A program made the translations under genes and the position numbers. 64,000 nucleotides of DNA from Truepera radiovictrix DSM 17093 (lineage in GTDB: Bacteria; Deinococcota; Deinococci; Deinococcales; Trueperaceae): assembly GCF_000092425.1 (NCBI RefSeq), contig NC_014221.1, forward strand, positions 3,105,001 to 3,169,000. Reading direction: 5' to 3'. The notes under the pieces are model-generated. The model did not search any database, had not been told where the DNA came from, and was given only the letters and a program-made list of their open reading frames with translations. This document shows, piece after piece, positions 1 to 64,000 of the stretch (positions are counted from its first letter, which is position 1; every line of letters starts with the position of its first letter).

Positions 1-1318
<1,318 letters not shown>

Positions 1319-1332
<14 letters not shown>

Positions 1333-2464
1333 GGCGGCGCGCGTCGCCATCGTTCACGACTGGCTCACGGTCTACGCGGGGGCCGAACGGGTTTTAGAGC
1401 AGATGCTGCTGGCGCTCCCGCAGGCCGACCTCTACAGCCTGGTCGACTTTGTGCCCGAGGACGCGCGCGGCTTTCTCGGCGGGCGGCGCGCCCGAACCTC
1501 GTTTCTCCAACGCCTGCCGCGCGCGCGGACGCACTACCGCAGCTATTTGCCGCTCATGCCGCTAGCGGTCGAGCAGTTCGACCTCTCGGGCTACGACCTG
1601 GTGATCTCGAGCTCGCACGCGGTCGCTAAAGGGGTCCTCACGGGCCCCGATCAGCTGCACCTATGCATTTGCTACTCGCCGATCCGCTACGCCTGGGACC
1701 TGCAGCACCAGTACCTGGAGGAGTCGGGCCTGACGCGCGGCGTCAAGGGGGCGGCGGCGCGCCTGCTGCTCCACTACGTCCGGCTCTGGGACGCGCGCAC
1801 GGCAAACGGCGTGGACGACTTTATCGCCATCTCCGGCTTTATCGCGCGGCGCATCCAGAAGGTCTACCGCCGCGACGCGACGGTCATCTACCCGCCGGTC
1901 GACACGGACGGGTTTGCGCTCCGCCCCGACAAGGAGGACTTCTACCTCACCGCCTCGCGCCTGGTCCCCTACAAAAAGATCGACCTCATCGTCGAGGCGT
2001 TTTCGGCGCTCCCCGACCGGCGGCTCGTGGTGATCGGCGACGGCCCCGAGATGGCGAAGGTGCGGGCCAAAGCGGGACCCAACGTGCAGCTTCTAGGCTA
2101 CCAACCCTTTTCGGTTCTGAAAGACCACCTGCAGCGCGCGCGCGCTTTTGTCTTCGCCGCCGAGGAGGACTTTGGTATCGTGCCGCTAGAGGCCCAAGCG
2201 TGCGGCACGCCGGTGATCGCCTACGGCAAGGGGGGGAGCCTCGAGACGGTGCGCGGCCCCGAGGCCGGCGAGGGGGCGACCGGGGTCTTTTTCGAGGCGC
2301 AGACGGTCGCCAGTTTGCAGGGGGCGGTGCGCGCCTTTGAAGCGCAGACCTTTTCGCCGGAGGCGGCGCGCGCGAACGCCGAACGCTTCTCCGTGGCGCG
2401 GTTTCAGGAGGCGTTTGGCAGCTTTGTCGCGGCGCGCTACCGCGCCTTTCACGGCGTCACCTAA
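1319..2464 (+). CDS. GT4-family glycosyltransferase (mannosyl/rhamnosyl-type)
   Basis: A 381-residue GT-B glycosyltransferase. The N-terminus reads [19 protein letters not shown], the acceptor-domain start common in WbaZ-like mannosyltransferases. The C-terminal donor domain has [27 protein letters not shown] and the EX7E signature from Glu283 to Glu291 in [19 protein letters not shown]. It should act at the cytosolic face of the membrane, adding a nucleotide-sugar residue to the lipid-linked repeat unit; GDP-mannose or GDP-rhamnose are natural donors given gmd, rmd and manC nearby. The ATG at 1319 is chosen over an in-frame TTG at 1304 because conserved sequence starts soon after it. Donor specificity is inference. 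Confidence 0.88.
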
Positions 2465-2465
2465 G

Positions 2466-4388
2466 GTGCCTACCCCCCCCACCCCGACGCGACCACCCCC
2501 GACGGGCGAGGTGAGCTGGCTCTGGACCGGTCTGTGGGGCGCCGCGGCGCTGCCGCTCGCGCTCTACGGCGCGCTCTTTAGCGCTTCGCGCGCGGCGGTC
2601 GCGGGGCTCGTGGCGCAGTGCCTGCTGGTGGCCGCGCTCGGCTACCTGCGCCCCCCGACGCGCGCGGTGCGCTGGGGGCTGCTCGCTGCGCTCGCCCTCT
2701 TTCTCGCCGGTGGGCTTCTAGAGGGTGCGCTCGCGCGGGGCGTCTGGCTCTCGTCGGACAAGTCGGGGCTCGCCGAGAGCGTGTCGCAGCGCCTTTACGA
2801 ACGCGTGTCGGGGGTGGGGCGGCGCAGCTGGCACACCGGCGCACACGAGGCGGCGACGCTCAGCTTCGAGGCTCGCCTCGCCGCCGGCCAAGCGGGGTGG
2901 GACTGGGCGCGCTCGCACCCCGGTTTTGAGCTCGAGCCCCTGCGCGACGCGGAGGGGGGCTTTACCCGCATCAGCGCGCCTGCGGGGGTGCGGGGCTACC
3001 TCATGCGCACCTTCGACCTCGGCCAGCCCCTCGGCGGCGAGCTCTTTCGCGTGGTGCTCGAGCTGCGCGACCCGAACGGCCCCCCGCGGCGCGCCCCCCG
3101 CCCCGCGATCGAACGCGGCGAGCCCGTCGGCGCGCGGCGCTGCCGCGGGGTGGCGCTCGCAGCGTGGGCGCCCGGGGGGGGCGGGCGCTGTTTGCCCGTC
3201 ACCCTAGACCGCGAGTGGGCGCGTTACAGCCTCTCGTGGCGGGTGCCCGAGGGGGTCGCGTCGTCCGTGGTGCGGCTTTTTCTCTCCGACTTCGGCGGCA
3301 GCACCCTGGACGTGCGGCGGGTGCAGCTCTACTGGCACCGCCGCCCCGTCGGCCCCCTGATCCCCCAGGGGGCCGCGCTGCAGATCGCGTGGCCGGAGCG
3401 CCCCGAAGCGCACTCGGGGTACGCCTTCGTCCCCACCGAGGTGTGGGAGCGCCACGAACTGCCCCTGACGCGCGGCCCGGCGGGAGAGGGGGTGCTGACA
3501 GCCACCTTGCGCACCGGCAGCGGGCTCGTCGTCGAGACGCGCAACGTCGCACTCACCGCCCCCGACGGCACGCCCTTGCCGGCGGCGGCGAGCAGCCCGC
3601 GGCGGACGCTCGTCTTCGGCGACCCCAACCTCGCGGGGCACACCGCCGCCGCCCTCGGCCTCGCGCTGCTCAGCCTCGCGTCCCCCCCCCTGGCGCTCGC
3701 CGGCGCCCTTGCGAGCCTCCTCAGCGTCGCGCTTACGGGCAGCCGCGCCGCGTGGCTCGGCGTCCTCGTCGGGGTGCCGTGGCTTCTTTTGCTGGCGCTC
3801 GCCCGCGCGCGGCGCACCGGCGCCACCTGGACGCTCCTGGCGCCTTTGTGCGGCGCCGGAGCGCTGCTTCTGGTGACGGCTTGGGGCCCGCTCCAAGGGG
3901 GGGCGCGGCGGATCTTCAGCCTTCACGAGGTGACCGCGCGCAGCGACATCTGGGCGGCGGCTTGGGAGGCGCTGCGCAGCCACCCGCTCCGCGGCCTCGG
4001 GGCGGGCGGCTTCGCCGAGTTCTGGGCGCAGACGCGCGCCGGCGGCGAGGCGGTGCAGCACGCGCACAACGCCTGGCTCGAGCTCTCCGCCGCTTACGGG
4101 CTGTTCGGCGTGGCGGCGGCGCTCATCCTCCTGCTGGGGCTACCCTACGCGGCGTGGCGGCTGCAGGGGGGGCGCGGCGCGGCGCTCGTCGCGGGCGTTT
4201 TCGCGATGAACCTGCTTGACACCACCCTCTTCTACGCGGGGGTGCTGCTCCCCCTCGCGCTCGCCCTCACCGCCCACCCACCCCCTCGAGGGCTCGGCCA
4301 CCGCAGCTTGCAGCGCCCCTCAGTAAATCGGGGCATAATCGGACCGGGGGGGCGCCCCGCGCGTCACCGCCCGACCGACACGCCATGA
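2466..4388 (+). CDS. Wzy/WaaL-like O-antigen polymerase or ligase with large extracytoplasmic insert
   Basis: About 640 residues. GTG 2466 directly follows the stop of the glycosyltransferase; GTG 2511 is an alternative. The N-terminus has about three hydrophobic helices. A soluble block of nearly 290 residues follows, with beta-rich jelly-roll character (for example EWARYSLSWRVPEGV). Then come several helices carrying Wzy_C hallmarks: LTGSRAAWLG, RSDIWAAAWEALRSHPLRGLG and HAHNAWLELSAAYGLFG. Family members polymerise repeat units or ligate glycans on the outer face of the membrane. A typical Wzy has 10-12 helices and no such insert, so the long loop is unusual. The ATGA overlap at 4385-4388 couples it to the next gene, which has a similar insert. 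Polymerase versus ligase cannot be decided from sequence alone. Confidence 0.75.
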   Translation: MPTPPTPTRPPPTGEVSWLWTGLWGAAALPLALYGALFSASRAAVAGLVAQCLLVAALGYLRPPTRAVRWGLLAALALFLAGGLLEGALARGVWLSSDKSGLAESVSQRLYERVSGVGRRSWHTGAHEAATLSFEARLAAGQAGWDWARSHPGFELEPLRDAEGGFTRISAPAGVRGYLMRTFDLGQPLGGELFRVVLELRDPNGPPRRAPRPAIERGEPVGARRCRGVALAAWAPGGGGRCLPVTLDREWARYSLSWRVPEGVASSVVRLFLSDFGGSTLDVRRVQLYWHRRPVGPLIPQGAALQIAWPERPEAHSGYAFVPTEVWERHELPLTRGPAGEGVLTATLRTGSGLVVETRNVALTAPDGTPLPAAASSPRRTLVFGDPNLAGHTAAALGLALLSLASPPLALAGALASLLSVALTGSRAAWLGVLVGVPWLLLLALARARRTGATWTLLAPLCGAGALLLVTAWGPLQGGARRIFSLHEVTARSDIWAAAWEALRSHPLRGLGAGGFAEFWAQTRAGGEAVQHAHNAWLELSAAYGLFGVAAALILLLGLPYAAWRLQGGRGAALVAGVFAMNLLDTTLFYAGVLLPLALALTAHPPPRGLGHRSLQRPSVNRGIIGPGGRPARHRPTDTP

Positions 4389-7300
4389 CCCCGACACCGC
4401 CCCTTTCGACCCCACCCGTGACGCCGACCCGAGACCGCGCCCACGTACCGCTTTTAGCGGTTCTTGGCCGCGGGCTCACCTTCGCGCTCGGCCTCGGCTT
4501 TGCGCTGCTACCCGCCTACGGCCCCTTCGCCGGTCTTTTGCTCCTTCTGCGCGGCCGCCGCGCGCGCTGGTCGCTGCAACGCAGCGACCTCTTATGGTGG
4601 GGCTCGGCGCTGCTGCTCGCCCTGCCGCTGGGGCTGCACGGCGGCCCCTCGGGGTTTCTCTTCGGCGCGGCGCAGGTGCTCGCGCCGTGGCTTATCTTCC
4701 GCGCCTTTTTCCGCCTCCACGGCGCGCGCTTGCGGCTCGAGACGTCCTGGGTGGGCGTCGGCCTGCTCACGGGGCTCGCCACCCTCGTCGCCCTCGGCTG
4801 GCTGCAGGAGGGTTCGGGGGCGCTCGCCGAGCGCGCCGCCGCCCTGATCGGCCCGACGCGCGGCAGCCTCTACGGCCACACCGTCCTCGCTCTGGGGGCC
4901 CTCGTCGCCGTGCTGCTGCGCCGCGGGCGCTACCAGGTCCTGAGCCTCACGCTCTCCGCCTTGGGCGTGCTCATCTCGGGGAGCCGCGAAGCGGCGGTCG
5001 CGTGGCTCGTGGTCGCCGTGGCGCTCATCTTCGTCGGCAAAACCCGCACCCCGCGCAAACGCGCCGCGTTCGGCGCCGCGGTGGGCGTTATCCTCGTCGG
5101 CGCCTCCTTGCTGGGGCCGCTCTTCGGGTGGGGGAGCGCGGGCTTTTTGCTCGACGTCGCGCCACCCCCGGCTGAGGCGAGCCGCAACCTGCTGCAGGGC
5201 ACCGAGGTCGCCAACGGCGACTGGTGGCAAGCGGTCGGGGTGCACGTCGAAGCGCACCCCGTCACGATCGGCGACGCCGCGCTCACCGGCTACCTGCTCA
5301 CCAAGACCGACCCCGCCCCCACCTCGCGGCTGCAGCAGCCGGTGACGCTCGAGGCGGGCGCCACCTACACGCTTAGCGCCTGGCTCCGCCCGGATGCCGG
5401 AGGCCGCCCGGCCCGCGGGGCGCAGCCGGGGTTGCAGGGTTGGGGGCAGCCCCTGGGTGAGGACGAAGCGTTTACGCTCGAGGGCACCCTCGAGGGGGGG
5501 CGCTGGGAGGCCCGCGTCAGCGGCGCCGGCCAGCTGCTCGACGCGGGCGTCTTGGAGACCCGCGGGGCGTGGCGCCGCGTGTACCTCAGCTTCGCCTACG
5601 TCGGTAGCGCGCCGCGCCTCGACGCCTGGGTGGGGTTTGCGCCGGACGCGCGGACGCGCGCGGGTACGCGCGCGATGTTCGCGGGGTTGCAGCTCGAGCG
5701 CAACCTGGCCTCCCCCTACACCCCCGGCGCTCTCACCCAGGGCCTCAGCTTGCAGCGCACCCGCGTCGCCTACTGGCAGACCGCGTGGCGGGGCTTTTTG
5801 GAGTCGCCCCTGTGGGGTCAAGGGGAGCTCTTCCCGCGCTTTTTCCGCGCCACCTGGCCCGACTTCCGGCAGGTGAGCGCCCTGCCCTCGCACGCCCACT
5901 CCCTGCCGCTGCAGCTCCTTTACGAACGCGGGCTTATCGGCTTCGCCGGGCTGCTGCTCTTCGTCGCGGCGCTTACCTCCCACGCCCTGCGCAAGGGCGA
6001 CGCGGCCTTTTTGGTCGTCGTCGCCGCGCTCTTGGTCGCCAACGTGTTCGACACCACCCTCTTTTCCGGCGGGGTGCTCTACCCGCTCGCGGCGGTCGCG
6101 GGGTGGCGCGCGGCCGCCTACCGCTTCGCCCGCACGGGCGAACGCGACTCCGCGACGCGGCAGTTCGGCGTGCGTCTGTCGCTGATGATCGTCGACTTTG
6201 CCGCCGCGACGCTCGCCTTTAGCCTGGCGCTCTGGACGCGGCAGCTCGGTACGCTCTTGGGGATGCCGGCGATCAACCCTTTGGCCGCCTCCCTCGAGGT
6301 CGCCCGCTACGCGCTGCTCTTATGGCCCGTGATGGCCTGGCGCGAGGGGCTCTACCCCGGCTACGGCCTCACCGCGCCGCAGGAGCTGCGCAAGCAGGTC
6401 GTCAGCGCCGCCTACGCGGGGCTTATCCTGGCCGCCGGTACGGTGCTCTTTCGCGTGCAGCTGCCTATCCCCCGCAGCATCTTGCTCCTCACGATCCTCT
6501 ACAGCATGGTGCTCAACCCGGCCGCCAGGGCGCTCACCAAACGCCTGTTGCAGCGCGCTGGGCTCTGGGGGCGCCCCGTCGTCATCCTGGGTGCGGGGCG
6601 AGCGGGGGAGCGCATCGCGCGGGCGCTCGGCCAAAGCCCCCTCGACGGGCTCCACCCCATCGCCTTTTTCGACGACGACCCCGCCAAGCAGGGCCGGGTG
6701 ATCGCCGGGTTGCGGGTGCGCGGCCGCCTCGCCGACGCCGACCGCTACGCCCTAAAGCGCGGCGTGCAGCACGCCATCGTCGCCATCCCGACCGCGACGC
6801 CGGAGCTGCTCGCAGGCCTGATCAACATCCGCGGACGCGTCTTTAAGCGGGTGCAGTTTATCCCCGACTTGGTCAACCTGCCCTCCGAAGGGGTCTACGC
6901 GAGCGACCTCGACGGGCTTTTGGCGCTCGAGGTGCGCCTGGGGCTCTACTCCCGCGCCAACCAGCTCTTTAAACGCGCCGTCGACCTCGTCGGGAGCGTG
7001 CTGGGGGGGATCCTTATCGCCCCCGTGCTGCTCGCGCTGGCGGTGTGGATCAAACTCGACTCCCCCGGCGGCGTCTTCTACTGGAGCACCCGCATCGGGC
7101 AGAAGGGCGCGCCCTTTAAGTGCCTCAAGTTTCGCAGCATGTTCGAAGACGCCGACGCGCGGCTCCAGGAGATGCTCGCGCGCGACGAAGCGGTGCGCGC
7201 CGAGTACGAGCGCTTTCACAAGCTGGAGCGCGACCCGCGCATCACCCGCGCGGGCGCCTTTATCCGCCGCTTTAGCCTCGACGAGCTGCCGCAGCTTTTC

Positions 7301-7567
7301 AACGTCTTTAGGGGGGAGATGAGCCTGGTGGGCCCGCGCCCCTACTTGGTGCAGGAGCTCCCCGACATGCGCGGTTTTCAGGAGACCATCTTGGAGGCCA
7401 AACCGGGGATGACCGGCTACTGGCAGGTCTCGGGGCGGAGCGACGTGACCTTCGAGGAGCGCCTGGTGATGGAGGCGCAGTACGTCCGCAACTGGTCGCC
7501 CTGGTGGGACCTGATCATCTTGGTGCAGACCGTAACGGTGGTGCTGCAGCGGCGCGGGGCGCGTTAG
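4385..7567 (+). CDS. Fusion: Wzy-like polymerase/ligase + WbaP-type phosphoglycosyltransferase
   Basis: One uninterrupted frame of 1060 residues with two complete modules. Residues about 20-565 form a Wzy/O-antigen-ligase-like membrane protein: [11 protein letters not shown], a jelly-roll insert of about 180 residues that ends in [14 protein letters not shown] like many carbohydrate-binding modules, [23 protein letters not shown], then [19 protein letters not shown]. From about residue 580 it becomes a polyprenyl glycosylphosphotransferase: four helices, a Rossmann-like CoA-binding domain ([18 protein letters not shown]), a re-entrant helix, and the catalytic domain with KCLKFRSM, the catalytic pair Asp966/Glu967 in [22 protein letters not shown] and [15 protein letters not shown]. 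The second module transfers a sugar-1-phosphate to undecaprenyl phosphate, the first step of assembly, whereas the first acts at the last step. Having both in one chain is unusual. Confidence 0.88.
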
Positions 7568-7606
7568 CCGGCGCAAGACGTGCGGCAGCGCGCCGCGCGG
7601 GCGGTG

Positions 7607-7612
7607 TAAGGT
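7607..7612 (+). promoter_or_regulatory. Leaderless -10 box of rfbA
   Basis: TAAGGT lies 7 bases before ATG 7620, with no SD sequence between. The spacing implies that the transcript starts at or next to the start codon, so rfbA begins a new transcription unit after the fusion gene. Confidence 0.5.
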
Positions 7613-7619
7613 AGCTCTG

Positions 7620-8531
<912 letters not shown>

Positions 8532-8594
8532 CGGGCGCCTAGCCGCGCCGGGTATCATCGTAAACGCTGCACGCGCAGCCGAGGAGCTCACCCC

Positions 8595-8747
8595 ATGACG
8601 ACGCCCCCGCACCCCCTCAAGCTCGCTTCACGTCCCCATGCACCACCTCCCGGTACGGGTGACGTTGTCACCGACGCCATCACCGACACCATCACCGGGG
8701 TCACCGACGGGGTCACCGTCGCCGTGACGCCCTCGCCGGAGCGATGA
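8595..8747 (+). CDS. Possible small protein with Thr/Val/Asp repeats
   Basis: A 50-codon frame between rfbA and the rfbD-like gene. It has a plausible SD (GAGGAG, 8 bases before ATG 8595) and its TGA overlaps the ATG of the next gene as ATGA, the same coupling used elsewhere in this cluster. The second half is a run of short repeats of the type V-T-D and I-T-D, encoded by near-repeats of GTCACCGAC. I recognise no family. It may be a real small protein, a coupling leader for the rfbD-like gene, or the result of repeat expansion in a spacer. A TATCAT motif at about 8552 could be a -10 box. Confidence 0.35.
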   Translation: MTTPPHPLKLASRPHAPPPGTGDVVTDAITDTITGVTDGVTVAVTPSPER

Positions 8748-9490
8748 CCCGCGGCGCGCGCATCTTGCTGACCGGGGGCAGCGGGCGGCTCGGCCGCGAG
8801 CTGCAGGGGCTACTCGATCTCGTCGCGCCGCCGCGCAGCGAGCTCGACCTCACCCGACCCGACACGATCGCCGGGGCGCTGCGGCGCTACCGTCCCGAAG
8901 TCGTCGTCCACGCCGCCGCCTACACCGACGTGCGGGGCGCCGAGAGCGACCGACGGCGCTGCTGGGAGACGAACGTGGGCGGCACCCGCAACCTCGTCCG
9001 CGCGCTTCTCGCCGCCGGTCACCCCCGCTTGGTGCACATCTCGACCGACTACGTCTTTTATGGCGACCGCGGCCACTACCACGAGGACGACCCCCCCGGC
9101 CCCGTGCGCAACCACTACGCGCTCTCCAAACTCGTCGCCGAAGAGGTCGCCCGCCTCGCCCCGCACCACCTCGTTATTCGCACCTCGTTTCGCCCGCGCG
9201 AGTGGCCCTACGAGACGGCCTTCGAGGACGTCTACACGAGCCAAGACTACGTCGATGTGATCGCCCCCGAGCTCGCACTCGTGCTTAAATATCTGCACGA
9301 CGTGCCCTACGACACCCTCCACATCGCCACGGAGCGCAAGAGTGTGTTCGAGCTCGCCCGGCGGCGGCGCCCCGACGTCCGCCCCGGCCGCAAAGCCGAA
9401 GCGGGGGTCGAGCTCCCCGACGACATCAGCTTGGACACGAGCCGTTGGCGCGAACTGCGGCTCATGCTCGCGGCAAAGGACGCCCTATGA
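8744..9490 (+). CDS. rfbD: dTDP-4-dehydrorhamnose reductase-like protein
   Basis: A 248-residue short-chain dehydrogenase of the RmlD/SDR type. Seen: ILLTGGSGRLGREL (cofactor loop), VVVHAAAYTDV, STDYVFYG and the catalytic motif NHYALSKLVAEE. RmlD reduces dTDP-4-keto-rhamnose to dTDP-L-rhamnose. At 248 residues it is shorter than the usual 280-300, and the C-terminal substrate-binding part is divergent, so it might act on a related keto sugar. It is the only reductase candidate in the rfb set. It overlaps the rfbC-like gene by ATGA at 9487-9490. Confidence 0.8.
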   Translation: MTRGARILLTGGSGRLGRELQGLLDLVAPPRSELDLTRPDTIAGALRRYRPEVVVHAAAYTDVRGAESDRRRCWETNVGGTRNLVRALLAAGHPRLVHISTDYVFYGDRGHYHEDDPPGPVRNHYALSKLVAEEVARLAPHHLVIRTSFRPREWPYETAFEDVYTSQDYVDVIAPELALVLKYLHDVPYDTLHIATERKSVFELARRRRPDVRPGRKAEAGVELPDDISLDTSRWRELRLMLAAKDAL

Positions 9491-10080
9491 CCCACACCCC
9501 CAAAGACCCCCGCCCACCCGCGCCGGAAGCCGCGGCTTCCGGCGCGACCCAGCTCTCGGCGCGCGCCCAGGCGGCGCTCACCTTCCAGGTCTACGCCCCC
9601 CCCACCGAGATCGCGGGGGTGTGGCTCAAACCGCTTAAAAAGCACCGCGGCGACAACGGCGCCTTTATGGAGTACCTGCGCCTCGATGAAGGCGCCGCCG
9701 AAGGCCTCCCCGCGCCCTTTACCGTGCGGCAGCTGAGCGTTTCACACGCCCAACCGGGGCGCATCAACGCCTTTCATATCCACCCCCGCGAACCGCAAAA
9801 CGAGCTCTGGACGGTGATCCAAGGCCAGCTCAAGGTCTGGCTCGTCGACCTGCGCGCAACGTCGCCGACCGAGGGCAACAAGCGCGCCTTTATCCTCTCC
9901 GGCGAGGAGCCCGCGCAGCTCTTCGTCCCGGCGGGGGTCGCGCACGGCTACCAGGCGGGGCCGGAGGGGGCGCTGCTGCTCTACACCATGGACCAGCAGT
10001 TTAACGCCGAGCACCCCAACGAGGGTCGGCTCCCGTGGGACTTTTTCGGCGCCGAGCTGTGGGCGGAGGATCGCGGCTGA
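9487..10080 (+). CDS. rfbC: dTDP-4-dehydrorhamnose 3,5-epimerase family protein (cupin)
   Basis: A 197-residue cupin. The first 35 residues are Pro/Ala-rich and probably disordered. The core contains INAFHIHPREPQNELWTVIQGQLKVWLVDLR, then LFVPAGVAHGYQAG and LLLYTMDQQFNAEHPNEGRLPW, which match the RmlC family in order and spacing. The usual RGLHYQ catalytic block is replaced by NAFHIHP: the His is kept but the surroundings differ, so activity as a double epimerase is likely but not certain. It sits between the reductase and the dehydratase, overlapping each by 1-4 bases. Confidence 0.8.
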   Translation: MTHTPKDPRPPAPEAAASGATQLSARAQAALTFQVYAPPTEIAGVWLKPLKKHRGDNGAFMEYLRLDEGAAEGLPAPFTVRQLSVSHAQPGRINAFHIHPREPQNELWTVIQGQLKVWLVDLRATSPTEGNKRAFILSGEEPAQLFVPAGVAHGYQAGPEGALLLYTMDQQFNAEHPNEGRLPWDFFGAELWAEDRG

Positions 10081-11120
10081 TGGCCCCGGAGGGGCGCTAC
10101 CAACGGGTGCTCGTCACGGGTGGGCTCGGTTTTATCGGCTCGAGCTACGTCCGCTTGCTGCTCACCGAAACGGCGCTCGAGGTCGTCAACTTAGACCTCA
10201 TGACCTACGCCGCGCACCCCGAGACGCTGCAGGAGCTGACGAGCGACCCGCGCTACGCCGCGCGCTACACCTTCGTCAAGGGCGACATCGCCGACCCCGC
10301 GGTGGTGCGGCGCGCGCTGGAGGGGTGCGACGCGGTGGTCAACTTCGCCGCCGAAACCCACGTCGACCGCTCCATTCACGACGCCGCCCCCTTTGTGCAC
10401 ACCAACGTCGAAGGGGTCCGGGTGCTTTTGGACGCGGTGCGCGAGGCCGCCAGGGAGCGCCCCGTGAGGTTCGTCCACGTCTCCACCGACGAGGTCTACG
10501 GCGAGGTCTTAGAGGGGCTCTCCCGCGAGGACGACCCCTTTCGGCCGCGCAGCCCCTACAGCGCCTCCAAAGCGGGGGGCGACCTGCTAGTCGGGGCGTA
10601 CGGCGTCACCTACGGCCTCGACACCGTCGTCACGCGGGGCTCGAACAACTACGGTACGCACCAGTTCCCCGAGAAGATCATCCCGCTCTTTATCACCAAC
10701 GCGCTCGACGACCAGCCGCTGCCGGTCTACGGGACGGGCAAGGCCATTCGCGACTACATCTTCGTCACCGACCACGTGCGCGGGATTCACGCCGCGCTCC
10801 TGCGGGGGCGGCGCGGCGAGGCGTACAACCTCGGCGGGCAGAACCAAACCGACGGTTTAAGCGTCGCGCGCACCATCCTCGACGCGCTCGGCAAACCGCA
10901 CACGCTCATTCAGCACGTCCAAGACCGCCCCGGCCACGACCTGCGCTACGCGCTCGACATCACCAAAGCGACGCGCGAGCTCGGGTGGCGTCCCACGGTA
11001 ACCTTCGCCGAAGGGATCGCGCAGACGGTGCGGTGGTACCAAGAGCACCCCGACTGGTGGCGCCCGCTCAAGGCGGCGCAAGCCGCGTTCTTCACGCAGC
11101 AGTATGCCCAACGATCCTGA
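10080..11120 (+). CDS. rfbB: dTDP-glucose 4,6-dehydratase
   Basis: A 346-residue extended SDR, normal length for RmlB. Seen: VLVTGGLGFIGSSYVR, NFAAETHVDRSI, the STDEVYGE block with the catalytic Thr-Asp-Glu, YSASKAGGDLLV (Tyr/Lys pair), NNYGTHQFPEKIIPLF and VYGTGKAIRDYIFVTDH. It converts dTDP-glucose to dTDP-4-keto-6-deoxyglucose. ATG 10080 overlaps the rfbC stop (TGATG), so I prefer it to the upstream ATG at 10035, which would add 15 non-homologous residues. Confidence 0.95.
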   Translation: MAPEGRYQRVLVTGGLGFIGSSYVRLLLTETALEVVNLDLMTYAAHPETLQELTSDPRYAARYTFVKGDIADPAVVRRALEGCDAVVNFAAETHVDRSIHDAAPFVHTNVEGVRVLLDAVREAARERPVRFVHVSTDEVYGEVLEGLSREDDPFRPRSPYSASKAGGDLLVGAYGVTYGLDTVVTRGSNNYGTHQFPEKIIPLFITNALDDQPLPVYGTGKAIRDYIFVTDHVRGIHAALLRGRRGEAYNLGGQNQTDGLSVARTILDALGKPHTLIQHVQDRPGHDLRYALDITKATRELGWRPTVTFAEGIAQTVRWYQEHPDWWRPLKAAQAAFFTQQYAQRS

Positions 11121-11195
11121 CGGGATGCCGGGGGCGCCCGCGGCCCTGCCGCGGCGCCCGGAAGCCGCGCCTTACCAGAAAACCGCGACAGCGGT

Positions 11196-11201
11196 TACAC
11201 T
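11196..11201 (+). promoter_or_regulatory. Leaderless -10 box of uppS
   Basis: TACACT is 7 bases before GTG 11209. It lies inside the longer open frame beginning at 11104 and argues that GTG 11209 is the true start. Confidence 0.55.
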
Positions 11202-11208
11202 AGAGGGC

Positions 11209-12036
11209 GTGGCCGCCCCGCCGCACCACCCCGCCCTGCACCGCGCGCTTAGCCTTTGGAAGGCGCTGACTGCGCCCCTTTACTGGCTCTACGAAGAGCG
11301 GCTCGAGCGCAGCGTCCGCAGCGGCAGCCTGCCGCGTCACATCGGGCTCATCATGGACGGCAACCGCCGCTTCGCCCGCAGCGTCGGCTTAGACGTCACC
11401 GCGGGGCACGACTACGGCGCCGGCAAGGCGCGCGAGGTGCTCGAGTGGTGCTTTGAGCTCGGCATCCCGCACGTGACCCTGTGGGGTTTTAGCACCGACA
11501 ACCGCGGGCGCGCGCAGAGCGAGGTGTCGCACCTGCACAGCCTCTTCGCCAGACAGGCCAAGGAGATGGTGCAAGACCCCAAGATCCACCGCAACCGCGT
11601 GCGCGTGCGGGTGATCGGCGACATCGGCGACTTTCCACCGGAGGTCCAGGCGGCGCTACGCGAGGTCGAGCGGGCGACCGAGCACTACGACAAGATGCAG
11701 CTCAACGTCGCGGTCGGCTACGGCGGCCGCGAGGAGATCGTCGCGGCGGTGCGCAACCTGCTGCGCGACGAGGCGCACGCCCACCTGCGCCCCGCCGAGC
11801 TGGCCGAACGGGTGAGCGCCGACACCATCGGCCAGCACCTCTACACCGCTGGCGTCCCCGACCCCGACTTCATCATCCGCACCTCGGGGGAGGTTCGGCT
11901 CTCCGGCTTTCTCTTGTGGCAAGCCGCCTACAGCGAGTACTACTTCTGCGACGCCTTCTGGCCGAGCTTTCGCAAAGTCGACTTTTTGCGGGCGCTACGG
12001 AGCTACCAGGCGCGCGAGCGGCGCTTTGGCAAGTGA
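11209..12036 (+). CDS. uppS: Undecaprenyl (polyprenyl) diphosphate synthase
   Basis: A 275-residue cis-prenyltransferase. Seen: LPRHIGLIMDGNRRFAR with the catalytic Asp50, GHDYGAGKAREVLEWC, TLWGFSTDN, and near the end PDFIIRTSGEVRLSGFLLWQ with the substrate-binding Arg residues, then YSEYYF. The enzyme extends farnesyl diphosphate with isopentenyl diphosphate to make the C50-C55 carrier used for cell-wall and exopolysaccharide units, fitting its place in a glycan cluster. An N-terminal amphipathic segment (LWKALTAPLYWLYEERLE) precedes the core, as in some actinobacterial homologues, and may sit on the membrane. GTG 11209 is favoured by the adjacent -10 box; the longer frame from 11104 would add 35 unlike residues. 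Confidence 0.93.
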   Translation: MAAPPHHPALHRALSLWKALTAPLYWLYEERLERSVRSGSLPRHIGLIMDGNRRFARSVGLDVTAGHDYGAGKAREVLEWCFELGIPHVTLWGFSTDNRGRAQSEVSHLHSLFARQAKEMVQDPKIHRNRVRVRVIGDIGDFPPEVQAALREVERATEHYDKMQLNVAVGYGGREEIVAAVRNLLRDEAHAHLRPAELAERVSADTIGQHLYTAGVPDPDFIIRTSGEVRLSGFLLWQAAYSEYYFCDAFWPSFRKVDFLRALRSYQARERRFGK

Positions 12037-12418
12037 GGGGGGTGTTTGGGGGTGGCGCGACCCCATCGCGACGGTGAGGCGTCCAGGGCGGGCGACAGAA
12101 AGCTCGTCAAAGACCCCGTCACCGAGCTGTGCGCCGACGCCACCCCCTTGAAGGGCGTTAAAAACGACGTAAGATGAGCTTCGTTGCCGCGCCGCTAACC
12201 CTTACGGCGCACCGCGGGGCGATGGTCGCTCCCCGTGCCGACCAACGCCCGCAAGGACCTTCGGCGCTACCGGGCGTTGTGAAACGCAGCAAACGTTGTG
12301 GCGCGCGCGTCTGATACGTTGGGCGAAGCTCGTCGGGCGCCGTCGCGTCGGCCGCCCCCCACAGGGGTGGCTGACGCGGGGGCGCGGCGCAAAGCGCGGT
12401 GTAACCAAAGGAGGAGAC
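12037..12418 (+). other. 382-bp intergenic region before manC
   Basis: No convincing gene. It contains a promoter-like pair at 12148-12175 and a 46-codon frame from ATG 12174 that overlaps the -10 box and has no SD; I do not treat that frame as a gene. If the promoter is used, manC has an untranslated leader of about 235 bases. Confidence 0.5.
12148..12175 (+). promoter_or_regulatory. Promoter for manC
   Basis: TTGAAG and TAAGAT are separated by 16 bases. Unlike most genes here, this promoter lies far (about 240 bases) from a start codon that has a strong SD. Confidence 0.45.
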
Positions 12419-13456
12419 GTGTTCGTCGCGGTCATTATGGCAGGGGGGCGCGGGCAGCGCTTCTGGCCTCTTTCAACCGAAGACAAACCCAAGCAGTTTT
12501 TGGACCTCGAAAAGAGCGGTCGCACCCTGATTCAGTCCACGCTCGACCGCCTGGTGCCGCTCACGGGCGGCGTCGAGCGGGTGTTCGTCATCACCGGCGA
12601 ACGCTACCAGGCGCTCGTGCACGACCAGCTGCCCGAGCTGCCCCACGAAAACATCATCCTAGAACCCGTCGGGCGGGACACGGCGCCCGCCGTGGCGCTC
12701 TCCGCCCTCGAGATGCGCGCCCGCTTCGGCGACGTCGTCATGGGGCTCTTTACCGCCGACCACCGCGTCGGCAACGTCCCGAGCTTTCAGGGGGCGGTCA
12801 GACGGGCGATCTCGGTGACCGAACAGACGCGCGGCCTCACCACCCTGGGCGTCAAACCGACCTTTCCGGCGACCGGTTACGGCTACATCCAGGCGGGGGC
12901 ACCGGTCGGCGCGGGCTTTAAGGTCAACCGCTTCGTCGAAAAACCCGACGCCCGCACCGCCGAGGCCTATCTGCAAAACGGCGGTTACTACTGGAACAAT
13001 GGCATCTTCGTCTGGCACACCTCGACCATCTTGGAGGAGTTCGCCAAGCACGCGCCGAATATCCTCACCCCGCTCGAGGCGGCCCACGCGGGCGGCATGG
13101 TCGCCGAGGTGTTCCCCAAGATCGAAAAGATCAGCATCGACTACGCCGTGCTCGAGAAGACCGACAAAGCCTACATGGTCGTCGCCGACTACGACTGGGA
13201 CGACTTAGGCGACTGGCTGGCGGTCGAGCGGCACCTGGGTAAAGACGAAGCCAACACGGTCGTCGGCGCGCACGTCGGGCTTGACAGCCAGGGCAACGTC
13301 ATCTACTGCGACGACGAAAACGCCACCATCGTCACCATCGGCGTCGAGGACATGATCATCGTCAAACGGGGCGACACGGTCTTGGTCACGCGCAAAGACC
13401 GCGCGCAGGACATCAAGAGCGTGCTGCAGCGGCCCGAGTTGGCGAAGAAGGGTTAG
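12419..13456 (+). CDS. manC: Mannose-1-phosphate guanylyltransferase
   Basis: A 345-residue single-domain enzyme. Seen: the nucleotidyltransferase loop MAGGRGQRFWPLS, KPKQFLDLE, ILEPVGRDTAPAVALSAL, ATGYGYIQ, FVEKPD, YYWNNGIFVWH and YAVLEKTDKAYMV. It makes GDP-mannose from GTP and mannose-1-phosphate, feeding gmd and rmd at the start of the window. The C-terminal phosphomannose isomerase domain found in bifunctional ManC is absent. GTG 12419 is chosen because AAAGGAGGAG ends 3 bases before it and the conserved strand begins at residue 2. Its stop overlaps the stop of the convergent lipoprotein gene (TTAG at 13453-13456). Confidence 0.95.
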   Translation: MFVAVIMAGGRGQRFWPLSTEDKPKQFLDLEKSGRTLIQSTLDRLVPLTGGVERVFVITGERYQALVHDQLPELPHENIILEPVGRDTAPAVALSALEMRARFGDVVMGLFTADHRVGNVPSFQGAVRRAISVTEQTRGLTTLGVKPTFPATGYGYIQAGAPVGAGFKVNRFVEKPDARTAEAYLQNGGYYWNNGIFVWHTSTILEEFAKHAPNILTPLEAAHAGGMVAEVFPKIEKISIDYAVLEKTDKAYMVVADYDWDDLGDWLAVERHLGKDEANTVVGAHVGLDSQGNVIYCDDENATIVTIGVEDMIIVKRGDTVLVTRKDRAQDIKSVLQRPELAKKG

Positions 13457-13899
13457 GGGAGGCGCTTTAGGAAAAAGGTACCCGCTGGCACGTAGGGACT
13501 CTCTTCGCTGTTAAACGACCAGTACCCCGAATAGTCGTTTCCGACCAGCGAGCCCGACCACGACATACCGTAGAACCTAGGGGGTGAACGTGTCGGCTGA
13601 AGAGCCTCTAGTGGAATGGTAAAAACGAAGACGTCTCCTTCATCACTTGCGCCGCTGTAGCAGCCGGTGACCTGGTAAACCTCATCACCGACCGTGAAAA
13701 CACCGGCATACGTGGCTTCTTCCGGTTCTAACGCCGTGATCTCAGCGGTGAAGGGCTCCGTCCCCGAGCCGCCCGTGGTCGTGGTGAGCGTCCCCTCCCA
13801 GTGCCCTACGGGGCTCACCGAGGGTCTTGGCTCACGGCTGCAAGCGGCGAGCAAGAAGAGCGTAGCGAGCAGCCCCCAGAGGGCGGTGCGGGTTTTCAT
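13453..13899 (-). CDS. Small lipoprotein, function unknown
   Basis: A 148-residue protein with a clear lipoprotein signal: MKTRTALWGLLATLFLLAAC, with the lipobox LLAAC. The mature part is short, beta-rich and Gly/Thr-rich (VGHWEGTLTTTTGG) and has two further Cys-containing segments (VTGCYSG). It should be anchored on the outer face of the membrane. No family recognised. It converges on manC with the two stop codons overlapping, leaving no room for a terminator between them. Confidence 0.75.
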   Translation of the reverse strand: MKTRTALWGLLATLFLLAACSREPRPSVSPVGHWEGTLTTTTGGSGTEPFTAEITALEPEEATYAGVFTVGDEVYQVTGCYSGASDEGDVFVFTIPLEALQPTRSPPRFYGMSWSGSLVGNDYSGYWSFNSEESPYVPAGTFFLKRLP

Positions 13900-13962
13900 A
13901 CCGCAAGCATGCGCCGCGCCAGGGGCCTTGTCAAGCGTCTTTGGTCGGGCGACGCAGCGGGC

Positions 13963-14596
13963 CTAGACGAGCCCCCACGCCCTGAGGATGCTCAGCAGGG
14001 GTGGCAGCGGCTCCCGCCACAACCAGGCGACCTCGAGCTTCAGCCCCGGCAGCGCGTGGCTCTCGAACACGCCCTCCCGAAGCGGCACGGGTTGGTAGAT
14101 GCCGCGCGCGTCCGGGCGGTAAAACTCGGCTTGCTCGCGTTCGTAGTCGATGAGCCAGTACTCCCTCACACCGAACGCCTCGTACTCGAAAAACGTTTCG
14201 CCACGGTCTCGCGCGCGGCTTTCGGGGCTGATGATGTTGGCGACCAAGTCGGCAGGGCCCTCGAGCCGGTTTTTCTTGAGGCGTCTTGAGGCGCCCCAAG
14301 TTTGCTTTGGCGACGAAGAGAAGGTCGGGCTCACGCCCCGGACCGTCTGGTGAGAGCTTCACCTGAAACGGTGCAGGGCGCACTATGCCCAGGTCGTAGA
14401 CCTCAGTGAAGTGGCTGAGGACGGCTGTGAGGAAGCGGACGAGGTCTTGATGCCTGTCCGAAGCCGGGCTTATAAGGATGACCCTACCATCCACCCATTC
14501 CGCATGGGTCTCGTCCGAAGAGGCCAAAAACGCCTCGTAGCTGACCTAGTCCGTTCTCTCCTCGGTTCTCTCCTGAACGTCGCCCACCCCACTCAC
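13963..14596 (-). pseudogene. Uma2-family (DUF820) nuclease-like gene, disrupted
   Basis: The remains of a Uma2 protein are spread over two frames. The first part, running down to about 14294, reads YEAFLASSDETHAEWVDG, then ISPASDRHQ and PDLLFVAKANLGRLK; the second continues NRLEGPADLVANIISPES, FFEYEAFGVREYWLIDYERE and YRPD. The junction is a 10-bp tandem duplication (TCTTGAGGCG twice, 14274-14293); removing one copy joins the frames exactly as GRLKKNRLEGP, the expected family sequence. A second lesion is an in-frame TAG at 14546-14548, just before SYEAF, within a frame that would start at GTG 14594-14596, only one base after the ftsK stop. Uma2 proteins have a PD-(D/E)XK-like fold and often unclear roles. 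Translation from TTG at 14527 could bypass the TAG but not the frameshift. Confidence 0.8.
14274..14293. repeat. 10-bp tandem duplication causing frameshift
   Basis: TCTTGAGGCG is repeated perfectly head to tail. Ten bases is not a multiple of three, so it shifts the Uma2 frame; a single copy restores it. The exactness of the repeat suggests a recent slippage event. Confidence 0.9.
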
Positions 14597-14597
14597 C

Positions 14598-17500
14598 TCA
14601 CTTCCCGAAGATGTCCGGCAGCTCGTGCAGCTCGACCAAGACCTCGCGCGGTTTGGAGCCGACGTGCGCGCCCACGACGCCCAGCGCCTCGAGCGAATCC
14701 ATGAGCTTCCCCGCGCGCGCGTGCCCGACCGACAGGCGCCGCTGCAAGCGCGACACGCTCGCCTGCCCCTCGCTGACCACCAACTCGGCCGCCTCGCGCA
14801 GCTTGTCGTCGTTCCAGTCGACCAGCCCCGACGCGGTCGATTCGTCGCTGGGGGGCGGGTCGAAGTCGGCGCCGTAAGCCTCGACAAAGTCGTCGTCGAA
14901 GATCTGGCGGCGCAAAAAGCTCGCCAGGGTAAAGATCTCGTCCTCGCTGATAAAGGGCCCCTGGAGGCGCACGGGTTTGGCTAGGCCGGGTTGGTAGAAG
15001 AGCATGTCGCCCATCCCGGTCAGGCGCTCCGCACCCATGGTGTCGAGGATCGTCCTCGAGTCGTGGCCGCTGGAGACCGCAAAGGCGATCCGCGCGGGCA
15101 CGTTGACCTTGATGAGGCTCGTCAGGATGTCCACGCTGGGGCGCTGCGTCGCCAGGATGAGGTGCATCCCGGTCGCGCGGGCCATCTGCGCAAGGCGCAT
15201 GATCGCCGACTCGACCTCTTTGGGGGAGGTGATCATCAGGTCGGCCAGCTCGTCGATGATGATGACGATAAAGGGCAGCTCGGGCAGGTCTAAGTTACGC
15301 GCTTTTTGGTTGTACTGGTCCAGGTTCTTGGCGCCCAGCTTGCTCATCATCTTGTAGCGGCGCTCCATGTGGGCGACCGCGCCCAAGAGCACCCCCGCGG
15401 CGTCGTTCGGGTTGGTGACCACGGGGCGCAGGAGGTGCGGGATGCCGTCGAAGGGCGTCAGCTCGACCATCTTGGGGTCGATCATCAAGAAGCGCAGCTC
15501 GGTCGGCAGAAACTTGTAGAGCAACGAGCCCACGAGCGTGTTCACCGCGACCGACTTGCCGGAGCCCGTCGAACCGGCGATCAAGAGGTGCGGCATGCGC
15601 GAGAGGTCGCCGACGAGCATCTCGCCGTCGATGCTCTTACCCAGGATGAGGGGCAGGCGCGCGCGCGCGCGGCGAAACGGGGGCGCCTCGGCGGCCTCGC
15701 GGAACTTGATGAGGTCGCGGTGGGCGTTGGGGACCTCCAGACCGATCACGCTCTTGCCGGGGATCGGCGCCTCGATCCGCACCGAACCGACCGCCATCGC
15801 CAGCGCCAGGTCGTCCGAGAGGTTGGAAAAGCGGCTGATCTTCTCGCCGGGGGCCGGTTCGACCTCGAAGCGGGTGACCGTGGGGCCGCGGACAGACGCC
15901 ACCACGCGCCCCTGAAGGCGGAAGTTGGCGAGCGTCTCGTCGATTTTGGCGATGCGCGCGCGCACCTCGCGCTGCTGCGCGGCGGGGTCCTCGTGGGCGT
16001 GGATGGGGGCGTCGAGGAGCTCCAGGGCGGGGAGCTGGATGGGGATACCGCCGACCTCGGGCAAGGGGTCGGCGGCGCCCTCTTCGTCGCTCGCCGCTGG
16101 CTCGAGGTCTTCGTCGCCGACGTCGTCCCAGGCGGGGCCGGTGTCGTCGCGGAGGGTGCCCCGTTCGGCCTCCGCTTCGTCCGCCCACGGCGGCGCGGCG
16201 CTGACCCTGACGGGGGGCGGCGCCCACGTTTCATCGGCAGCGGCGTCGGTGTCGCCGCTGGCACCGGTGTCGCCGCTGGCACTGTTGTCGCCCCGCTCGG
16301 CGCTCTCGGCGGGTGGCGCCCCCCCGACGACTTCGAGGGCCGCTTCGAGCTCACCGAGGGCCGCCTCGTGCGCCTCGCGCTCGGCGAGCTCGGCGCGGTT
16401 TTTGCGCAGACGCCCGGCCACGGCGTTGTCGAAGGCGGCGACCGAAGCGTCGCCCGACAGGTCGCGCGCCAACGCCTCCAAGCGCTCCAGGAGCCCGCGC
16501 CACGCTCCCAAACGCTCGGCGTCGCACGCCAGCGCCGCTTGCGCCTGCTCGAGCCCCGCTAGCTTCTGGGCGCGGGCGTGGTGCCCCTCAGAGGCGCGCA
16601 CGAGCTCGCGCGCTGTGGTGCCCCTGTCCGCGAGCGCCTGCGCGGCCAGGTCGCGTTCGCGCAACGTCCGCCCGTAGCGCTCGGCGAGCGCCGTGAGGTC
16701 GAGGAGCAGCGTGCGGCGGGTGTCCTCGAGGGCGCGCGCGAGCTGTGAGGAACCGCGGAAGCCCTCCCCCAACGCCTGCGCCAGCTGTTCGTGCCGGTCT
16801 TCAAACCCCAGCACCCCTTCGTCGAGGAGCTGCGCGCGCAGCTCCTCGACGCGCCCCGCCGTAAACCCCCCGATGGCCTCCTCCCAAGCGTCGAGGTCGG
16901 CTCGCGTGTCCTCCAGGGTCGCCGCGTCGGCCCCCTTGAGGCTCCCCCGCGCGCGCGCCACCTCCCCTTTCCAGCGCGCCAACTCGGCGCTGCCGGGGTA
17001 GAGGCGCTCGAGCGCCGAGAGGTCGCTCGCCAGCTCCTTGAGCCGCCCCCGCGCGAGCGCGACGTCGGCGTTGAGCGCGGCCCGCTCGCGCAGCCGGCGC
17101 CGCAGGCGCGCGCCGCGCTGTAAAGCGCGCTGCACCCCCCCGACACCGCGTTTGACGCCGCCGCGTAGGAGCGTCATCGGCGCCTTGCCGAGGAGCAAGT
17201 CGGCGCCCACAAGGATCACGACGAGCGCCAGGAGGTACGCCAGCACCCCCGCCGCGCCCGCAGCCGCGCCGTGGAGCGCCACCCCCCACGCCCCCCCCAG
17301 GGGCGGCTGGAGGAGCGTGACGAGCAGCCACGCGCCCGCCCCCACGATGAGGTAACCGAGTAAGAGCCGCCACCACCTCCGGATGGGCCGCTGCAGCAGC
17401 AGGGCGCCGCCGAAAAAGAGCAGTGGCCACGGCAGCAGGTACGCCCCTACCCCCGCGCGACCGACCGCGAGGTTGCGGGTCATCGCCCCGAGTTCGCCGG

Positions 17501-17693
17501 TCGGCAGAAGCGGTACGAGCAGCCCCAAGATCAGCACGCCCAGCGCCAAAAGCGGGAGGCCGAGGGCTTCGAGGTCGACTTGGGCGGGGCGCTGCGGGCG
17601 CGCCCGCCCCGCGGCGGCGCCTCGCGAACGGCTCGGGGTGCGCCGCGGGAGGTTGCCGGAAAGCTCCGTCTTCATGCCACGCTTGCTAGCCAC
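14598..17693 (-). CDS. ftsK: DNA translocase FtsK/SpoIIIE
   Basis: A 1031-residue translocase. The N-terminus has a basic segment then about four membrane helices (residues about 40-185). A long charged linker with heptad character (about 190-470) is followed by a Pro/Asp/Glu-rich acidic stretch. The motor begins about residue 580: [24 protein letters not shown], Walker A in [15 protein letters not shown], Walker B in [16 protein letters not shown], and the C-terminal winged-helix gamma domain ([24 protein letters not shown]), which reads KOPS-type sites. It moves chromosome ends through the septum at division. GTG 17693 is favoured by a TAGACT box 5 bases upstream; ATG 17675 is the alternative. 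The coiled-coil linker is unlike the Pro/Gln-rich linker of Escherichia coli. Confidence 0.95.
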
Positions 17694-17698
17694 GCTTT

Positions 17699-17704
17699 AG
17701 TCTA
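17699..17704 (-). promoter_or_regulatory. Leaderless -10 box of ftsK
   Basis: TAGACT (minus strand) is 5 bases before GTG 17693, with no SD between. Confidence 0.5.
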
Positions 17705-17754
17705 CCTTTCGTCGCCTTGTTCCGCAGCGGCGGCTCGAGGCCGGCTCAGGGGCG

Positions 17755-19068
17755 CTAGGCCCCTTTTCTGCGGCGACGTAGACGCAGCACCCGGGGGCGC
17801 GCGGCCGCCCCCTCCGGCGCGGCAGCCTCGCTTTCGGCGCGCTCGGTGTCGCCAGGGCTTAGGGCCGCGTCTGGCACCGAGCGCGGAAAGACGCGCACCT
17901 TGTCCTCCGTGTAGGCGGGGCGGCGCAGCACGTACTCCTCGACGAGCACCTTGATAAGCGCCACCGTCGGCACCGCGAAAAGCGCCCCCACCAGACCGAA
18001 CGCGCCGAGCCCGGCGGTGATCGAAATGAGCACCGTCACCGGATGCAAGTTCGTCGACTTCGAGAGGATGAGCGGCGACAAAACGTTGCCCTCGAGCTGA
18101 TTGGCGATCACGAACACCACCACCGCCAAGATGGCCGTGGTAAAGGGCGTGTCGGTCGTTAGCCCCAGAAGCGCGGCCGGGATGGTGCCGATCACCGGCC
18201 CCAAGTAGGGCACGAGGTTAAAGATGGCGGCGAAAAAGCTGAGGGCGAGCGCGAGCGGCACCCCGGCGAGCGACAGGCCGATATAGATCATGATCCCCAA
18301 GACGAGCGCGATGAGCAGCTGGCCGCGCAGGTACCCGCCCACCGCGCGGTCGGCTTTGACGCCTAGATCTTCGTAGAAGGGGCGGTAGCGCACCGGTACG
18401 TAGCGCTTAAAGTTGGCGGTGATGCGGGGAAAATCGTAGAGGAAGTAGGCGCTCGCCACGAGGATCAAAAATGCCTGCAGGGTCGTCGACACGACGCCGG
18501 TCGCGCCGGTGAGCAAAAACGCCGGGCCTTGCTCGAGCGTCGCCTGCAGGACGTTGACGAGCCCCGCCGTCGCTTGGTCGAAAAGCGTCAGGACGCGCGT
18601 CTCGACCTCTTGAGCGATGTTGACCCCATCGACGCCCGTGCCGAAGCGGTCGGCGAGAAACTCCGGCAGGCGCTCCTGCCACCCCAACACGAACTCCGAC
18701 ATGCGGGCGAGCAGCGGCCCCAGGGCGTCGAGCGCCCCCGGAATGAGCGCGACGAAGCGGCCGAGCTCGGCGACCACGCTGGTAAGCAGCACGGTCCCGA
18801 AGACGATCAGCAGGATAAGAAAGAAAAAGACGATAACGGTCGCCAAGCCGCGGCCGATGCGCAGCCGCCGCATCCCGCTCACCAAGGGGTGCAGCACGTA
18901 GGCGACGATAAAACCGATGAGCGCCGTTTGCAGCGCGAACGAGAAGGTGCGGTAAAAGTACCAGAGGAGGAACCCGACCCCGATGAGCAGCACGAGCTGC
19001 ACCGTCGCGCGTACCCAGACGTTCTGCCAGACGACCTCGAAGGCCGTCGGCGTCCGCTGCCTAGACAT
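17755..19068 (-). CDS. AI-2E family transporter (YdiK/TqsA/YhhT-like permease)
   Basis: A 437-residue membrane protein. About eight hydrophobic helices are seen, beginning VQLVLLIGVGFLLWYFYRTF, with the family motifs FIVAYVLHPLV, RGLATVIVFFFLILLI, FFAAIFNLVPYLGPVIGTIPA and ANQLEGNVLSPLI. The C-terminal 60 residues are charged and cytosolic. The family is an exporter/permease superfamily; the AI-2 name comes from TqsA and substrates are mostly unknown, with some members being Na+/H+ antiporters. It is transcribed like ftsK. The 120-bp space upstream has TGTAC and GTACA inverted halves at 19146-19167 and a TACACT box read on the minus strand at 19129-19134. Confidence 0.88.
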   Translation of the reverse strand: MSRQRTPTAFEVVWQNVWVRATVQLVLLIGVGFLLWYFYRTFSFALQTALIGFIVAYVLHPLVSGMRRLRIGRGLATVIVFFFLILLIVFGTVLLTSVVAELGRFVALIPGALDALGPLLARMSEFVLGWQERLPEFLADRFGTGVDGVNIAQEVETRVLTLFDQATAGLVNVLQATLEQGPAFLLTGATGVVSTTLQAFLILVASAYFLYDFPRITANFKRYVPVRYRPFYEDLGVKADRAVGGYLRGQLLIALVLGIMIYIGLSLAGVPLALALSFFAAIFNLVPYLGPVIGTIPAALLGLTTDTPFTTAILAVVVFVIANQLEGNVLSPLILSKSTNLHPVTVLISITAGLGAFGLVGALFAVPTVALIKVLVEEYVLRRPAYTEDKVRVFPRSVPDAALSPGDTERAESEAAAPEGAAARPRVLRLRRRRKGA

Positions 19069-19145
19069 GGCGGCCCTCTACACGACGCGAGGCGCCGGGG
19101 CGCTGCAGGGTTCTACCCATCACGCCCCGAGTGTAGCACACGCGT

Positions 19146-19167
19146 TGTACACGGGGTTGTCCGTACA
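19146..19167. promoter_or_regulatory. Imperfect inverted repeat upstream of the AI-2E gene
   Basis: TGTACACGG and CCGTACACA form inverted arms (7 of 9 positions pair) around a 4-base centre. It could be a regulator site for the AI-2E gene, or part of the 3' end of the glucosidase gene. No regulator can be assigned. Confidence 0.3.
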
Positions 19168-19189
19168 CAGGCCCCACCCCGCCCGGCCT

Positions 19190-21022
19190 CTAAAGCCGCA
19201 GCAGGTAGAGCAGCGCCGCCGCGTCCCACGCTTGCGGGCGGCAGGCGACGGGATAGGGGACGGGGGGCGCGTCCTCGCGTTCGTAACCGGCGATCAGCTC
19301 GGGGAGCCGACGGTCGGCCTGGCTGTGCGCGAGGTCAAAGAGCGCCTCCCGGACGCGCGCCGCCTCCGCGGCGAAGCCGTAGCGGGCGAGCCCACCCGCG
19401 ACGAGCGCGGTGTCGTGCGGCCAGACCGAGCCGTTGTGGTACGAGACCGGGTTGTAACGCTTTTCCCCCCGCCCCAGGGTGCGAAAGCCCCAACCCGTCC
19501 AGTTGGTCTCCGAAAACAACGTCGCCACCAGACGGGGCGCCACCGCCTCCGGTACGATCCCCGTCCACAGGAGCTGCCCCGCGTTGGAGTTGTGCACCCT
19601 TAAGGGGCACTTGTCGCCGTCTAGAGCCATCGCGTAGGTCTGCAGCTCCTCGACCCAGAACGCCTCGTGAAAGCGCTCTTTGAGTTCACTAGCGCGCGCG
19701 CGCCAGCGGTCGCCGCCCGCTTCACCGAGCGCGTCGTAAAAGGTCGCCGCCGCCTCGAAGGCGTCGTAGGCGTAGCCCTGCACCTCGCTGCCGGCGATCG
19801 CCCCCGAAGCGAGGTACCCGTCGGCGTGGCTCATGGAGTCGTGCGAGTCCTTCCAGGTCTGCACGCTGAGACCCTGGCCCATGGGCGCCCCCACGAACTC
19901 CAAAAAGCCGTCGCCGTCAGGGTCGCCGTCCTCGAGCATCCACGCGAGCGCCGCCTCCCAGTTGGGTTTGAGCTCGCGCACCAACGCCAGGTCGCCCGTG
20001 ACGCGGTAGAGCTCGTGGAGGAGCACGACGAAGAGCGGGGTCGCGTCGACGGTGCCGTAGTAGCGGCGAAACGGCACCTTGCCGGTGCGCGACAGCTCGC
20101 CGTAGCGCACCTCGTGGAGGATCTTACCGGGCGCCTCGGCGGTCACGGGGTCGTGCGTGCGCCCCTGATAGGCCGCTAGAAAGCGCAGCGTCCCCTCGGC
20201 GACCTCCGGGTGGTGCGGGAGCAGCATATAGGCGCTGAGCAGCGCGTCGCGGCCGAAAGCGGCCACGTACCAGGGGATGCCCGCCGCCGGATAGAGGCCG
20301 TGCTCGGTAAAGAGCAGCAGCGCGCGCAGGTCGTCGATGGCGCGCGCCAAGACCTCGCCGTGCCCGTCCGAGAGCGCCGGCACGTCGAACCCCGCGCGCC
20401 AGCTTTCGTAGCTGATCCCGGGCGCGTCGACCGCGAGGGGGTTGTGGAGGGTCACCTCGAGCGTCAACACCTTAACCTCGCCGGGTTGCAGAGGGAGCAC
20501 GAAGCGCAACCCGGTGGCCTCTTGCGCCGTTGGCGGCTGCGACGGCGCGAGGCGGACGCTGGTCTCCAAGCCGTCCTCGGCGCGGTAGCGGAGCCTAAAG
20601 GCCGCACCGTCGGGCTCTAGCGCCACGGGCGCGCGCGCGACGCGGTGCCACCCGCGCGCCTCGAACATGTCGACGAAGTCGGCGCCGAGCTCGAGCGTGA
20701 GCGCCACCTCCACCGGCTCGGGGCTGGTGTTCTCCACGCGCAGGCGGTCGTCAAACCCGCGCGCGCCAAAGTCCAGGTGACGCTGAATACCGACCGTCTG
20801 CGACGGCCCCTCGATGCGGGCGTAGTGCGCGCGCAGGCGGTCGGGGCGGGGCGTGTGCAACAGGAGCGTCTCAAACGCCTCCCCAAAGCGCCAGCAGTAA
20901 CGGTTTAAAAAGCGCGTGTCGCGGTTGTACAGGCCGTGCTCCCCGCCAGTGATCTGCCCCGCCCCGTCGGCCACGAAGAAGCTGTAGTTCTCTTTCAGCA
21001 CCACGTCTTTACTCAGGTCCAT
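19190..21022 (-). CDS. Glycogen-debranching-type amylo-1,6-glucosidase (GDE_N_bis plus GH15-like toroid)
   Basis: A 610-residue protein without a signal peptide. The N-terminal beta-sandwich (about 1-190) has ENYSFFVADGAGQITGGEHGLYNRDTRFL, cut here only for length, typical of the GDE N-terminal bis domain. The rest is an (alpha/alpha)6 toroid with GIPWYVAAFGRDALLSAYML, EVRYGELSR, YGTVDATPLFVVLLHE, TWKDSHDSMSHADG and NGSVWPHDTALVAGGL. Such proteins hydrolyse alpha-glucosidic linkages in the cytosol. It is last in an operon-like row after lacI, a sugar-binding protein and two permeases, suggesting it processes the imported oligosaccharide. It has an SD (AGGAG, 7 bases before ATG) and a TAGGCT box near 21043, so it may also have its own promoter. 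Confidence 0.88.
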   Translation of the reverse strand: MDLSKDVVLKENYSFFVADGAGQITGGEHGLYNRDTRFLNRYCWRFGEAFETLLLHTPRPDRLRAHYARIEGPSQTVGIQRHLDFGARGFDDRLRVENTSPEPVEVALTLELGADFVDMFEARGWHRVARAPVALEPDGAAFRLRYRAEDGLETSVRLAPSQPPTAQEATGLRFVLPLQPGEVKVLTLEVTLHNPLAVDAPGISYESWRAGFDVPALSDGHGEVLARAIDDLRALLLFTEHGLYPAAGIPWYVAAFGRDALLSAYMLLPHHPEVAEGTLRFLAAYQGRTHDPVTAEAPGKILHEVRYGELSRTGKVPFRRYYGTVDATPLFVVLLHELYRVTGDLALVRELKPNWEAALAWMLEDGDPDGDGFLEFVGAPMGQGLSVQTWKDSHDSMSHADGYLASGAIAGSEVQGYAYDAFEAAATFYDALGEAGGDRWRARASELKERFHEAFWVEELQTYAMALDGDKCPLRVHNSNAGQLLWTGIVPEAVAPRLVATLFSETNWTGWGFRTLGRGEKRYNPVSYHNGSVWPHDTALVAGGLARYGFAAEAARVREALFDLAHSQADRRLPELIAGYEREDAPPVPYPVACRPQAWDAAALLYLLRL

Positions 21023-21090
21023 CGGTCACTCCTAGCTGTGGGAGCCTAACACATGGGCCAAGGGCAGGCCACGTGCGGGCGGGGCGTGGG

Positions 21091-21211
21091 CAGTGATGAG
21101 CCAAGGCTCAGCCATGAGCAACCCCCCGAAGGGGGCGCTTCGCGGCGAGCCATGAGTGATGCTCCCCATCTCATGGCTCATTGCTCATGGCTCGTTACTC
21201 ATGGCTACTTG
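21091..21211. repeat. Heptad-periodic intergenic repeat array A, with inverted copies
   Basis: From 21170 to 21211 six 7-bp units follow without gaps, alternating CTCATGG with variants such as CTCATTG and CTCGTTA. Inverted copies lie to the left (21103-21121 and 21147-21161). GAGCCATGAG at 21147-21156 pairs with the right-hand array to form a hairpin over 21147-21179. Rephased, the unit fits GCNYRTR, the same consensus as the arrays at 37895, 39004 and 54372. It fills the 237-bp gap between the glucosidase and the MalG-like gene. Confidence 0.8.
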
Positions 21212-21259
21212 CGCCTAACCCACCTCCCCTAGCGGCTAGCGGTACGGCACAGTCTCCCC

Positions 21260-22690
21260 CTACTCCTTACCCCCGCCGTAGGAGACCCCCTCTAGGAAGT
21301 ACTTCTGGAACACCACGAAGAGGATGATAATGGGCAGCGCGCTCATCACCGCGCCCGCCAGGATGAGCCCCCAGTCGCCGACGTTGCCGTAGATGTTGCG
21401 GAAAGTCAGGAGGCCGATGGGGAGCGTTTTGATGTCCTCGGGGGTCGTCAAGACCACGAGCGGCCAGAAAAAGTCGTTCCAGGCGCCCTGAAAGGTCAAG
21501 ATGGTGAGCGCCCCCAGGGCGGGCCGCGCCATCGGTAGCACCACCTTGGAGAAGCGCTGCCACTGGGAGGTGCCGTCGATCATCGCAGCTTCCTCGACCT
21601 CGCGCGGGATGGTCTCGAAAAACTGCTTCATGATAAACACCGCCCCCGCCCCCACGAGCCCCGAGAGGATGACACCGGAGAGGCTATTAAGGAGCGTCGC
21701 CTGACCCCAGAGCCGCGAGAGCCCGAAGATGCCGTCACGCAGCACCAGGTAGTTGGAGATGAAGGTCACCTGGCCGGGGATCATCTGGGCGAAGAGGATC
21801 AGGATAAAGATCAGGTTTTTACCGGGGAAGTTAAGCCGCGCGAGCGCGTAGCCCGCCATCGAAGCGAACAAGATGGTGGTGATGACCTTGGCGAGCGCGA
21901 TGATAAACGAGTTGAGCGTCCAGCTCAAAAAGAGCGAGCGGCCGGTGGTGATGCTCCGCGCCTCCTCGAAGACGCGCGCGTAGTTGTTGAAGACATAACC
22001 CAAGGAGCCCGGCGTGATGTTGTCGAAGCTGGCGACGCGGCCGCGGCGCTCGAGCCGCGAGGGCGAGAGCGTCGCGGAGACGAAGACCTGGTCGCGCGTC
22101 GGCACCTCGATGTCCACGGGGAGCCGGTTGACCGTCGGGCCGTCGCCCTCGTAGGTGACCGTAAAGCCATAGGTGACGAACGTCCCCGGGACGCTCTCGC
22201 CGCCCACGGTGAACTCGCCCGCCTCGCGCGCGAGCTCCTGGGTCGGCGTCAGGGCGGCGTAGTCGGCGGCGAAGTCGATCTGCTGCACCGCCCCCAACCC
22301 CCCACCCGGTCGCCGCCGCGGGACGGTCACGGTGGGCACCTCCGGCTCGGCGCCTTGGGGGACGAAGTAGGTGATCTCAAAGGGCACCTGCGCGCCGGGG
22401 GCGAAGCCCCCCCAGAGGGGCGCGTTCGCCCCCGCGCGGCCCAATGCGGCGCCGGCCGCCCAGTTGCGCGGGTTGAGCTGCGGGATGGCGAGCGTCGGGG
22501 GGTACTCGAGCGGGTCCTCTCTCAGGCTCGAGAGCGCGGCGAAGAGCAGCGGTCCCAGAAAGAGGATCGAAAAAATCAGCATGACCGTGTAGACGATCCC
22601 CACCCGCGCCCAGCGCCGCCGCGCCTGCCAGCGCTCGATGTCCTGGGCGGGGGGGCGGCGGCGCTGCGTCAGAACCCGAACCTGCGCCAT
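21260..22690 (-). CDS. ABC sugar transporter permease, MalG type, with enlarged periplasmic domain
   Basis: A 476-residue permease, about 190 longer than usual. After helix 1 (VGIVYTVMLIFSILFLGPLLF) comes a soluble domain of about 170 residues (roughly 60-230) with beta-strand character, then five helices. The EAA loop that docks on the ATPase is EEAAMIDGTSQWQRFSKVVLP, and the C-terminus LEGVSYGGGKE is typical of MalG. It should form the channel with the next gene upstream. The start shares one base with the stop of that gene. No ATP-binding subunit is present in this operon, so a shared MsiK/MalK-type ATPase elsewhere is expected. Confidence 0.9.
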   Translation of the reverse strand: MAQVRVLTQRRRPPAQDIERWQARRRWARVGIVYTVMLIFSILFLGPLLFAALSSLREDPLEYPPTLAIPQLNPRNWAAGAALGRAGANAPLWGGFAPGAQVPFEITYFVPQGAEPEVPTVTVPRRRPGGGLGAVQQIDFAADYAALTPTQELAREAGEFTVGGESVPGTFVTYGFTVTYEGDGPTVNRLPVDIEVPTRDQVFVSATLSPSRLERRGRVASFDNITPGSLGYVFNNYARVFEEARSITTGRSLFLSWTLNSFIIALAKVITTILFASMAGYALARLNFPGKNLIFILILFAQMIPGQVTFISNYLVLRDGIFGLSRLWGQATLLNSLSGVILSGLVGAGAVFIMKQFFETIPREVEEAAMIDGTSQWQRFSKVVLPMARPALGALTILTFQGAWNDFFWPLVVLTTPEDIKTLPIGLLTFRNIYGNVGDWGLILAGAVMSALPIIILFVVFQKYFLEGVSYGGGKE

Positions 22691-23796
22691 TACGAGGCCT
22701 CCGAACGGATGAAGCGGCGCTGGATCAGGACGATCAGCAGCGTCAGGGCCGCCAAGAACATGGCCGCCGCCGAGGCGAAGCCGACCTCGGGGAGCTGCGC
22801 GCCGGGGAACATGCGCTGATAGACGAAGTAGGCCAGGGTGATCACCGAGCGCGTGGGCACGGCGTTCCCGAAGATCGCCACCTGGTCGAACATCTGCAGG
22901 GTACCGATGAGGCTAAGCGTGACCACCAAAAAGGTCACGGGTTGCACGGCCGGGATGGTGATGTGGAAAAACTGCTGCACGGGGGTCGCGCCGTCCAAGG
23001 AAGCCGCCTCGTAGTGCGACTTGGGCACGTCTTGAAGGGCCGCCAAGAACATCAGCATAAAGGTCGGGATGGTGGTGAAGATGTTCTGGATCATGATGGC
23101 AATAAGCGGCACCGGCGCGCGCAAAAAGGTCGGGAAAACGCCCGGCACCTCCTGGCGGGTCTGCAACCAGACGAAGTCGACGACCCCACCGCGCGGCACC
23201 AGCACCCCCAAAAAGGTCAGCAGCCACGCCGCGGCCACGGCGACAAGCAACGAGATGACAAAGAGCGCCGGGTCGTTCCAGCGGGCGGGGAGGCCGCGCG
23301 CGCGCTCGAGCCCGACCTGCAGCGCCTGCAACCCCACGAGCACGAGCGCAAACGCCCCGAGCTGCGGCGCGTAGTTGACCACCTGCGTCGCCAGGTAGTT
23401 AAAGAGCCCCTGGCGCTGGTACATCCACAAGAAGATGAGGGTGATCACCACGCTGCTGGTGACGCTCGGCATGTAGAAAGCGGCGCGAAAAAAGTTGAGC
23501 CCGCGGATCTTTTGGTTTAAAACCGCCGCCATCACGAGCGCCCCGAAGGTCTGCACGGTCGTGACGATGGCGGAGAAGAGGAGCGAGTTGCGCAGCGCGA
23601 AGAGAAAGTTCTCCTCGCGGAACAAGTTGACGTAGTTCTGCAAACCGATCCACCGCGGCGCGTTAAAGAGGTCGTAGTTGGTAAAGCTAAAATACACCGC
23701 GCGCACGGTGGCGTAGAGGAAAAATAGCCCCAGGGTGACTAGGAAGGGGAGGAGAAAGAGATAGGCTGCGACGACCTCCTGCTGTTTCGCTCGCAT
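22690..23796 (-). CDS. ABC sugar transporter permease, MalF type, with two extra helices
   Basis: A 368-residue permease, larger than the usual 290-310. Seen: helix 1 in AYLFLLPFLVTLGLFFLYA, YFSFTNYDLF, NSLLFSAIVTTVQTFGALVMA, and the EAA motif SHYEAASLDGATPVQQFFHITIPAVQP. Between the third and fourth core helices lies an extra segment of about 110 residues with two hydrophobic stretches (FALVLVGLQALQVGL and ALFVISLLVAVAAAWLLTFL). The partner permease also has an insertion, so the pair may form an extended periplasmic or membrane collar. It is flanked by the binding-protein gene (60 bases away) and by the MalG-type gene. Confidence 0.9.
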   Translation of the reverse strand: MRAKQQEVVAAYLFLLPFLVTLGLFFLYATVRAVYFSFTNYDLFNAPRWIGLQNYVNLFREENFLFALRNSLLFSAIVTTVQTFGALVMAAVLNQKIRGLNFFRAAFYMPSVTSSVVITLIFLWMYQRQGLFNYLATQVVNYAPQLGAFALVLVGLQALQVGLERARGLPARWNDPALFVISLLVAVAAAWLLTFLGVLVPRGGVVDFVWLQTRQEVPGVFPTFLRAPVPLIAIMIQNIFTTIPTFMLMFLAALQDVPKSHYEAASLDGATPVQQFFHITIPAVQPVTFLVVTLSLIGTLQMFDQVAIFGNAVPTRSVITLAYFVYQRMFPGAQLPEVGFASAAAMFLAALTLLIVLIQRRFIRSEAS

Positions 23797-23856
23797 GACC
23801 GACTTCCTCTCGTACTAGGGGGGCGGGGGGAGCCCCCGCCCGACAGCTGCGCCTGA

Positions 23857-25098
23857 CTACCTCGCGCCCGCGCGCGCCAAAATCGCGTCGAGCTCCGACT
23901 GCGCGCTCTGCAGCGCCGACGCGGCGTCCGCTTGGCCGGTCATCACGGCGGTGATGGCGTTGTTGATGGGGGTCATGTAGTCGGTACCGATGTTGCCGAA
24001 CTGAAAGCCCAAGACGTTGCCGTCCGAAGCGCCCTCGAAGATGATGCGGTTGGCCTGCGCCTCGGGGTCGTCTTCGTTAAAGTAGTCGAGCTCGCCCAAA
24101 GCCTCGCGGCTGGGGATCGCGAGCCCCTGCTCGAGGATGAACTGCTGCGCCTCCTCGCTGGTGAGCGCCTCGAGCACCCGCACGGCCGCCTCCTGGTTGG
24201 GCGAGTCGGCGTTGATCGCCCACGCCACCGAGTAGACGAAGTTACCGCGTTCGCCGGTCTCATCCGAGCGCGGCATGGGGGCGGCGCCATAGGCGAGGTT
24301 GGGGGCGTTGTCGCGCAAAAAGCCGAGGATCCACGCGCCCTCGATGGCGACCGCCGCCTGCTCGTTGGCCAAGCAGTCGCCGGGCCACCCCGCCCCGACG
24401 TCGGAGGGCTGCACGGCGGTGCCCTCGGTGACGAGCCCGGTGTAGAACTCGAAGGCGTCGACGAAGGCCTCGTCTTGGAGCGACACGCTACCGTCTTCGT
24501 TAAAGGGCTGCCAGCCGTTGGCGTAGGCAAAAGCGCCCAAGCGGGCGAAGTCGGCGCTCAAGCAGGCGCCGTAGATGCCGGGGTCGAGCTCGCGCACCGC
24601 CCGCAGCTTTTCGGCAAAGCTCTCGAAGGTGTCGTCCGCGTTCGGGTAGTCGACCTCGGCCTCGTCGAAGAGGTCTTCGTTGTAAAAGATCGCCAGGGTG
24701 TTGAAGTCTTTCGGGATGCCGTAGACCTGACCGTCTTGGGTGTAGACCTCTAGGAGCGCATCGATAAAGGGCTCCGTGTCGACGAGGTCGTTTAACGGCT
24801 GTACGCGGCCCGTGGCGATAAACCCGGGGGCGACCTCGCCGGGGAGGTAGAACACGTCGCCGGCGGTGCCCGCCGAGAGGTTGTTGGTCATCACCGCGTT
24901 GTAGTCGGTCTCGATGGGCTCGTACTGCACGGTGATGCCCTCGGCCTGGAGGTCGTCGCCGATGACCTCGTTTAAAAGGCGCTGCATGATGGCGGGGTCT
25001 TGTCCACCGTAGCCCTGCACGCGAACCGTCGTCTGGGCAAGAGCGGCGCTGCAGGCGGTGAGCGAAAGGGCGAGAAGCAAGCCGGTGCTGCGTTTCAT
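23857..25098 (-). CDS. Extracellular sugar-binding protein (MalE type)
   Basis: A 413-residue solute-binding protein with a cleavable signal peptide, MKRSTGLLLALSLTACSAALA. A lipobox-like LTAC is inside it, so lipid anchoring is possible. The mature part shows ITVQYEPIETDYNAVMTNNLSAG, GDVFYLPGEVAP, YGIPKDFNTLAIFYNEDLFDEA and AVAIEGAWILGFLRDNAPNLAYGAAPMP, matching binding-protein cluster 1 (maltodextrin-like). AAAGGAG lies 6 bases before the ATG. Upstream lie a 17-bp tandem duplication and a 14-bp palindrome. With the debranching glucosidase, the ligand is probably an alpha-glucan oligosaccharide; this is inference. Confidence 0.92.
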   Translation of the reverse strand: MKRSTGLLLALSLTACSAALAQTTVRVQGYGGQDPAIMQRLLNEVIGDDLQAEGITVQYEPIETDYNAVMTNNLSAGTAGDVFYLPGEVAPGFIATGRVQPLNDLVDTEPFIDALLEVYTQDGQVYGIPKDFNTLAIFYNEDLFDEAEVDYPNADDTFESFAEKLRAVRELDPGIYGACLSADFARLGAFAYANGWQPFNEDGSVSLQDEAFVDAFEFYTGLVTEGTAVQPSDVGAGWPGDCLANEQAAVAIEGAWILGFLRDNAPNLAYGAAPMPRSDETGERGNFVYSVAWAINADSPNQEAAVRVLEALTSEEAQQFILEQGLAIPSREALGELDYFNEDDPEAQANRIIFEGASDGNVLGFQFGNIGTDYMTPINNAITAVMTGQADAASALQSAQSELDAILARAGAR

Positions 25099-25110
25099 AG
25101 GGTCTCCTTT

Positions 25111-25144
25111 GAGATTGGCTCGAGGCTGAGATTGGCTCGAGGCG
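25111..25144. repeat. 17-bp tandem duplication in front of the binding-protein gene
   Basis: GAGATTGGCTCGAGGCT is followed at once by a copy differing in the last base. It begins at the upstream edge of the SD, so it lies in the 5' leader. Confidence 0.85.
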
Positions 25145-25169
25145 TACTGCGAACGTGCTAAAGAGGACG

Positions 25170-25183
25170 CGCTTGCGCAAGCG
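25170..25183. promoter_or_regulatory. Perfect 14-bp palindrome, possible LacI-family operator
   Basis: CGCTTGCGCAAGCG is a perfect palindrome with the CG centre common in LacI-family operators. It lies between lacI and the binding-protein gene it may regulate. It differs from the TGTAANCGNTTACA sites in front of lacI, so it may instead be a stem in the transcript. Confidence 0.35.
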
Positions 25184-25208
25184 AGCAGTTAGAGGGCTAC
25201 ACGCCGCA

Positions 25209-26198
25209 TCACCTCCTCCGAGCGGTCGTGCCGCGCACCACGAGCTGAACGGGGATGACTTCGGAGCGGGGGGGCTCGCCGCGCAGGCTCTCCTTTAAGA
25301 GGGCGGCGGCGGTCGCGGCGACCTTGGCGACGTCTTGGCGCACCGTGGTGAGCCCGTCGCCGAACTCCGGCAGGTCGTCGAAGCCGACCACCGACACGTC
25401 GCCGGGGACGCGCAGCCCCGCGTCCTCCAAAGCGGCGATCACCCCGCACGCCATCTCGTCGGAAGCGGCGAACACGCCGGTAAACGTCACCCCGCCCTCG
25501 AGCGCGCGCCGCACCGCGCGGTAGGCGCCGAGCGTGGTGAAACCGCCGTCTAACACCCGCGCGTCGGGGAGCGCCACGCCGGCCTCCTGCAGCGCCCCCC
25601 GAAAGGCTCTGAAGCGGTCGAAGGCCGCCTGACCACCCAAGTCACCCGTCACGTGCAAGAGCTCGGTGTGCCCCAAACGCAGCAGGTGCAAAGCCGCTTG
25701 GCGCCCGCCGTCAACGTCGTCGGCCCGCGTCCAGCGCTCCCCCTCGGCGTGACCGGCGAGCACCACGGGGATCCCCTGCGCGTGCAGGTAGCCGATGCGG
25801 GCGTCGTCGTCGTGCAGCCCGACGAGCACAAAGGCGTCCGCGCTGCGCGCGGGCAAACCGTCGGGGCGGCTGGGGACGGTCTCGAGCCTGAGCCCCGACT
25901 CCTGCAGCGCGGCGCTTAGGTGCTGGGCGAAAAGCGTGTAGAAAGGGGAGAAGCGCGTGCTGCTCGGCGCGACGTGAAACCCGATGCGTTTGGGGTGGCG
26001 CAGCGAGAGCTCGCGGGCGGCGGCGTCGGGGCGGTACTCGAGGCGGCTCACGGCCTCCAACACCGCGTGACGCGTGGCCGCTTTGACCCCCGCGCGCCGG
26101 TTGAGCACGCGGCTCACCGTCCCCGTCGAGACTCCCGCAGCCCGCGCGACGTCCTCGATGGTCACGCGCGCGGCCGTTTGGTGCGATGCCCTTTTCAA
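25209..26198 (-). CDS. LacI-family transcriptional regulator (MalR-like)
   Basis: A 329-residue regulator. The N-terminal helix-turn-helix is VTIEDVARAAGVSTGTVSRVLN, followed by the hinge region (EYRPDAAARELSLRHPKRIGF) and a periplasmic-binding-like core (VVGFDDLPEFGDGLTTVRQDV). The longest frame begins at 26261, but TTG 26198 has AAAGGAG 8 bases upstream and starts next to the HTH, so I prefer it. Two sites fitting TGTAANCGNTTACA lie upstream, consistent with autoregulation. It heads the transport operon; the likely effector is the imported oligosaccharide or a product of it. Confidence 0.9.
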   Translation of the reverse strand: MKRASHQTAARVTIEDVARAAGVSTGTVSRVLNRRAGVKAATRHAVLEAVSRLEYRPDAAARELSLRHPKRIGFHVAPSSTRFSPFYTLFAQHLSAALQESGLRLETVPSRPDGLPARSADAFVLVGLHDDDARIGYLHAQGIPVVLAGHAEGERWTRADDVDGGRQAALHLLRLGHTELLHVTGDLGGQAAFDRFRAFRGALQEAGVALPDARVLDGGFTTLGAYRAVRRALEGGVTFTGVFAASDEMACGVIAALEDAGLRVPGDVSVVGFDDLPEFGDGLTTVRQDVAKVAATAAALLKESLRGEPPRSEVIPVQLVVRGTTARRR

Positions 26199-26228
26199 CG
26201 CCCTTGCTCCTTTGCGCCAGCAGGCTTT

Positions 26229-26244
26229 TTGTAACCGCTTACAA
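26229..26244. promoter_or_regulatory. LacI-family operator at lacI
   Basis: TTGTAACCGCTTACAA has inverted arms and matches TGTAANCGNTTACA. It lies 31 bases before the TTG start, where a repressor would block the lacI promoter. Confidence 0.7.
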
Positions 26245-26367
26245 CGTGGGTACCCCTGCATCCTACGTCGCCCTCAGGGGGTTGTCAAGTAGGCCACCGT
26301 GGCGCTACCGGTGTGTGGGACAACATCCCCCGCTGGGGGCCATCACACTGGAGTTGGTGGGGGGCGT

Positions 26368-26381
26368 TGTAAGCGCTTACG
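26368..26381. promoter_or_regulatory. Second LacI-family operator
   Basis: TGTAAGCGCTTACG matches the consensus at 13 of 14 positions. It lies 139 bases (centre to centre) from the first operator, a distance that could allow looping, and 76 bases before the divergent DUF2905 gene. Confidence 0.6.
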
Positions 26382-26444
26382 GGCGTGGCCGCCGCGTGCA
26401 AAAGCCGTTGTAGCGCGGCCCGCGTGCGCGCGCCGGGGGCGCGT

Positions 26445-26450
26445 TACCCT
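26445..26450 (+). promoter_or_regulatory. Leaderless -10 box of the DUF2905 gene
   Basis: TACCCT is 6 bases before ATG 26457, with no SD. This sets the start within a longer frame that begins at 26385. Confidence 0.45.
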
Positions 26451-26456
26451 AAGGGC

Positions 26457-26675
26457 ATGGCACGCCTTCTCATCGCTTTGGGGTTGTTCTTGCTCGTCGC
26501 CGGCGTCGCCCTGGCGCTCTTTCCGCGGGCGTTCTCCTGGTTCGGCACGCTGCCCGGCGACCTGCGCATCCGGCGCGACGGCGTCTCGATCTTTATCCCC
26601 ATCACCTCGGCGCTCCTGTTAAGCGGCGCGCTCACCCTCGTGATCAACCTGATCGCGTGGTTTTTGCGTCGCTAA
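26457..26675 (+). CDS. DUF2905 family small membrane protein
   Basis: A 72-residue protein: helix one LLIALGLFLLVAGVALALF, a short loop LPGDLRIRRDGVSIFIPI, and helix two ALLLSGALTLVINLIAWFLRR. The GDLRIRRDG loop is the signature of DUF2905. The role is unknown. It is transcribed away from lacI and ends in front of a strong bidirectional terminator. Confidence 0.85.
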   Translation: MARLLIALGLFLLVAGVALALFPRAFSWFGTLPGDLRIRRDGVSIFIPITSALLLSGALTLVINLIAWFLRR

Positions 26676-26735
26676 CGCCGCAGCGCGCTTAGAAACGGCC
26701 ACGAAAACCCGCACGCGGGGCCAGCCGCCAACACG

Positions 26736-26767
26736 AACCCCCCACATCACCGGCGATGTGGGGGGTT
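26736..26767. terminator. Bidirectional terminator
   Basis: A perfect 13-bp stem, AACCCCCCACATC pairing with its complement, has a 6-base loop (ACCGGC). It lies between convergent genes. Runs of A on one side and T on the other serve both strands. Confidence 0.85.
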
Positions 26768-26794
26768 TAGCAGCGCGGTGAAGCGCCTAGAGGG

Positions 26795-28876
26795 TTACTG
26801 GAGGGGCCGCAGCAGCTTCAAACCGGCGTCGGGGACGTTCAGGCTGCTGCTCTCGCTGCCGTACTCGGAGACGTACAGGTAGCCGTTGCGGAGGTCCTCG
26901 GCGAGGTCGAGCGGGTTCTGGAAGCTCCCCGAGGTGACGATCGGCTCAGCGCCGACGGGGTTGCCGAGGCTGTCGAGTTCGACCGCGAGCACGTCGTTAA
27001 AGTTGCTGTAGCGCGTCACCAGGAGCTGACCGCGCAGGGCGCCGCCGAAGGTGCTGCTGCGGTACTCGATAGCGCCGTTGGGTGAGACGTTGAGGCCGAA
27101 GTCGAAGGCCGCGCCGCGCCAGTTCGGGTCGGGCGACACCGAGCCGGGGTAGCCCTGAACGCGCGTCGAGTCGGTCGCCGTACCGCCGCCATTCATGATC
27201 CACTCGCAGCGCGTCGGGTTGGGATGACCGTAGTAGCTGTCCTCTTCGACGATAAAGAGGTAGTCGCTCTGCGTCTGGTTGATGCGCCAGCCGTCGGTTT
27301 GGTCGCTCGAGTAGGGCGCATTGACGTCCGACGGGTCGTCGAGCACGGGGCCGCTGTAGCCACCCTCAGGGCGGGTCGAGCAGTCGCCCAAGCTGGGATC
27401 GAAGCGCGGCACGTTGCCACCCGCCGCCGAACCGTTGGTGGGGACGTAGAGCCGGCCGTTAGAGTGCCACACGAGGTCATAAGCGTTGCGCAGCCCACGC
27501 CCGAAGATGGTCAGCGGCGCCCCCGGCGCGAACGGGTTGTACGAGCCGCCGTCTTCGGTCTGCACGTTTAGGGGCGGGCTGGTAATCTGCGAGACGTCGA
27601 CGCGCAAGGTAGCGGCGGTCAAGAGGCGCTCCGGACGGAAGCCCCACGGTGCGTCGGGGGCACCCATCGCCGTGTTGCTCCCCTGGTTGAAGTAGAGCAC
27701 GTTAGGTTCAGCGGGGTTAAAGGCGATCTTGTTGGTGACGTGGTCGCGGATCGAGCGGGGGAGGCCGATCACGTAGTCCTGTACGGCCTCGAGGTTAGGG
27801 CCGCTTAGACGCGTGATCTTACCGCTCCACTCCTCTTGCACGTTCGAAAAGCCGAAGTGCGTGTGGCTCACCCACAAGATGAGGTTGCTCGCGGTCGCGC
27901 TCGGATCAAAAGCGATGCCGATGGTGAGGCGCGGGCCACCCTCGGCCTGCTGGAGCGAGGTCAGGGTCTGCGGCGCGCCGAGGGTGCCGTCGCCGTTGAC
28001 GCTGTAGCGCAGGATGCGCCCGTCGACCGTCGAGGCGTAGAGGTTACCGTCGGGGCCGAAGGCGAGCGAGGTGTGGCGCTCGCCCCGCGTGGTCGGCAGG
28101 TCAATGATGTCGAAGCGCGGGGTGATCTGCGCGCCCCCCGCCCCCGTGGTAAAGGTCGCGCTGTAGGGCAGCAGGGCCGCACCGGAGACGTCGCGCACCC
28201 CGTCGACGGTAAAGGTGTACTCGGTGTTGGGGCTGAGCGGGCTGTTCGGCTGGAAGCTGATGACGTCGCCAGCGGCGGAGGTGTTGATCGACCCCTCGAC
28301 GCGCCGCTGCGTCCGCGTTTCGGTCAGGGTGACCGTCTCGTCGGTGAGGCTGTCGTTGGCGACCCCGCCGTTGGGCAAATAGAGGTCGGTGGCGATGCCG
28401 GTCGTTACCGGAACGTTCGTCTCGCCGTCGGCCGGGCGCGAACGCACCACTGACGGGGAGGCGTCGCCGGCGGTGGTAAAGGTGCTGCTATGCGCCCGGA
28501 ACGCCTGACCGCTCTCGTCTTGCACCGCGCTCGAGATCTCGAAGCGGTAGGTGGTGTTAAAGGCGAGCGCCTCACGCGGCGTCACGACGAGCGTCTCGCT
28601 CTCGTTAAGCACGCGAACCGTCACGGGGACGGGTTGCGAGTTGCTCTCGACGATGAGCCGCACGCTCTGCTCGCTCACCGTGGTGAGGTTGAGGTCGCCG
28701 CTCGGCAGGTTGAGCGCGACGTTGATGCTGGTGCCGACGGGGACGTTCGTCGCCCCGTCCGCGGGGGTGATCCGCGCCACCGACGGACCGCCGACGCTCG
28801 GTACGAAGGGGATGAGCTCGCACGCCGCGAGGCTCAAGGTGAGGAGGACGAAGAGCAGGGTTTGGGGTCGTTGCAT
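26795..28876 (-). CDS. Lipoprotein: two SbsA-type Ig domains plus a sugar-dehydrogenase-like beta-propeller
   Basis: 693 residues. The signal MQRPQTLLFVLLTLSLAAC ends in a lipobox. Two Ig-like (Big_5/SbsA) domains follow at about 30-130 and 135-245, each starting with a PADG-TNVPV motif. From about 255 it is a propeller with GSDH/NHL features: RHTSLAFGPDGNLYASTVDGRI, FGRGLRNAYDLVWHSNGRLY, VSPNGAIEYRSSTFGGALRG and NPLDLAEDLRNGYLYVSEYG. It is probably surface-anchored. Whether it oxidises sugars (PQQ-type) or only binds is unclear, as I cannot confirm the cofactor residues. SD CAGGAGT precedes the ATG. The next gene upstream shares the Ig module. Confidence 0.8.
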   Translation of the reverse strand: MQRPQTLLFVLLTLSLAACELIPFVPSVGGPSVARITPADGATNVPVGTSINVALNLPSGDLNLTTVSEQSVRLIVESNSQPVPVTVRVLNESETLVVTPREALAFNTTYRFEISSAVQDESGQAFRAHSSTFTTAGDASPSVVRSRPADGETNVPVTTGIATDLYLPNGGVANDSLTDETVTLTETRTQRRVEGSINTSAAGDVISFQPNSPLSPNTEYTFTVDGVRDVSGAALLPYSATFTTGAGGAQITPRFDIIDLPTTRGERHTSLAFGPDGNLYASTVDGRILRYSVNGDGTLGAPQTLTSLQQAEGGPRLTIGIAFDPSATASNLILWVSHTHFGFSNVQEEWSGKITRLSGPNLEAVQDYVIGLPRSIRDHVTNKIAFNPAEPNVLYFNQGSNTAMGAPDAPWGFRPERLLTAATLRVDVSQITSPPLNVQTEDGGSYNPFAPGAPLTIFGRGLRNAYDLVWHSNGRLYVPTNGSAAGGNVPRFDPSLGDCSTRPEGGYSGPVLDDPSDVNAPYSSDQTDGWRINQTQSDYLFIVEEDSYYGHPNPTRCEWIMNGGGTATDSTRVQGYPGSVSPDPNWRGAAFDFGLNVSPNGAIEYRSSTFGGALRGQLLVTRYSNFNDVLAVELDSLGNPVGAEPIVTSGSFQNPLDLAEDLRNGYLYVSEYGSESSSLNVPDAGLKLLRPLQ

Positions 28877-28900
28877 ACGGACTCCTGTAGGCGAGGACGT

Positions 28901-31270
28901 TTAGTTGACGGGTTCGATGTTCTCGATCAGGTACATGTTGTCGTTGTAGTCGCAGTTGGCCGTGTCCGTCGTCCCGCAGCCGTTCTCGACGAAGTCTTGC
29001 GCGGCGATGTAGGTGTTCGGAATCGGCTGACCGCTGCGGTCTTTGGCGGGCCAGAGGCGCAACCCCAGGTTGCCGTTGCCGCGCCCCAAGCTCGGGTTGG
29101 TGCTGTAACCCGCCGAGCGCATCTCGAAAGGCCCGGTCGGGGAGACGCTCATACCGGCGATCTCCTCGCCGCCCAGCGCGCGCGGGTAGATCGTCTGGCC
29201 GTCGAGCCGCTCGTGGCGGAACGAGGCGAACGGCGTCGAGGCGCCCTCGTAGAACATCTCAAAGGGGTAGGTTACGTTGCAGCACGAGTGAAAGGCAGCG
29301 ATCTGCGTGACCGTCACCGGGCCCGGCGTAGCCGCTCGCCAGTAGGCCGAGCGCACCTCGTCGCCGGCCAAGGGCGCGTCGGGCGCGGCGCTCGTGAGCC
29401 CCCCCTGACTGTCCGCCCCGACGTCGATGGGGTAGCCGAAAGCGTCGACGACGAGCCCCTCGAGGTAGACCTCGCGCCCCCCTTCGGGTGCGGGCATGTA
29501 GATCCCCGCGAGTTCCATCTCGGCCGTCGCGCCCCCGACCTGCGCGACGAAAGCCGCCTGCAACACCCCTTTACCGCCGAGCCCAACGGGCGCGAACTGC
29601 ACCGTCAGGTCGTACGTGCTGCCGGGGTCGAGGGTGAGGAAGGTCTCCCCGTTCGGGAAGATAAAGGCGCTCGGCTCGGTGGTGCTGACGCTCACCTGCA
29701 AAGGTGCGCCCCCGGTGTTGCGCAGCCGCACCGTACCGGTGTTGCGGGTGTTGAGTTCGAGCCACGGCTGCGCGGTGGGGTCGCAGGTCGGGTCCCTCTC
29801 CGGGTTGCAGAGGTTGCCGCTGGTGTCGCGGATGCTGTGGAGCACCAAGCGGTCGTCGAAGGGGAGCCCCAAGGGGTTGGTCACCTGCAACCCGTCGATA
29901 TCGGCGGTGCTAGCCGGCGCGACGTTGCGCACGAGCACCACCACGTCGTTGTAGTCAAAGCCTTGGCTAAACTCCTCGGTCGCGAGGACAAAGGCGTTCT
30001 CGACAGTTTCGCCGTTTTCCACGAGCGGGTAGGCGCGCACCTGCCGCGGCACCGCACCCTGGAAGGTGTTGAGGCGGTCCTCGGTGTAGACGTAGCGCTG
30101 GTTGAAAAAGCGGTTGGTCGGCCAGAACGAGTAGAAGCCGAAGGGCTCGCTGCTGGGGTCGAAGCGGATGAGCCCGCTCGCGTCCACAAGGTCGCTCTCG
30201 ATGTCGGGGGCGAGGCGCTGGGCGTTGAGCGCCGGCGCCTGCGGCACCGTAAAGAGCGCCTCGCGGGTGCCTACGCGCCCCGCTTCGTAGACGCCGAACT
30301 CGAGCACCGGATCGTTCGGCACCCCGAAGGCCGCGAGCACCTCGATGGTCACGGGTTCCGCGGGGTTGGCGCGCACCATCCGCTGCAAAGAGACCTCGTC
30401 GCCCAAAAGGTCGTTGTTGGGTTCGGTGACCAAAAAGGTGTCGCCTGGCGTCGCGTCGCCGGTGTCGATGTCAAAGCCGTAGGTGTCTAAAATCCACTGC
30501 AGCGAGGGCTCTTGGTTGCCGCCCTGACCGCGCACCCCGAGGCCGCCCAGGGGCACTTCGAGCCGCGGCGTCTGCGGGTCGCTACTCGCGACGACCAGCG
30601 TCGCCCGCTGCGGCCCGGGTGCGCTCGGCGTAAAGCGCAGCGAGAGGGTCGCGCTCTCGCCGGGGGCGAGCGTCGCCGGGGCGGGGGTCTCGAGGTCAAA
30701 GCGCGCCGCCCCCTCGCCCGTGATCGACACGTCGCTCAGGCTGATGGGGCTCGAGCCGTCGTTGCGCAGCGTTACGGTGCGGGTATCGCTGGCGGTCTCC
30801 CCGCCGGCGGTAAAGAGCACGCGCGCGGGCACTGCCTGAAAGGTCACGTCCGGGTTGGGCGACGCCCCCTGACCGGTGGTAAAGGTGCTCTGAAAGGGGG
30901 TAAAGGTCGCCCCCGTCTCCGTCGCCAAACCTTCGGTTACCGCAAAGCGGTAGGTCGTTTCGGGCGCGAGCGCCTCGGTGGGCCGCAGCACGAGCGTCGC
31001 GCCCTCTAACGTGCGGGTCGCGGCGACCGCGTTGCCGCTCCCGACGTCCGTCAGGCTCACCGTCTCGGCGCTTAGGGTCGTGAGGTCGATGCTCCCCGCG
31101 CTGTCGGGCACGCTGAGCTGCGCGCGCACCGCGGCGTTCGTCGGCACGTTCGTCGCCCCGTCGGCGGGGCTCACGCTGCTGACGCGGGGGGTCGCTGGGG
31201 TCGGGAAGAGGTTGCAGGCGCTCAGGGTGAACACGAGGCCGGCAAGGAGCGCAACACGGGTGCGCTGCAT
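28901..31270 (-). CDS. Large Ig-domain lipoprotein, function unknown
   Basis: 789 residues with signal MQRTRVALLAGLVFTLSAC and lipobox LSAC. A first Ig-like domain (about 30-135) is paralogous to that of its downstream neighbour and has the same PADGATNVPT motif. A second domain of the ASPM/SPD-2/Hydin type follows (VLFTAGGETASDTRTVTLRND, then FTPSAPGPQRATLVVASSDP). The centre carries sequence such as FDYNDVVVLVRN, and the end repeats a similar acidic motif, CDYNDNMYLIENIEPVN; both may be calcium-binding. A second Hydin-like segment lies at about 520-590. It is probably an extracellular adhesin or structural protein. It is 24 bases from the next gene and likely co-transcribed. Confidence 0.78.
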   Translation of the reverse strand: MQRTRVALLAGLVFTLSACNLFPTPATPRVSSVSPADGATNVPTNAAVRAQLSVPDSAGSIDLTTLSAETVSLTDVGSGNAVAATRTLEGATLVLRPTEALAPETTYRFAVTEGLATETGATFTPFQSTFTTGQGASPNPDVTFQAVPARVLFTAGGETASDTRTVTLRNDGSSPISLSDVSITGEGAARFDLETPAPATLAPGESATLSLRFTPSAPGPQRATLVVASSDPQTPRLEVPLGGLGVRGQGGNQEPSLQWILDTYGFDIDTGDATPGDTFLVTEPNNDLLGDEVSLQRMVRANPAEPVTIEVLAAFGVPNDPVLEFGVYEAGRVGTREALFTVPQAPALNAQRLAPDIESDLVDASGLIRFDPSSEPFGFYSFWPTNRFFNQRYVYTEDRLNTFQGAVPRQVRAYPLVENGETVENAFVLATEEFSQGFDYNDVVVLVRNVAPASTADIDGLQVTNPLGLPFDDRLVLHSIRDTSGNLCNPERDPTCDPTAQPWLELNTRNTGTVRLRNTGGAPLQVSVSTTEPSAFIFPNGETFLTLDPGSTYDLTVQFAPVGLGGKGVLQAAFVAQVGGATAEMELAGIYMPAPEGGREVYLEGLVVDAFGYPIDVGADSQGGLTSAAPDAPLAGDEVRSAYWRAATPGPVTVTQIAAFHSCCNVTYPFEMFYEGASTPFASFRHERLDGQTIYPRALGGEEIAGMSVSPTGPFEMRSAGYSTNPSLGRGNGNLGLRLWPAKDRSGQPIPNTYIAAQDFVENGCGTTDTANCDYNDNMYLIENIEPVN

Positions 31271-31752
31271 CAGGTCGCCGACCCGAACGCACCCGTCGCC
31301 CGTGAAGGCGTGGGGGGGAAACCGTAAACCGTGACCATCTCGTTAACCTCCGTCTGGGGGCGTGCTCGGGGTAGCGCGGGCGACGATGACGCAGCAGCGC
31401 CCCCACCCCCTAACCCTACCGCGCCTAGGCGACGGGCTGCGGCGAGCGTGCCCGGTCCACCTGCGCCGATGGGCGCCGCAAGCGTTTCGCCCCATCTTAA
31501 GAGCGTGCGCCGCGGCGCGGGCGTGCGAGCGTTACACCCGAGCAGCCCCGCTGCCCCTTGGTGCGCTTGCAGCCGTTCTCGGGGTGCGCCGAGACGGGCG
31601 TGCCGCCCTCACCTGCTCCAAGCACCGCGCTAGCCCAGCGTACCGCACCCTTCTTAAGGGCACCTTAACAGCTCGAGCACAGCGCATAGAGGGGCGGTTG
31701 TCCCACAAGGCGCCCCAGTGGCCTTTTTAACGCGTTTAACGCACGGTCTGGG
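31271..31752. other. 482-bp intergenic region
   Basis: This separates the start of the lipoprotein gene from the end of the deacetylase gene. A 100-codon plus-strand frame here has no SD, no -10 box and biased composition, and is not called. It contains a hairpin at 31691-31716 (GGGGCGG-TTGT against ACAA-GGCGCCCC, one bulge) with a T-run at 31723-31727 on the plus strand, though no plus gene precedes it. Confidence 0.45.
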
Positions 31753-32955
31753 TCAGGTGGGGCGCCCGAAACGCTCGCGCCAAATGGGTTCTAGCGTGGC
31801 GAGCAGCCGTTTGGCGCTTAAGCGGTTGGCGGCAGCGATCGCGCCGCGACGCGGTGAGGGCGGCCAAGGGGCGTCGGCGAAGCTTAGGGGCAGCTCCGCG
31901 CGCGCTTCGGCGGCGAGCGCGTCCTGCCAACGCGCGCGCCAGGCTTCGGGTACGACCTGCGGCAAGGGCTTGTCGCTCAGCACCGCCCAGAGGAGCGCCC
32001 AGAGCCGCGGCACGGTGCGGTAGGGGTCGTAGCCGCCGCCGCCGGTCGCCACCAATCGCCCTTCGCAGAAGCGCTCCGCGAGCCGCACCACGCGGCGGTA
32101 GCTCTCAGCGATCCCCTGGACGCTCAGGTTGAGGTCGGCTAAGGGGTCGAAGCGGTGCATGTCGGCGCCCGCTTGGAGCACGATGAGGTCGGGGTGAAAG
32201 GCCGCTAGGGCGGTCGGTACGACGGCGTCGAAGACCTCCAGGTAGGACTCATCCTCGGTAAAGGGCTCGAGGGGCACGTTGACCGACAGGCCGCGGCCCG
32301 GCCCCCGCCCGACCTCGAAGGTGTGCCCCGTACCGGGGAAGAGGTAGCGCCCCGACTCGTGCAGGCTGATGGTCATGACCTCGGCCGACTCGTAAAACAG
32401 CCACTGCACGCCGTCGCCGTGGTGCGCGTCGAGGTCGATGTAGGCGACCCGCGCGCCGAAGCGCGCCGTGGCCTCCAGGATCGCGAGCGCGACGTCGTTG
32501 TAGGTGCAAAACCCCGACATCTGACCCGCCTGAGCGTGGTGAAGCCCCCCGGAAAGGCTGAGCGCGCGCCGCGCGCGGCCCGCCGCCACGAGCTCGACGG
32601 CCGTTTGGGTCGCCCCGCAGACCGTCAAGATGGCCTCATGCATCCCCGGGAAGATGGGGTTGTCGGCGGTCCCGAGCCCGTAGGCCACCGCCTCCGCGAG
32701 GGGCTCGCCGCGCGACACGCGTTTTACGGCGTCCACGTAGTCGGGGGTGTGCAGCTTAAGGAGCTGCGCCTCCTCGAGAGGGCGCGGGGCGACCTCGTGC
32801 GCCGCCCCCAGAAGGCCGCAGCTCTGCAGCAGGCTGCGGGTCAGCTCGAGCCGCAGCGGTTTAAAGGGGTGCGTGTCGGAGAGGCGGTAGCGGCTGAGCT
32901 CGGGGCTGTAGACGAAGACGACGTCGGCTATGGGCGCGCTCGGCGTGGGGCTCAT
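31753..32955 (-). CDS. acuC: AcuC/histone-deacetylase family protein
   Basis: 400 residues, class I/II deacetylase fold. Zn-site and catalytic motifs are all visible: SLSGGLHHAQAGQMSGFCTYNDVA with the tandem His, ARVAYIDLDAHHGDGVQWLF with Asp-X-His, and LQAGADMHRFDPLADLNLS with the second Asp; the catalytic-loop GGGGYDP is also present. AcuC proteins remove acetyl groups from lysines, in Bacillus from acetyl-CoA synthetase. Its start overlaps the stop of the upstream P-loop/TPR gene by ATGA, so the two are co-translated and may act together. Confidence 0.9.
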   Translation of the reverse strand: MSPTPSAPIADVVFVYSPELSRYRLSDTHPFKPLRLELTRSLLQSCGLLGAAHEVAPRPLEEAQLLKLHTPDYVDAVKRVSRGEPLAEAVAYGLGTADNPIFPGMHEAILTVCGATQTAVELVAAGRARRALSLSGGLHHAQAGQMSGFCTYNDVALAILEATARFGARVAYIDLDAHHGDGVQWLFYESAEVMTISLHESGRYLFPGTGHTFEVGRGPGRGLSVNVPLEPFTEDESYLEVFDAVVPTALAAFHPDLIVLQAGADMHRFDPLADLNLSVQGIAESYRRVVRLAERFCEGRLVATGGGGYDPYRTVPRLWALLWAVLSDKPLPQVVPEAWRARWQDALAAEARAELPLSFADAPWPPSPRRGAIAAANRLSAKRLLATLEPIWRERFGRPT

Positions 32956-35900
32956 GAGGCGAACGGCTCCGCCGCGGTGGCGGGCAGCTGCGCCTCACCG
33001 CGCCCGCTTTCCTCGTCGGCGTCCGCCCCCCGGTGGCGGGCGCGCCACTGCAGCACGAGCGCGTCCGAGAGGCGCAACCCGCTCGGGTCGGCGAGCGGCC
33101 CGAGCACCGCCTCGAGCTGCGCCCGCCACCGCGGCGGGTCGGCCTCGGCGAGTTCGCCGACAAACCGCAGCAACCCCTCGTGATAGGGGGCGAGCAGGGG
33201 GTCGCGCAAGGCCTCCGCGAGCGTCTCCCCGAGGGGGGGGCGCTCGCCCGAACGCCAACGCCCGAGGAGCGAGAGCGCGAGCAGCCAGGCGCGCACCCCC
33301 CCGTCCCCCTCCTCCGGCGGCGCCGCTTTGGGGAGCGCCTCCCACGCCTTGACGAGCACCCCCCCGAGCTGCCCTGCGGGGTCGCCCGCACGCAGCAGCG
33401 CCGCCGCGAGGTGGGCGTGGGTCAGCGCCGTCTGGTAGGGGTAACGCGCCTGTGCGGCGGCCGCCGCCGCGGCCTCGAGCGCCGTTTCGGGGGGGTCGAA
33501 AAGGCTGCTGACGAGTTTTTCTTGCAGGTGCAGCGGCCGGTAGCGGCTACCGGCCGCGGCGAGCGCGAGGCGCACCCGCTTTAAAAGCTCGCGCGCGTGC
33601 TGCAGGTCGGGGTGGGTGCGGTCCTGGGGCAGGGCCTCGCCGGTAAAGTAGGCAAGGGGCGGCAGAAAGGGGAGCCGGTAGGGCGTTTTAAGGGCGCGGC
33701 AGCCGTAGGCGAGCGCGAGGCGCAGGGTGCTGCGCAGCACGCGGAAGCTCGAGTCGACCCCGAAGTGCGCGCCGTAGGCGGAAAACGCCGCCGCGCACTC
33801 GCCGAAGTCGAACACCGCCCCCTCGAAGTCGCCCTGCGCGAGCCGGTTTAGGGCCGCTTCGTCGCGCACCTTGAGGTGCTCTAAACTGAGGCGCGGCGAC
33901 GCCTCCTCGGGGGGCCCCAAGACCGCCCGCGCCGCCGCGAAGTCCGCCTCGGCGGATCCGTAAGCGCCGCGCCGGCGCCCCAGCGTCCCGCGCCGCGCGA
34001 GGTAGCGCGCCCGCTCCGCCGCCGGCGCTTCACCGCGGTAGGAGAGCCTGACCGCCTCGTCGAGCGCCCCTTGCGCCTCGGCAAAGCGCCCGAGCGCGAG
34101 CTGGACGTCGCCGCGCTGAAAGGCGAGGCGCGCGCGCAGCAGGTCGTCGTCGGTTACAGCGCGCGCAAAGTGCGCCAGCGCCCCCTCGAGGTCGCCCTGG
34201 TCCTTGGCCACCAGCCCCGACCCGATTGCGACCTTGACGCTGAGGAGCTTCGGCCTCTCACCGGTGCAGCCGAGCGCCTCCAAAACCTCGGCGCTCTGGC
34301 GGGTGAGCTGCGCCGCCTCGCCCAGGTGCGAGCGCCAACGGGCAATACTCGCTCGAACGAGGAGCGCTTCGGCGCGCAGCACGGGGTCGGTGATGTGCGA
34401 CCAGGTGCTTACGAGCGTCTCCGCGCGCTCAAAAGCCCCCTGCATCACGGCGCTCTCCGCCCGCTTGAGCGCCGTCCAAGCGCGCCGGTCGGGGTCGTCC
34501 GAGGCCGCCAGCAGGTCGAGCGCGCGCACCACGTCGGGGTGATCGACGCTGCCCAACTTTAAATAGTGCGAGGCGACAACAAACGCGACCGCCTCGAGCG
34601 TCTTCGGGTCGCTACCCAGCTCGCTCTGGGCCACCCCCCACACCCGCTGGATGAGCGACTGCGGCACCGCCGCCGCGCGCGCCCACGCGACGAGCGCGTC
34701 CCAGGCGCGCGCGGCGAAGAGGTGGTGCAGGTAGCGCGTCGCCGCCTCGCTGCGCGGCGCGGCGTGCGCGGCGGCCTCGTAGAACTGGGCGGCGCGGCGG
34801 CTGAGCGCCCGGAAGCGCTCCGGGTCGTGCGCCTGCAAGCGCGCGCGCAGCGCCCGCGACAGCTGCCGCGAAAAGGAGCGCAGGAGGTGCGCGTCACCCG
34901 GTACGGGGTCTAAAAAGGCGGCCTCGAGCGCGTTGAGGTCGGCGGGTTCGGCGGTGCGCAGCGCGCTTAGAGCGTCCCTTTCAAAGGTCGGGAACTCGGG
35001 GAGCGAGAGCACCGCCAGAGCGCCCAAAAAGTCGCGCAGGCGCGCGTCGCCCGAGTGCAGCGCGAGTTGGCTAAGCCCCTCGACGTGTTTGCTGCTCGCG
35101 CCCCCTTCGGGGAGCGGTTCACGCGCTTCGGCTAGGAGCGTGAGCGTGCGCAGGTCCTCAAACGAGCGCCGCGCCCGCGCCACCAGCGCCTCCTGCTGCT
35201 CCGCCGAGAGGTGCGGCACGCGCGCCTTGACGAAGCGGCGCGCCTCGTTGGCGGTCGGCGGGCTCAGCTTCACGGGCCCCTCGAAAGCGCCCGTGCGGCC
35301 GGTGAGCGACAGCGGCAGCTCGCTCATGCTAACAAGGAGCGCGACGTTAAGGCGGCTAAGGGGCTCGATCAGCGTGATCCAGAGCCACTCGGTGACGCTC
35401 ACGCGCGGCACCTCGGGGGTGCTGAGCCTGAGCGGCACGTTGCCGAGCACGTCTTGGCTGGGGAGCGACTGGGAGATGTGCAGCAGGAGCGCGAGCGGGG
35501 TTTCAAGGCTGCGCACCCGCTCGATGATGACCCGCGCGACGTCGGCTTGGGCGTCGGCCTGCACCGAAAAGGCCCCCGCCGCGCCGATCCTCACGAGCCG
35601 CGACTCGAAGACCTCGGCCGGCACCCCCAGAGCGAGCGCGAGCCGCGAGAGCGACGCCGCCAGGTCTTGCGACGAGAACTCCTGCCGCACGAGCTTTAAG
35701 GGCGCTCTGGGGGGCAGCTCGAGCGCCTGCTGGATGTAGTCGGTAAGGAGCGTTTTGCCCGACCCCGGCCGCCCGATGATGAGCAGTTTGGGTGCCCCCC
35801 CCTGCCGCACGCTGCTGACAAACGCTTGGTAGGCGCGCCGCTTTTCGCGCCCCAAGAGCTGCATGACCTCCTGGTCACCTTCGCTAGGGGCCGCGAGCAG

Positions 35901-36182
35901 CACCTCGAGCTCCGGTACGCGCAGGGGCGGCCGGCCGGTGCTCTCCCACAGCTCGCTGAGGAGGCTGTAGAGCACCCTTTTGTCCGAAAGCTTGCCCTTG
36001 TCGCGGTAGATGATGTTACGGACGACGTTCGGGTTGGCGCCGCGTTCGGCCATCCCTTTGCGCAGCCAGTTGATGGAACCCAAAACCCCCGTCTCGTCGC
36101 GCCGGTTCCCGAGCGCCCGCCGCACCTCCTCGAAGATGCGCCGCCAGGGGTTCCCTTCACCTGCTGTTGTTGGCACGCCCAC
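32952..36182 (-). CDS. STAND-like P-loop NTPase with TPR array
   Basis: 1076 residues, soluble. Residues 1-110 form a helical, HTH-like domain (ANPNVVRNIIYRDKGKLSDK). Walker A is IIGRPGSGKTLL at 137-144. The expected Walker B strand (PLALLLHISQS) lacks an obvious acidic pair, so hydrolysis may be weak or the acid lies elsewhere. Residues about 330-470 look like a winged-helix/helical ATPase lid, and about 470-1000 is all-helical with TPR-like pairs (ALAHFARAVTDDDLLRARLAFQ, RFAEAQGALDEAVRLS). This order matches signal-transducing STAND ATPases such as MalT relatives. It has a well-formed leaderless promoter and overlaps acuC by 4 bases. The ligand and output are unknown. Confidence 0.7.
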   Translation of the reverse strand: MGVPTTAGEGNPWRRIFEEVRRALGNRRDETGVLGSINWLRKGMAERGANPNVVRNIIYRDKGKLSDKRVLYSLLSELWESTGRPPLRVPELEVLLAAPSEGDQEVMQLLGREKRRAYQAFVSSVRQGGAPKLLIIGRPGSGKTLLTDYIQQALELPPRAPLKLVRQEFSSQDLAASLSRLALALGVPAEVFESRLVRIGAAGAFSVQADAQADVARVIIERVRSLETPLALLLHISQSLPSQDVLGNVPLRLSTPEVPRVSVTEWLWITLIEPLSRLNVALLVSMSELPLSLTGRTGAFEGPVKLSPPTANEARRFVKARVPHLSAEQQEALVARARRSFEDLRTLTLLAEAREPLPEGGASSKHVEGLSQLALHSGDARLRDFLGALAVLSLPEFPTFERDALSALRTAEPADLNALEAAFLDPVPGDAHLLRSFSRQLSRALRARLQAHDPERFRALSRRAAQFYEAAAHAAPRSEAATRYLHHLFAARAWDALVAWARAAAVPQSLIQRVWGVAQSELGSDPKTLEAVAFVVASHYLKLGSVDHPDVVRALDLLAASDDPDRRAWTALKRAESAVMQGAFERAETLVSTWSHITDPVLRAEALLVRASIARWRSHLGEAAQLTRQSAEVLEALGCTGERPKLLSVKVAIGSGLVAKDQGDLEGALAHFARAVTDDDLLRARLAFQRGDVQLALGRFAEAQGALDEAVRLSYRGEAPAAERARYLARRGTLGRRRGAYGSAEADFAAARAVLGPPEEASPRLSLEHLKVRDEAALNRLAQGDFEGAVFDFGECAAAFSAYGAHFGVDSSFRVLRSTLRLALAYGCRALKTPYRLPFLPPLAYFTGEALPQDRTHPDLQHARELLKRVRLALAAAGSRYRPLHLQEKLVSSLFDPPETALEAAAAAAAQARYPYQTALTHAHLAAALLRAGDPAGQLGGVLVKAWEALPKAAPPEEGDGGVRAWLLALSLLGRWRSGERPPLGETLAEALRDPLLAPYHEGLLRFVGELAEADPPRWRAQLEAVLGPLADPSGLRLSDALVLQWRARHRGADADEESGRGEAQLPATAAEPFAS

Positions 36183-36188
36183 GCTGCT

Positions 36189-36217
36189 ATTCTATGATGA
36201 AAGGTAAACAGGTACAA
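36189..36217 (-). promoter_or_regulatory. Leaderless promoter of the STAND-like gene
   Basis: Minus strand: TTGTAC, a 17-base spacer, TAGAAT, then 6 bases to GTG 36182. It is the best-formed promoter in the window. Confidence 0.8.
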
Positions 36218-36269
36218 CGCACCGGCGTTCACCGGGCTCTCATGGTTTATTCAACCTCGGCGACCGGGG

Positions 36270-36275
36270 TAGAAT
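36270..36275 (+). promoter_or_regulatory. -10 box for the divergent conserved gene
   Basis: TAGAAT about 60 bases before GTG 36335; the -35 (TTTATT) is weak. Divergent from the promoter at 36189-36217, 53 bases away. Confidence 0.45.
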
Positions 36276-36334
36276 CGACCTGACGCGTCCTCGAATCTTG
36301 TCTTGTCACCTGAGCCGCTAGGTGCGCGTGGGGG

Positions 36335-37831
36335 GTGAAGATGATCGGCAGTCTGGACCGCAAAAAGGTCGGTACGCAGCAAAAAGCGCTCGAGATCAAC
36401 CTCGACAGCCGCAAGTACGGCACCTTCGCCGAGATCGGTGCCGGTCAGGAGGTGGTGCGCTGGTTTTTCCAGGCGGGGGCGGCAGCGGGCACCATCGCTA
36501 AGTCCATCTCGGCCTATGACATGGTCGTGAGCGACGCCATCTACGGGCGGGCGCCGCGCTACGTGTCGCGCGAACGGCTGCAGACCATGCTCGACTACGA
36601 GTACGACCTGCTGCTCGAGCGGCTCTCCGAAAAGCGCGGCGCCGAGACCGACTTTTTCGCCTTCGCCAACACCGTCACCGCCCGCAGCTACCGGGGCAAC
36701 GACGAGTGCCACGGGTGGATGGGGGTCAAGTACCAGGCGACCCCCGGCAGCGAGCCGAGCCAGATCGTCATCCACGTGCGCATGCTCGACAAGGAGAACC
36801 CCGCGCAGCAAGAGGCCCTGGGCATCTTGGGGGTCAACTTGCTGCACGGCGCGCTCTTTCACTACGAGGTGCCGGACGACCTGCTGAGCTCGCTGCTGGA
36901 CAACCTCTCGACCGAGCGCATCGAGGTCGACATGGTCAAGTTTTCGGGGCCCGCTTTTCAGGGGCTCGACCACCGCTTGGCGAGCCTTAAGCTCGTGCAG
37001 CTCGGCCTTAGCGACGCGGCCATGTTCTCCGCCGCGGGCGAGGTCTTGCAGCCCGCCGAGGTTCTCTACAAAAAGCCTGTGCTGGTCGAGCGCGGGAGCT
37101 TTCGGCCGGTGACGTATGTCAACCTCGACATGCTCGCTTGCGCCCGCGAGCAGTTCGCGCTGCCCCTCGCTCAAGCGGGCGAAGGGGAACCCGTCGCCCT
37201 GATGGAGCTGACCATGCGCAACCTCATGGCGGGCGGCGGGGGCGAGATCGACTACGCCGACTTTTTGGCCCGCGCCGACGTGCTCGCCGCAACCGGCGCG
37301 ACGGTTCTAATCTCCAACTACTTCGAGTACTATCGCCTCGCGAGCTACCTGCGGCGCTATACAAAAAAACCCATCGCCATGACCATGGGGGTGCCCAGCC
37401 TGCGCGAGCTCTTCGACGAGAGCTTTTACGAGGGGCTCGAGGGGGGCATCTTGGAGGCGTTTGGGCGGCTTTTTCGCAACGACCTGCGGCTTTACATCTA
37501 CCCGCTCAAAGACCCCCAGACGGGGGGGCTCGTCACCGTCGAGAAGCTCAAGGTCGCCCCGCACCTGCAAAACCTCTACGCGCACCTCGTCGGCAACGGG
37601 CACATCACCTCCATCGACTTCTACGACAAGAACGTGCTGCACATCTTTTCGCGCGACGTCCTCGCCAAACTGCAGCGGGGCGACCCCGCTTGGGAGCGCA
37701 TGGTCCCGCCCGAAGTGGCCGAGATGATTAAAGCGCGGGGGCTTTTCGGGTATAGCGCCACCAAGCCGCGCCCCACCGCCCAGCCCGACGCGCCGCCCGA
37801 CGCCCGGGCCGTCCCCACGGGCGACGCGTAG
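36335..37831 (+). CDS. Conserved protein of unknown function
   Basis: 498 residues, no signal peptide and no clear membrane helix. The N-terminus KYGTFAEIGAGQEVVRWFFQ, followed by GTIAKSISAYDMVVSDAIYG, is a block I recall from a widely conserved family in Bacteroidetes and cyanobacteria; annotations there are unreliable and I do not adopt one. The middle has TARSYRGNDECHGWMG and VTYVNLDMLACAREQFALP. The C-terminal 35 residues are Pro/Ala-rich and likely disordered. GTG 36335 or ATG 36341 could start translation. It is divergent from the STAND-like gene and may share regulation with it. Confidence 0.7.
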   Translation: MKMIGSLDRKKVGTQQKALEINLDSRKYGTFAEIGAGQEVVRWFFQAGAAAGTIAKSISAYDMVVSDAIYGRAPRYVSRERLQTMLDYEYDLLLERLSEKRGAETDFFAFANTVTARSYRGNDECHGWMGVKYQATPGSEPSQIVIHVRMLDKENPAQQEALGILGVNLLHGALFHYEVPDDLLSSLLDNLSTERIEVDMVKFSGPAFQGLDHRLASLKLVQLGLSDAAMFSAAGEVLQPAEVLYKKPVLVERGSFRPVTYVNLDMLACAREQFALPLAQAGEGEPVALMELTMRNLMAGGGGEIDYADFLARADVLAATGATVLISNYFEYYRLASYLRRYTKKPIAMTMGVPSLRELFDESFYEGLEGGILEAFGRLFRNDLRLYIYPLKDPQTGGLVTVEKLKVAPHLQNLYAHLVGNGHITSIDFYDKNVLHIFSRDVLAKLQRGDPAWERMVPPEVAEMIKARGLFGYSATKPRPTAQPDAPPDARAVPTGDA

Positions 37832-37894
37832 AACCCCGTAGGCCCTGCGTCACGTGCTTTCGTAAACGTTGCCGGCGCTCGGTTCACCGCACGT

Positions 37895-37929
37895 CACGTA
37901 CCACAAGCCACGCGCTACGAGCCATGTGC
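37895..37929. repeat. Heptad-periodic repeat array B
   Basis: Five contiguous 7-bp units of the form YAYRNGC, including CACAAGC and CACGCGC; only the first deviates. This is the reverse complement of the consensus GCNYRTR. It ends 5 bases before the stop of the dehydrogenase gene, in the gap between convergent genes. Confidence 0.75.
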
Positions 37930-37934
37930 CAGCC

Positions 37935-38984
37935 CTACACCTCGACGATCACCTTGTGGAGCCCCTCCGGGTAGGCGAGGTTGAGGTCGAACGCGCGCGG
38001 CGCCTCGGCCAGCGGAAACCGGTGCGAGACGAGCGCGTCCAAGTCCACCGCGCCCTTGGCTGCGAGCCGGATCGCGCGCGGGTAGGTGTGCTTCATCCGC
38101 CGCGACATCATGATGGAAAGCCCCTTGCGCCGCGCCACGGAGTGCTTGAGGCAGAGCGTGTCGTCGCCGGGGATGCCGACCAGCACCAGCCGCCCCCCTA
38201 GGCGCGCCATCTCGGCGGCCTGCTGGACGCTCGCGTCCGCCCACGCCGCCTCGAAGACCACGTCGGCGCCGCGCCCCTCGGTCTCCTGCATAAGCCACGC
38301 CACCGGGTCGCCGTCCGCCAAACAGAAGCTGTGGGTCGCGCCCCACTCGAGCGCCCGCTCGGTGCGCCAGGGAAACTTGTCGAAGGCGTAGACGGGCCGC
38401 GCCCCCGAGAGCGCCGCGAGCTTGGTGATCATCAGCCCGATGGGGCCGGAGCCGATCACGGCCACGCTCCGCGCCAGCTCGAGCTTGCCCAAGTCGACCG
38501 CGTGAATCGCCACCCCGAGGGTCTCTAGGAGCGCGAGTCCAGCGTCCGAGATGCCCTCGGGCACCGGGAAGCAGTTGCGTCCCCCGACGATCATCCGCTC
38601 GCGCAGGGCGCCGTCGTCGGGGTAGAGGCCGTAAAACGCGAGGTTACAGCAGAGGTTGGGGTGACCCGCTTCGCACAGCTCGCACCGCCAGCAGGGGGTC
38701 GCTGGGTCCACGGCGACGCGCTGCCCAGCGCGCAGCGGCTTGCCTTCGCCGTCGCGGGCCCCCTCCCCCACCTCTCTAATCACCCCGCCGAACTCGTGGC
38801 CCAAGACGAGGGGCGAAGCGACCCGCGTGTCGCCGATACGCCCGTCCTCATAGGTGTGCAGGTCGGAGCCGCAGATGCCGACGGCCTCGACCTCGAGCAG
38901 CACCTCCCCCGGCCCCGGAGATCCCACCTCGGGGATCTGTTCGACGCGGAGGTCTTTGGCGCCATGTAGTCTAGCTGCTTGCAT
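37935..38984 (-). CDS. Zinc-dependent medium-chain alcohol/polyol dehydrogenase
   Basis: 349 residues. Seen: catalytic-zinc ligands in GICGSDLHTYEDG and LVLGHEFGGVI, the structural-zinc four-Cys lobe CWRCELCEAGHPNLC, and the NAD-binding Rossmann VAVIGSGPIGLMITKLAALSGA. It resembles sorbitol/threonine dehydrogenases that oxidise polyols or sugar acids with NAD(P). It lies in a row with another dehydrogenase and an SDR, upstream of a polyol-like transport cassette. The substrate is not determinable here. Heptad arrays lie on both sides. Confidence 0.88.
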   Translation of the reverse strand: MQAARLHGAKDLRVEQIPEVGSPGPGEVLLEVEAVGICGSDLHTYEDGRIGDTRVASPLVLGHEFGGVIREVGEGARDGEGKPLRAGQRVAVDPATPCWRCELCEAGHPNLCCNLAFYGLYPDDGALRERMIVGGRNCFPVPEGISDAGLALLETLGVAIHAVDLGKLELARSVAVIGSGPIGLMITKLAALSGARPVYAFDKFPWRTERALEWGATHSFCLADGDPVAWLMQETEGRGADVVFEAAWADASVQQAAEMARLGGRLVLVGIPGDDTLCLKHSVARRKGLSIMMSRRMKHTYPRAIRLAAKGAVDLDALVSHRFPLAEAPRAFDLNLAYPEGLHKVIVEV

Positions 38985-39003
38985 CAGTTTGGGGTCCTTT
39001 CAG

Positions 39004-39061
39004 GCGCGCGGCTTGTGGCCTGTAGCTCGTGGTTTCGACCCACACGCCACGGGCCACAAGC
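39004..39061. repeat. Heptad-periodic repeat array with foldback (C)
   Basis: Four GCNYRTR-like units (39004-39031, such as GCTTGTG and GCTCGTG) face three YAYRNGC units (39041-39061, such as CACACGC and CACAAGC) across a loop of 9 bases. The arms can form an imperfect stem of about 21 bp, register-matched unit to unit. It lies between two dehydrogenase genes of the same strand. Confidence 0.8.
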
Positions 39062-39075
39062 GTCTGCAACGCGCT

Positions 39076-40116
39076 CTACGCCATCACGATGGCGACTTTT
39101 CCGGCCGTTCCGCTGTCGGCGGTCTCGTAGGCGGCGGCAGCCTCCTCCAACGCGTAGCGGTGGGTGACGATAACCTCGGGGTGAAGGGACCACGCGGCGA
39201 GCTTTTCCAGGAGCGCCTCCATGTGCCCCGTGCTGGTCACCCACGACCCGTAGAGCGTGAGCTGGCGGTGGATGAGGTCGTGGCTCACGTCGAGCGCCCC
39301 CAACTCCGGCCCCTCGCCGACGAACACCACCCGCCCCCAGCGCCGCGCACCCCTCACCGCGAGCGCGCGCCCGGCCCCGGAACCCGAGCAGTCGAGCGCG
39401 ACCTCGCAGCCGTGCCCCTGGGTGAGCTCGAGGATGCGCGCTAGGGCCCCCCCGTCCGCCCGGACGGCACCATCGATGCAGCCGCGCTCGCCCGCGAGCG
39501 CTAGGCGCGCTTCGGAGAGGTCCACCCCGATGACCTGCGGGGCGCCCAAGGCGCGCGCCAACAGCCCCGCCGCCATCCCGACGGGGCCCATCCCGACCAC
39601 GAGCACGCGGTCCGCGCCCGACACGCGCGCCCGCAAGAGCGCCTCGTACGCGGTGCCGAAACCGCACGAGACGAGCGCCCCGTCGAGGTAGGTCAAGGGT
39701 TCGGGCAGCAGCACGCAGGTGTTCTCCTCGGCGAGCATATAGTCGGCGTGCCCACCGTCGCGCTGCCAGCCGTAGGCCGCGCGCAGCGGCGAGGTGCACG
39801 AGATCAGGTAGCCCGCGCGGCAGTCCGCGCAGACGCCGCAGCCGCTGATGTGGTAGACCACCACGCGGTCGCCGACCCCCAGGCGTTTGCAACCCGGCCC
39901 GACGCTAACGACCCGCCCGCACGGCTCGTGCCCGGCGATGACGTTCTGATACGCCTCGGGACCCGCGCCCAGGTGCTCGCGGTAGATCGCGCGGAGGTCG
40001 GAGCCGCAGATCGATGAGGCTTTCATCTCGAGCAGCACCTGGGCGTAGCCGGGCTCGGGGACGGGCACCTCGACGAACGCGACCTGACGGTTTCCGGGCA
40101 GCTTGACGCCGCGCAT
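39076..40116 (-). CDS. Zinc-dependent medium-chain alcohol dehydrogenase
   Basis: 346 residues from ATG 40116. Seen: [34 protein letters not shown], the four-Cys structural lobe [15 protein letters not shown] and the cofactor loop [22 protein letters not shown]. It oxidises an alcohol or polyol with NAD(P). ATG 40116 is chosen over GTG 40146 because the conserved sequence begins directly after it and it leaves a 24-base gap after the SDR gene. It differs strongly from the neighbouring MDR proteins, so it is not a recent duplicate. Confidence 0.86.
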
Positions 40117-40139
40117 GGTCCTAGCCGCTACGCCCCCCG

Positions 40140-40901
40140 CTACCACGAGGTGTACCCGCCATCGACGATGAGGTTGGTGCCGGTGGCGAAGCGCGCCGCG
40201 TCCGAGGCGAGGTAGAGCACCGCGTGCGCGATGTCACGCGGTTCACCCACGCGCCCCTGGGGGGTCATCTCGAGCCACGTCTTGTACCAAGCCTCGTTGC
40301 TCATCCCGAGCTTGGTCATCTCGGTACCGATGTACCCCGGCGACACCGCGTTGACCCGCACCCCCCTGTCCGCCCACTCGCACGCCAGGGACTTTGTGAG
40401 CATGATCACGCCCGCTTTCGAGACGTTGTAGGCGGCTTGCGGCTGCGGTTTGTTGACCACCACCCCCGACATCGAAGCGATGTTGACGATCGCCCCACCC
40501 CGACGCGCGAGCATCCGCCGCCCCACCGCGCGGCAGCACCAGAAGACGCCACTCAAGTTGACGTCCATGATATTCGTCCAGGAGGCGTCGGTGGTCTCCT
40601 CCGCGGGGACGTTCTCGGCGACGCCCGCGTTGTTGACCAAGATGTCCACGGGCGCGACCCCCTCGGCCTCGGCGGCCATCCGCTCGGCGCTCGCTGGGTC
40701 GCGCACGTCGACCTGAACAAAGCGGCCGCCGAGCTCCTCGGCGGCGCGGCGGCCGTTCTCCTCGTCAAACTCGGCCACCGTGACCGCGGCCCCGGCCCGC
40801 TTGAGGGTGCGGGCGATCTCGAGCCCGATCCCGCGTCCGGCGCCCGTGACGAGCGCGTGTTTACCGGTGAGTGCAAAAGGGTTCTCTGTCGTTGCGTCCA
40901 T
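40140..40901 (-). CDS. Short-chain dehydrogenase/reductase (SDR)
   Basis: 253 residues from ATG 40901, which has AAAGGATG 7 bases upstream; the longer frame to 40952 is rejected. Seen: [15 protein letters not shown] (cofactor loop), [41 protein letters not shown] with Ser, Tyr and Lys of the catalytic set, and the C-terminal [15 protein letters not shown]. Likely a polyol or sugar-alcohol dehydrogenase (classical SDR). It is first in a three-gene row with the two zinc dehydrogenases. Host-like GC contrasts with the LacI gene 66 bases away. Confidence 0.9.
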
Positions 40902-40967
40902 AGCGTCACATCCTTTGCTGCGAACTCTTGGGGTCAGAAACGGGTAGCACAAACGGTGGAAGGGACC

Positions 40968-41981
40968 TCATTCAGAACGAGGAGGAGCACAACTACCGCG
41001 CCGAATCAACCTACCTGAGAAGCGCTGACGGGTGGGAGGTGTGTCTGGCGCCTTGAGTTGGGTGAGTACACGATGTACCGCTGCCTCCCCCATCGCCTCC
41101 ACGGGTTGCTCAATGACATCCAAGGGGGGGCTCACGACACGCGTCCACGGATAGTTATCAAAACTCAACAGGGAAACATCATCTGGAATGCTTAATCTCA
41201 ACTCTTTGAGTGCTTGAAAAGCTCCGATGGCTAAGTGGCCTGTGGTGGAGAAGAGAGCCGTGGGCGGCCTTTCCAAACTCATAAGCTCCTTGGTTAGTAT
41301 GTAAGCGTCATGAAATGTAGGCTTGATAACGCGCTGGTAGCTTGCCGGAAGCGTGAGTCCCAACTCCTGCATAACTTTGGGAAACGCCCTCGTGCGCTCA
41401 TCGGGTAAGACGGTTGGGTGAAAGGTACCCAGGGCAGCGATCCGTTTGTGTCCCAGGGAAGCAAGGTACTGCACACCAGTGCGAATGCAACCTTCATTGT
41501 CGAGCATCACGTGACTGAATGGGCTACCCGGAAAGAAGTAGTCGATTTCAACGATGGCTGTACCTCGGTTCCGCATACGTTCGAGGTATTCAAGGTTCGG
41601 GTCGCCGTAGCCCGACCTCAAAATGAGCCCTGCAACCCGATAGCCGTAAAATGCTTTAAGCTGTTCTAACTCATTAGCAGTGTCGTACTCGTTATCTGCC
41701 ACGAGTAGCGTGTAACCGCTTGCCCGTGCAGCCTTGCCAATGGTTCTTATAAGCTGCGCGAAAAATGGCTCGACAATGTTGCCGACAATAAGCCCTATAG
41801 TGCTACTTCTTCCTCGCCTTAACGCTGCAGCCACCCTGTCAGGTTCGTAGTTAAGCTTTTCGATAGCCTGCTGAACTTTGTGTAACGTTTGCGGAGCTAA
41901 CAGTTCAGGTGTGCGAAGAGCACGTTTAGCCGTTGTTGGTGAGACGCCGGCAAGGCGCGCTACATCATTGATATTGGCCAC
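40968..41981 (-). CDS. LacI-family regulator in the low-GC cassette
   Basis: 337 residues. The HTH is ININDVARLAGVSPTTAKRALR, followed by LNYEPDRVAAALRRGRSSTIGLIV and a sugar-binding core (SLLSFDNYPWTRVVSPPLDVIEQP). GC is near 50 percent, far below its surroundings. Translation appears leaderless: GTG 41981 lies 6 bases after TATGAT. The start codon itself lies within TGGCCACGTG, a half of the palindromic operator found in front of the divergent binding-protein gene, so it likely represses itself as well as the transport operon. Confidence 0.92.
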   Translation of the reverse strand: MANINDVARLAGVSPTTAKRALRTPELLAPQTLHKVQQAIEKLNYEPDRVAAALRRGRSSTIGLIVGNIVEPFFAQLIRTIGKAARASGYTLLVADNEYDTANELEQLKAFYGYRVAGLILRSGYGDPNLEYLERMRNRGTAIVEIDYFFPGSPFSHVMLDNEGCIRTGVQYLASLGHKRIAALGTFHPTVLPDERTRAFPKVMQELGLTLPASYQRVIKPTFHDAYILTKELMSLERPPTALFSTTGHLAIGAFQALKELRLSIPDDVSLLSFDNYPWTRVVSPPLDVIEQPVEAMGEAAVHRVLTQLKAPDTPPTRQRFSGRLIRRGSCAPPRSE

Positions 41982-41984
41982 GTG
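41975..41984. promoter_or_regulatory. Operator half overlapping the lacI start codon
   Basis: TGGCCACGTG covers GTG 41979-41981. It matches ten bases of the 18-bp palindrome at 42196-42213. Binding here would block a leaderless transcript at its first base. Confidence 0.5.
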
Positions 41985-41987
41985 CTC

Positions 41988-41993
41988 ATCATA
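41988..41993 (-). promoter_or_regulatory. Leaderless -10 box of the low-GC lacI gene
   Basis: TATGAT (minus strand) is 6 bases before GTG 41981, with no SD. Confidence 0.6.
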
Positions 41994-42078
41994 ACGGCTT
42001 CCAAGTGGCTAAAAAGCAGCGGTCTGAAGTCATAATTAAACGTTACAATGGTCTGCTGTCAGCTGGCGTTGAGGGCTC

Positions 42079-42107
42079 TTGACAAAGTGCCACTTTTGTT
42101 CTAATGT
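42079..42107 (+). promoter_or_regulatory. Sigma-70 type promoter of the polyol transport operon
   Basis: TTGACA, a 17-base spacer, TAATGT. The next ten bases (42108-42117, GATGGCCACG) are half of the downstream palindrome, placing an operator at the transcription start. Confidence 0.8.
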
Positions 42108-42195
42108 GATGGCCACGAGACCAACGTAGGGATATACTCACCGAACGTCGGTGCAGCGTCTCTGAAGGGAGGCTGAGTTCGATCGCAGGTAACTC

Positions 42196-42213
42196 GATGG
42201 CCACGTGGCCATC
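42196..42213. promoter_or_regulatory. Perfect 18-bp palindromic operator
   Basis: GATGGCCACGTGGCCATC is its own reverse complement with the CG centre usual for LacI-family sites. It lies 28 bases before the ATG. With half-sites at 42108 and 41975 it marks this region as the regulator's target. Confidence 0.75.
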
Positions 42214-42240
42214 AGCATGACCAGTTTAAGGAGCTCGTTT

Positions 42241-43554
42241 ATGAAAAGGTTGGTTCTAGTCACAGCTGCTCTTTCAACTGCTGCTTGCGCCTTGGCTCAG
42301 ACAAGAATCACCGTCGCCTCGGTGAACAACCCGGACATGGTCACTATGCAAGAGCTGAGTCGGGAGTTTGAGGCACAAAATCCTGACATCCGCCTCGATT
42401 GGCTTTTTCTAGACGAGGGCACACTTAGGAGCCGCCTTACTACCGACGTTGCTACCGGCAGTGGTGCGTTTGACCTCGTGACCGTTGGCGCCTACGAGGT
42501 ACCGCTCTGGGCTGCTAACAATTGGATCGTTTCAGTTGACGCTTTGGCCGAGCAGTACCCGGAGGCGGTTAGCAACTACGACTTCGATGATCTCCTCCCC
42601 TCGGTAAAAAATATGCTCTCTTACGAAGGCGAGCTCTACGCCCTACCCTTTTACGGTGAGTCGAGCTTCACGATGTATAACGCAAGGCTCTTCGAAGAGG
42701 CCGGTTTGACTATGCCGGAGCAGCCGACCTGGGAGCAGATCAGAGAGTTTGCCTGCGAGCTGCATGACCCGGCCAATGGCATTTACGGCATCGTGTTACG
42801 TGGCAAACCCGGTTGGGGCGACAATATGGCCCCCATTACCACGGTAGTCAACACTTTTGGTGGGCAGTGGTTTGACGCCGAAGGGCGTCCACAGATAGAT
42901 TCACCTGAGTGGCGCGAGGCCATTACCTTTTACCGCGATCTGGTCAACGAATGCGGCGCGCCTGGCGTGACCGGGATTAGCTTTCCTGAAGCACTACAGC
43001 TCATGTCCACGGGGCAGGCGGCTATGTGGGTAGACGCTACCGTAGCAGCCGGCTTTTTAGCTGGTACCGACGCTGGGCCCGACCTTTCGTATGCACTAGC
43101 ACCGGTGGGCCCGGTTGAAAAAGGTAACGCCTGGCTCTGGTCTTGGAACCTGGGTATCCCTAGCACGAGCGACGCGCAGGAAGCCGCTTTTAGGTTTATG
43201 ACTTGGGCGACCTCGAAAGAATACATCAACCTTGTCGCTCAGGAGCGAGGTTGGGCCGCTGTCCCCCCCGGCACCCGCACCTCGACTTACGAAAACCCCG
43301 AGTACACTGAAGCCGCCCCTTTTGCCCCTCTGGTCTTGCGGTCTATGGAGAGTGCCGATCCAACCGACGCCACCGCAGAGCCGCAGATCGCTCCGGGGGT
43401 TCAGTTCGTACAGATCCCTGAGTTCCAAGGGATTGGCAACGACGTTGCCCAAATCATCTCGGAAATTCTCGCGGGCGGCACGAGCGTCGAGGCAGGCTTG
43501 GCGAGAGCGCAGCAGCTTGCCGATGATGCGATGTCCGACGCGGGCTACTACTAA
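42241..43554 (+). CDS. Extracellular polyol/sugar-binding protein
   Basis: 437 residues from ATG 42241, with AAGGAG 8 bases upstream. Signal peptide MKRLVLVTAALSTAACALAQ. The mature part has LYALPFYGESSFTMYNARLFEEAG, IYGIVLRGKPGWGDNMAPITT and AAMWVDATVAAGFL, features I associate with mannitol/sorbitol-binding proteins such as SmoE. It delivers ligand to the two permeases that follow. GC is low relative to the window. The polyol assignment is inference supported by the flanking dehydrogenases. Confidence 0.9.
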   Translation: MKRLVLVTAALSTAACALAQTRITVASVNNPDMVTMQELSREFEAQNPDIRLDWLFLDEGTLRSRLTTDVATGSGAFDLVTVGAYEVPLWAANNWIVSVDALAEQYPEAVSNYDFDDLLPSVKNMLSYEGELYALPFYGESSFTMYNARLFEEAGLTMPEQPTWEQIREFACELHDPANGIYGIVLRGKPGWGDNMAPITTVVNTFGGQWFDAEGRPQIDSPEWREAITFYRDLVNECGAPGVTGISFPEALQLMSTGQAAMWVDATVAAGFLAGTDAGPDLSYALAPVGPVEKGNAWLWSWNLGIPSTSDAQEAAFRFMTWATSKEYINLVAQERGWAAVPPGTRTSTYENPEYTEAAPFAPLVLRSMESADPTDATAEPQIAPGVQFVQIPEFQGIGNDVAQIISEILAGGTSVEAGLARAQQLADDAMSDAGYY

Positions 43555-43570
43555 TACTAGGCTCCTAAGG

Positions 43571-43599
43571 GAGGAGGTCGGGGGTTACCCCACCTCCTC
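43571..43599 (+). terminator. Intra-operon hairpin after the binding-protein gene
   Basis: GAGGAGGT pairs with ACCTCCTC, then after a bulged C, GGGG pairs with CCCC around a short loop. No T-run follows. Such hairpins after binding-protein genes often keep that message more abundant than the permease part. Confidence 0.55.
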
Positions 43600-43655
43600 A
43601 CCTCCTAACTACAGCGTTTCACAGCTCTACCCCTAGACCCAACGGAGGGAATCCA

Positions 43656-44585
43656 ATGGCAACCCGTGCCATGACCCCGACTCAGGTCGCCACCACCAAA
43701 CCACCGAAACAGGAACGTCGCAAGTTCCTATCCGCTCCGGGAATTGCTTTTCTCATCATTGTGACACAAATTCCCTTTGTACTGGCCATCTGGTTCTCGT
43801 TTACCAACTGGAACCTGCTACGCCCGGACTCCCAGGGTTTTTTAGGCTGGGACCGGATGTGGCGTAATTATGAGCGCATCCTGAGCAGCCCTGACTTTCT
43901 CACCGTCATCCTGAACACCATTGTGCTCACTGTTTCGGTTGTGCTTATTACTTTTGTTTTAGGGCTTGGCTTTGCCCTACTGCTTAACCGTCCCTTTCCC
44001 GGCCGCGCTCTTGCCCGCACGCTCCTTATCTCACCATTTTTAATGATGCCGGTTGCGGCGGCCGTGCTCTGGAAAAACATCATGCTTGATCCTTCATTTG
44101 GACTAATGTCCTTTTATCTCAGCCTTTTTGGAATCAGAAACTTTTACGCGCTTGAAGCCTTCCCAATGGCTTCAGTGATCGCTATTGTGTCGTGGCAGTG
44201 GACCCCCTTCGTCATGCTTATCTTGCTAGCTGGTCTGCAGTCGCTGCCCGACTCTACCGTTGAAGCGGCACGCATCGATGGGGCGAGCGGCTGGGCGATG
44301 TTTCGGCACATCATCTTGCCCCACTTGACGCGCTTTATCGAGATCGCACTGCTTCTAGAGACCATCTTTATCCTAAGCGAGTTTGGGGTCATTTTCGTTA
44401 CCACCTCCGGTGGCCCAGGACTCCAAACGACCAATTTGCCCTACCAAATCTTTCTGGAGGCGTTTTCGCGCCAGAACGTTGGTCGGGCGAGCGCTTACGG
44501 CATCTTTGCGGTCATTTTGGCGAACATCGTTATTCTGCTCTTTTTGCGTGTGTTACGAAACAACAAAAAGGAGGTGGCGTTGTGA
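43656..44585 (+). CDS. ABC sugar/polyol permease, MalF/SmoF type
   Basis: 309 residues with six hydrophobic helices (FLIIVTQIPFVLAIWFSFTNW; NTIVLTVSVVLITFVLGLGF). The EAA loop is STVEAARIDGASGWAMFRHIILPHL. Normal length, in contrast to the enlarged permeases at 21260-23796. SD GGAGGG lies 7 bases before the ATG. The stop overlaps the next start (GTGA). Confidence 0.92.
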   Translation: MATRAMTPTQVATTKPPKQERRKFLSAPGIAFLIIVTQIPFVLAIWFSFTNWNLLRPDSQGFLGWDRMWRNYERILSSPDFLTVILNTIVLTVSVVLITFVLGLGFALLLNRPFPGRALARTLLISPFLMMPVAAAVLWKNIMLDPSFGLMSFYLSLFGIRNFYALEAFPMASVIAIVSWQWTPFVMLILLAGLQSLPDSTVEAARIDGASGWAMFRHIILPHLTRFIEIALLLETIFILSEFGVIFVTTSGGPGLQTTNLPYQIFLEAFSRQNVGRASAYGIFAVILANIVILLFLRVLRNNKKEVAL

Positions 44586-45412
44586 CTGCCGGTCGCTCCA
44601 AACTGGGTAGCGCCCTTCTTTCGGCCCTAACCTTGCTGCTCGCTTTTGCCATGTTTTTCCCTATCCTCTGGATGTTTCTGACCTCTTTCAAGACCGAGCA
44701 ACTTGCCATTCAGTTTCCGCCGCCGCTGTTTTTCGAGCCGACGCTCGAGAACTGGCGCGTCGCGCTCCTCAATTCGCCCTTCATGCAGTACCTCAGAAAC
44801 ACCATCGTCATCACTTTTTTCGCCATCGTGCTAGCGCTCGCCCTGGGTATCCCAACCGCTTACGCTATGGCCTTCTACCAGACCAAACGGACTGATTCGT
44901 CACTTTTGTGGATGATGTCGACGCGGATGTTACCGCCTGCTGGGGTCATCGTTCCCTTATACGTTATCTTCTTGCGGACAAACCTGCTCGACACACATCT
45001 AGGGCTCATCATCCTTTATGCGGGGATGAACTTTCCGCTCGTGGTGTGGATGCTGCGCTCGTTCATGCTCGAGGTCCCCTATGAGGTGATCGAGGCAGCG
45101 CGCTTAGATGGCGCCAACCTATGGCAAGAGTTCGGCCGTGTGATCCTGCCGCTCCTCATACCCGGCTTAGCTGCGACCGCTCTTTTAGCCATGATCTTTA
45201 CCTGGAATGAGTTTTTCTTGGCTGTTAATCTGACTGCTCGCGACGCCTCGCCGCTTTCGGTCTACGTCTCGACGTTTAAAGCAGCGCAGGGCAATCTCTT
45301 TATCGCCAAGATGTCGGCTGCCGCAACCGCTGCCGTCATTCCCGTCTTAGTCGCCGGCTGGGTTGCGCAGCGACAACTCGTTACGGGACTCACCATGGGA
45401 GCCATTAAGTGA
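44582..45412 (+). CDS. ABC sugar/polyol permease, MalG/SmoG type
   Basis: 276 residues, six helices (LLSALTLLLAFAMFFPILWMF; NTIVITFFAIVLALALGIPTA). The EAA loop is YEVIEAARLDGANLWQEFGRVILP. GTG 44582 has AAGGAGGT 7 bases upstream and overlaps the previous stop by 4 bases; the end overlaps the next gene by GTGA. No ATPase gene follows, so it must share an ATPase encoded elsewhere. Confidence 0.92.
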   Translation: MTAGRSKLGSALLSALTLLLAFAMFFPILWMFLTSFKTEQLAIQFPPPLFFEPTLENWRVALLNSPFMQYLRNTIVITFFAIVLALALGIPTAYAMAFYQTKRTDSSLLWMMSTRMLPPAGVIVPLYVIFLRTNLLDTHLGLIILYAGMNFPLVVWMLRSFMLEVPYEVIEAARLDGANLWQEFGRVILPLLIPGLAATALLAMIFTWNEFFLAVNLTARDASPLSVYVSTFKAAQGNLFIAKMSAAATAAVIPVLVAGWVAQRQLVTGLTMGAIK

Positions 45413-46428
45413 TCGCTGCTCAGGTGCAGGCACCTCTAGAGGCTGAGGTGCTCGAAGTCCAAGAACCCGAGATCGGTCCCCACGAGGTTCTTATCGAAGT
45501 CAAAAACGCCGGTATCTGCGGCACTGATCTTCACATTTGGCACGGCTCCTACGCGCTAGCAAAGTACCCCGTGGTGCTAGGACACGAATTCAGCGGGGTT
45601 GTGGCGGCCGTCGGTCGTGAGGTCAAAGGGTTTCAGGTTGGTGAGCGGGTCACCGCCGACCCAAACCTGCCCTGTTATAGCTGTATCTTTTGTCAACGGC
45701 GCCAGTTCAACCAGTGCCTCAACCTAGAGGTTTTAGGGGTTACGCGCCAGGGTGCTTTCTCCCGTTACGTCGCCGCGCCTGAAAGCGCGGTCTACCCCAT
45801 CGGCGACCTCTCCTTCGCCGAAGCAGCCCTGCTAGAGCCGCTCGCCTGCGTGGTATGGGGGCTTAAGCAGGTGCAGCTGCAAGCGGGCGACACCATGCTC
45901 ATCTTCGGGGCGGGGCCGATGGGCATCCTGATGATGCAGGCGGTTCTGCGCGCCGGCGCTGCATCAGTCGTCATGGTGGATAAAGAGGCTTGGCGCCTAA
46001 ACTTAGCCCGACAGCTCGGTGCAACCATGACCTTTGCAGCGGATGCACTTACACCGGATGTTGTTCATGATCTCGCGCCATACGGGTTTGACGTCGTCGC
46101 CGACGCCACAGGGGTCCCAAAAGTTATCGAACAGGCGTTTACATATCTGAGACCTGGAGGAAAGCTCTGGGTCTTCGGTGTGACCTCCGAGGGAGCGCGA
46201 GTGCCCTTTGCCCCCTATGAGGTTTTTCGCAAGGACCTACACATCATCGGCTCGTTTGCGCTCAACAAAACCTTTTATGAGGCTATTAACCTCGTGCACG
46301 GAGGGGCGATAAAGCTCGCCCCCGTCATCTCTCATATCCTGCCGCTAAGGGAGTTTTGGCAGGGACTCAAAGTTGCCGAGCACGACCCTGCACGCATGAA
46401 AGTTCAGTTCGCTGTAGACGCAACGTAA
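45409..46428 (+). CDS. Zinc-dependent polyol dehydrogenase (sorbitol/mannitol-type MDR)
   Basis: 339 residues. Seen: NAGICGTDLHIWHGS, VVLGHEFSGVV, the structural-zinc lobe with four Cys (CYSCIFCQRRQFNQC) and the cofactor loop MLIFGAGPMGILMMQAVLRAGA. Co-translated with the permease (GTGA overlap at 45409-45412), so it probably oxidises the imported polyol. Low GC marks it as part of the acquired cassette, which ends about here. Confidence 0.9.
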   Translation: MIAAQVQAPLEAEVLEVQEPEIGPHEVLIEVKNAGICGTDLHIWHGSYALAKYPVVLGHEFSGVVAAVGREVKGFQVGERVTADPNLPCYSCIFCQRRQFNQCLNLEVLGVTRQGAFSRYVAAPESAVYPIGDLSFAEAALLEPLACVVWGLKQVQLQAGDTMLIFGAGPMGILMMQAVLRAGAASVVMVDKEAWRLNLARQLGATMTFAADALTPDVVHDLAPYGFDVVADATGVPKVIEQAFTYLRPGGKLWVFGVTSEGARVPFAPYEVFRKDLHIIGSFALNKTFYEAINLVHGGAIKLAPVISHILPLREFWQGLKVAEHDPARMKVQFAVDAT

Positions 46429-46446
46429 TCTAGAAGGGTATGGGAG

Positions 46447-47475
46447 ATGAGAGCAGCCGTCTTACATAGGGCCCGGGACCTGCGCCTCGAAGAGGTGCCC
46501 ACCCCTGCCTACGGCTCCGACGACGTGTTGGTGAGGATCAAGTCGGTCGGTATCTGCGGCTCCGACGTCCACTACTGGCGCACGGGACACATCGGTGACT
46601 TCGTGGTGAAAGCGCCCATGATCCTCGGCCACGAGGTCGCGGGCGTCGTCGCGGCGGTCGGCGCGAACGTCAGCGCGCTCAAGGTGGGCGACCGGGTGGC
46701 CTTGGAGCCCGGCGTCCCCTGCCGCCGCTGCGAATGGTGCAAGACGGGCCGCTACAACCTCTGCCCCGACGTGCGCTTTTTCGCCACCCCACCGGTCGAC
46801 GGGGCGCTCGCCGAGTACGCCGTCTCCCCCGCTGACTTCGCCTACAAGCTGCCCGACGCGCTCAGCCTCGACGCCGCAGCGCTTATCGAACCGCTCTCGG
46901 TCGGTATCCACGCCTGCCGGCGCGGGGGGCTCACGGCCGGGCAGAGCGTCTTTATCGCGGGCGCCGGCCCCATCGGGCTGACCTCGCTCGTGGCCGCCAG
47001 GGCGGCGGGGGCGACGGAGGTTGTGATCAGCGACGTGCGGCCGCACCGGCTGGAGGTCGCCCGCAAGATGGGGGCTAGCCACACCTTCGACGCTCGCGAA
47101 GACGCCCTTGCGCACGTCATGGAGGTCACCTCGGGGCGCGGCGTGGACCTCGCCATCGAGTGCGCGGGCGCCGAAGCGGCCCTCGTCAGCTGCCTAAAAG
47201 CGGCCAAGCGCGGCGGTACGGTCGTCGTGGTCGGTTTGGGCGACGCCGCCGACTACACCCTGCCGATGGTCGAGCTCGCGGTCAAGGAGCTCGACGTCAA
47301 GGGGATCTTCCGCTACGTCTACACCTACCCCGCGGCGATCAACCTGCTCGCCTCGGGCAGGGCGGACGTCGAGGCGATGATCACCCACCGCTTCCCTTTG
47401 GATGACCTCCTCACGGCCTTCGCGTACGCCGAAGAGGGCACCGACGGGGCGGTCAAGGTGATGGTCGAGGTCTAG
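46447..47475 (+). CDS. Zinc-dependent xylitol/sorbitol dehydrogenase-type MDR
   Basis: 342 residues. Seen: SVGICGSDVHYWRTGHIGDFVV, MILGHEVAGVV, CRRCEWCKTGRYNLCPDV, and the cofactor loop VFIAGAGPIGLTSLVAARAAGA. The GHIGDFVVKAPM stretch is typical of sorbitol/xylitol dehydrogenases, which convert polyols to ketoses with NAD. GC returns to the host level here, so it probably predates the inserted cassette but now lies at the end of the same transcription unit, 18 bases downstream. Confidence 0.9.
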   Translation: MRAAVLHRARDLRLEEVPTPAYGSDDVLVRIKSVGICGSDVHYWRTGHIGDFVVKAPMILGHEVAGVVAAVGANVSALKVGDRVALEPGVPCRRCEWCKTGRYNLCPDVRFFATPPVDGALAEYAVSPADFAYKLPDALSLDAAALIEPLSVGIHACRRGGLTAGQSVFIAGAGPIGLTSLVAARAAGATEVVISDVRPHRLEVARKMGASHTFDAREDALAHVMEVTSGRGVDLAIECAGAEAALVSCLKAAKRGGTVVVVGLGDAADYTLPMVELAVKELDVKGIFRYVYTYPAAINLLASGRADVEAMITHRFPLDDLLTAFAYAEEGTDGAVKVMVEV

Positions 47476-47630
47476 AACGGTTCCACGCAAGGCCGGGCGT
47501 CCGCTTAGACGGTTGTGGGGAGGCGTGCTCGCCAGCGGTGCGCGTCACGTGAGGGCGGAGCCAAGCAGAGGCCTTACCTAGGGAGAAGCGCGGCGTCGTG
47601 GCAGGCGTCGCCGCCGCCCTCGGCGCCTGT

Positions 47631-47636
47631 TACACT
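47631..47636 (+). promoter_or_regulatory. Leaderless -10 box of the GT28 gene
   Basis: TACACT is 6 bases before GTG 47643. It sets the start inside a longer frame that begins at 47598. Confidence 0.6.
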
Positions 47637-47642
47637 CGGCGG

Positions 47643-48803
47643 GTGACGTCGCCAAGCTCGCCACCGCTGCAGCTTTTGATCGTCTCCGCCTCCATAGGCG
47701 GCGGGCACGTCGCGGCGGCGCGGGCGCTCGAGGAGGCCGCGCGCGCGCGCGGCCTCGAGCCGCAGCACGTCGACCTGCTCTCCTACACCCCGCTGGGGTT
47801 CCGGCGGCTCTACCGGCAGACCTACTTCGACCTCGTGCGCACGGCGCCCGACTTCGTCGATTGGCTCGGCAAACGCCTCGACCGGCGGCCGCGCGAACAG
47901 CGCACCCGTCAGGAGCGGGTGATGGCGCGCCTTACCCAACTGATCTCGAGAAGCCTCCTCAAACTCGTGCGCAGCAGCGCCCCCGACGTGGTCTTGCACA
48001 CCCACTTCCTGCCCCCCGCGATCTTGCACGCGCGGCGCCTGCGTCTCCCGCAAGCCGTCGTCATCACCGACTACGCCGCGCACAACCTCTGGCTCCAGCC
48101 GGGGATAGGGCGCTACTTCGTCGCCAGCGACGAGGTCGCGGCGCACCTGCAGGCGGTCGGCGTCGAGGCGGCGCGGGTGCGCGTCTCGGGTATCCCGATT
48201 AGCGGGCGCTTTGCGAGGGCCCCCTCGCAGGCGGCCGCGCGCGCCGCCCTCGGGCTCGCACCGGAGCGCGACGTGCTGCTGCTCATGGCCGCAGGGCTGA
48301 GCGCCGGGGTGCTGCGCGGGCTCCTCGAACAGCTCGCGACGCTCCGCTGGCCGCTCACGGTGGTCATCATCTGCGGGCGCTCGCACGAGCTCGTCGGGGT
48401 CGCCGAACGCGAAACGGCGCGTTACCGCCCGCACGACGCCGCGCAAGCCGTGCACTTCGTGGTTCACGGCTTTACCGAGGAGGTGCCGCGCTACATGGCG
48501 GCGGCTGACCTCTTGGTGGGCAAACCCGGCGGGCTCACCACCAGCGAGGCGCTCGCCATGGGGCTCCCCTTCGCCGTCGTCAACCCCTACCCGCTCCAGG
48601 AGGAGGCGAACGCCAACTTTTTGCTGGAGCGGGGGGTGGGGTTGCGGCTCGAGCCGCTGACGGTTGCCCCCTTTAAGCTGCGCCGCTTTCTCGAGGACCC
48701 GCCGCGCCGCGCGGCGATGCGCGCCGCCGCGCGCGCGCTCGCCCGAGCCGACGCGGCGGACGCGGTGATCAGCTCGCTGCTCGAGGAGCCCCTCGCCCCG
48801 TAG
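47643..48803 (+). CDS. GT28 lipid glycosyltransferase (MGDG synthase-like)
   Basis: 386 residues from GTG 47643. The N-terminal acceptor domain has VSASIGGGHVAAARALEEAA, the MGDG-synthase N signature, and HTHFLPPAIL. The C-terminal donor domain has VVHGFTEEVPRYMAAADLLVGKPGGLTTSEALAMGLP, in the position of the UDP-sugar site (KPGG-TT-E-A). Such enzymes add sugars to diacylglycerol or related lipids at the membrane, making glycolipids common in Deinococcota. The donor and acceptor are unknown. Confidence 0.85.
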   Translation: MTSPSSPPLQLLIVSASIGGGHVAAARALEEAARARGLEPQHVDLLSYTPLGFRRLYRQTYFDLVRTAPDFVDWLGKRLDRRPREQRTRQERVMARLTQLISRSLLKLVRSSAPDVVLHTHFLPPAILHARRLRLPQAVVITDYAAHNLWLQPGIGRYFVASDEVAAHLQAVGVEAARVRVSGIPISGRFARAPSQAAARAALGLAPERDVLLLMAAGLSAGVLRGLLEQLATLRWPLTVVIICGRSHELVGVAERETARYRPHDAAQAVHFVVHGFTEEVPRYMAAADLLVGKPGGLTTSEALAMGLPFAVVNPYPLQEEANANFLLERGVGLRLEPLTVAPFKLRRFLEDPPRRAAMRAAARALARADAADAVISSLLEEPLAP

Positions 48804-48871
48804 CCGGACGCGCCCGGCCTGAGGCGCGCCAAGCCTTACGGCGGACAACCCGACAAGACGCCGCCAACGGG

Positions 48872-48877
48872 TATGCT
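48872..48877 (+). promoter_or_regulatory. Leaderless -10 box of the PIG-L gene
   Basis: TATGCT is 7 bases before ATG 48885. It contains the ATG at 48873, which is therefore unlikely to be the start. Confidence 0.5.
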
Positions 48878-48884
48878 CCCCCCT

Positions 48885-49697
48885 ATGTCGCACGCTCCCT
48901 CCGCCACCGCGCCACCGAGCGCCCCCCCCGCCGAGACCGAACGCGCCGAGCTGATGCTCGTCGTGCCGCACCCCGACGACGAGGTGTTCGGCTGCGGGGG
49001 GCTCTTCTCACGCATGGCCGACGCGGGCAAGCCGGTTGTGACGGTGACCCTGACGCGCGGCGGCGCGGGGCGCACCCTGGGGCTCTGCACGCAGGCCGAG
49101 CTCGCCGCGGTGCGCGAACGCGAGCTGCGCGCGGCGCTCGCCGTGCTCGGGGTGCCGCACGCCTACGTGTTCGACTATCCCGACTTCGTCCCCGACGGGG
49201 AGCGGGGCCTAGCGGCCCACGCCGGGCTGCGCGAGGTCCCCGATGAAGCGGTGCTGCCGCGTTTGGTGACGCTCTTTAAGCGTCACCGACCACGCAGCGT
49301 CGTGACCTTTCCGCCCAACGGCGCCAACGGCCACCCCGACCACGTCGTGACCCACGCGTGGGTCGTGCGGGCGCTAGCGTGCTACAGTGAGGCTACCGGC
49401 GAGCACCCCGCGCTCTACTTTTTCGCCAACGAGCGCCCCTACCAGGGCGCGGTGCGCGAGGGCTTTTTGGACGCCGAGACGATCCGCCGGCTGCACCTGC
49501 CGCCGACGCACCTCGTCGAGGTCGGCCCCTACATCGAGAACAAGCTCCGCGCGATGGCCCAGCACGAGACGCAGGCGCGTAGCGTCCTGGCCTTTATGCG
49601 CCTCTACCCGCGGCGGCTGCTCGTCGAGGCGTTTCACCGCGCGCGTCCCAGCTACCCCGACGAGGAGGGCGCGCGCACGGTGACGTGGTTGACGTGA
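48885..49697 (+). CDS. PIG-L/LmbE family deacetylase
   Basis: 270 residues from ATG 48885. Zinc-site motifs are VVPHPDDEVFGCGG (His29, Asp31, Asp32) and NGHPDHVVTHAWV. The family removes N-acetyl groups from GlcNAc-type substrates such as GlcNAc-malate in bacillithiol synthesis or GlcNAc-inositol in mycothiol synthesis. Deinococcota make bacillithiol, so a BshB-like role is possible but unproven. It follows the GT28 gene by 81 bases with its own promoter box. Confidence 0.85.
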   Translation: MSHAPSATAPPSAPPAETERAELMLVVPHPDDEVFGCGGLFSRMADAGKPVVTVTLTRGGAGRTLGLCTQAELAAVRERELRAALAVLGVPHAYVFDYPDFVPDGERGLAAHAGLREVPDEAVLPRLVTLFKRHRPRSVVTFPPNGANGHPDHVVTHAWVVRALACYSEATGEHPALYFFANERPYQGAVREGFLDAETIRRLHLPPTHLVEVGPYIENKLRAMAQHETQARSVLAFMRLYPRRLLVEAFHRARPSYPDEEGARTVTWLT

Positions 49698-49785
49698 CGC
49701 CGCCCGACCGGCGCACCCTCGCACCCGGTCGCGCCCAGGCGCAGTTAGCGGCTTGTAAGAATCTTGTCACAACGGGCTAGGTAAC

Positions 49786-52700
49786 GTGTCCAACGAGATG
49801 CAGCACACCCCGGCTCGAGACGATACGCCGCCCGCTCCGGGCGATGAGGCGACCCAGCGGCGGCTCGCGGCGCTAAGGCGCTACCGCATTCTAGAGACGC
49901 CGCCCGAACCCGCTTTCGAACGCATCGTCGGGCTCGCGCAGCGCCTCTTTGGGGTGTCGGGCGCCGTGATCAACCTGCTCGACGCGCACCGCGGGTGGTT
50001 TAAAGCGTGCCGCGGCCTCCCCTTCACCGACGTGCCGCTCGAGCAGACGATCTGCCTCCATACGGTGCGGCGCGCCGAGACCATCGTCGTCCCCGACGCG
50101 GCGCAAGACCCGCAGTTCTGCGACAACCCGTTTGTCACCGGCGCGCCGCAGCTGCGCTTTTACGCGGGCGCGCCCCTGGTGACCCCCGACGGCGTAGCGC
50201 TCGGCACGCTCTGCATCTTCGACCCCGCGCCGCGCCCCCCGCTAAGCGCGAGCGAACGGGCGACGCTCGAGGACCTCGCCGCGCTGGTCATCGACGAGCT
50301 CGAGCTGCGGCGCGTCGCCCAGGCGCTCGAACGAGAGGCCGCGCGCACCGAGGCGATCTTGTCGAGCATCACCGAGGCGCTCTACACCCTCGACGGCGAG
50401 GGGCGCTTTCGCTACCTCAACGCGCAAGCCGAGCGCTTTTTGCGGCGCTCGAGCGCCGAGCTTTTGGGCAAGCGCATCTGGGACGAGTTTCCCGGGGCGC
50501 GCGCGCTGCTCGGGGCCACCTTTGACGAGGTCATCACGAGCGGCCGCGCGGCGAGCACCGAGCTCTTCTACCCGCCCTTTGGCGAGTGGTTCGAGGTGCG
50601 CGCCTACCCCTTGGACGGGGGGCTATCGGTCGTCTTTCAGTCGGTCACCGAAAGGCGGCGCGCCGCAGCGCAGCTCGCCTTTCAGGCGTCGCTTCTAGAG
50701 CGGGTGCAGAGCGCGGTAGTGGCGACCGACCCGGCGGGCCGCGTCGTCTACTGGAACCGCTTCGCCGAAGCGCTCTACGGCTTTTGCAGCGCCGAGGTCG
50801 TGGGTCGACCCCTTGCGCGCTTTCTCTTCCCAGGCAGCGCGCGCGCGGCGGCGCGCGCCGCGACCGAAGAGGCCAAACGCTCGGGCCAGTGGCGGGGCGA
50901 ACTCACCTTAAAGCGCCGCGGTGGCAGCCGCTTCCCCGCGCTCGTCACGGTGAGCGCGCTGCGCGACGAAGGGGGGGCGCTGCTCGGTTTTATCGGGGGG
51001 GCGCTCGACATCAGCGAGCGTAAACAGGCCGAGCGGCTCGAGCGAGACCGGCGGCACATCCTCGAGATGGTGGTGCGCAACTGCCCCTTAGACGAGACGC
51101 TCGGCAAACTGGCCGAACTGGTCGAGCGTCAGCATCCGGGAGCGCGCTGCGCGGTGCACCTGCTGCGCGCGGGCCGTCTTCTGCCCGCAGCTGGCTACCG
51201 CCTCACCGACGAGCGCCAGGGGCTCCCCGTCGGCCCCCAGGCGGGCGCGTGCGGCGCCGCTGCCGCCCTCGGCGACGTGGTCATCTGCGAGGACGCGCAG
51301 ACCGACCCGCGCTGGGGACGCTACCGCGAGCTCGCGCGCGCGCACCGGTTACGTTCGGTGTGGTCGCAGCCGATCCTCTCCGGGGAGCGCGAGGTGTTGG
51401 GGACGCTGAGCGTCTACTACGACGCGCTCACCCCGCCGACGCCGGAGGCGCTCGCGCTCCTCGACGACAAGGCGAAGCTAGCCGCCGTCGCCATCGAGCA
51501 CCGGCGACTCCTCGACAGGCTCTCCTATAACGCGCGCCACGACGCCTTGACGGGGCTTCTCAACCGCTCGGCGTTTGAGGAGCGGCTGCGTAGCGCCGTG
51601 GAACGCGCGGCTAAGTCGGGGGCCACGCTCGCCGTGCTCTTTCTCGACCTCGACCGCTTTAAACGCGTCAACGACACCCTCGGGCACGCCGCCGGCGACG
51701 CGCTTTTAAAGCTCGCCACGGCGCGGCTGCGCGCCTGCGTCGGCGAGGCGGCGCTCGCGCGGGTGGGCGGCGACGAGTTTTTGTGCCTGCTCGAGGCGCC
51801 CCGAGGTGCCGCAGCGGGGCTCGCCGCCGGGGTCGCGAGCTGCATCGTCGAGGCCTTTGACGCCCCCTTTACGCTCGGCGCGCGCGACGTCTTTCTGGGG
51901 ATCACGGTCGGCGTCAGCACCTTTCCGTCAGACGGCACCGACGCCGCCACGCTTATCCGCAACGCCGACACCGCGATGTACCAGGGCAAGGTCGCGGGAA
52001 AACACACGGTGGTCTTTTTCTCGGCCGCCGTGAGCGCCACCATGCAGCGCCAGGCGCGCCTCGAAAGCGACCTACGCCGCGCGCTGGCGCGCGGGGAGTT
52101 TCGGCTCCTCTACCAGCCCCAAGTCGAGCTTCGGACGGGCGCCCTGACGGGGGTCGAGGCGCTCCTCCGGTGGCAACACCCCGAGCTAGGCTGGATCGCC
52201 CCGCAGGACTTTATCCCCGTCGCCGAAGAAAGCGGCCTCATCGTCCCCTTGGGTGCGTGGATCTTGCAGGAGGCCTGCCGTCAGGGGGCGCGTTGGCGGG
52301 CGCAGCGCGGGGTGCACCCCTTGAGGGTGGCCGTCAACGTTTCAGCGCTGCAGTTCGGGCACGCCGACTTTGTCGGGGTCGTTCTGCGCGCGCTGCAAAC
52401 GAGCGGCCTCCCGCCCGAGCTGCTGACCCTCGAGATCACCGAGTCGGTGGTGATCGGCGACCTCGGGGCCGTCACGGAGCGCATCGCGGAGCTTAAACGC
52501 CTCGGCGTGCGCCTCTCGCTCGACGACTTCGGCACCGGCTACTCGTCGCTCGCCTATTTGCGGCACCTGCCGATCGACGAGGTCAAGATCGACAAGGTCT
52601 TCTTGCCGCCCCTCAGTGCCCCCGACACCTCCCACGACACCACGCGCGCGCGCGACGCCGCCGAGGACCGCGCGATGGTGCAGGCGATCGTCTCGCTCGC

Positions 52701-52899
52701 GCACGCGCTCGAGCTCGAGGTCGTCGCCGAGGGGGTCGAAGACGCGGCGCAGCTCGCTTTTCTGCGCGACACCGGTTGCGACGGCGCCCAGGGTTACCTC
52801 TTCGGCCCCCCCGTCGCCGCCGCCGCCGTGCCCGCGACGCGCCCCCCACCGTGGTTGCCCCTTCGCGCTACGGCGGGGGGTGCGTACACCGAGCGGTAG
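49786..52899 (+). CDS. GAF-PAS-PAS-GAF-GGDEF-EAL signalling protein
   Basis: 1037 residues, no membrane helix. Order: GAF (about 20-175, ETPPEPAFERIVGLAQRLFGV), PAS (about 185-295), PAS (about 300-420, ending LDISERKQAERL), GAF (about 425-575), GGDEF (about 585-750; intact GGDEF motif near residue 661, DLDRFKRVNDTLGH), EAL (about 765-1020; E791 of VEALLRWQHP, ITESVVIGD, LDDFGTGYSSL, EGVEDAAQ). Both active sites look complete, so it may make and break c-di-GMP, or use GGDEF as a GTP sensor for the EAL. No RXXD inhibitory site precedes GGDEF. GTG 49786 is the likely start. c-di-GMP commonly controls exopolysaccharide output. Confidence 0.9.
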   Translation: MSNEMQHTPARDDTPPAPGDEATQRRLAALRRYRILETPPEPAFERIVGLAQRLFGVSGAVINLLDAHRGWFKACRGLPFTDVPLEQTICLHTVRRAETIVVPDAAQDPQFCDNPFVTGAPQLRFYAGAPLVTPDGVALGTLCIFDPAPRPPLSASERATLEDLAALVIDELELRRVAQALEREAARTEAILSSITEALYTLDGEGRFRYLNAQAERFLRRSSAELLGKRIWDEFPGARALLGATFDEVITSGRAASTELFYPPFGEWFEVRAYPLDGGLSVVFQSVTERRRAAAQLAFQASLLERVQSAVVATDPAGRVVYWNRFAEALYGFCSAEVVGRPLARFLFPGSARAAARAATEEAKRSGQWRGELTLKRRGGSRFPALVTVSALRDEGGALLGFIGGALDISERKQAERLERDRRHILEMVVRNCPLDETLGKLAELVERQHPGARCAVHLLRAGRLLPAAGYRLTDERQGLPVGPQAGACGAAAALGDVVICEDAQTDPRWGRYRELARAHRLRSVWSQPILSGEREVLGTLSVYYDALTPPTPEALALLDDKAKLAAVAIEHRRLLDRLSYNARHDALTGLLNRSAFEERLRSAVERAAKSGATLAVLFLDLDRFKRVNDTLGHAAGDALLKLATARLRACVGEAALARVGGDEFLCLLEAPRGAAAGLAAGVASCIVEAFDAPFTLGARDVFLGITVGVSTFPSDGTDAATLIRNADTAMYQGKVAGKHTVVFFSAAVSATMQRQARLESDLRRALARGEFRLLYQPQVELRTGALTGVEALLRWQHPELGWIAPQDFIPVAEESGLIVPLGAWILQEACRQGARWRAQRGVHPLRVAVNVSALQFGHADFVGVVLRALQTSGLPPELLTLEITESVVIGDLGAVTERIAELKRLGVRLSLDDFGTGYSSLAYLRHLPIDEVKIDKVFLPPLSAPDTSHDTTRARDAAEDRAMVQAIVSLAHALELEVVAEGVEDAAQLAFLRDTGCDGAQGYLFGPPVAAAAVPATRPPPWLPLRATAGGAYTER

Positions 52900-52947
52900 T
52901 GCCCGCCAGGGTGTGAGAGCTTTTGCAGCCCCCCCGGCGGCGCGTGT

Positions 52948-52953
52948 TACGCT
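52948..52953 (+). promoter_or_regulatory. Leaderless -10 box of the TPR gene
   Basis: TACGCT is 5 bases before ATG 52959, with no SD. Confidence 0.5.
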
Positions 52954-52958
52954 TGAGC

Positions 52959-54365
52959 ATGTTTTTTCGTCGCTCCCCGCAGCTCGAGGTCGAGCCCGCT
53001 CACCGCGCGCTCGCCGAGGGGCGTTACGAGGTGGCTCTGTCGCTCCTCGAGGGGGCGACGCGGCGGCAGCGGCGGCGGAGCTCGCAGGCGCAGCTCAAGC
53101 TCTTTCTCGCCGCGACCTACGCGTTAAGCGGTACGCAGGGCCTCGAGGGGGGGACGCGCAAGCTGCGTGAGGCCGCCGCGGCCGACGCCGACATCGCCCA
53201 CCACCCGCTCTACCGAGCGCTCTACTGGGAGTTCGCGGCCTACCGCGGCGACGCCGCCACGGACGTGCGCAAAGGTGCCCTGGCGGCCGCCGCGAGCGGC
53301 GACCCCTTCGCGGTCTACCACGCGGCCTGCGCGCTCGTCGCCATCCGCGCCTTTCGCCGCGCCACGCGGCTTTTGCAAAAGCTCGACCCGCTCGCCTTGC
53401 CTGACTATTTGCGTTGGCGCTACTGGTCGCTCTTGGGGCGCAGCTTCGACGCCGTCGAACGCCCCGACGAGGCGCTCGACGCCTTTTGCCGCGCCGTCGC
53501 GCTCGCCCCGCCGGGGGAGCGCCACCGGGAACGCCTCAACCTCGCCTCGAGCCTCCTCGAGCTCGACCGCGCCGACGAGGCGCTGCACGAGCTTCAACGG
53601 GTCGACGAGGGGGCCCTCGAACCCGCCGAGAGGACGCTGCACCTCTTTTTGCAGGGGCGGGCGCACCTGCTCGCGGGCAACCCCAACCGCGCCCTCGAGC
53701 TGCTAAAGCGTGCGAGCGCCCTTGAAGCGGCCTCGGCCCCCCCCTCCTACACCCTCAAGCTCACCCTGGCGCAGTGCTACGGCACCCTCAAAGACTACGC
53801 GCAGGCTGCGAGCCTCTACTTCGAGGCGATCGAGCTCGCCCCCAAACGGCAGCGCACCTGGACGCTGCACGAGTGCGCGCTCTTGCTGCTCGAGGCCGAC
53901 CGCCTCAGCAACGCCCGCGAGCTCCTCTGGGAGGCGCTTAAAAGCGACGGTTACGCCTACCGCGCGGAGCTCTACGCCGACCTCGCCGAGGTCGAGTACA
54001 AGCTCGCCAACCTGACCGAAGCGAGCGAGTACGCGCGCCGCGCGCTCGACCTGGGCGCGGTCGTCTCGGCGTGCCTGACGCTCGGCTCGGTGGCGTACGA
54101 GTACTACCACCTGGACGAAGCCGCCACCTGGTTTGAAAAGGCTGCGGCGGCCAGCCACGAGGGGGAGACCGACTGGCTCCACGCGCAGGAGATGCTCGCC
54201 GACATCTTCGTGCAGCAGGGCTACAGCGTCCCCGAACGGGTGGTGTTTCACGCCGAGCAGGCGCTTAAGTACCTGCACCCGAGCGACGAGTGGGCGCTTA
54301 TCCTGCGCGAGTACGCCGCGCACGCCCGCAGCCTTCTGGGGGGGCACGCGCGGCCGCTCAACTAG
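52959..54365 (+). CDS. TPR-repeat protein
   Basis: 468 residues from ATG 52959, 12 codons inside the longest frame and preceded by a -10 box. It is a helical-repeat protein from end to end with recognisable TPR pairs, for example DYAQAASLYFEAIELAPKRQ, EYARRALDLGAVVSACLTLG and EAATWFEKAAAASHEG. No signal peptide or catalytic motif. It is probably a scaffold. It follows the c-di-GMP protein by about 60 bases and is followed by heptad repeat arrays. Confidence 0.8.
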   Translation: MFFRRSPQLEVEPAHRALAEGRYEVALSLLEGATRRQRRRSSQAQLKLFLAATYALSGTQGLEGGTRKLREAAAADADIAHHPLYRALYWEFAAYRGDAATDVRKGALAAAASGDPFAVYHAACALVAIRAFRRATRLLQKLDPLALPDYLRWRYWSLLGRSFDAVERPDEALDAFCRAVALAPPGERHRERLNLASSLLELDRADEALHELQRVDEGALEPAERTLHLFLQGRAHLLAGNPNRALELLKRASALEAASAPPSYTLKLTLAQCYGTLKDYAQAASLYFEAIELAPKRQRTWTLHECALLLLEADRLSNARELLWEALKSDGYAYRAELYADLAEVEYKLANLTEASEYARRALDLGAVVSACLTLGSVAYEYYHLDEAATWFEKAAAASHEGETDWLHAQEMLADIFVQQGYSVPERVVFHAEQALKYLHPSDEWALILREYAAHARSLLGGHARPLN

Positions 54366-54371
54366 AGCGTG

Positions 54372-54449
54372 GCTGGTGGCGCGTGGCTTGTAGCCTGTGG
54401 CGCGTGGTCGTCAGCTCGTCCCACAAGCTACAGGCCACGCGCCACACGC
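54372..54449. repeat. Heptad-periodic foldback repeat (D)
   Basis: Five units GCNYRTR at 54372-54406 (such as GCGCGTG and GCTTGTA) face four complementary YAYRNGC units at 54422-54449 (such as CACAAGC and CACGCGC). Units 1-4 on the left pair one-to-one with the four on the right, giving a 28-bp stem with a few mismatches, some of which become G-U pairs in RNA. It lies directly downstream of the TPR gene. Confidence 0.85.
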
Positions 54450-54458
54450 CTTCACCTT

Positions 54459-54520
54459 GTAGCCAGTAGCCAGTAGGGGTGGTTGCCTATCCCACACGCT
54501 ACAGGCCACGAGCCACACGC
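54459..54520. repeat. Heptad-periodic repeat arrays (E)
   Basis: Three units around GTAGCCA at 54459-54479, then four YAYRNGC units at 54493-54520 including TACAGGC and CACGAGC. The last unit ends 3 bases before the -10 box of the next gene. Confidence 0.8.
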
Positions 54521-54523
54521 CTC

Positions 54524-54529
54524 TAGAAT
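54524..54529 (+). promoter_or_regulatory. Leaderless -10 box of the ATC-hydrolase-like gene
   Basis: TAGAAT is 6 bases before ATG 54536. A heptad array occupies the -35 region. Confidence 0.6.
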
Positions 54530-54535
54530 GGGCGC

Positions 54536-55057
54536 ATGCCCCAGCCCGACCCACCCACCCCCGACGACCCCCCTGACCACGCCCCCGATGACACCCTCAA
54601 CGAGCGGGTCGGGGTGCTCACGCGCCGCGAGATCGAAGCGCGCATCCTGGGGCCGTTTGTCGCGGCCCTCGCGGAACGCTTCGGCGAGGCGGAGGTGAAA
54701 GCGGTGCTCGCCGAGGTCGTCCGGGCGGCGGCGCGCGAGAGCGGGCGGGCGATGCGAACAGCCGCTGCGGGGGATGACCTGACGCGCTTCGCGGCGCTCT
54801 GGGAGCCGTGGTTTCGGGGGGGCGCTTTGGAGATCGAGGAGCTGACGCGCACCCCCGAGGCGTGGGCCTTTAACGTCACGCGCTGCCGCTACGCCGAACT
54901 CTACCGCGCGCTCGGCCTGGCCGAGCTGGGCGCGACCCTGTCGTGCAACCGCGACGCGGCGCTCATCGAAGGCTTTAGCGGTGAGGTCGAGCTGAGGCGC
55001 ACCCAGACGCTGATGGAGGGGGCGCCGCACTGCGACTTTCGCTACCGGAAGCGCTAG
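54536..55057 (+). CDS. L-2-amino-thiazoline-4-carboxylic acid hydrolase family protein
   Basis: 173 residues. The first 25 are Pro/Asp-rich. The core has EEVVRAAARESGRA-like helices, then FNVTRCRYAELYRALGLAELGATLSCNRDAAL and FSGEVELRRTQTLMEGAPHCDFRY, the end signature of the ATC hydrolase family. Characterised members convert a thiazoline to cysteine derivatives; most homologues are untested. The conserved Cys and His residues (CRYAE, SCNRD, HCDFRY) are all present. Confidence 0.82.
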   Translation: MPQPDPPTPDDPPDHAPDDTLNERVGVLTRREIEARILGPFVAALAERFGEAEVKAVLAEVVRAAARESGRAMRTAAAGDDLTRFAALWEPWFRGGALEIEELTRTPEAWAFNVTRCRYAELYRALGLAELGATLSCNRDAALIEGFSGEVELRRTQTLMEGAPHCDFRYRKR

Positions 55058-55073
55058 CGGCCCACCCCCCCCG

Positions 55074-55079
55074 TAGACT
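55074..55079 (+). promoter_or_regulatory. Leaderless -10 box of the RqcH gene
   Basis: TAGACT is 6 bases before ATG 55086, with no SD. Confidence 0.6.
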
Positions 55080-55085
55080 AGGGGC

Positions 55086-56663
55086 ATGGAAGGCCTTCTC
55101 ATCGCCGAAACCCTGCGCCACCTGACGCCGCTGCTGCCGAGCCCGCGGCTCGGCTGGCGTTTCCCCGACCCCTACACCTTCGTGCTCCCGCTGCGGCAGG
55201 GGGCCTTGTGGGTCTACAACAAACCGCCACACGCGCAGATCGCCCTTAAAGCCGAGGTGCCGCCCGCGGGCGGCACCCACACGGGGTTTCAAGACCTCTT
55301 GGTGGCGCGCGCCGGCGGGTCCCTCGAGGGCGCCGAGCAGTTCGGGCTCGACCGCGTCCTCAAGCTCACCTTCGGGGCGAAGGGGGGCTTCGTCACCACC
55401 CCGCCCGTCGGGCTCATCTGTGAGCTGACCGGCCGCAACTGCAACCTCATCCTGGTCGACGAAGCGGGAGTGATCCTGGGCGTCGCGCGCGAGGTGACGC
55501 GCGAGATCAACCGCTTTCGCCAGCTGCGGCCGGGCCTCCCCTACCGGCCGCCCCCCCCTTACGACAAGCGCGACCCGCGAACCCTCACCGATGAGGCGCT
55601 CGCCGCCCTCCTCGCCGGCCGCCCCCTAAGCGCGCTGCGCAAGCACCTCGACGGTATCGGGCCGGAGCTCACGGCGACGCTCGCCAGAGCTCTCGACGTG
55701 CCGCGCGACCGCCCCCTGGAGGGCGCTGAGGTCGCCCGCGCCGTGGCGCTCGTGCGCCGCTTGACGCTAGCGCCGAGCCGCGTCATCGAGGAGCTAGGGG
55801 GCCGACCGGACCTCGCCGAGCTGCGCGCGCGCGAGGCGCAGCAGGCGCGCCTCTCAAGGCTCCGCAGCGCCCTCCAAAAGCGCCGGAACCTCGTGCAAAA
55901 GCGCCTCGCGGACCTTCAGCGGGTCTTCGAGGCCGCCCTCGAGGCCGACACCTTGCGCGCCGAGGCCGACCTCCTGATGGCCTACGCGCACCAGGTGCCC
56001 GCGGGGGCGTCGGAGGTGATGCTGATGGACTTTTCGGGGGAGCCCAGAGGGATCAGGCTCGAGCCCCGCCTCAGCGCCGTGGAGAACGCCCAGGCCCGCT
56101 ACGAGCGGGCGAAAAAGCGGCTCGCGCGGCTCGAGGGGGCCGAGGCGCGCGAGGCGGCGCTGCACGACGAGCTAAGGACCCTGGAGGAACGTTTGGCGCG
56201 CCTCGACGAGCTTCACGAAGACGAGCTCGAGGCGCTCGAAGCGCGCTACCTCGCCGAACCCAGAGCGCCGCGCCGCGCCGCCCCCGGCACGCGCTACCGG
56301 AGCCCGCAGGGCTTCGAGGTGTGGGTGGGCCGGAGCGCCAAGGGCAACGACGAGCTCACCTTCAAGCTCGCCAAGAGCCGCGACGTGTGGCTGCACGCGC
56401 AGGGCCACCCCGGCTCGCACGTCATCATCCGCGCCGAGAACCGGGAGGTCCCCTTTGAGACGATCCTCTTCGCCGCGCAGCTCGCCGCCGCCTACTCCAA
56501 AGCCGGCGACTCGGACAACGTGCCCGTCGACTACACCCTCAAAAAGCACGTCTGGAAACCCAAGGGCGGGCCGCCCGGCGCGGTGCACTTTACGCAGCAG
56601 AGAACGGTCTTCGTCACGCCGAGCCGGCGGCCCGAGGGGGAGGGGGCGGACGACGAGGCGTGA
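55086..56663 (+). CDS. rqcH: Rqc2 homologue RqcH (NFACT/FbpA family)
   Basis: 525 residues. NFACT-N domain at the start with FGLDRVL (Asp89-Arg90, matching the Asp-Arg pair needed by Bacillus RqcH for alanine tailing), a helix-hairpin-helix region, a long coiled coil (about 250-390, KRRNLVQKRLADLQRVFEAA; YERAKKRLARLEGAEAREA), and the NFACT-R domain (WVGRSAKGNDELTFKLAKSRDVWLHAQGHPGSHVII, quoted in part). The protein binds stalled 50S subunits with peptidyl-tRNA and directs C-terminal alanine tails. Older annotations call it fibronectin-binding protein. Confidence 0.93.
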   Translation: MEGLLIAETLRHLTPLLPSPRLGWRFPDPYTFVLPLRQGALWVYNKPPHAQIALKAEVPPAGGTHTGFQDLLVARAGGSLEGAEQFGLDRVLKLTFGAKGGFVTTPPVGLICELTGRNCNLILVDEAGVILGVAREVTREINRFRQLRPGLPYRPPPPYDKRDPRTLTDEALAALLAGRPLSALRKHLDGIGPELTATLARALDVPRDRPLEGAEVARAVALVRRLTLAPSRVIEELGGRPDLAELRAREAQQARLSRLRSALQKRRNLVQKRLADLQRVFEAALEADTLRAEADLLMAYAHQVPAGASEVMLMDFSGEPRGIRLEPRLSAVENAQARYERAKKRLARLEGAEAREAALHDELRTLEERLARLDELHEDELEALEARYLAEPRAPRRAAPGTRYRSPQGFEVWVGRSAKGNDELTFKLAKSRDVWLHAQGHPGSHVIIRAENREVPFETILFAAQLAAAYSKAGDSDNVPVDYTLKKHVWKPKGGPPGAVHFTQQRTVFVTPSRRPEGEGADDEA

Positions 56664-56699
56664 GCCCACCCGTGGAGGCGCCGCGTCCTCGCTGGGGCG

Positions 56700-56705
56700 T
56701 AGACT
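56700..56705 (+). promoter_or_regulatory. Leaderless -10 box of the MFS gene
   Basis: TAGACT is 5 bases before ATG 56711. It lies within the longer frame starting at 56660 and argues against that start. Confidence 0.55.
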
Positions 56706-56710
56706 GGCGC

Positions 56711-57910
56711 ATGGCGACCCCCTCGACGCTTTCCAGCCGCCTCGCCCTCTCGGGCGCCCCCCTCTCGCTGCTGCTCATCGTCGTGCACGCCACCAACGAC
56801 GCCTTTACGAGCATGTTGGCGGCGCTGTTGCCGACGCTGCAGCGCCGCTTCGGCCTCACCGAGACGGCGCTCGCACTGATGGTCGCGACCCTGTCGTTCT
56901 CCTCGTCGGTGACGCAGCCCTTTTTCGGCGCGGTGGCCGACCGGCTCGGGCGGCGCCTGGTAGGCGCGCTCGGGGTGGTGGTGAGCTCCACCCTCCTCTC
57001 GCTCATGGGGGTGGTGCCGGACGCGTGGCTGCTCTTTGCCCTGCTGCTCGTCGGCGGGCTCGGGTCGGCGGCCTTTCACCCGGCCGGTACGAGCATGGCG
57101 CGCACCGCCGGGGGGGCGAACAAGGCGCTCACAGTCAGCCTCTTTAGCGCCGGCGGGACGGTCGGCCTGGCGCTCGGCCCGGCGATCATCCTCTTCGTGG
57201 CGCGCACCTTCGGGCTTGAGTGGAGCCCCGTGCTCATGCTGCCCGGGGTCGCTCTCGGGGCGGCGCTGCTCGTGCTCGCCCCCCCGCAGCCGCGCCTGCG
57301 CGGCGCCGCCAAACCCAAGCTCTTCGACGCCGCGCTCTTTCGCGGCCCCGTGGGGGTGCTCTGCGTCTCGGGGGTGCTCCGCAGCGTCGCCTACGTGACC
57401 TTTACGAACGCCGTGCCGCTCTGGCTGGTCACCACCCAGGGGGTCGCGAGCGACAGCGCGCTGATCGCCAGCACGCTGCTCACCTTTTCGGTCGCAGCGG
57501 GCGCCGGGGGCGTCATCGCGGGGGCGCTCGGACGGCACCTAAGCTCGCAGGCGCTCATTACCGGCACCATGCTCCTGGCGCTCCCCGTCTTCTGGGGGAT
57601 GCTCTGGGCCCCCGCCGGGTCGCCGCTCTTTTTCGCGCTCGTGGCGCTCGCCGGGGCGCTCGTCAACGCGGGGTTGCCCTTGATGGTGGTGCGCGCTCAA
57701 GACCTCGCACCGCACGCGGTCGGCACCGCCTCGGGGATGCTGATGGGCTTTACCTGGGGCACCGCCGGGGTGCTCTACATCCTCATCGGCTACCTGCAGG
57801 AGCGCGTCGGGCTCACGGCGGCGATGCAGCTCTCCTACTTAAGCCTGCTGCCGGGGGCGGCGCTGGCCTTTTGGGTGCTGCGGCGTCACCGCCAGCAGCT
57901 GGGGGCCTAG
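56711..57910 (+). CDS. MFS transporter, fosmidomycin-resistance (Fsr) type
   Basis: 399 residues from ATG 56711, about 12 helices. Seen: LLLIVVHATNDAFTSMLAALLPTLQRRFGLTETALA (quoted in part), SVTQPFFGAVADRLGRR with the MFS A-motif, GSAAFHPAGTSMAR, and ARTAGGANKALTVSLFSAGG. The FHPAG motif is typical of the Fsr group of drug exporters. Substrate unknown. It converges on the DUF4177-like gene with only 22 bases between. Confidence 0.85.
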   Translation: MATPSTLSSRLALSGAPLSLLLIVVHATNDAFTSMLAALLPTLQRRFGLTETALALMVATLSFSSSVTQPFFGAVADRLGRRLVGALGVVVSSTLLSLMGVVPDAWLLFALLLVGGLGSAAFHPAGTSMARTAGGANKALTVSLFSAGGTVGLALGPAIILFVARTFGLEWSPVLMLPGVALGAALLVLAPPQPRLRGAAKPKLFDAALFRGPVGVLCVSGVLRSVAYVTFTNAVPLWLVTTQGVASDSALIASTLLTFSVAAGAGGVIAGALGRHLSSQALITGTMLLALPVFWGMLWAPAGSPLFFALVALAGALVNAGLPLMVVRAQDLAPHAVGTASGMLMGFTWGTAGVLYILIGYLQERVGLTAAMQLSYLSLLPGAALAFWVLRRHRQQLGA

Positions 57911-57932
57911 CAGCCCCGCGGCTTCGCCTCCG

Positions 57933-58235
57933 CTACAGGACCGTCCGCTTAAGCAGGTAGGTGCGCTCCTCGAAGCGCGCCTCGCCCTCGAAGTCGCCGT
58001 AGGGTTTGCCGAACGCGGCTTTGCCGCGTAGCGGGCTCACCGTGGGGGTCACCGCGATGACCTCCCACCCGTCGGCGCCGAGGTCGTTTAAGTAGGGGAT
58101 GAGGTTGACCGCGTGCGTCGCGAAGCGCTCCTCGCCCTTGCGCCCCGTGATGATGAGCGAGTAGCTGCTGCTGGTGTCGCGGACGACCTCGAGCTGGATG
58201 TACTCGAACTTGGGGGTGCGCGTGAGGTTGCTCAA
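57933..58235 (-). CDS. Small DUF4177-like protein
   Basis: 100 residues. The sequence FEYIQLEVVRDTSS, then LNDLGADGWEVIAVTPT and the final ERTYLLKRTVL fit the DUF4177 pattern, a small alpha/beta fold. Start is TTG 58235 with GAGGTG 6 bases upstream. It follows the monooxygenase gene by 9 bases in the same operon. No function known. Confidence 0.72.
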   Translation of the reverse strand: MSNLTRTPKFEYIQLEVVRDTSSSYSLIITGRKGEERFATHAVNLIPYLNDLGADGWEVIAVTPTVSPLRGKAAFGKPYGDFEGEARFEERTYLLKRTVL

Positions 58236-58244
58236 CGGGGCACC

Positions 58245-58604
58245 TCAGTGAGGGGCGCCGCCCAGCTTGAGGGGCGCGTCTGGCTTTAGCGCCGGGTCGC
58301 GCGAATCCTGGATGACCTGGTGGATCTCGAGCACGTTGCGCCCCGTAAACGCCTCTTTGGGGAGGCTGCCGCTCTTCGCGTGCCCCTCGCGAAAGGCCGC
58401 GGACGTGGTCCAAGCCTCGAAGGCGTCGAGGCTCTCCCAAAAGGTCAGCACCACGTAGGGCTCGCCCTCGCGGGTCGGGCGCAAGAGCTGGTTGGAGAGA
58501 AAACCGGGCATGGTGTCGACCTGCCCCGCGCGGTTGCGAAAGCGCTCCTCGAACGCCTCCGCATAGTCCGGGTGAACGAAGATGCGGTTGGCCACGCTGA
58601 TCAT
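58245..58604 (-). CDS. Antibiotic-biosynthesis monooxygenase domain protein, IsdG/HmoA-like
   Basis: 119 residues, one ferredoxin-like ABM domain. Asn6, Trp65 and His75 fall at the spacing of the catalytic Asn-Trp-His triad of IsdG-type haem-degrading monooxygenases (ANRIF; DAFEAW; FREGHAKS). The enzyme would open haem to release iron. The alternative is a quinol monooxygenase-like role. The start is supported by a TATGAT box 6 bases upstream. Confidence 0.8.
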   Translation of the reverse strand: MISVANRIFVHPDYAEAFEERFRNRAGQVDTMPGFLSNQLLRPTREGEPYVVLTFWESLDAFEAWTTSAAFREGHAKSGSLPKEAFTGRNVLEIHQVIQDSRDPALKPDAPLKLGGAPH

Positions 58605-58610
58605 GGGGCT

Positions 58611-58616
58611 ATCATA
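58611..58616 (-). promoter_or_regulatory. Leaderless -10 box of the HmoA-like gene
   Basis: TATGAT (minus strand) is 6 bases before ATG 58604, with no SD. Confidence 0.6.
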
Positions 58617-58772
58617 CCAACCGCTTCGGTGAGCTTTTGACCCGCCCAGCGTGAGCGCCGCGCTTAGCGGGGTGCGTTATGGTCTTCGCGCGCGCGGACG
58701 CGCACACTGGCGCTGTGAACCCCAATCCCGTGCACCCCGACGCCGTGACCCCCGCGACCCGGAAGCCGCGCG

Positions 58773-59498
58773 ATGGCTGAAGCGCCCCCGCATGAACCCG
58801 ACCCCGACGCGCCGCACGAGGCCGAAGCGCTCCGCGAAAAAGCGCTCTGGACGCTGCGGCGCCTTACCGAGCGCTACGGCCAGCGGGAGCTCGCGCCGCG
58901 CCGCGAACCGATGCACGAACTCGTCTCGACGATCCTCTCGCAGCGCACCACCTGGCAGAACGAGGAGCGCGCCTACCGGCGCATGTGGGAGCGCTTCGGG
59001 TCGTGGGTCGGGGTGCGCGACGCGCCGGTCGCCGAGCTCGCCGAGGCCATCGCCCCCTCCAACTACCCCGAGGTCAAAGCGCCCAACATCCAAAAGACCG
59101 TCGCCCGCGTGCTCGAGCGGAGCCCCGAGGCCGACCTCAGCTTCCTGCGCGACCTGCCCCTCGACGAGGCGCTCGCGTGGCTCACCAGCCTCCCCGGCGT
59201 CGGCCTCAAAACGGCCTCGCTCGTGCTGCTCTTCTGTTTCGCTCGGCCCGTCTTGCCCGTCGACACGCACGTCTACCGCGTCAGCCAGCGCGTGGGGCTG
59301 CTGAGCGCGCGCGTCAAAACGCCGACCGCCGCGCACGCCCCGCTGCTCGCGCTGCTGCCGCCCGAACCCGCAGTGCTCTACAACTTCCACATGGCGCTCC
59401 TCGTGCACGGGCAGCGCCTCTGCGTGTGGCGCGCGCCGCGTTGCTCTCGCTGCCCCTTGACGGCGCGCTGCCGCTGGTTTCGCGCCCAGGTCGGTTAG
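58773..59498 (+). CDS. nth: Endonuclease III (HhH-GPD DNA glycosylase)
   Basis: 241 residues. Seen: ELVSTILSQRTTWQNEERAY, helix-hairpin-helix LPGVGLKTASLVLLFCF with the catalytic Lys, VLPVDTHVYRVSQRVGL with the catalytic Asp, and a C-terminal iron-sulfur cluster loop with Cys spacing 6-2-5 (CVWRAPRC then SRCPLTARC). It removes oxidised pyrimidines and nicks abasic sites. The sequence is divergent from the shorter E. coli Nth, as in the several Nth paralogues of Deinococcus. The start lies after a tiny upstream frame (58715-58780), whose stop overlaps it. Confidence 0.9.
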   Translation: MAEAPPHEPDPDAPHEAEALREKALWTLRRLTERYGQRELAPRREPMHELVSTILSQRTTWQNEERAYRRMWERFGSWVGVRDAPVAELAEAIAPSNYPEVKAPNIQKTVARVLERSPEADLSFLRDLPLDEALAWLTSLPGVGLKTASLVLLFCFARPVLPVDTHVYRVSQRVGLLSARVKTPTAAHAPLLALLPPEPAVLYNFHMALLVHGQRLCVWRAPRCSRCPLTARCRWFRAQVG

Positions 59499-59639
59499 GC
59501 TTGGTCCCCGCCGTTCCGATGCGGCTAGGCCATCCAGAGGGGGATGCTAAAGTGCCCTGTAGAGGCGGTGTCGACCGCACGGCGTCGGCGCAGTGACGCG
59601 CGTCCACGCTGGTGCGGCCACACCGGTAAGGAGGTTTTG

Positions 59640-60302
59640 ATGCACAGGTGGCTTCCCCTTTTGGCGGGCGCGCTGCTCGCGGCCTGCGCCCCCGCCCCCC
59701 AACAACCGGCGGCGCTCGAGCCCGCCCCGCCCATCGCCGAACCCATCGAGGAACCCGCCACTGAGCTCCCCCGCGCCGAGGAGCCCATCGGCGCCCCCGG
59801 TGGCGCGACGGTAACGCAGCTCGAGCCGCCCGAGGTCGACGCGGAGCCAGACGCCCCGGCCGAGGCAGCTGGCGAAGCGGCCGCCCCCGCCGAGGTGCCG
59901 CCCGCCCCCCAGGGGGTGATCGCGATCAGCGCCGACGGCGAGACCTTCGTCACGGGCGAGGAGAACCCGGTGACGGTCGCCGCCGGCTCCTCGTTTTCGC
60001 TGCGGCTCGAGTTTAGCGACCCCGACGGCATCACCGACCTAGGGGTCGAGCTGCGCAACTCGGAGTTCGCGGGCCCGCTCCCCACGGGCCCCTTCTCGGT
60101 CACCGCGTCGGACTGCGACGCGCAGCTCGCGGGTGCGCCGACCGAGGTGAGCTGCACCCTGGAGGTCGCCATCGCCCCCGACGCGCAACCCATCGACCAG
60201 GAGGGGGAGTTTGCCTACGCGTTCCGCCCGAGCGCGACCGACAGCTTGGGCAACAGCGCGCTGGCCTTTAGCTGGGCGTACCTCATCGTCGAACCGCTCT
60301 AA
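59640..60302 (+). CDS. Proline-rich lipoprotein
   Basis: 220 residues from ATG 59640, with GTAAGGAGGT 5 bases upstream. Signal MHRWLPLLAGALLAAC with lipobox. Residues about 17-95 are Pro/Glu/Ala-rich and likely an extended spacer; about 100-220 is a beta-sandwich-like domain (VTVAAGSSFSLRLEFSDPDGITDLGVELRNS, quoted in part). It sits on the outer face of the membrane; role unknown. A strong terminator follows. Confidence 0.8.
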   Translation: MHRWLPLLAGALLAACAPAPQQPAALEPAPPIAEPIEEPATELPRAEEPIGAPGGATVTQLEPPEVDAEPDAPAEAAGEAAAPAEVPPAPQGVIAISADGETFVTGEENPVTVAAGSSFSLRLEFSDPDGITDLGVELRNSEFAGPLPTGPFSVTASDCDAQLAGAPTEVSCTLEVAIAPDAQPIDQEGEFAYAFRPSATDSLGNSALAFSWAYLIVEPL

Positions 60303-60324
60303 ACGCGGCGCCGCGCCCACCAAG

Positions 60325-60351
60325 ACCCCGGGACCGCACCCGGGGTTTTTT
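60325..60351 (+). terminator. Rho-independent terminator of the lipoprotein gene
   Basis: ACCCCGGG pairs with CCCGGGGT around a 6-base loop, followed by six T. Textbook form. Confidence 0.92.
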
Positions 60352-60531
60352 GGGTTCGGCCGGGCGCAGGCCGTTTGGCCCCGAGGGGAGGTTTGCGTTA
60401 CGATACAGGCTGCTGCGCGCGGCTGCGCCCCCGAAACCGGCGCAAGACGCCGTGCAAGCCGCCCTGGCGCCGTGCGTCCCAAGGGCGGCGGGCGGGGTTG
60501 ACCGCAAAACCACGAAAAGGTGTGCACGCCT

Positions 60532-61914
60532 ATGAATATTGGTACAGCTGAGCGCCCTTTGCGCGTCGCCATCATCGGAGCCGGGCCGTCGGGGTTTTTC
60601 GCCGCCGAGGCCCTGCTCAAGGGTCCTCTAGAGGTCGCTATCGACCTCTTCGACCGCTTGCCCACCCCCTTCGGCTTGGTCCGCTACGGCGTCGCCCCCG
60701 ACCACCAGAAGATCAAGAGCGTCACCCGGCTCTACCAGAAGACCCTGGACGACCCGCGGGTGCGCTTTTTCGGTCACGTCACCTTCGGCAAAGACGTCCT
60801 CAAAGAGGAGCTGCGCCGCTTTTACGACGCGCTCATCTACACCGTCGGCGCGCCCTCGGACCGCCCTTTGGGGATCCCCGGCGAGTCGCTCCGCGGTAGC
60901 TTGTCGGCGACCGAGTTCGTCGCCTGGTATAACGGTCACCCCGACTTCGCCGACCTAGACCCCGACGTGTCGGTCGGGAGCGTCGCGGTCATCGGTATGG
61001 GCAACGTGGCGGTTGACGTCACCCGCATCCTCGCCAAAACGGCCGACGAGCTCCGGCACACCGACATCGCCGACCACGCCATCGAGACCCTGCAGCGGAG
61101 CGCCGTGAGAGACATCTACATGCTCGGGCGGCGCGGCCCCGCGCAGGGCAAATTCACCACCAAAGAGCTGCGCGAGCTCGGCGAGCTCGCCAACGCCGAC
61201 GTCCTGGTCGACCCCCAAGACCTCGAGCTCGACCCCATCAGCGAAGCGTCGTTGACCGAAGACCCCATGGTCGCCAAAAACGTCGAGGTGCTGCGCGAGT
61301 TTGCCGCGCGCACCCCGGCGGGCAAACCGCGCCGCATCCACATCAAGTTTCTAAGCTCCCCCGTCGAGGTTTTGGGTCTAGAGCGCGTCGAGGGGTTGCG
61401 CGTCGAGAAAAACGAGCTGCGCGAGCGCGGCGGCACCCTCACCGCGGTCGGCACCGGCCAGACCGAGGTGTTACCGGTCGGCATGGTGCTCCGCTCGGTC
61501 GGCTACCGCGGGGTCGCGCTGCCGGGTGTGCCCTTCGACGAGCGGCGCGCGGTGATCCCCAACGCGCTCGGCCGCGTGACGCAAGAAGCAGGCGGCGAGG
61601 TCCTCCCCGGCGAGTACGTCGCGGGGTGGATTAAACGCGGGCCGACGGGGGTGATCGGCACCAACAAAGCCGACGCCGCCGAGACCGTCCGCAGCCTCCT
61701 CGAGGACGCGCCGCAGCTCCCCCCCGCCGCCGAACCCGACCCGGACGCCGTGACGCGCTACCTCGAGGCCCGGGGCGTCGCTTTCGTCGGTTTCGACCAC
61801 TGGCTCGAGCTCAACGCCTATGAGCTCGAGGCGGGCAAGGCGCAGGGGCGACCGCGGGTCAAGGTGACGCGGCTCGAGCAGATGCTGCAGCGCCGCGGCA
61901 AAGCGCTGCGCTGA
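60532..61914 (+). CDS. fprA: Ferredoxin/adrenodoxin-type NADP+ reductase
   Basis: 460 residues from ATG 60532 (AAAAGG 11 bases upstream; GTG 60520 is also in frame). Seen: FAD loop VAIIGAGPSGFFAAEALL, FDRLPTPFGLVRYGVAPDH, the second dinucleotide fold VAVIGMGNVAVDVTRILA, MLGRRGPAQGKFTTKELREL, and the C-terminal AGWIKRGPTGVIGTNKADA. This is the adrenodoxin-reductase/FprA family, passing electrons between NADPH and ferredoxin. The rhodopsin gene follows 147 bases later. Confidence 0.92.
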   Translation: MNIGTAERPLRVAIIGAGPSGFFAAEALLKGPLEVAIDLFDRLPTPFGLVRYGVAPDHQKIKSVTRLYQKTLDDPRVRFFGHVTFGKDVLKEELRRFYDALIYTVGAPSDRPLGIPGESLRGSLSATEFVAWYNGHPDFADLDPDVSVGSVAVIGMGNVAVDVTRILAKTADELRHTDIADHAIETLQRSAVRDIYMLGRRGPAQGKFTTKELRELGELANADVLVDPQDLELDPISEASLTEDPMVAKNVEVLREFAARTPAGKPRRIHIKFLSSPVEVLGLERVEGLRVEKNELRERGGTLTAVGTGQTEVLPVGMVLRSVGYRGVALPGVPFDERRAVIPNALGRVTQEAGGEVLPGEYVAGWIKRGPTGVIGTNKADAAETVRSLLEDAPQLPPAAEPDPDAVTRYLEARGVAFVGFDHWLELNAYELEAGKAQGRPRVKVTRLEQMLQRRGKALR

Positions 61915-62004
61915 CGCCCCGTCCCGTCGACCAGGGGCTCGCCAAAGGGGCAGCGCGCGGTCGAGCGGGGCCGTTTTTGCCCAGATGACGAAACGGCGCG
62001 GGGA

Positions 62005-62028
62005 CGGTAAGGTATAAGCGGTAAGGTA
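62005..62028. promoter_or_regulatory. Direct repeat upstream of the rhodopsin gene
   Basis: CGGTAAGGTA occurs twice with a 14-bp period, upstream of TACACT at 62034-62039, a candidate -10. It may bind a regulator. TATAAG at 62013 is a second possible -10. Confidence 0.5.
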
Positions 62029-62061
62029 GACCGTACACTTCACTTTCGTCGGGAGGCTTTG

Positions 62062-62817
62062 ATGACACCCTCAACACAAGCGTGGTTCTGGCTCGGGGCC
62101 ATGGGCATGATGGTCGGCGCCCTCTACTTCGGCCTAGGCGCCTACAGCGCGCGCAAGCTGCACAACGGCCGCGCCGAGATCGTTTTTCAGCTGACCTTTT
62201 TTGCGTGCCTCGTGGCCGTAGCGCTCTACCTCGCGCTGGCGTCGGGCTACGGCGCCATCGAGGGGACGTTTAACACCGGCGAAGGCGCGGGCACCCGCAC
62301 GGTGTGGGCGCGTTACGTCGCCTGGACGCTCTCCACGCCGCTGCTCGTCACCCTCTTCGCGTACCTCGGCCGCAGCCGCCTCGCGACCACCACCGCGCTC
62401 CTCGGTACAAACGCCGCGATGGTCGGCGCCGGCTTTTTGGCGACGCTCGCGGTCGGGCCGAGCAAGTACCTCTTTTTCGTCCTGGGGCTCGGCCTCTACG
62501 CCGCGCTCGCCTATCTGCTGCTGCGCCCCTACCGTGAGGAGGCGCACGCGCACCTCCCCGAGCATAGAGCCGTCATCGACCGCCTGATCGGCGCCTACGT
62601 CACCCTCTGGGCGCTCTACCCGATCCTGTGGCTTCTGGGGCCCGAGGGGTGGCGCGCCTACGGCGCGACGATGGAGGCCTCCCTCTTTACCATCTTCGAC
62701 CTCGCGCTCAAGGTCGGTTTCGGCCTCCTGGCCGCCGCCACGCTCGCGCACATCGACGGCGGCGAACCGATCCGCCCCGCCGAGCTCGGCCGCTCGACGC
62801 GCTCACCGTCGCACTAG
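62062..62817 (+). CDS. Microbial (type I) rhodopsin with atypical Ala-Ser-Leu motif
   Basis: 251 residues, seven helices. It aligns with bacteriorhodopsin (BR) without gaps through helices C-D. Helix C is WARYVAWTLSTPLL: Arg84 (BR R82), Ala87 (D85), Trp88 (W86), Ser91 (T89), Pro93, Leu98 (D96). Helix D has Asn117 at the BR D115 position. Helix F LWALYPILWLLGPEG keeps Trp183, Tyr186, Trp190 and Glu195 (E194). Helix G keeps Glu205 (E204), Asp213 (D212) and the retinal Lys217 (K216) in FDLALKVGFG. So retinal binding and the outer glutamates are kept, but proton acceptor and donor are lost. It could be an anion pump, sensor or new type. GGGAGG lies 6 bases before the ATG. Confidence 0.93.
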   Translation: MTPSTQAWFWLGAMGMMVGALYFGLGAYSARKLHNGRAEIVFQLTFFACLVAVALYLALASGYGAIEGTFNTGEGAGTRTVWARYVAWTLSTPLLVTLFAYLGRSRLATTTALLGTNAAMVGAGFLATLAVGPSKYLFFVLGLGLYAALAYLLLRPYREEAHAHLPEHRAVIDRLIGAYVTLWALYPILWLLGPEGWRAYGATMEASLFTIFDLALKVGFGLLAAATLAHIDGGEPIRPAELGRSTRSPSH

Positions 62818-62838
62818 CTCCGGCCCAGCGTCACCCGT

Positions 62839-62864
62839 AGCGCGCCCGCAGGGGCGCGCTTTTT
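62839..62864 (+). terminator. Rho-independent terminator of the rhodopsin gene
   Basis: AGCGCGCCC pairs with GGGCGCGCT around a 4-base loop, followed by five T. Confidence 0.9.
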
Positions 62865-62911
62865 GGTCTGTTTAGCCGACGCCCTTGGCCAACAAGGCGC
62901 GGGCTCTGGTA

Positions 62912-62917
62912 TAAGCT
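62912..62917 (+). promoter_or_regulatory. Leaderless -10 box of the cytochrome gene
   Basis: TAAGCT is 6 bases before ATG 62924 (within GGTATAAGCT). Confidence 0.5.
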
Positions 62918-62923
62918 GCCGCT

Positions 62924-63355
62924 ATGACCCACCCCGCGCGCTTGGTCGGCTCCCTCCTCGCGCTCGCGGCGCTCAGCTTTGGGAGCGCTCTAGCACCCCG
63001 TGGCGCCGGCGCGCTGGGCGAGGCGCTCTACGGGCGCCGCTGCGCCGTCTGCCACGGACCAACTGGCTTGGGGCTCGAGGAGGCGCGCCTCGCGTTTCCC
63101 GAAAGCCACCGCCGCTGCACGCAGTGCCACAAGTCGGGCGGCTATAAGCGCCTCACCTACCCCATCAACGACCGCCACATGTTCGACGTCGGGCGCGCGC
63201 CGCCGCTGCGCGGCCCGGGCGCCTTGGAGGCGCTCCGCGACCCCGCCGCTTTGCGCGCCTACATCCAAGCGGCGATGCCGCGCCACGCCCCGGGGACCCT
63301 CAGCGCGGCCGAAGCCGACGCCCTCGCGACGTTTCTCGAGGGGCTCAGGCCCTAG
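62924..63355 (+). CDS. Small diheme c-type cytochrome
   Basis: 143 residues with signal peptide MTHPARLVGSLLALAALSFG and onward to about residue 30. Two haem-attachment motifs: C40-A-V-C43-H44 and C65-T-Q-C68-H69. Met118 in AAMPRH is a typical sixth ligand, with Met86 or His85 possible for the other haem. Exported and periplasmic. It could shuttle electrons to an oxidase. It is preceded by the rhodopsin terminator, so it is a separate unit. Confidence 0.85.
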   Translation: MTHPARLVGSLLALAALSFGSALAPRGAGALGEALYGRRCAVCHGPTGLGLEEARLAFPESHRRCTQCHKSGGYKRLTYPINDRHMFDVGRAPPLRGPGALEALRDPAALRAYIQAAMPRHAPGTLSAAEADALATFLEGLRP

Positions 63356-63397
63356 TCCCGTTTTTGCAACGTCCCCACAAGTACCGCCGTGTCACCT

Positions 63398-63419
63398 GCG
63401 CGTGTTGGCTTACACGCGC
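63398..63419. terminator. Hairpin between convergent genes
   Basis: GCGCGTGT pairs with ACACGCGC around a 6-base loop, midway between the cytochrome and permease genes. No T-run on either side, so termination is possible but not certain. Confidence 0.4.
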
Positions 63420-63440
63420 TCCCGCGGCGAAAGCCAAAGG

Positions 63441-64000
63441 CTACTGGCTCCGCGGGTCGAACACGTCCCTAAACGCGTCACCCAACAGGTTCCACCCCAG
63501 CACGAAGAGCAAGATGGTCACGCCCGGCCAGAAGGAGACGAACCAGTAGCCGAAGGGGTCGCCGGGCGGGCCGATGATCCACTGGCGCGCAAACGAGATC
63601 ATCTGCCCCCAGTCGGCGTAACCGACCGGCGTGCCGAGACCCAAAAACGACAGCGAGGCGGCGATCAGCACCACCGAGCCGATGTCTAAGCTGGCGATCA
63701 CGAGCAGCGAGGAGATGGCGTTCGGAAGCACGTGCCGAAAGATGATGCTGGGACCGCGCGCACCCAGAGCCCGCGCGCTCTGCACGTACTCGAGCTCCTT
63801 GACCCGCAAGATGTCGCCGCGCAGCAGCCGGGCGTACGCGGGCCACTGCGTGAGGGCGATCGCCAACATCAGGTTGAAGATGCTGTTACCGAAGACGGTG
63901 ATCAGCACGAGCGCCAGCACGAGCGAGGGGAGCGACAAGACGATGTCGGTAAAACGCATGAGCGCGTTGTCCACCCAACCGCCGAAGTAGCCGGCGATGC
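63441..64000 (-). CDS. Dipeptide/oligopeptide ABC permease (DppC/OppC type), C-terminal part
   Basis: The frame is open to the window edge, so the 5' end is missing; about 186 residues are visible. Seen: IAGYFGGWVDNALMRFTDIVLSLPSL, the EAA-like loop ALGARGPSIIFRHVLPNAI, and SLSFLGLGTPVGYADWGQMIS near the end, all typical of DppC. It would form one half of the membrane channel of a peptide or nickel importer, with the partner gene expected beyond the edge. Confidence 0.92.
   Translation of the reverse strand, partial: IAGYFGGWVDNALMRFTDIVLSLPSLVLALVLITVFGNSIFNLMLAIALTQWPAYARLLRGDILRVKELEYVQSARALGARGPSIIFRHVLPNAISSLLVIASLDIGSVVLIAASLSFLGLGTPVGYADWGQMISFARQWIIGPPGDPFGYWFVSFWPGVTILLFVLGWNLLGDAFRDVFDPRSQ

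Follow-up and report, generated by a model that had tools for sequence, protein, structure and literature searches.

The fusion gene and its neighbourhood

The stretch of DNA analysed (the window) comprises 64,000 nucleotides of Truepera radiovictrix DSM 17093 (contig NC_014221.1, positions 3,105,001 to 3,169,000). It contains an open reading frame on the forward strand whose stop-free translation of 1060 amino acids holds both a WaaL/Wzy_C-type module and a WbaP-type phosphoglycosyltransferase (PGT). The context of this fusion gene is a heteropolysaccharide cluster. Genes for a Wzz/GNVR protein, a UDP-sugar dehydrogenase, a GT2 glycosyltransferase, a 464-aa Wzy_C protein, a GT4 glycosyltransferase and a GDP-mannose dehydratase (locus L035) are found ahead of the epimerase, and from the epimerase onward the order is as follows, with window coordinates, strand and basis of assignment.

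178–1332, +, NAD-dependent epimerase/dehydratase (profiles)
1304–2464, +, glycosyltransferase family 4 (profile)
2337–4388, +, companion: stand-alone WaaL-fold Wzy_C protein, 683 aa, with a CBM-like insert at residues 185–335 (profile, model, fold)
4385–7567, +, fusion gene, WaaL/Wzy_C-type module plus WbaP-type phosphoglycosyltransferase, 1060 aa (translation)
7620–8531, +, RmlA (profile)
8744–9490, +, RmlD, short (profiles)
9445–10080, +, RmlC-like (profiles)
10035–11120, +, RmlB (profile)
11104–12036, +, UppS, undecaprenyl diphosphate synthase; the genome's only copy (profile, genome search)
12296–13456, +, mannose-1-phosphate guanylyltransferase (ManC)-like (profiles)

The ATG of the fusion gene overlaps the stop codon of the companion Wzy_C gene upstream (ATGA). 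The companion protein matches the WaaL fold with a Z of 19.7 using a model whose pLDDT was only 69.5, and it keeps all three of the WaaL residue equivalents described below (8/8 relatives). Its CBM4-like insert lies in a different periplasmic loop from that of the fusion protein. The RmlD protein is 248 aa long and is matched by the RmlD profile over its N-terminal half only; proteins of similar length occur in related clusters. In three other genera (L037, L039 and L043) the gene immediately after the fusion is that for UppS. No Wzx-type flippase was found within the cluster, and MOP-family proteins are encoded elsewhere in the genome.

Domains of the fusion protein

An AlphaFold2 model of the fusion protein was built on 20 relatives (mean pLDDT 83.5) and its structure matches were computed with VIA-align. 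Profiles and fold matches divide the protein into two modules, WaaL-type at residues 24–582 and a complete WbaP-type PGT at residues 588–1060. Within the gene the features are as follows.

4454–5113, +, WaaL-type module, membrane helices predicted ahead of the periplasmic loop, residues 24–243 (AlphaFold2 model, fold match 7TPG)
4985–4987, +, Arg201, aligned with Arg191 of WaaL (7TPG) (alignment; kept in 10/20 fused proteins)
5174–5707, +, carbohydrate-binding-module-like beta-sandwich in the large periplasmic loop, residues 264–441 (AlphaFold2, fold matches, CBM_4_9, NF048003)
5747–5953, +, Wzy_C core, residues 455–523, with Arg460 (WaaL Arg265), His503 and His505 (WaaL His313) (Pfam, alignment)
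5903–6130, +, WaaL-type module, final three of the predicted membrane helices, residues 507–582 (AlphaFold2 model)
6104–6196, +, junction, Trp574 to Asp604 (AlphaFold2 model, alignment)
6146–6949, +, large-PGT four-helix bundle in the membrane, with the cytosolic Rossmann-like domain (CoA_binding_3), residues 588–855 (Pfam, model, fold)
6971–7549, +, monotopic PGT catalytic domain (Bac_transf), residues 863–1055 (Pfam, fold)
7280–7285, +, Asp966-Glu967 catalytic dyad (translation, alignment)

The N-terminal half had been described as Wzy/WaaL-like throughout, and the Wzy_C and WaaL signatures were indeed found by both profile and fold searches. Pfam places Wzy_C at residues 455–523 with 46 bits against a cut-off of 31.7, and this profile matches all 21 of the modules tested with E 0.01 or better. 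Residues 24–582 align with WaaL (7TPG) with a Z of 21.6 and an rmsd of 5.0 Å over 330 residues, and the module profile against 7TPG gave an E of 4.7e-10. Counting along this profile alignment, which is how the WaaL residue equivalences were numbered, Arg460 corresponds to WaaL Arg265 and His505 to WaaL His313, while Arg201 corresponds to WaaL Arg191 in a weaker segment of the alignment. All three equivalents are present in the T. radiovictrix protein. Across the family His505 is invariant (21/21), as is Arg515, and Arg460 is kept in all but one. Half of the fused relatives have Leu, His, Gln or Gly at the Arg201 position, and the neighbouring Glu is kept in every fused relative. In the related PglS the aligned histidine has been assigned as catalytic, and arginines have been given roles in the entry of substrate and the handling of pyrophosphate (PMC12800693).

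The Wzy-like label does not, however, cover the whole of the N-terminal half. Residues 264–441 form a separate CBM-type beta-sandwich which had been missed, and which is placed in the large periplasmic loop ahead of the WaaL active-site residues. This domain fold-matches CBM16, CBM22 and CBM4 with Z of about 11–13 and also resembles a phage fibre domain, 9B45, with a Z of 16.6; the term CBM-like is used here for fold likeness, and as phage fibres share the same fold it does not imply sugar binding. The Pfam family CBM_4_9 matches two family members, with a best E of 1e-4. One relative (L012) is without the CBM-like domain.

In the C-terminal half Pfam places CoA_binding_3 at residues 661–812 and Bac_transf (PF02397) at residues 863–1055; both matches exceed the cut-off, the latter with 207 bits against 27. 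The NCBIfam model for WbaP, TIGR03022, scores 449.5 bits over residues 600–1060 against a cut-off of 403, but this is a subfamily model and the match is no proof that galactose is the sugar. Residues 588–1055 align with WbaP (8T53) with a Z of 29.5 and an rmsd of 3.7 Å over 394 residues. Asp966 and Glu967, named earlier as the catalytic pair, sit in the motif SLDEL and are conserved in every intact family member. The PGT active site is intact. The D-x12-P motif of the re-entrant helix is also found (Asp867 and Pro880), with the proline shifted by one in some relatives. Pfam and NCBIfam profiles together with the fold matches to 7TPG and 8T53 thus bear out the presence of both modules named in the preliminary description.

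With WbaP of S. enterica (8T53) the fusion protein shares the four-helix bundle, the cytosolic Rossmann-like domain and the monotopic catalytic domain with its Asp-Glu dyad. Unlike WbaP, which stands alone, its first WbaP helix is preceded by a 580-residue WaaL-type module. This module in turn resembles WaaL of C. metallidurans (7TPG/7TPJ) and the Wzy_C family, which includes the O-oligosaccharyltransferases, in its fold, in the equivalents of His313, Arg265 and Arg191 and in the Wzy_C profile, but the CBM-like insert in the periplasmic loop and the PGT partner set it apart from them.

Junction and topology

In the model, nine helices of the WaaL-type module are read as membrane-spanning; these are followed by the periplasmic insert and then by three helices ending at residue 582. 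The first WbaP helix begins at residue 587, making the junction a short helix-turn-helix. The segment from Trp574 to Asp604 is 28–31 residues long in the 20 fused proteins and variable in sequence. As a positive-inside check, the share of Lys plus Arg was 24% in the predicted cytosolic loops versus 6–8% in the periplasmic ones, a bias that fits a WaaL active site outside and a PGT active site inside. Both modules would start and finish in the cytosol, and joining them should therefore need no topological change.

Distribution of the fusion

The in-frame junction was found in 20 of 39 Trueperaceae genomes, covering 14 of the 17 genera, and one relative (G014) has the fusion gene in two copies (contigs C165 and C58). 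If the join were a sequencing error then homologues split near residue ∼570 might be expected; none was seen in Trueperaceae, nor were the two halves found as adjacent separate genes in any family member. The same in-frame junction in 20 independent assemblies excludes chance or a sequencing error, and the probability that an assembly or sequencing error joined two genes is negligible. The fusion is genuine rather than artefactual. A stop codon that seemed to lie inside the G037 homologue was rejected as its position precedes the G037 start codon and is outside the gene.

The earlier claim that the halves are made as one polypeptide agrees with the uninterrupted 1060-aa reading frame and with the in-frame junction across the 14 genera. 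They might still be joined only at the level of the gene, if the product were cleaved or if the PGT half were also made from an internal start. This is very improbable. None of the in-frame start codons at residues 564–650 is preceded by a Shine-Dalgarno-like motif, and no internal start is conserved among the relatives; in the AlphaFold2 model two membrane helices are linked at the junction by only a short loop.

Stand-alone large PGTs occur in two of the Trueperaceae genomes, G007, where one is found besides a fusion, and G012, where the gene is uninformative as a 100-N gap immediately precedes it. The rest of the Deinococcota (72 genomes) have the same PGT as a stand-alone protein only, mostly of about 480–610 aa. 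The idea that the fusion might be spread across the Deinococcota was therefore not upheld; in the searches it is confined to Trueperaceae, while other families carry stand-alone PGTs. Among the neighbourhoods read in Deinococcota outside Trueperaceae, six (L049, L051, L053, L092, L094 and L095) have a stand-alone Wzy_C gene abutting or overlapped by the PGT gene, and the order there is PGT then Wzy_C, opposite to that in the fusion.

A pattern scan for the junction region in 84,980 species genomes found no fusion beyond Trueperaceae, the other matches being stand-alone PGTs, and a junction profile found none in 246, 247 and 395 genomes (about 890) of three other phyla; these searches rely on sequence similarity to the Trueperaceae family, and unrelated Wzy-PGT fusions would escape them. 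The profile matches in the three phyla covered one half only, or were weak matches to part of the junction that failed on reading. In G204, an actinobacterial genome, a frame of 1116 aa was rejected as read-through of apparently non-coding high-GC sequence before an ordinary PGT.

Evolutionary history

Trees were built for the Wzy_C domain, from which very long branches were removed beforehand, and for the two parts of the PGT. The fused Wzy_C domains form one group in the Wzy_C tree, and the membrane and Rossmann-like part of the PGT also groups the fused proteins; both groups have an SH-aLRT of 89, which is moderate support. The fused Wzy_C domains, together with the stand-alone copy from L038 and the PGT-adjacent Wzy_C domains of other Deinococcota, stand apart from the remaining Wzy_C (SH-aLRT 91). 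Thus the Wzy_C proteins encoded next to PGT genes outside Trueperaceae are nearer to the fused domains than other Wzy_C are.

The tree of the PGT catalytic domain, by contrast, splits the fused proteins, and a single clade was rejected (delta lnL 84.6, p-AU 4.5e-5). The catalytic domains of L007, L009, L011, L013 and L019 (‘type B’) group with stand-alone PGTs. These trees are most simply read as a single old fusion, after which the catalytic domain was replaced at least once while the fusion was retained. Repeated exchange is not required. The five type B proteins are still allowed as a single clade in the Wzy_C tree (p 0.34) and in the PGT-membrane tree (p 0.11), so one exchange is enough. 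These five proteins have a different PGT catalytic subfamily on a common membrane part, and the exchange perhaps altered the first sugar.

Possible function of the fusion protein

The results suggest, with fair confidence, a two-faced membrane enzyme in which initiation inside and terminal glycan transfer outside are held at a fixed distance. The C-terminal WbaP-type half at the cytosolic face would transfer hexose-1-phosphate onto undecaprenyl phosphate, starting a glycan repeat unit. The N-terminal WaaL-type half at the periplasmic face would use the finished undecaprenyl-PP-glycan as donor and ligate it to an acceptor or polymerise it, with the carbohydrate-binding-like domain beside the active site probably holding the glycan. 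The last helix of the WaaL half leads, by way of the short fixed junction, into the PGT's first helix. The halves would thus stay adjacent in a 1:1 ratio, tying the newly started chains in space to the machinery consuming them.

It is most likely that both halves are active and that the fusion ties initiation to terminal transfer. We infer that the two halves act on one and the same glycan, and that their linkage is important in regulating or co-localising use of the carrier. Coupling of chain start to release is plausible. The preliminary description had gone further in calling the two modules the first and last enzymes of repeat-unit assembly; the modules are there, but a polymerase or ligase role in the same pathway was assumed. 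As the cluster holds two further Wzy_C proteins, the N-terminal module may be a ligase or a polymerase, with a preference here for ligation to an acceptor. The two other Wzy_C proteins could do ligation and polymerisation by themselves, which counts against a two-faced enzyme.

Undecaprenyl-PP released outside needs dephosphorylation and flipping before it can be used by the PGT inside. Direct recycling or channelling of substrate between the halves was rejected on these pathway grounds, and since the PGT cannot directly use undecaprenyl-PP on the outside, simple channelling would be a poor reason for the fusion. The main rival to a tie between initiation and transfer is that fixed stoichiometry and co-localisation are all that the fusion provides, both enzymes working with no signal between them. 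Simple co-localisation explains the data as well as signalling does, it is sufficient to account for the conservation of the fusion, and it has not quite an even chance of being the whole explanation. It sits well with the neighbouring split genes of other Deinococcota and with the bifunctional PGTs (Bi-PGTs) as a recognised class (PMC10942596). The near-constant length of the junction and its short helix-turn-helix suggest instead that geometry matters, though this may be a simple folding constraint.

It is considerably less probable that the protein provides feedback across the membrane, the occupancy of the WaaL half by glycan-lipid outside setting the rate of initiation by the WbaP half inside and so protecting the undecaprenyl phosphate pool. 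On the basis of Salmonella genetics, Hong and Reeves (2016) put forward a model in which WaaL informs WbaP of the amount of undecaprenyl-PP-linked material outside (PMC4863624), and so concerns just this pair of activities. What they proposed as an interaction of separate proteins would be a covalent link in T. radiovictrix. The fixed junction, the CBM-like domain in the periplasmic loop and the replacement of the PGT catalytic domain while the fusion was not lost would all be in keeping with feedback; the 2016 model is itself a hypothesis, however, and the CBM-like domain is absent from L012. A precedent for a large PGT under post-translational control by a partner exists in EpsW-EpsZ of M. 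xanthus (PMC12802240), although the partner of EpsZ is a cytosolic response regulator and not a periplasmic transferase.

With the Arg191 equivalent lost from 10/20 fused proteins, catalysis by the WaaL-type half may not extend to all of them, and in part of the family this half might be a non-enzymatic, glycan-binding scaffold for the PGT. The same residue is kept in 8/8 of the companion Wzy_C proteins. Against a scaffold, which we consider unlikely, are the invariance of His505 and Arg515 and the retention of Arg460 in all but one member, and in T. radiovictrix all three WaaL residues are kept.

Relation to known systems

Cells have to balance the initiation of lipid-linked glycans against their use if the shared undecaprenyl carrier is not to become trapped, and how they do so is an open question in the field. 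Among PGT fusions, partners also include glycosyltransferase and polytopic PGT domains, and the PNAS paper of O'Toole et al. from 2021 is reportedly the key survey. Sugar-modifying and regulatory domains have been reported as partners (PMC12802240). The T. radiovictrix protein falls within the definition of a Bi-PGT, in which a monotopic PGT carries an additional functional domain (PMC10942596), and differs from those found in the papers searched in that the partner is a periplasmic-face WaaL/Wzy module and the fused PGT is a large one. No description of a WaaL/Wzy partner of a PGT was found in the open-access papers searched, in agreement with the earlier statement that no protein of such architecture had been described; the fusion would add a new partner class to the Bi-PGTs.

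No report of a physical link between WaaL and WbaP was found in the open-access literature either, though a signal from one to the other has been proposed. A natural fusion of the two, kept across the family despite exchange of the catalytic domain, is gene-fusion evidence for such a link. It is also a single purifiable protein in which control of the first step of the pathway by the last can be tested. If feedback were true then the Hong and Reeves link would have been made covalent, in a cluster whose single UppS makes the limited undecaprenyl phosphate.

Lipid A genes

Deinococcota are usually regarded as lacking LPS. The T. radiovictrix genome has lpxC, lpxA, lpxD, fabZ, lpxB-like and msbA-like genes. 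A lipid A cluster at 3086–9265 of locus L106 (contig 356000–374000) comprises MsbA-like, LpxB-like, LpxA, FabZ, a Gfo/Idh oxidoreductase and LpxC. The same LpxC search gave no hit in the control genomes, those of Thermus and Deinobacterium. With these genes present, lipid A or an LPS-like molecule is a possible acceptor for a WaaL-type ligase. LpxD (residues 629–961) is found inside a 974-aa reading frame at 9343–12267 (−) of L106, behind a region resembling an exported S55 peptidase. This frame is another unusual fusion, or else it consists of two genes that lack an intervening stop.
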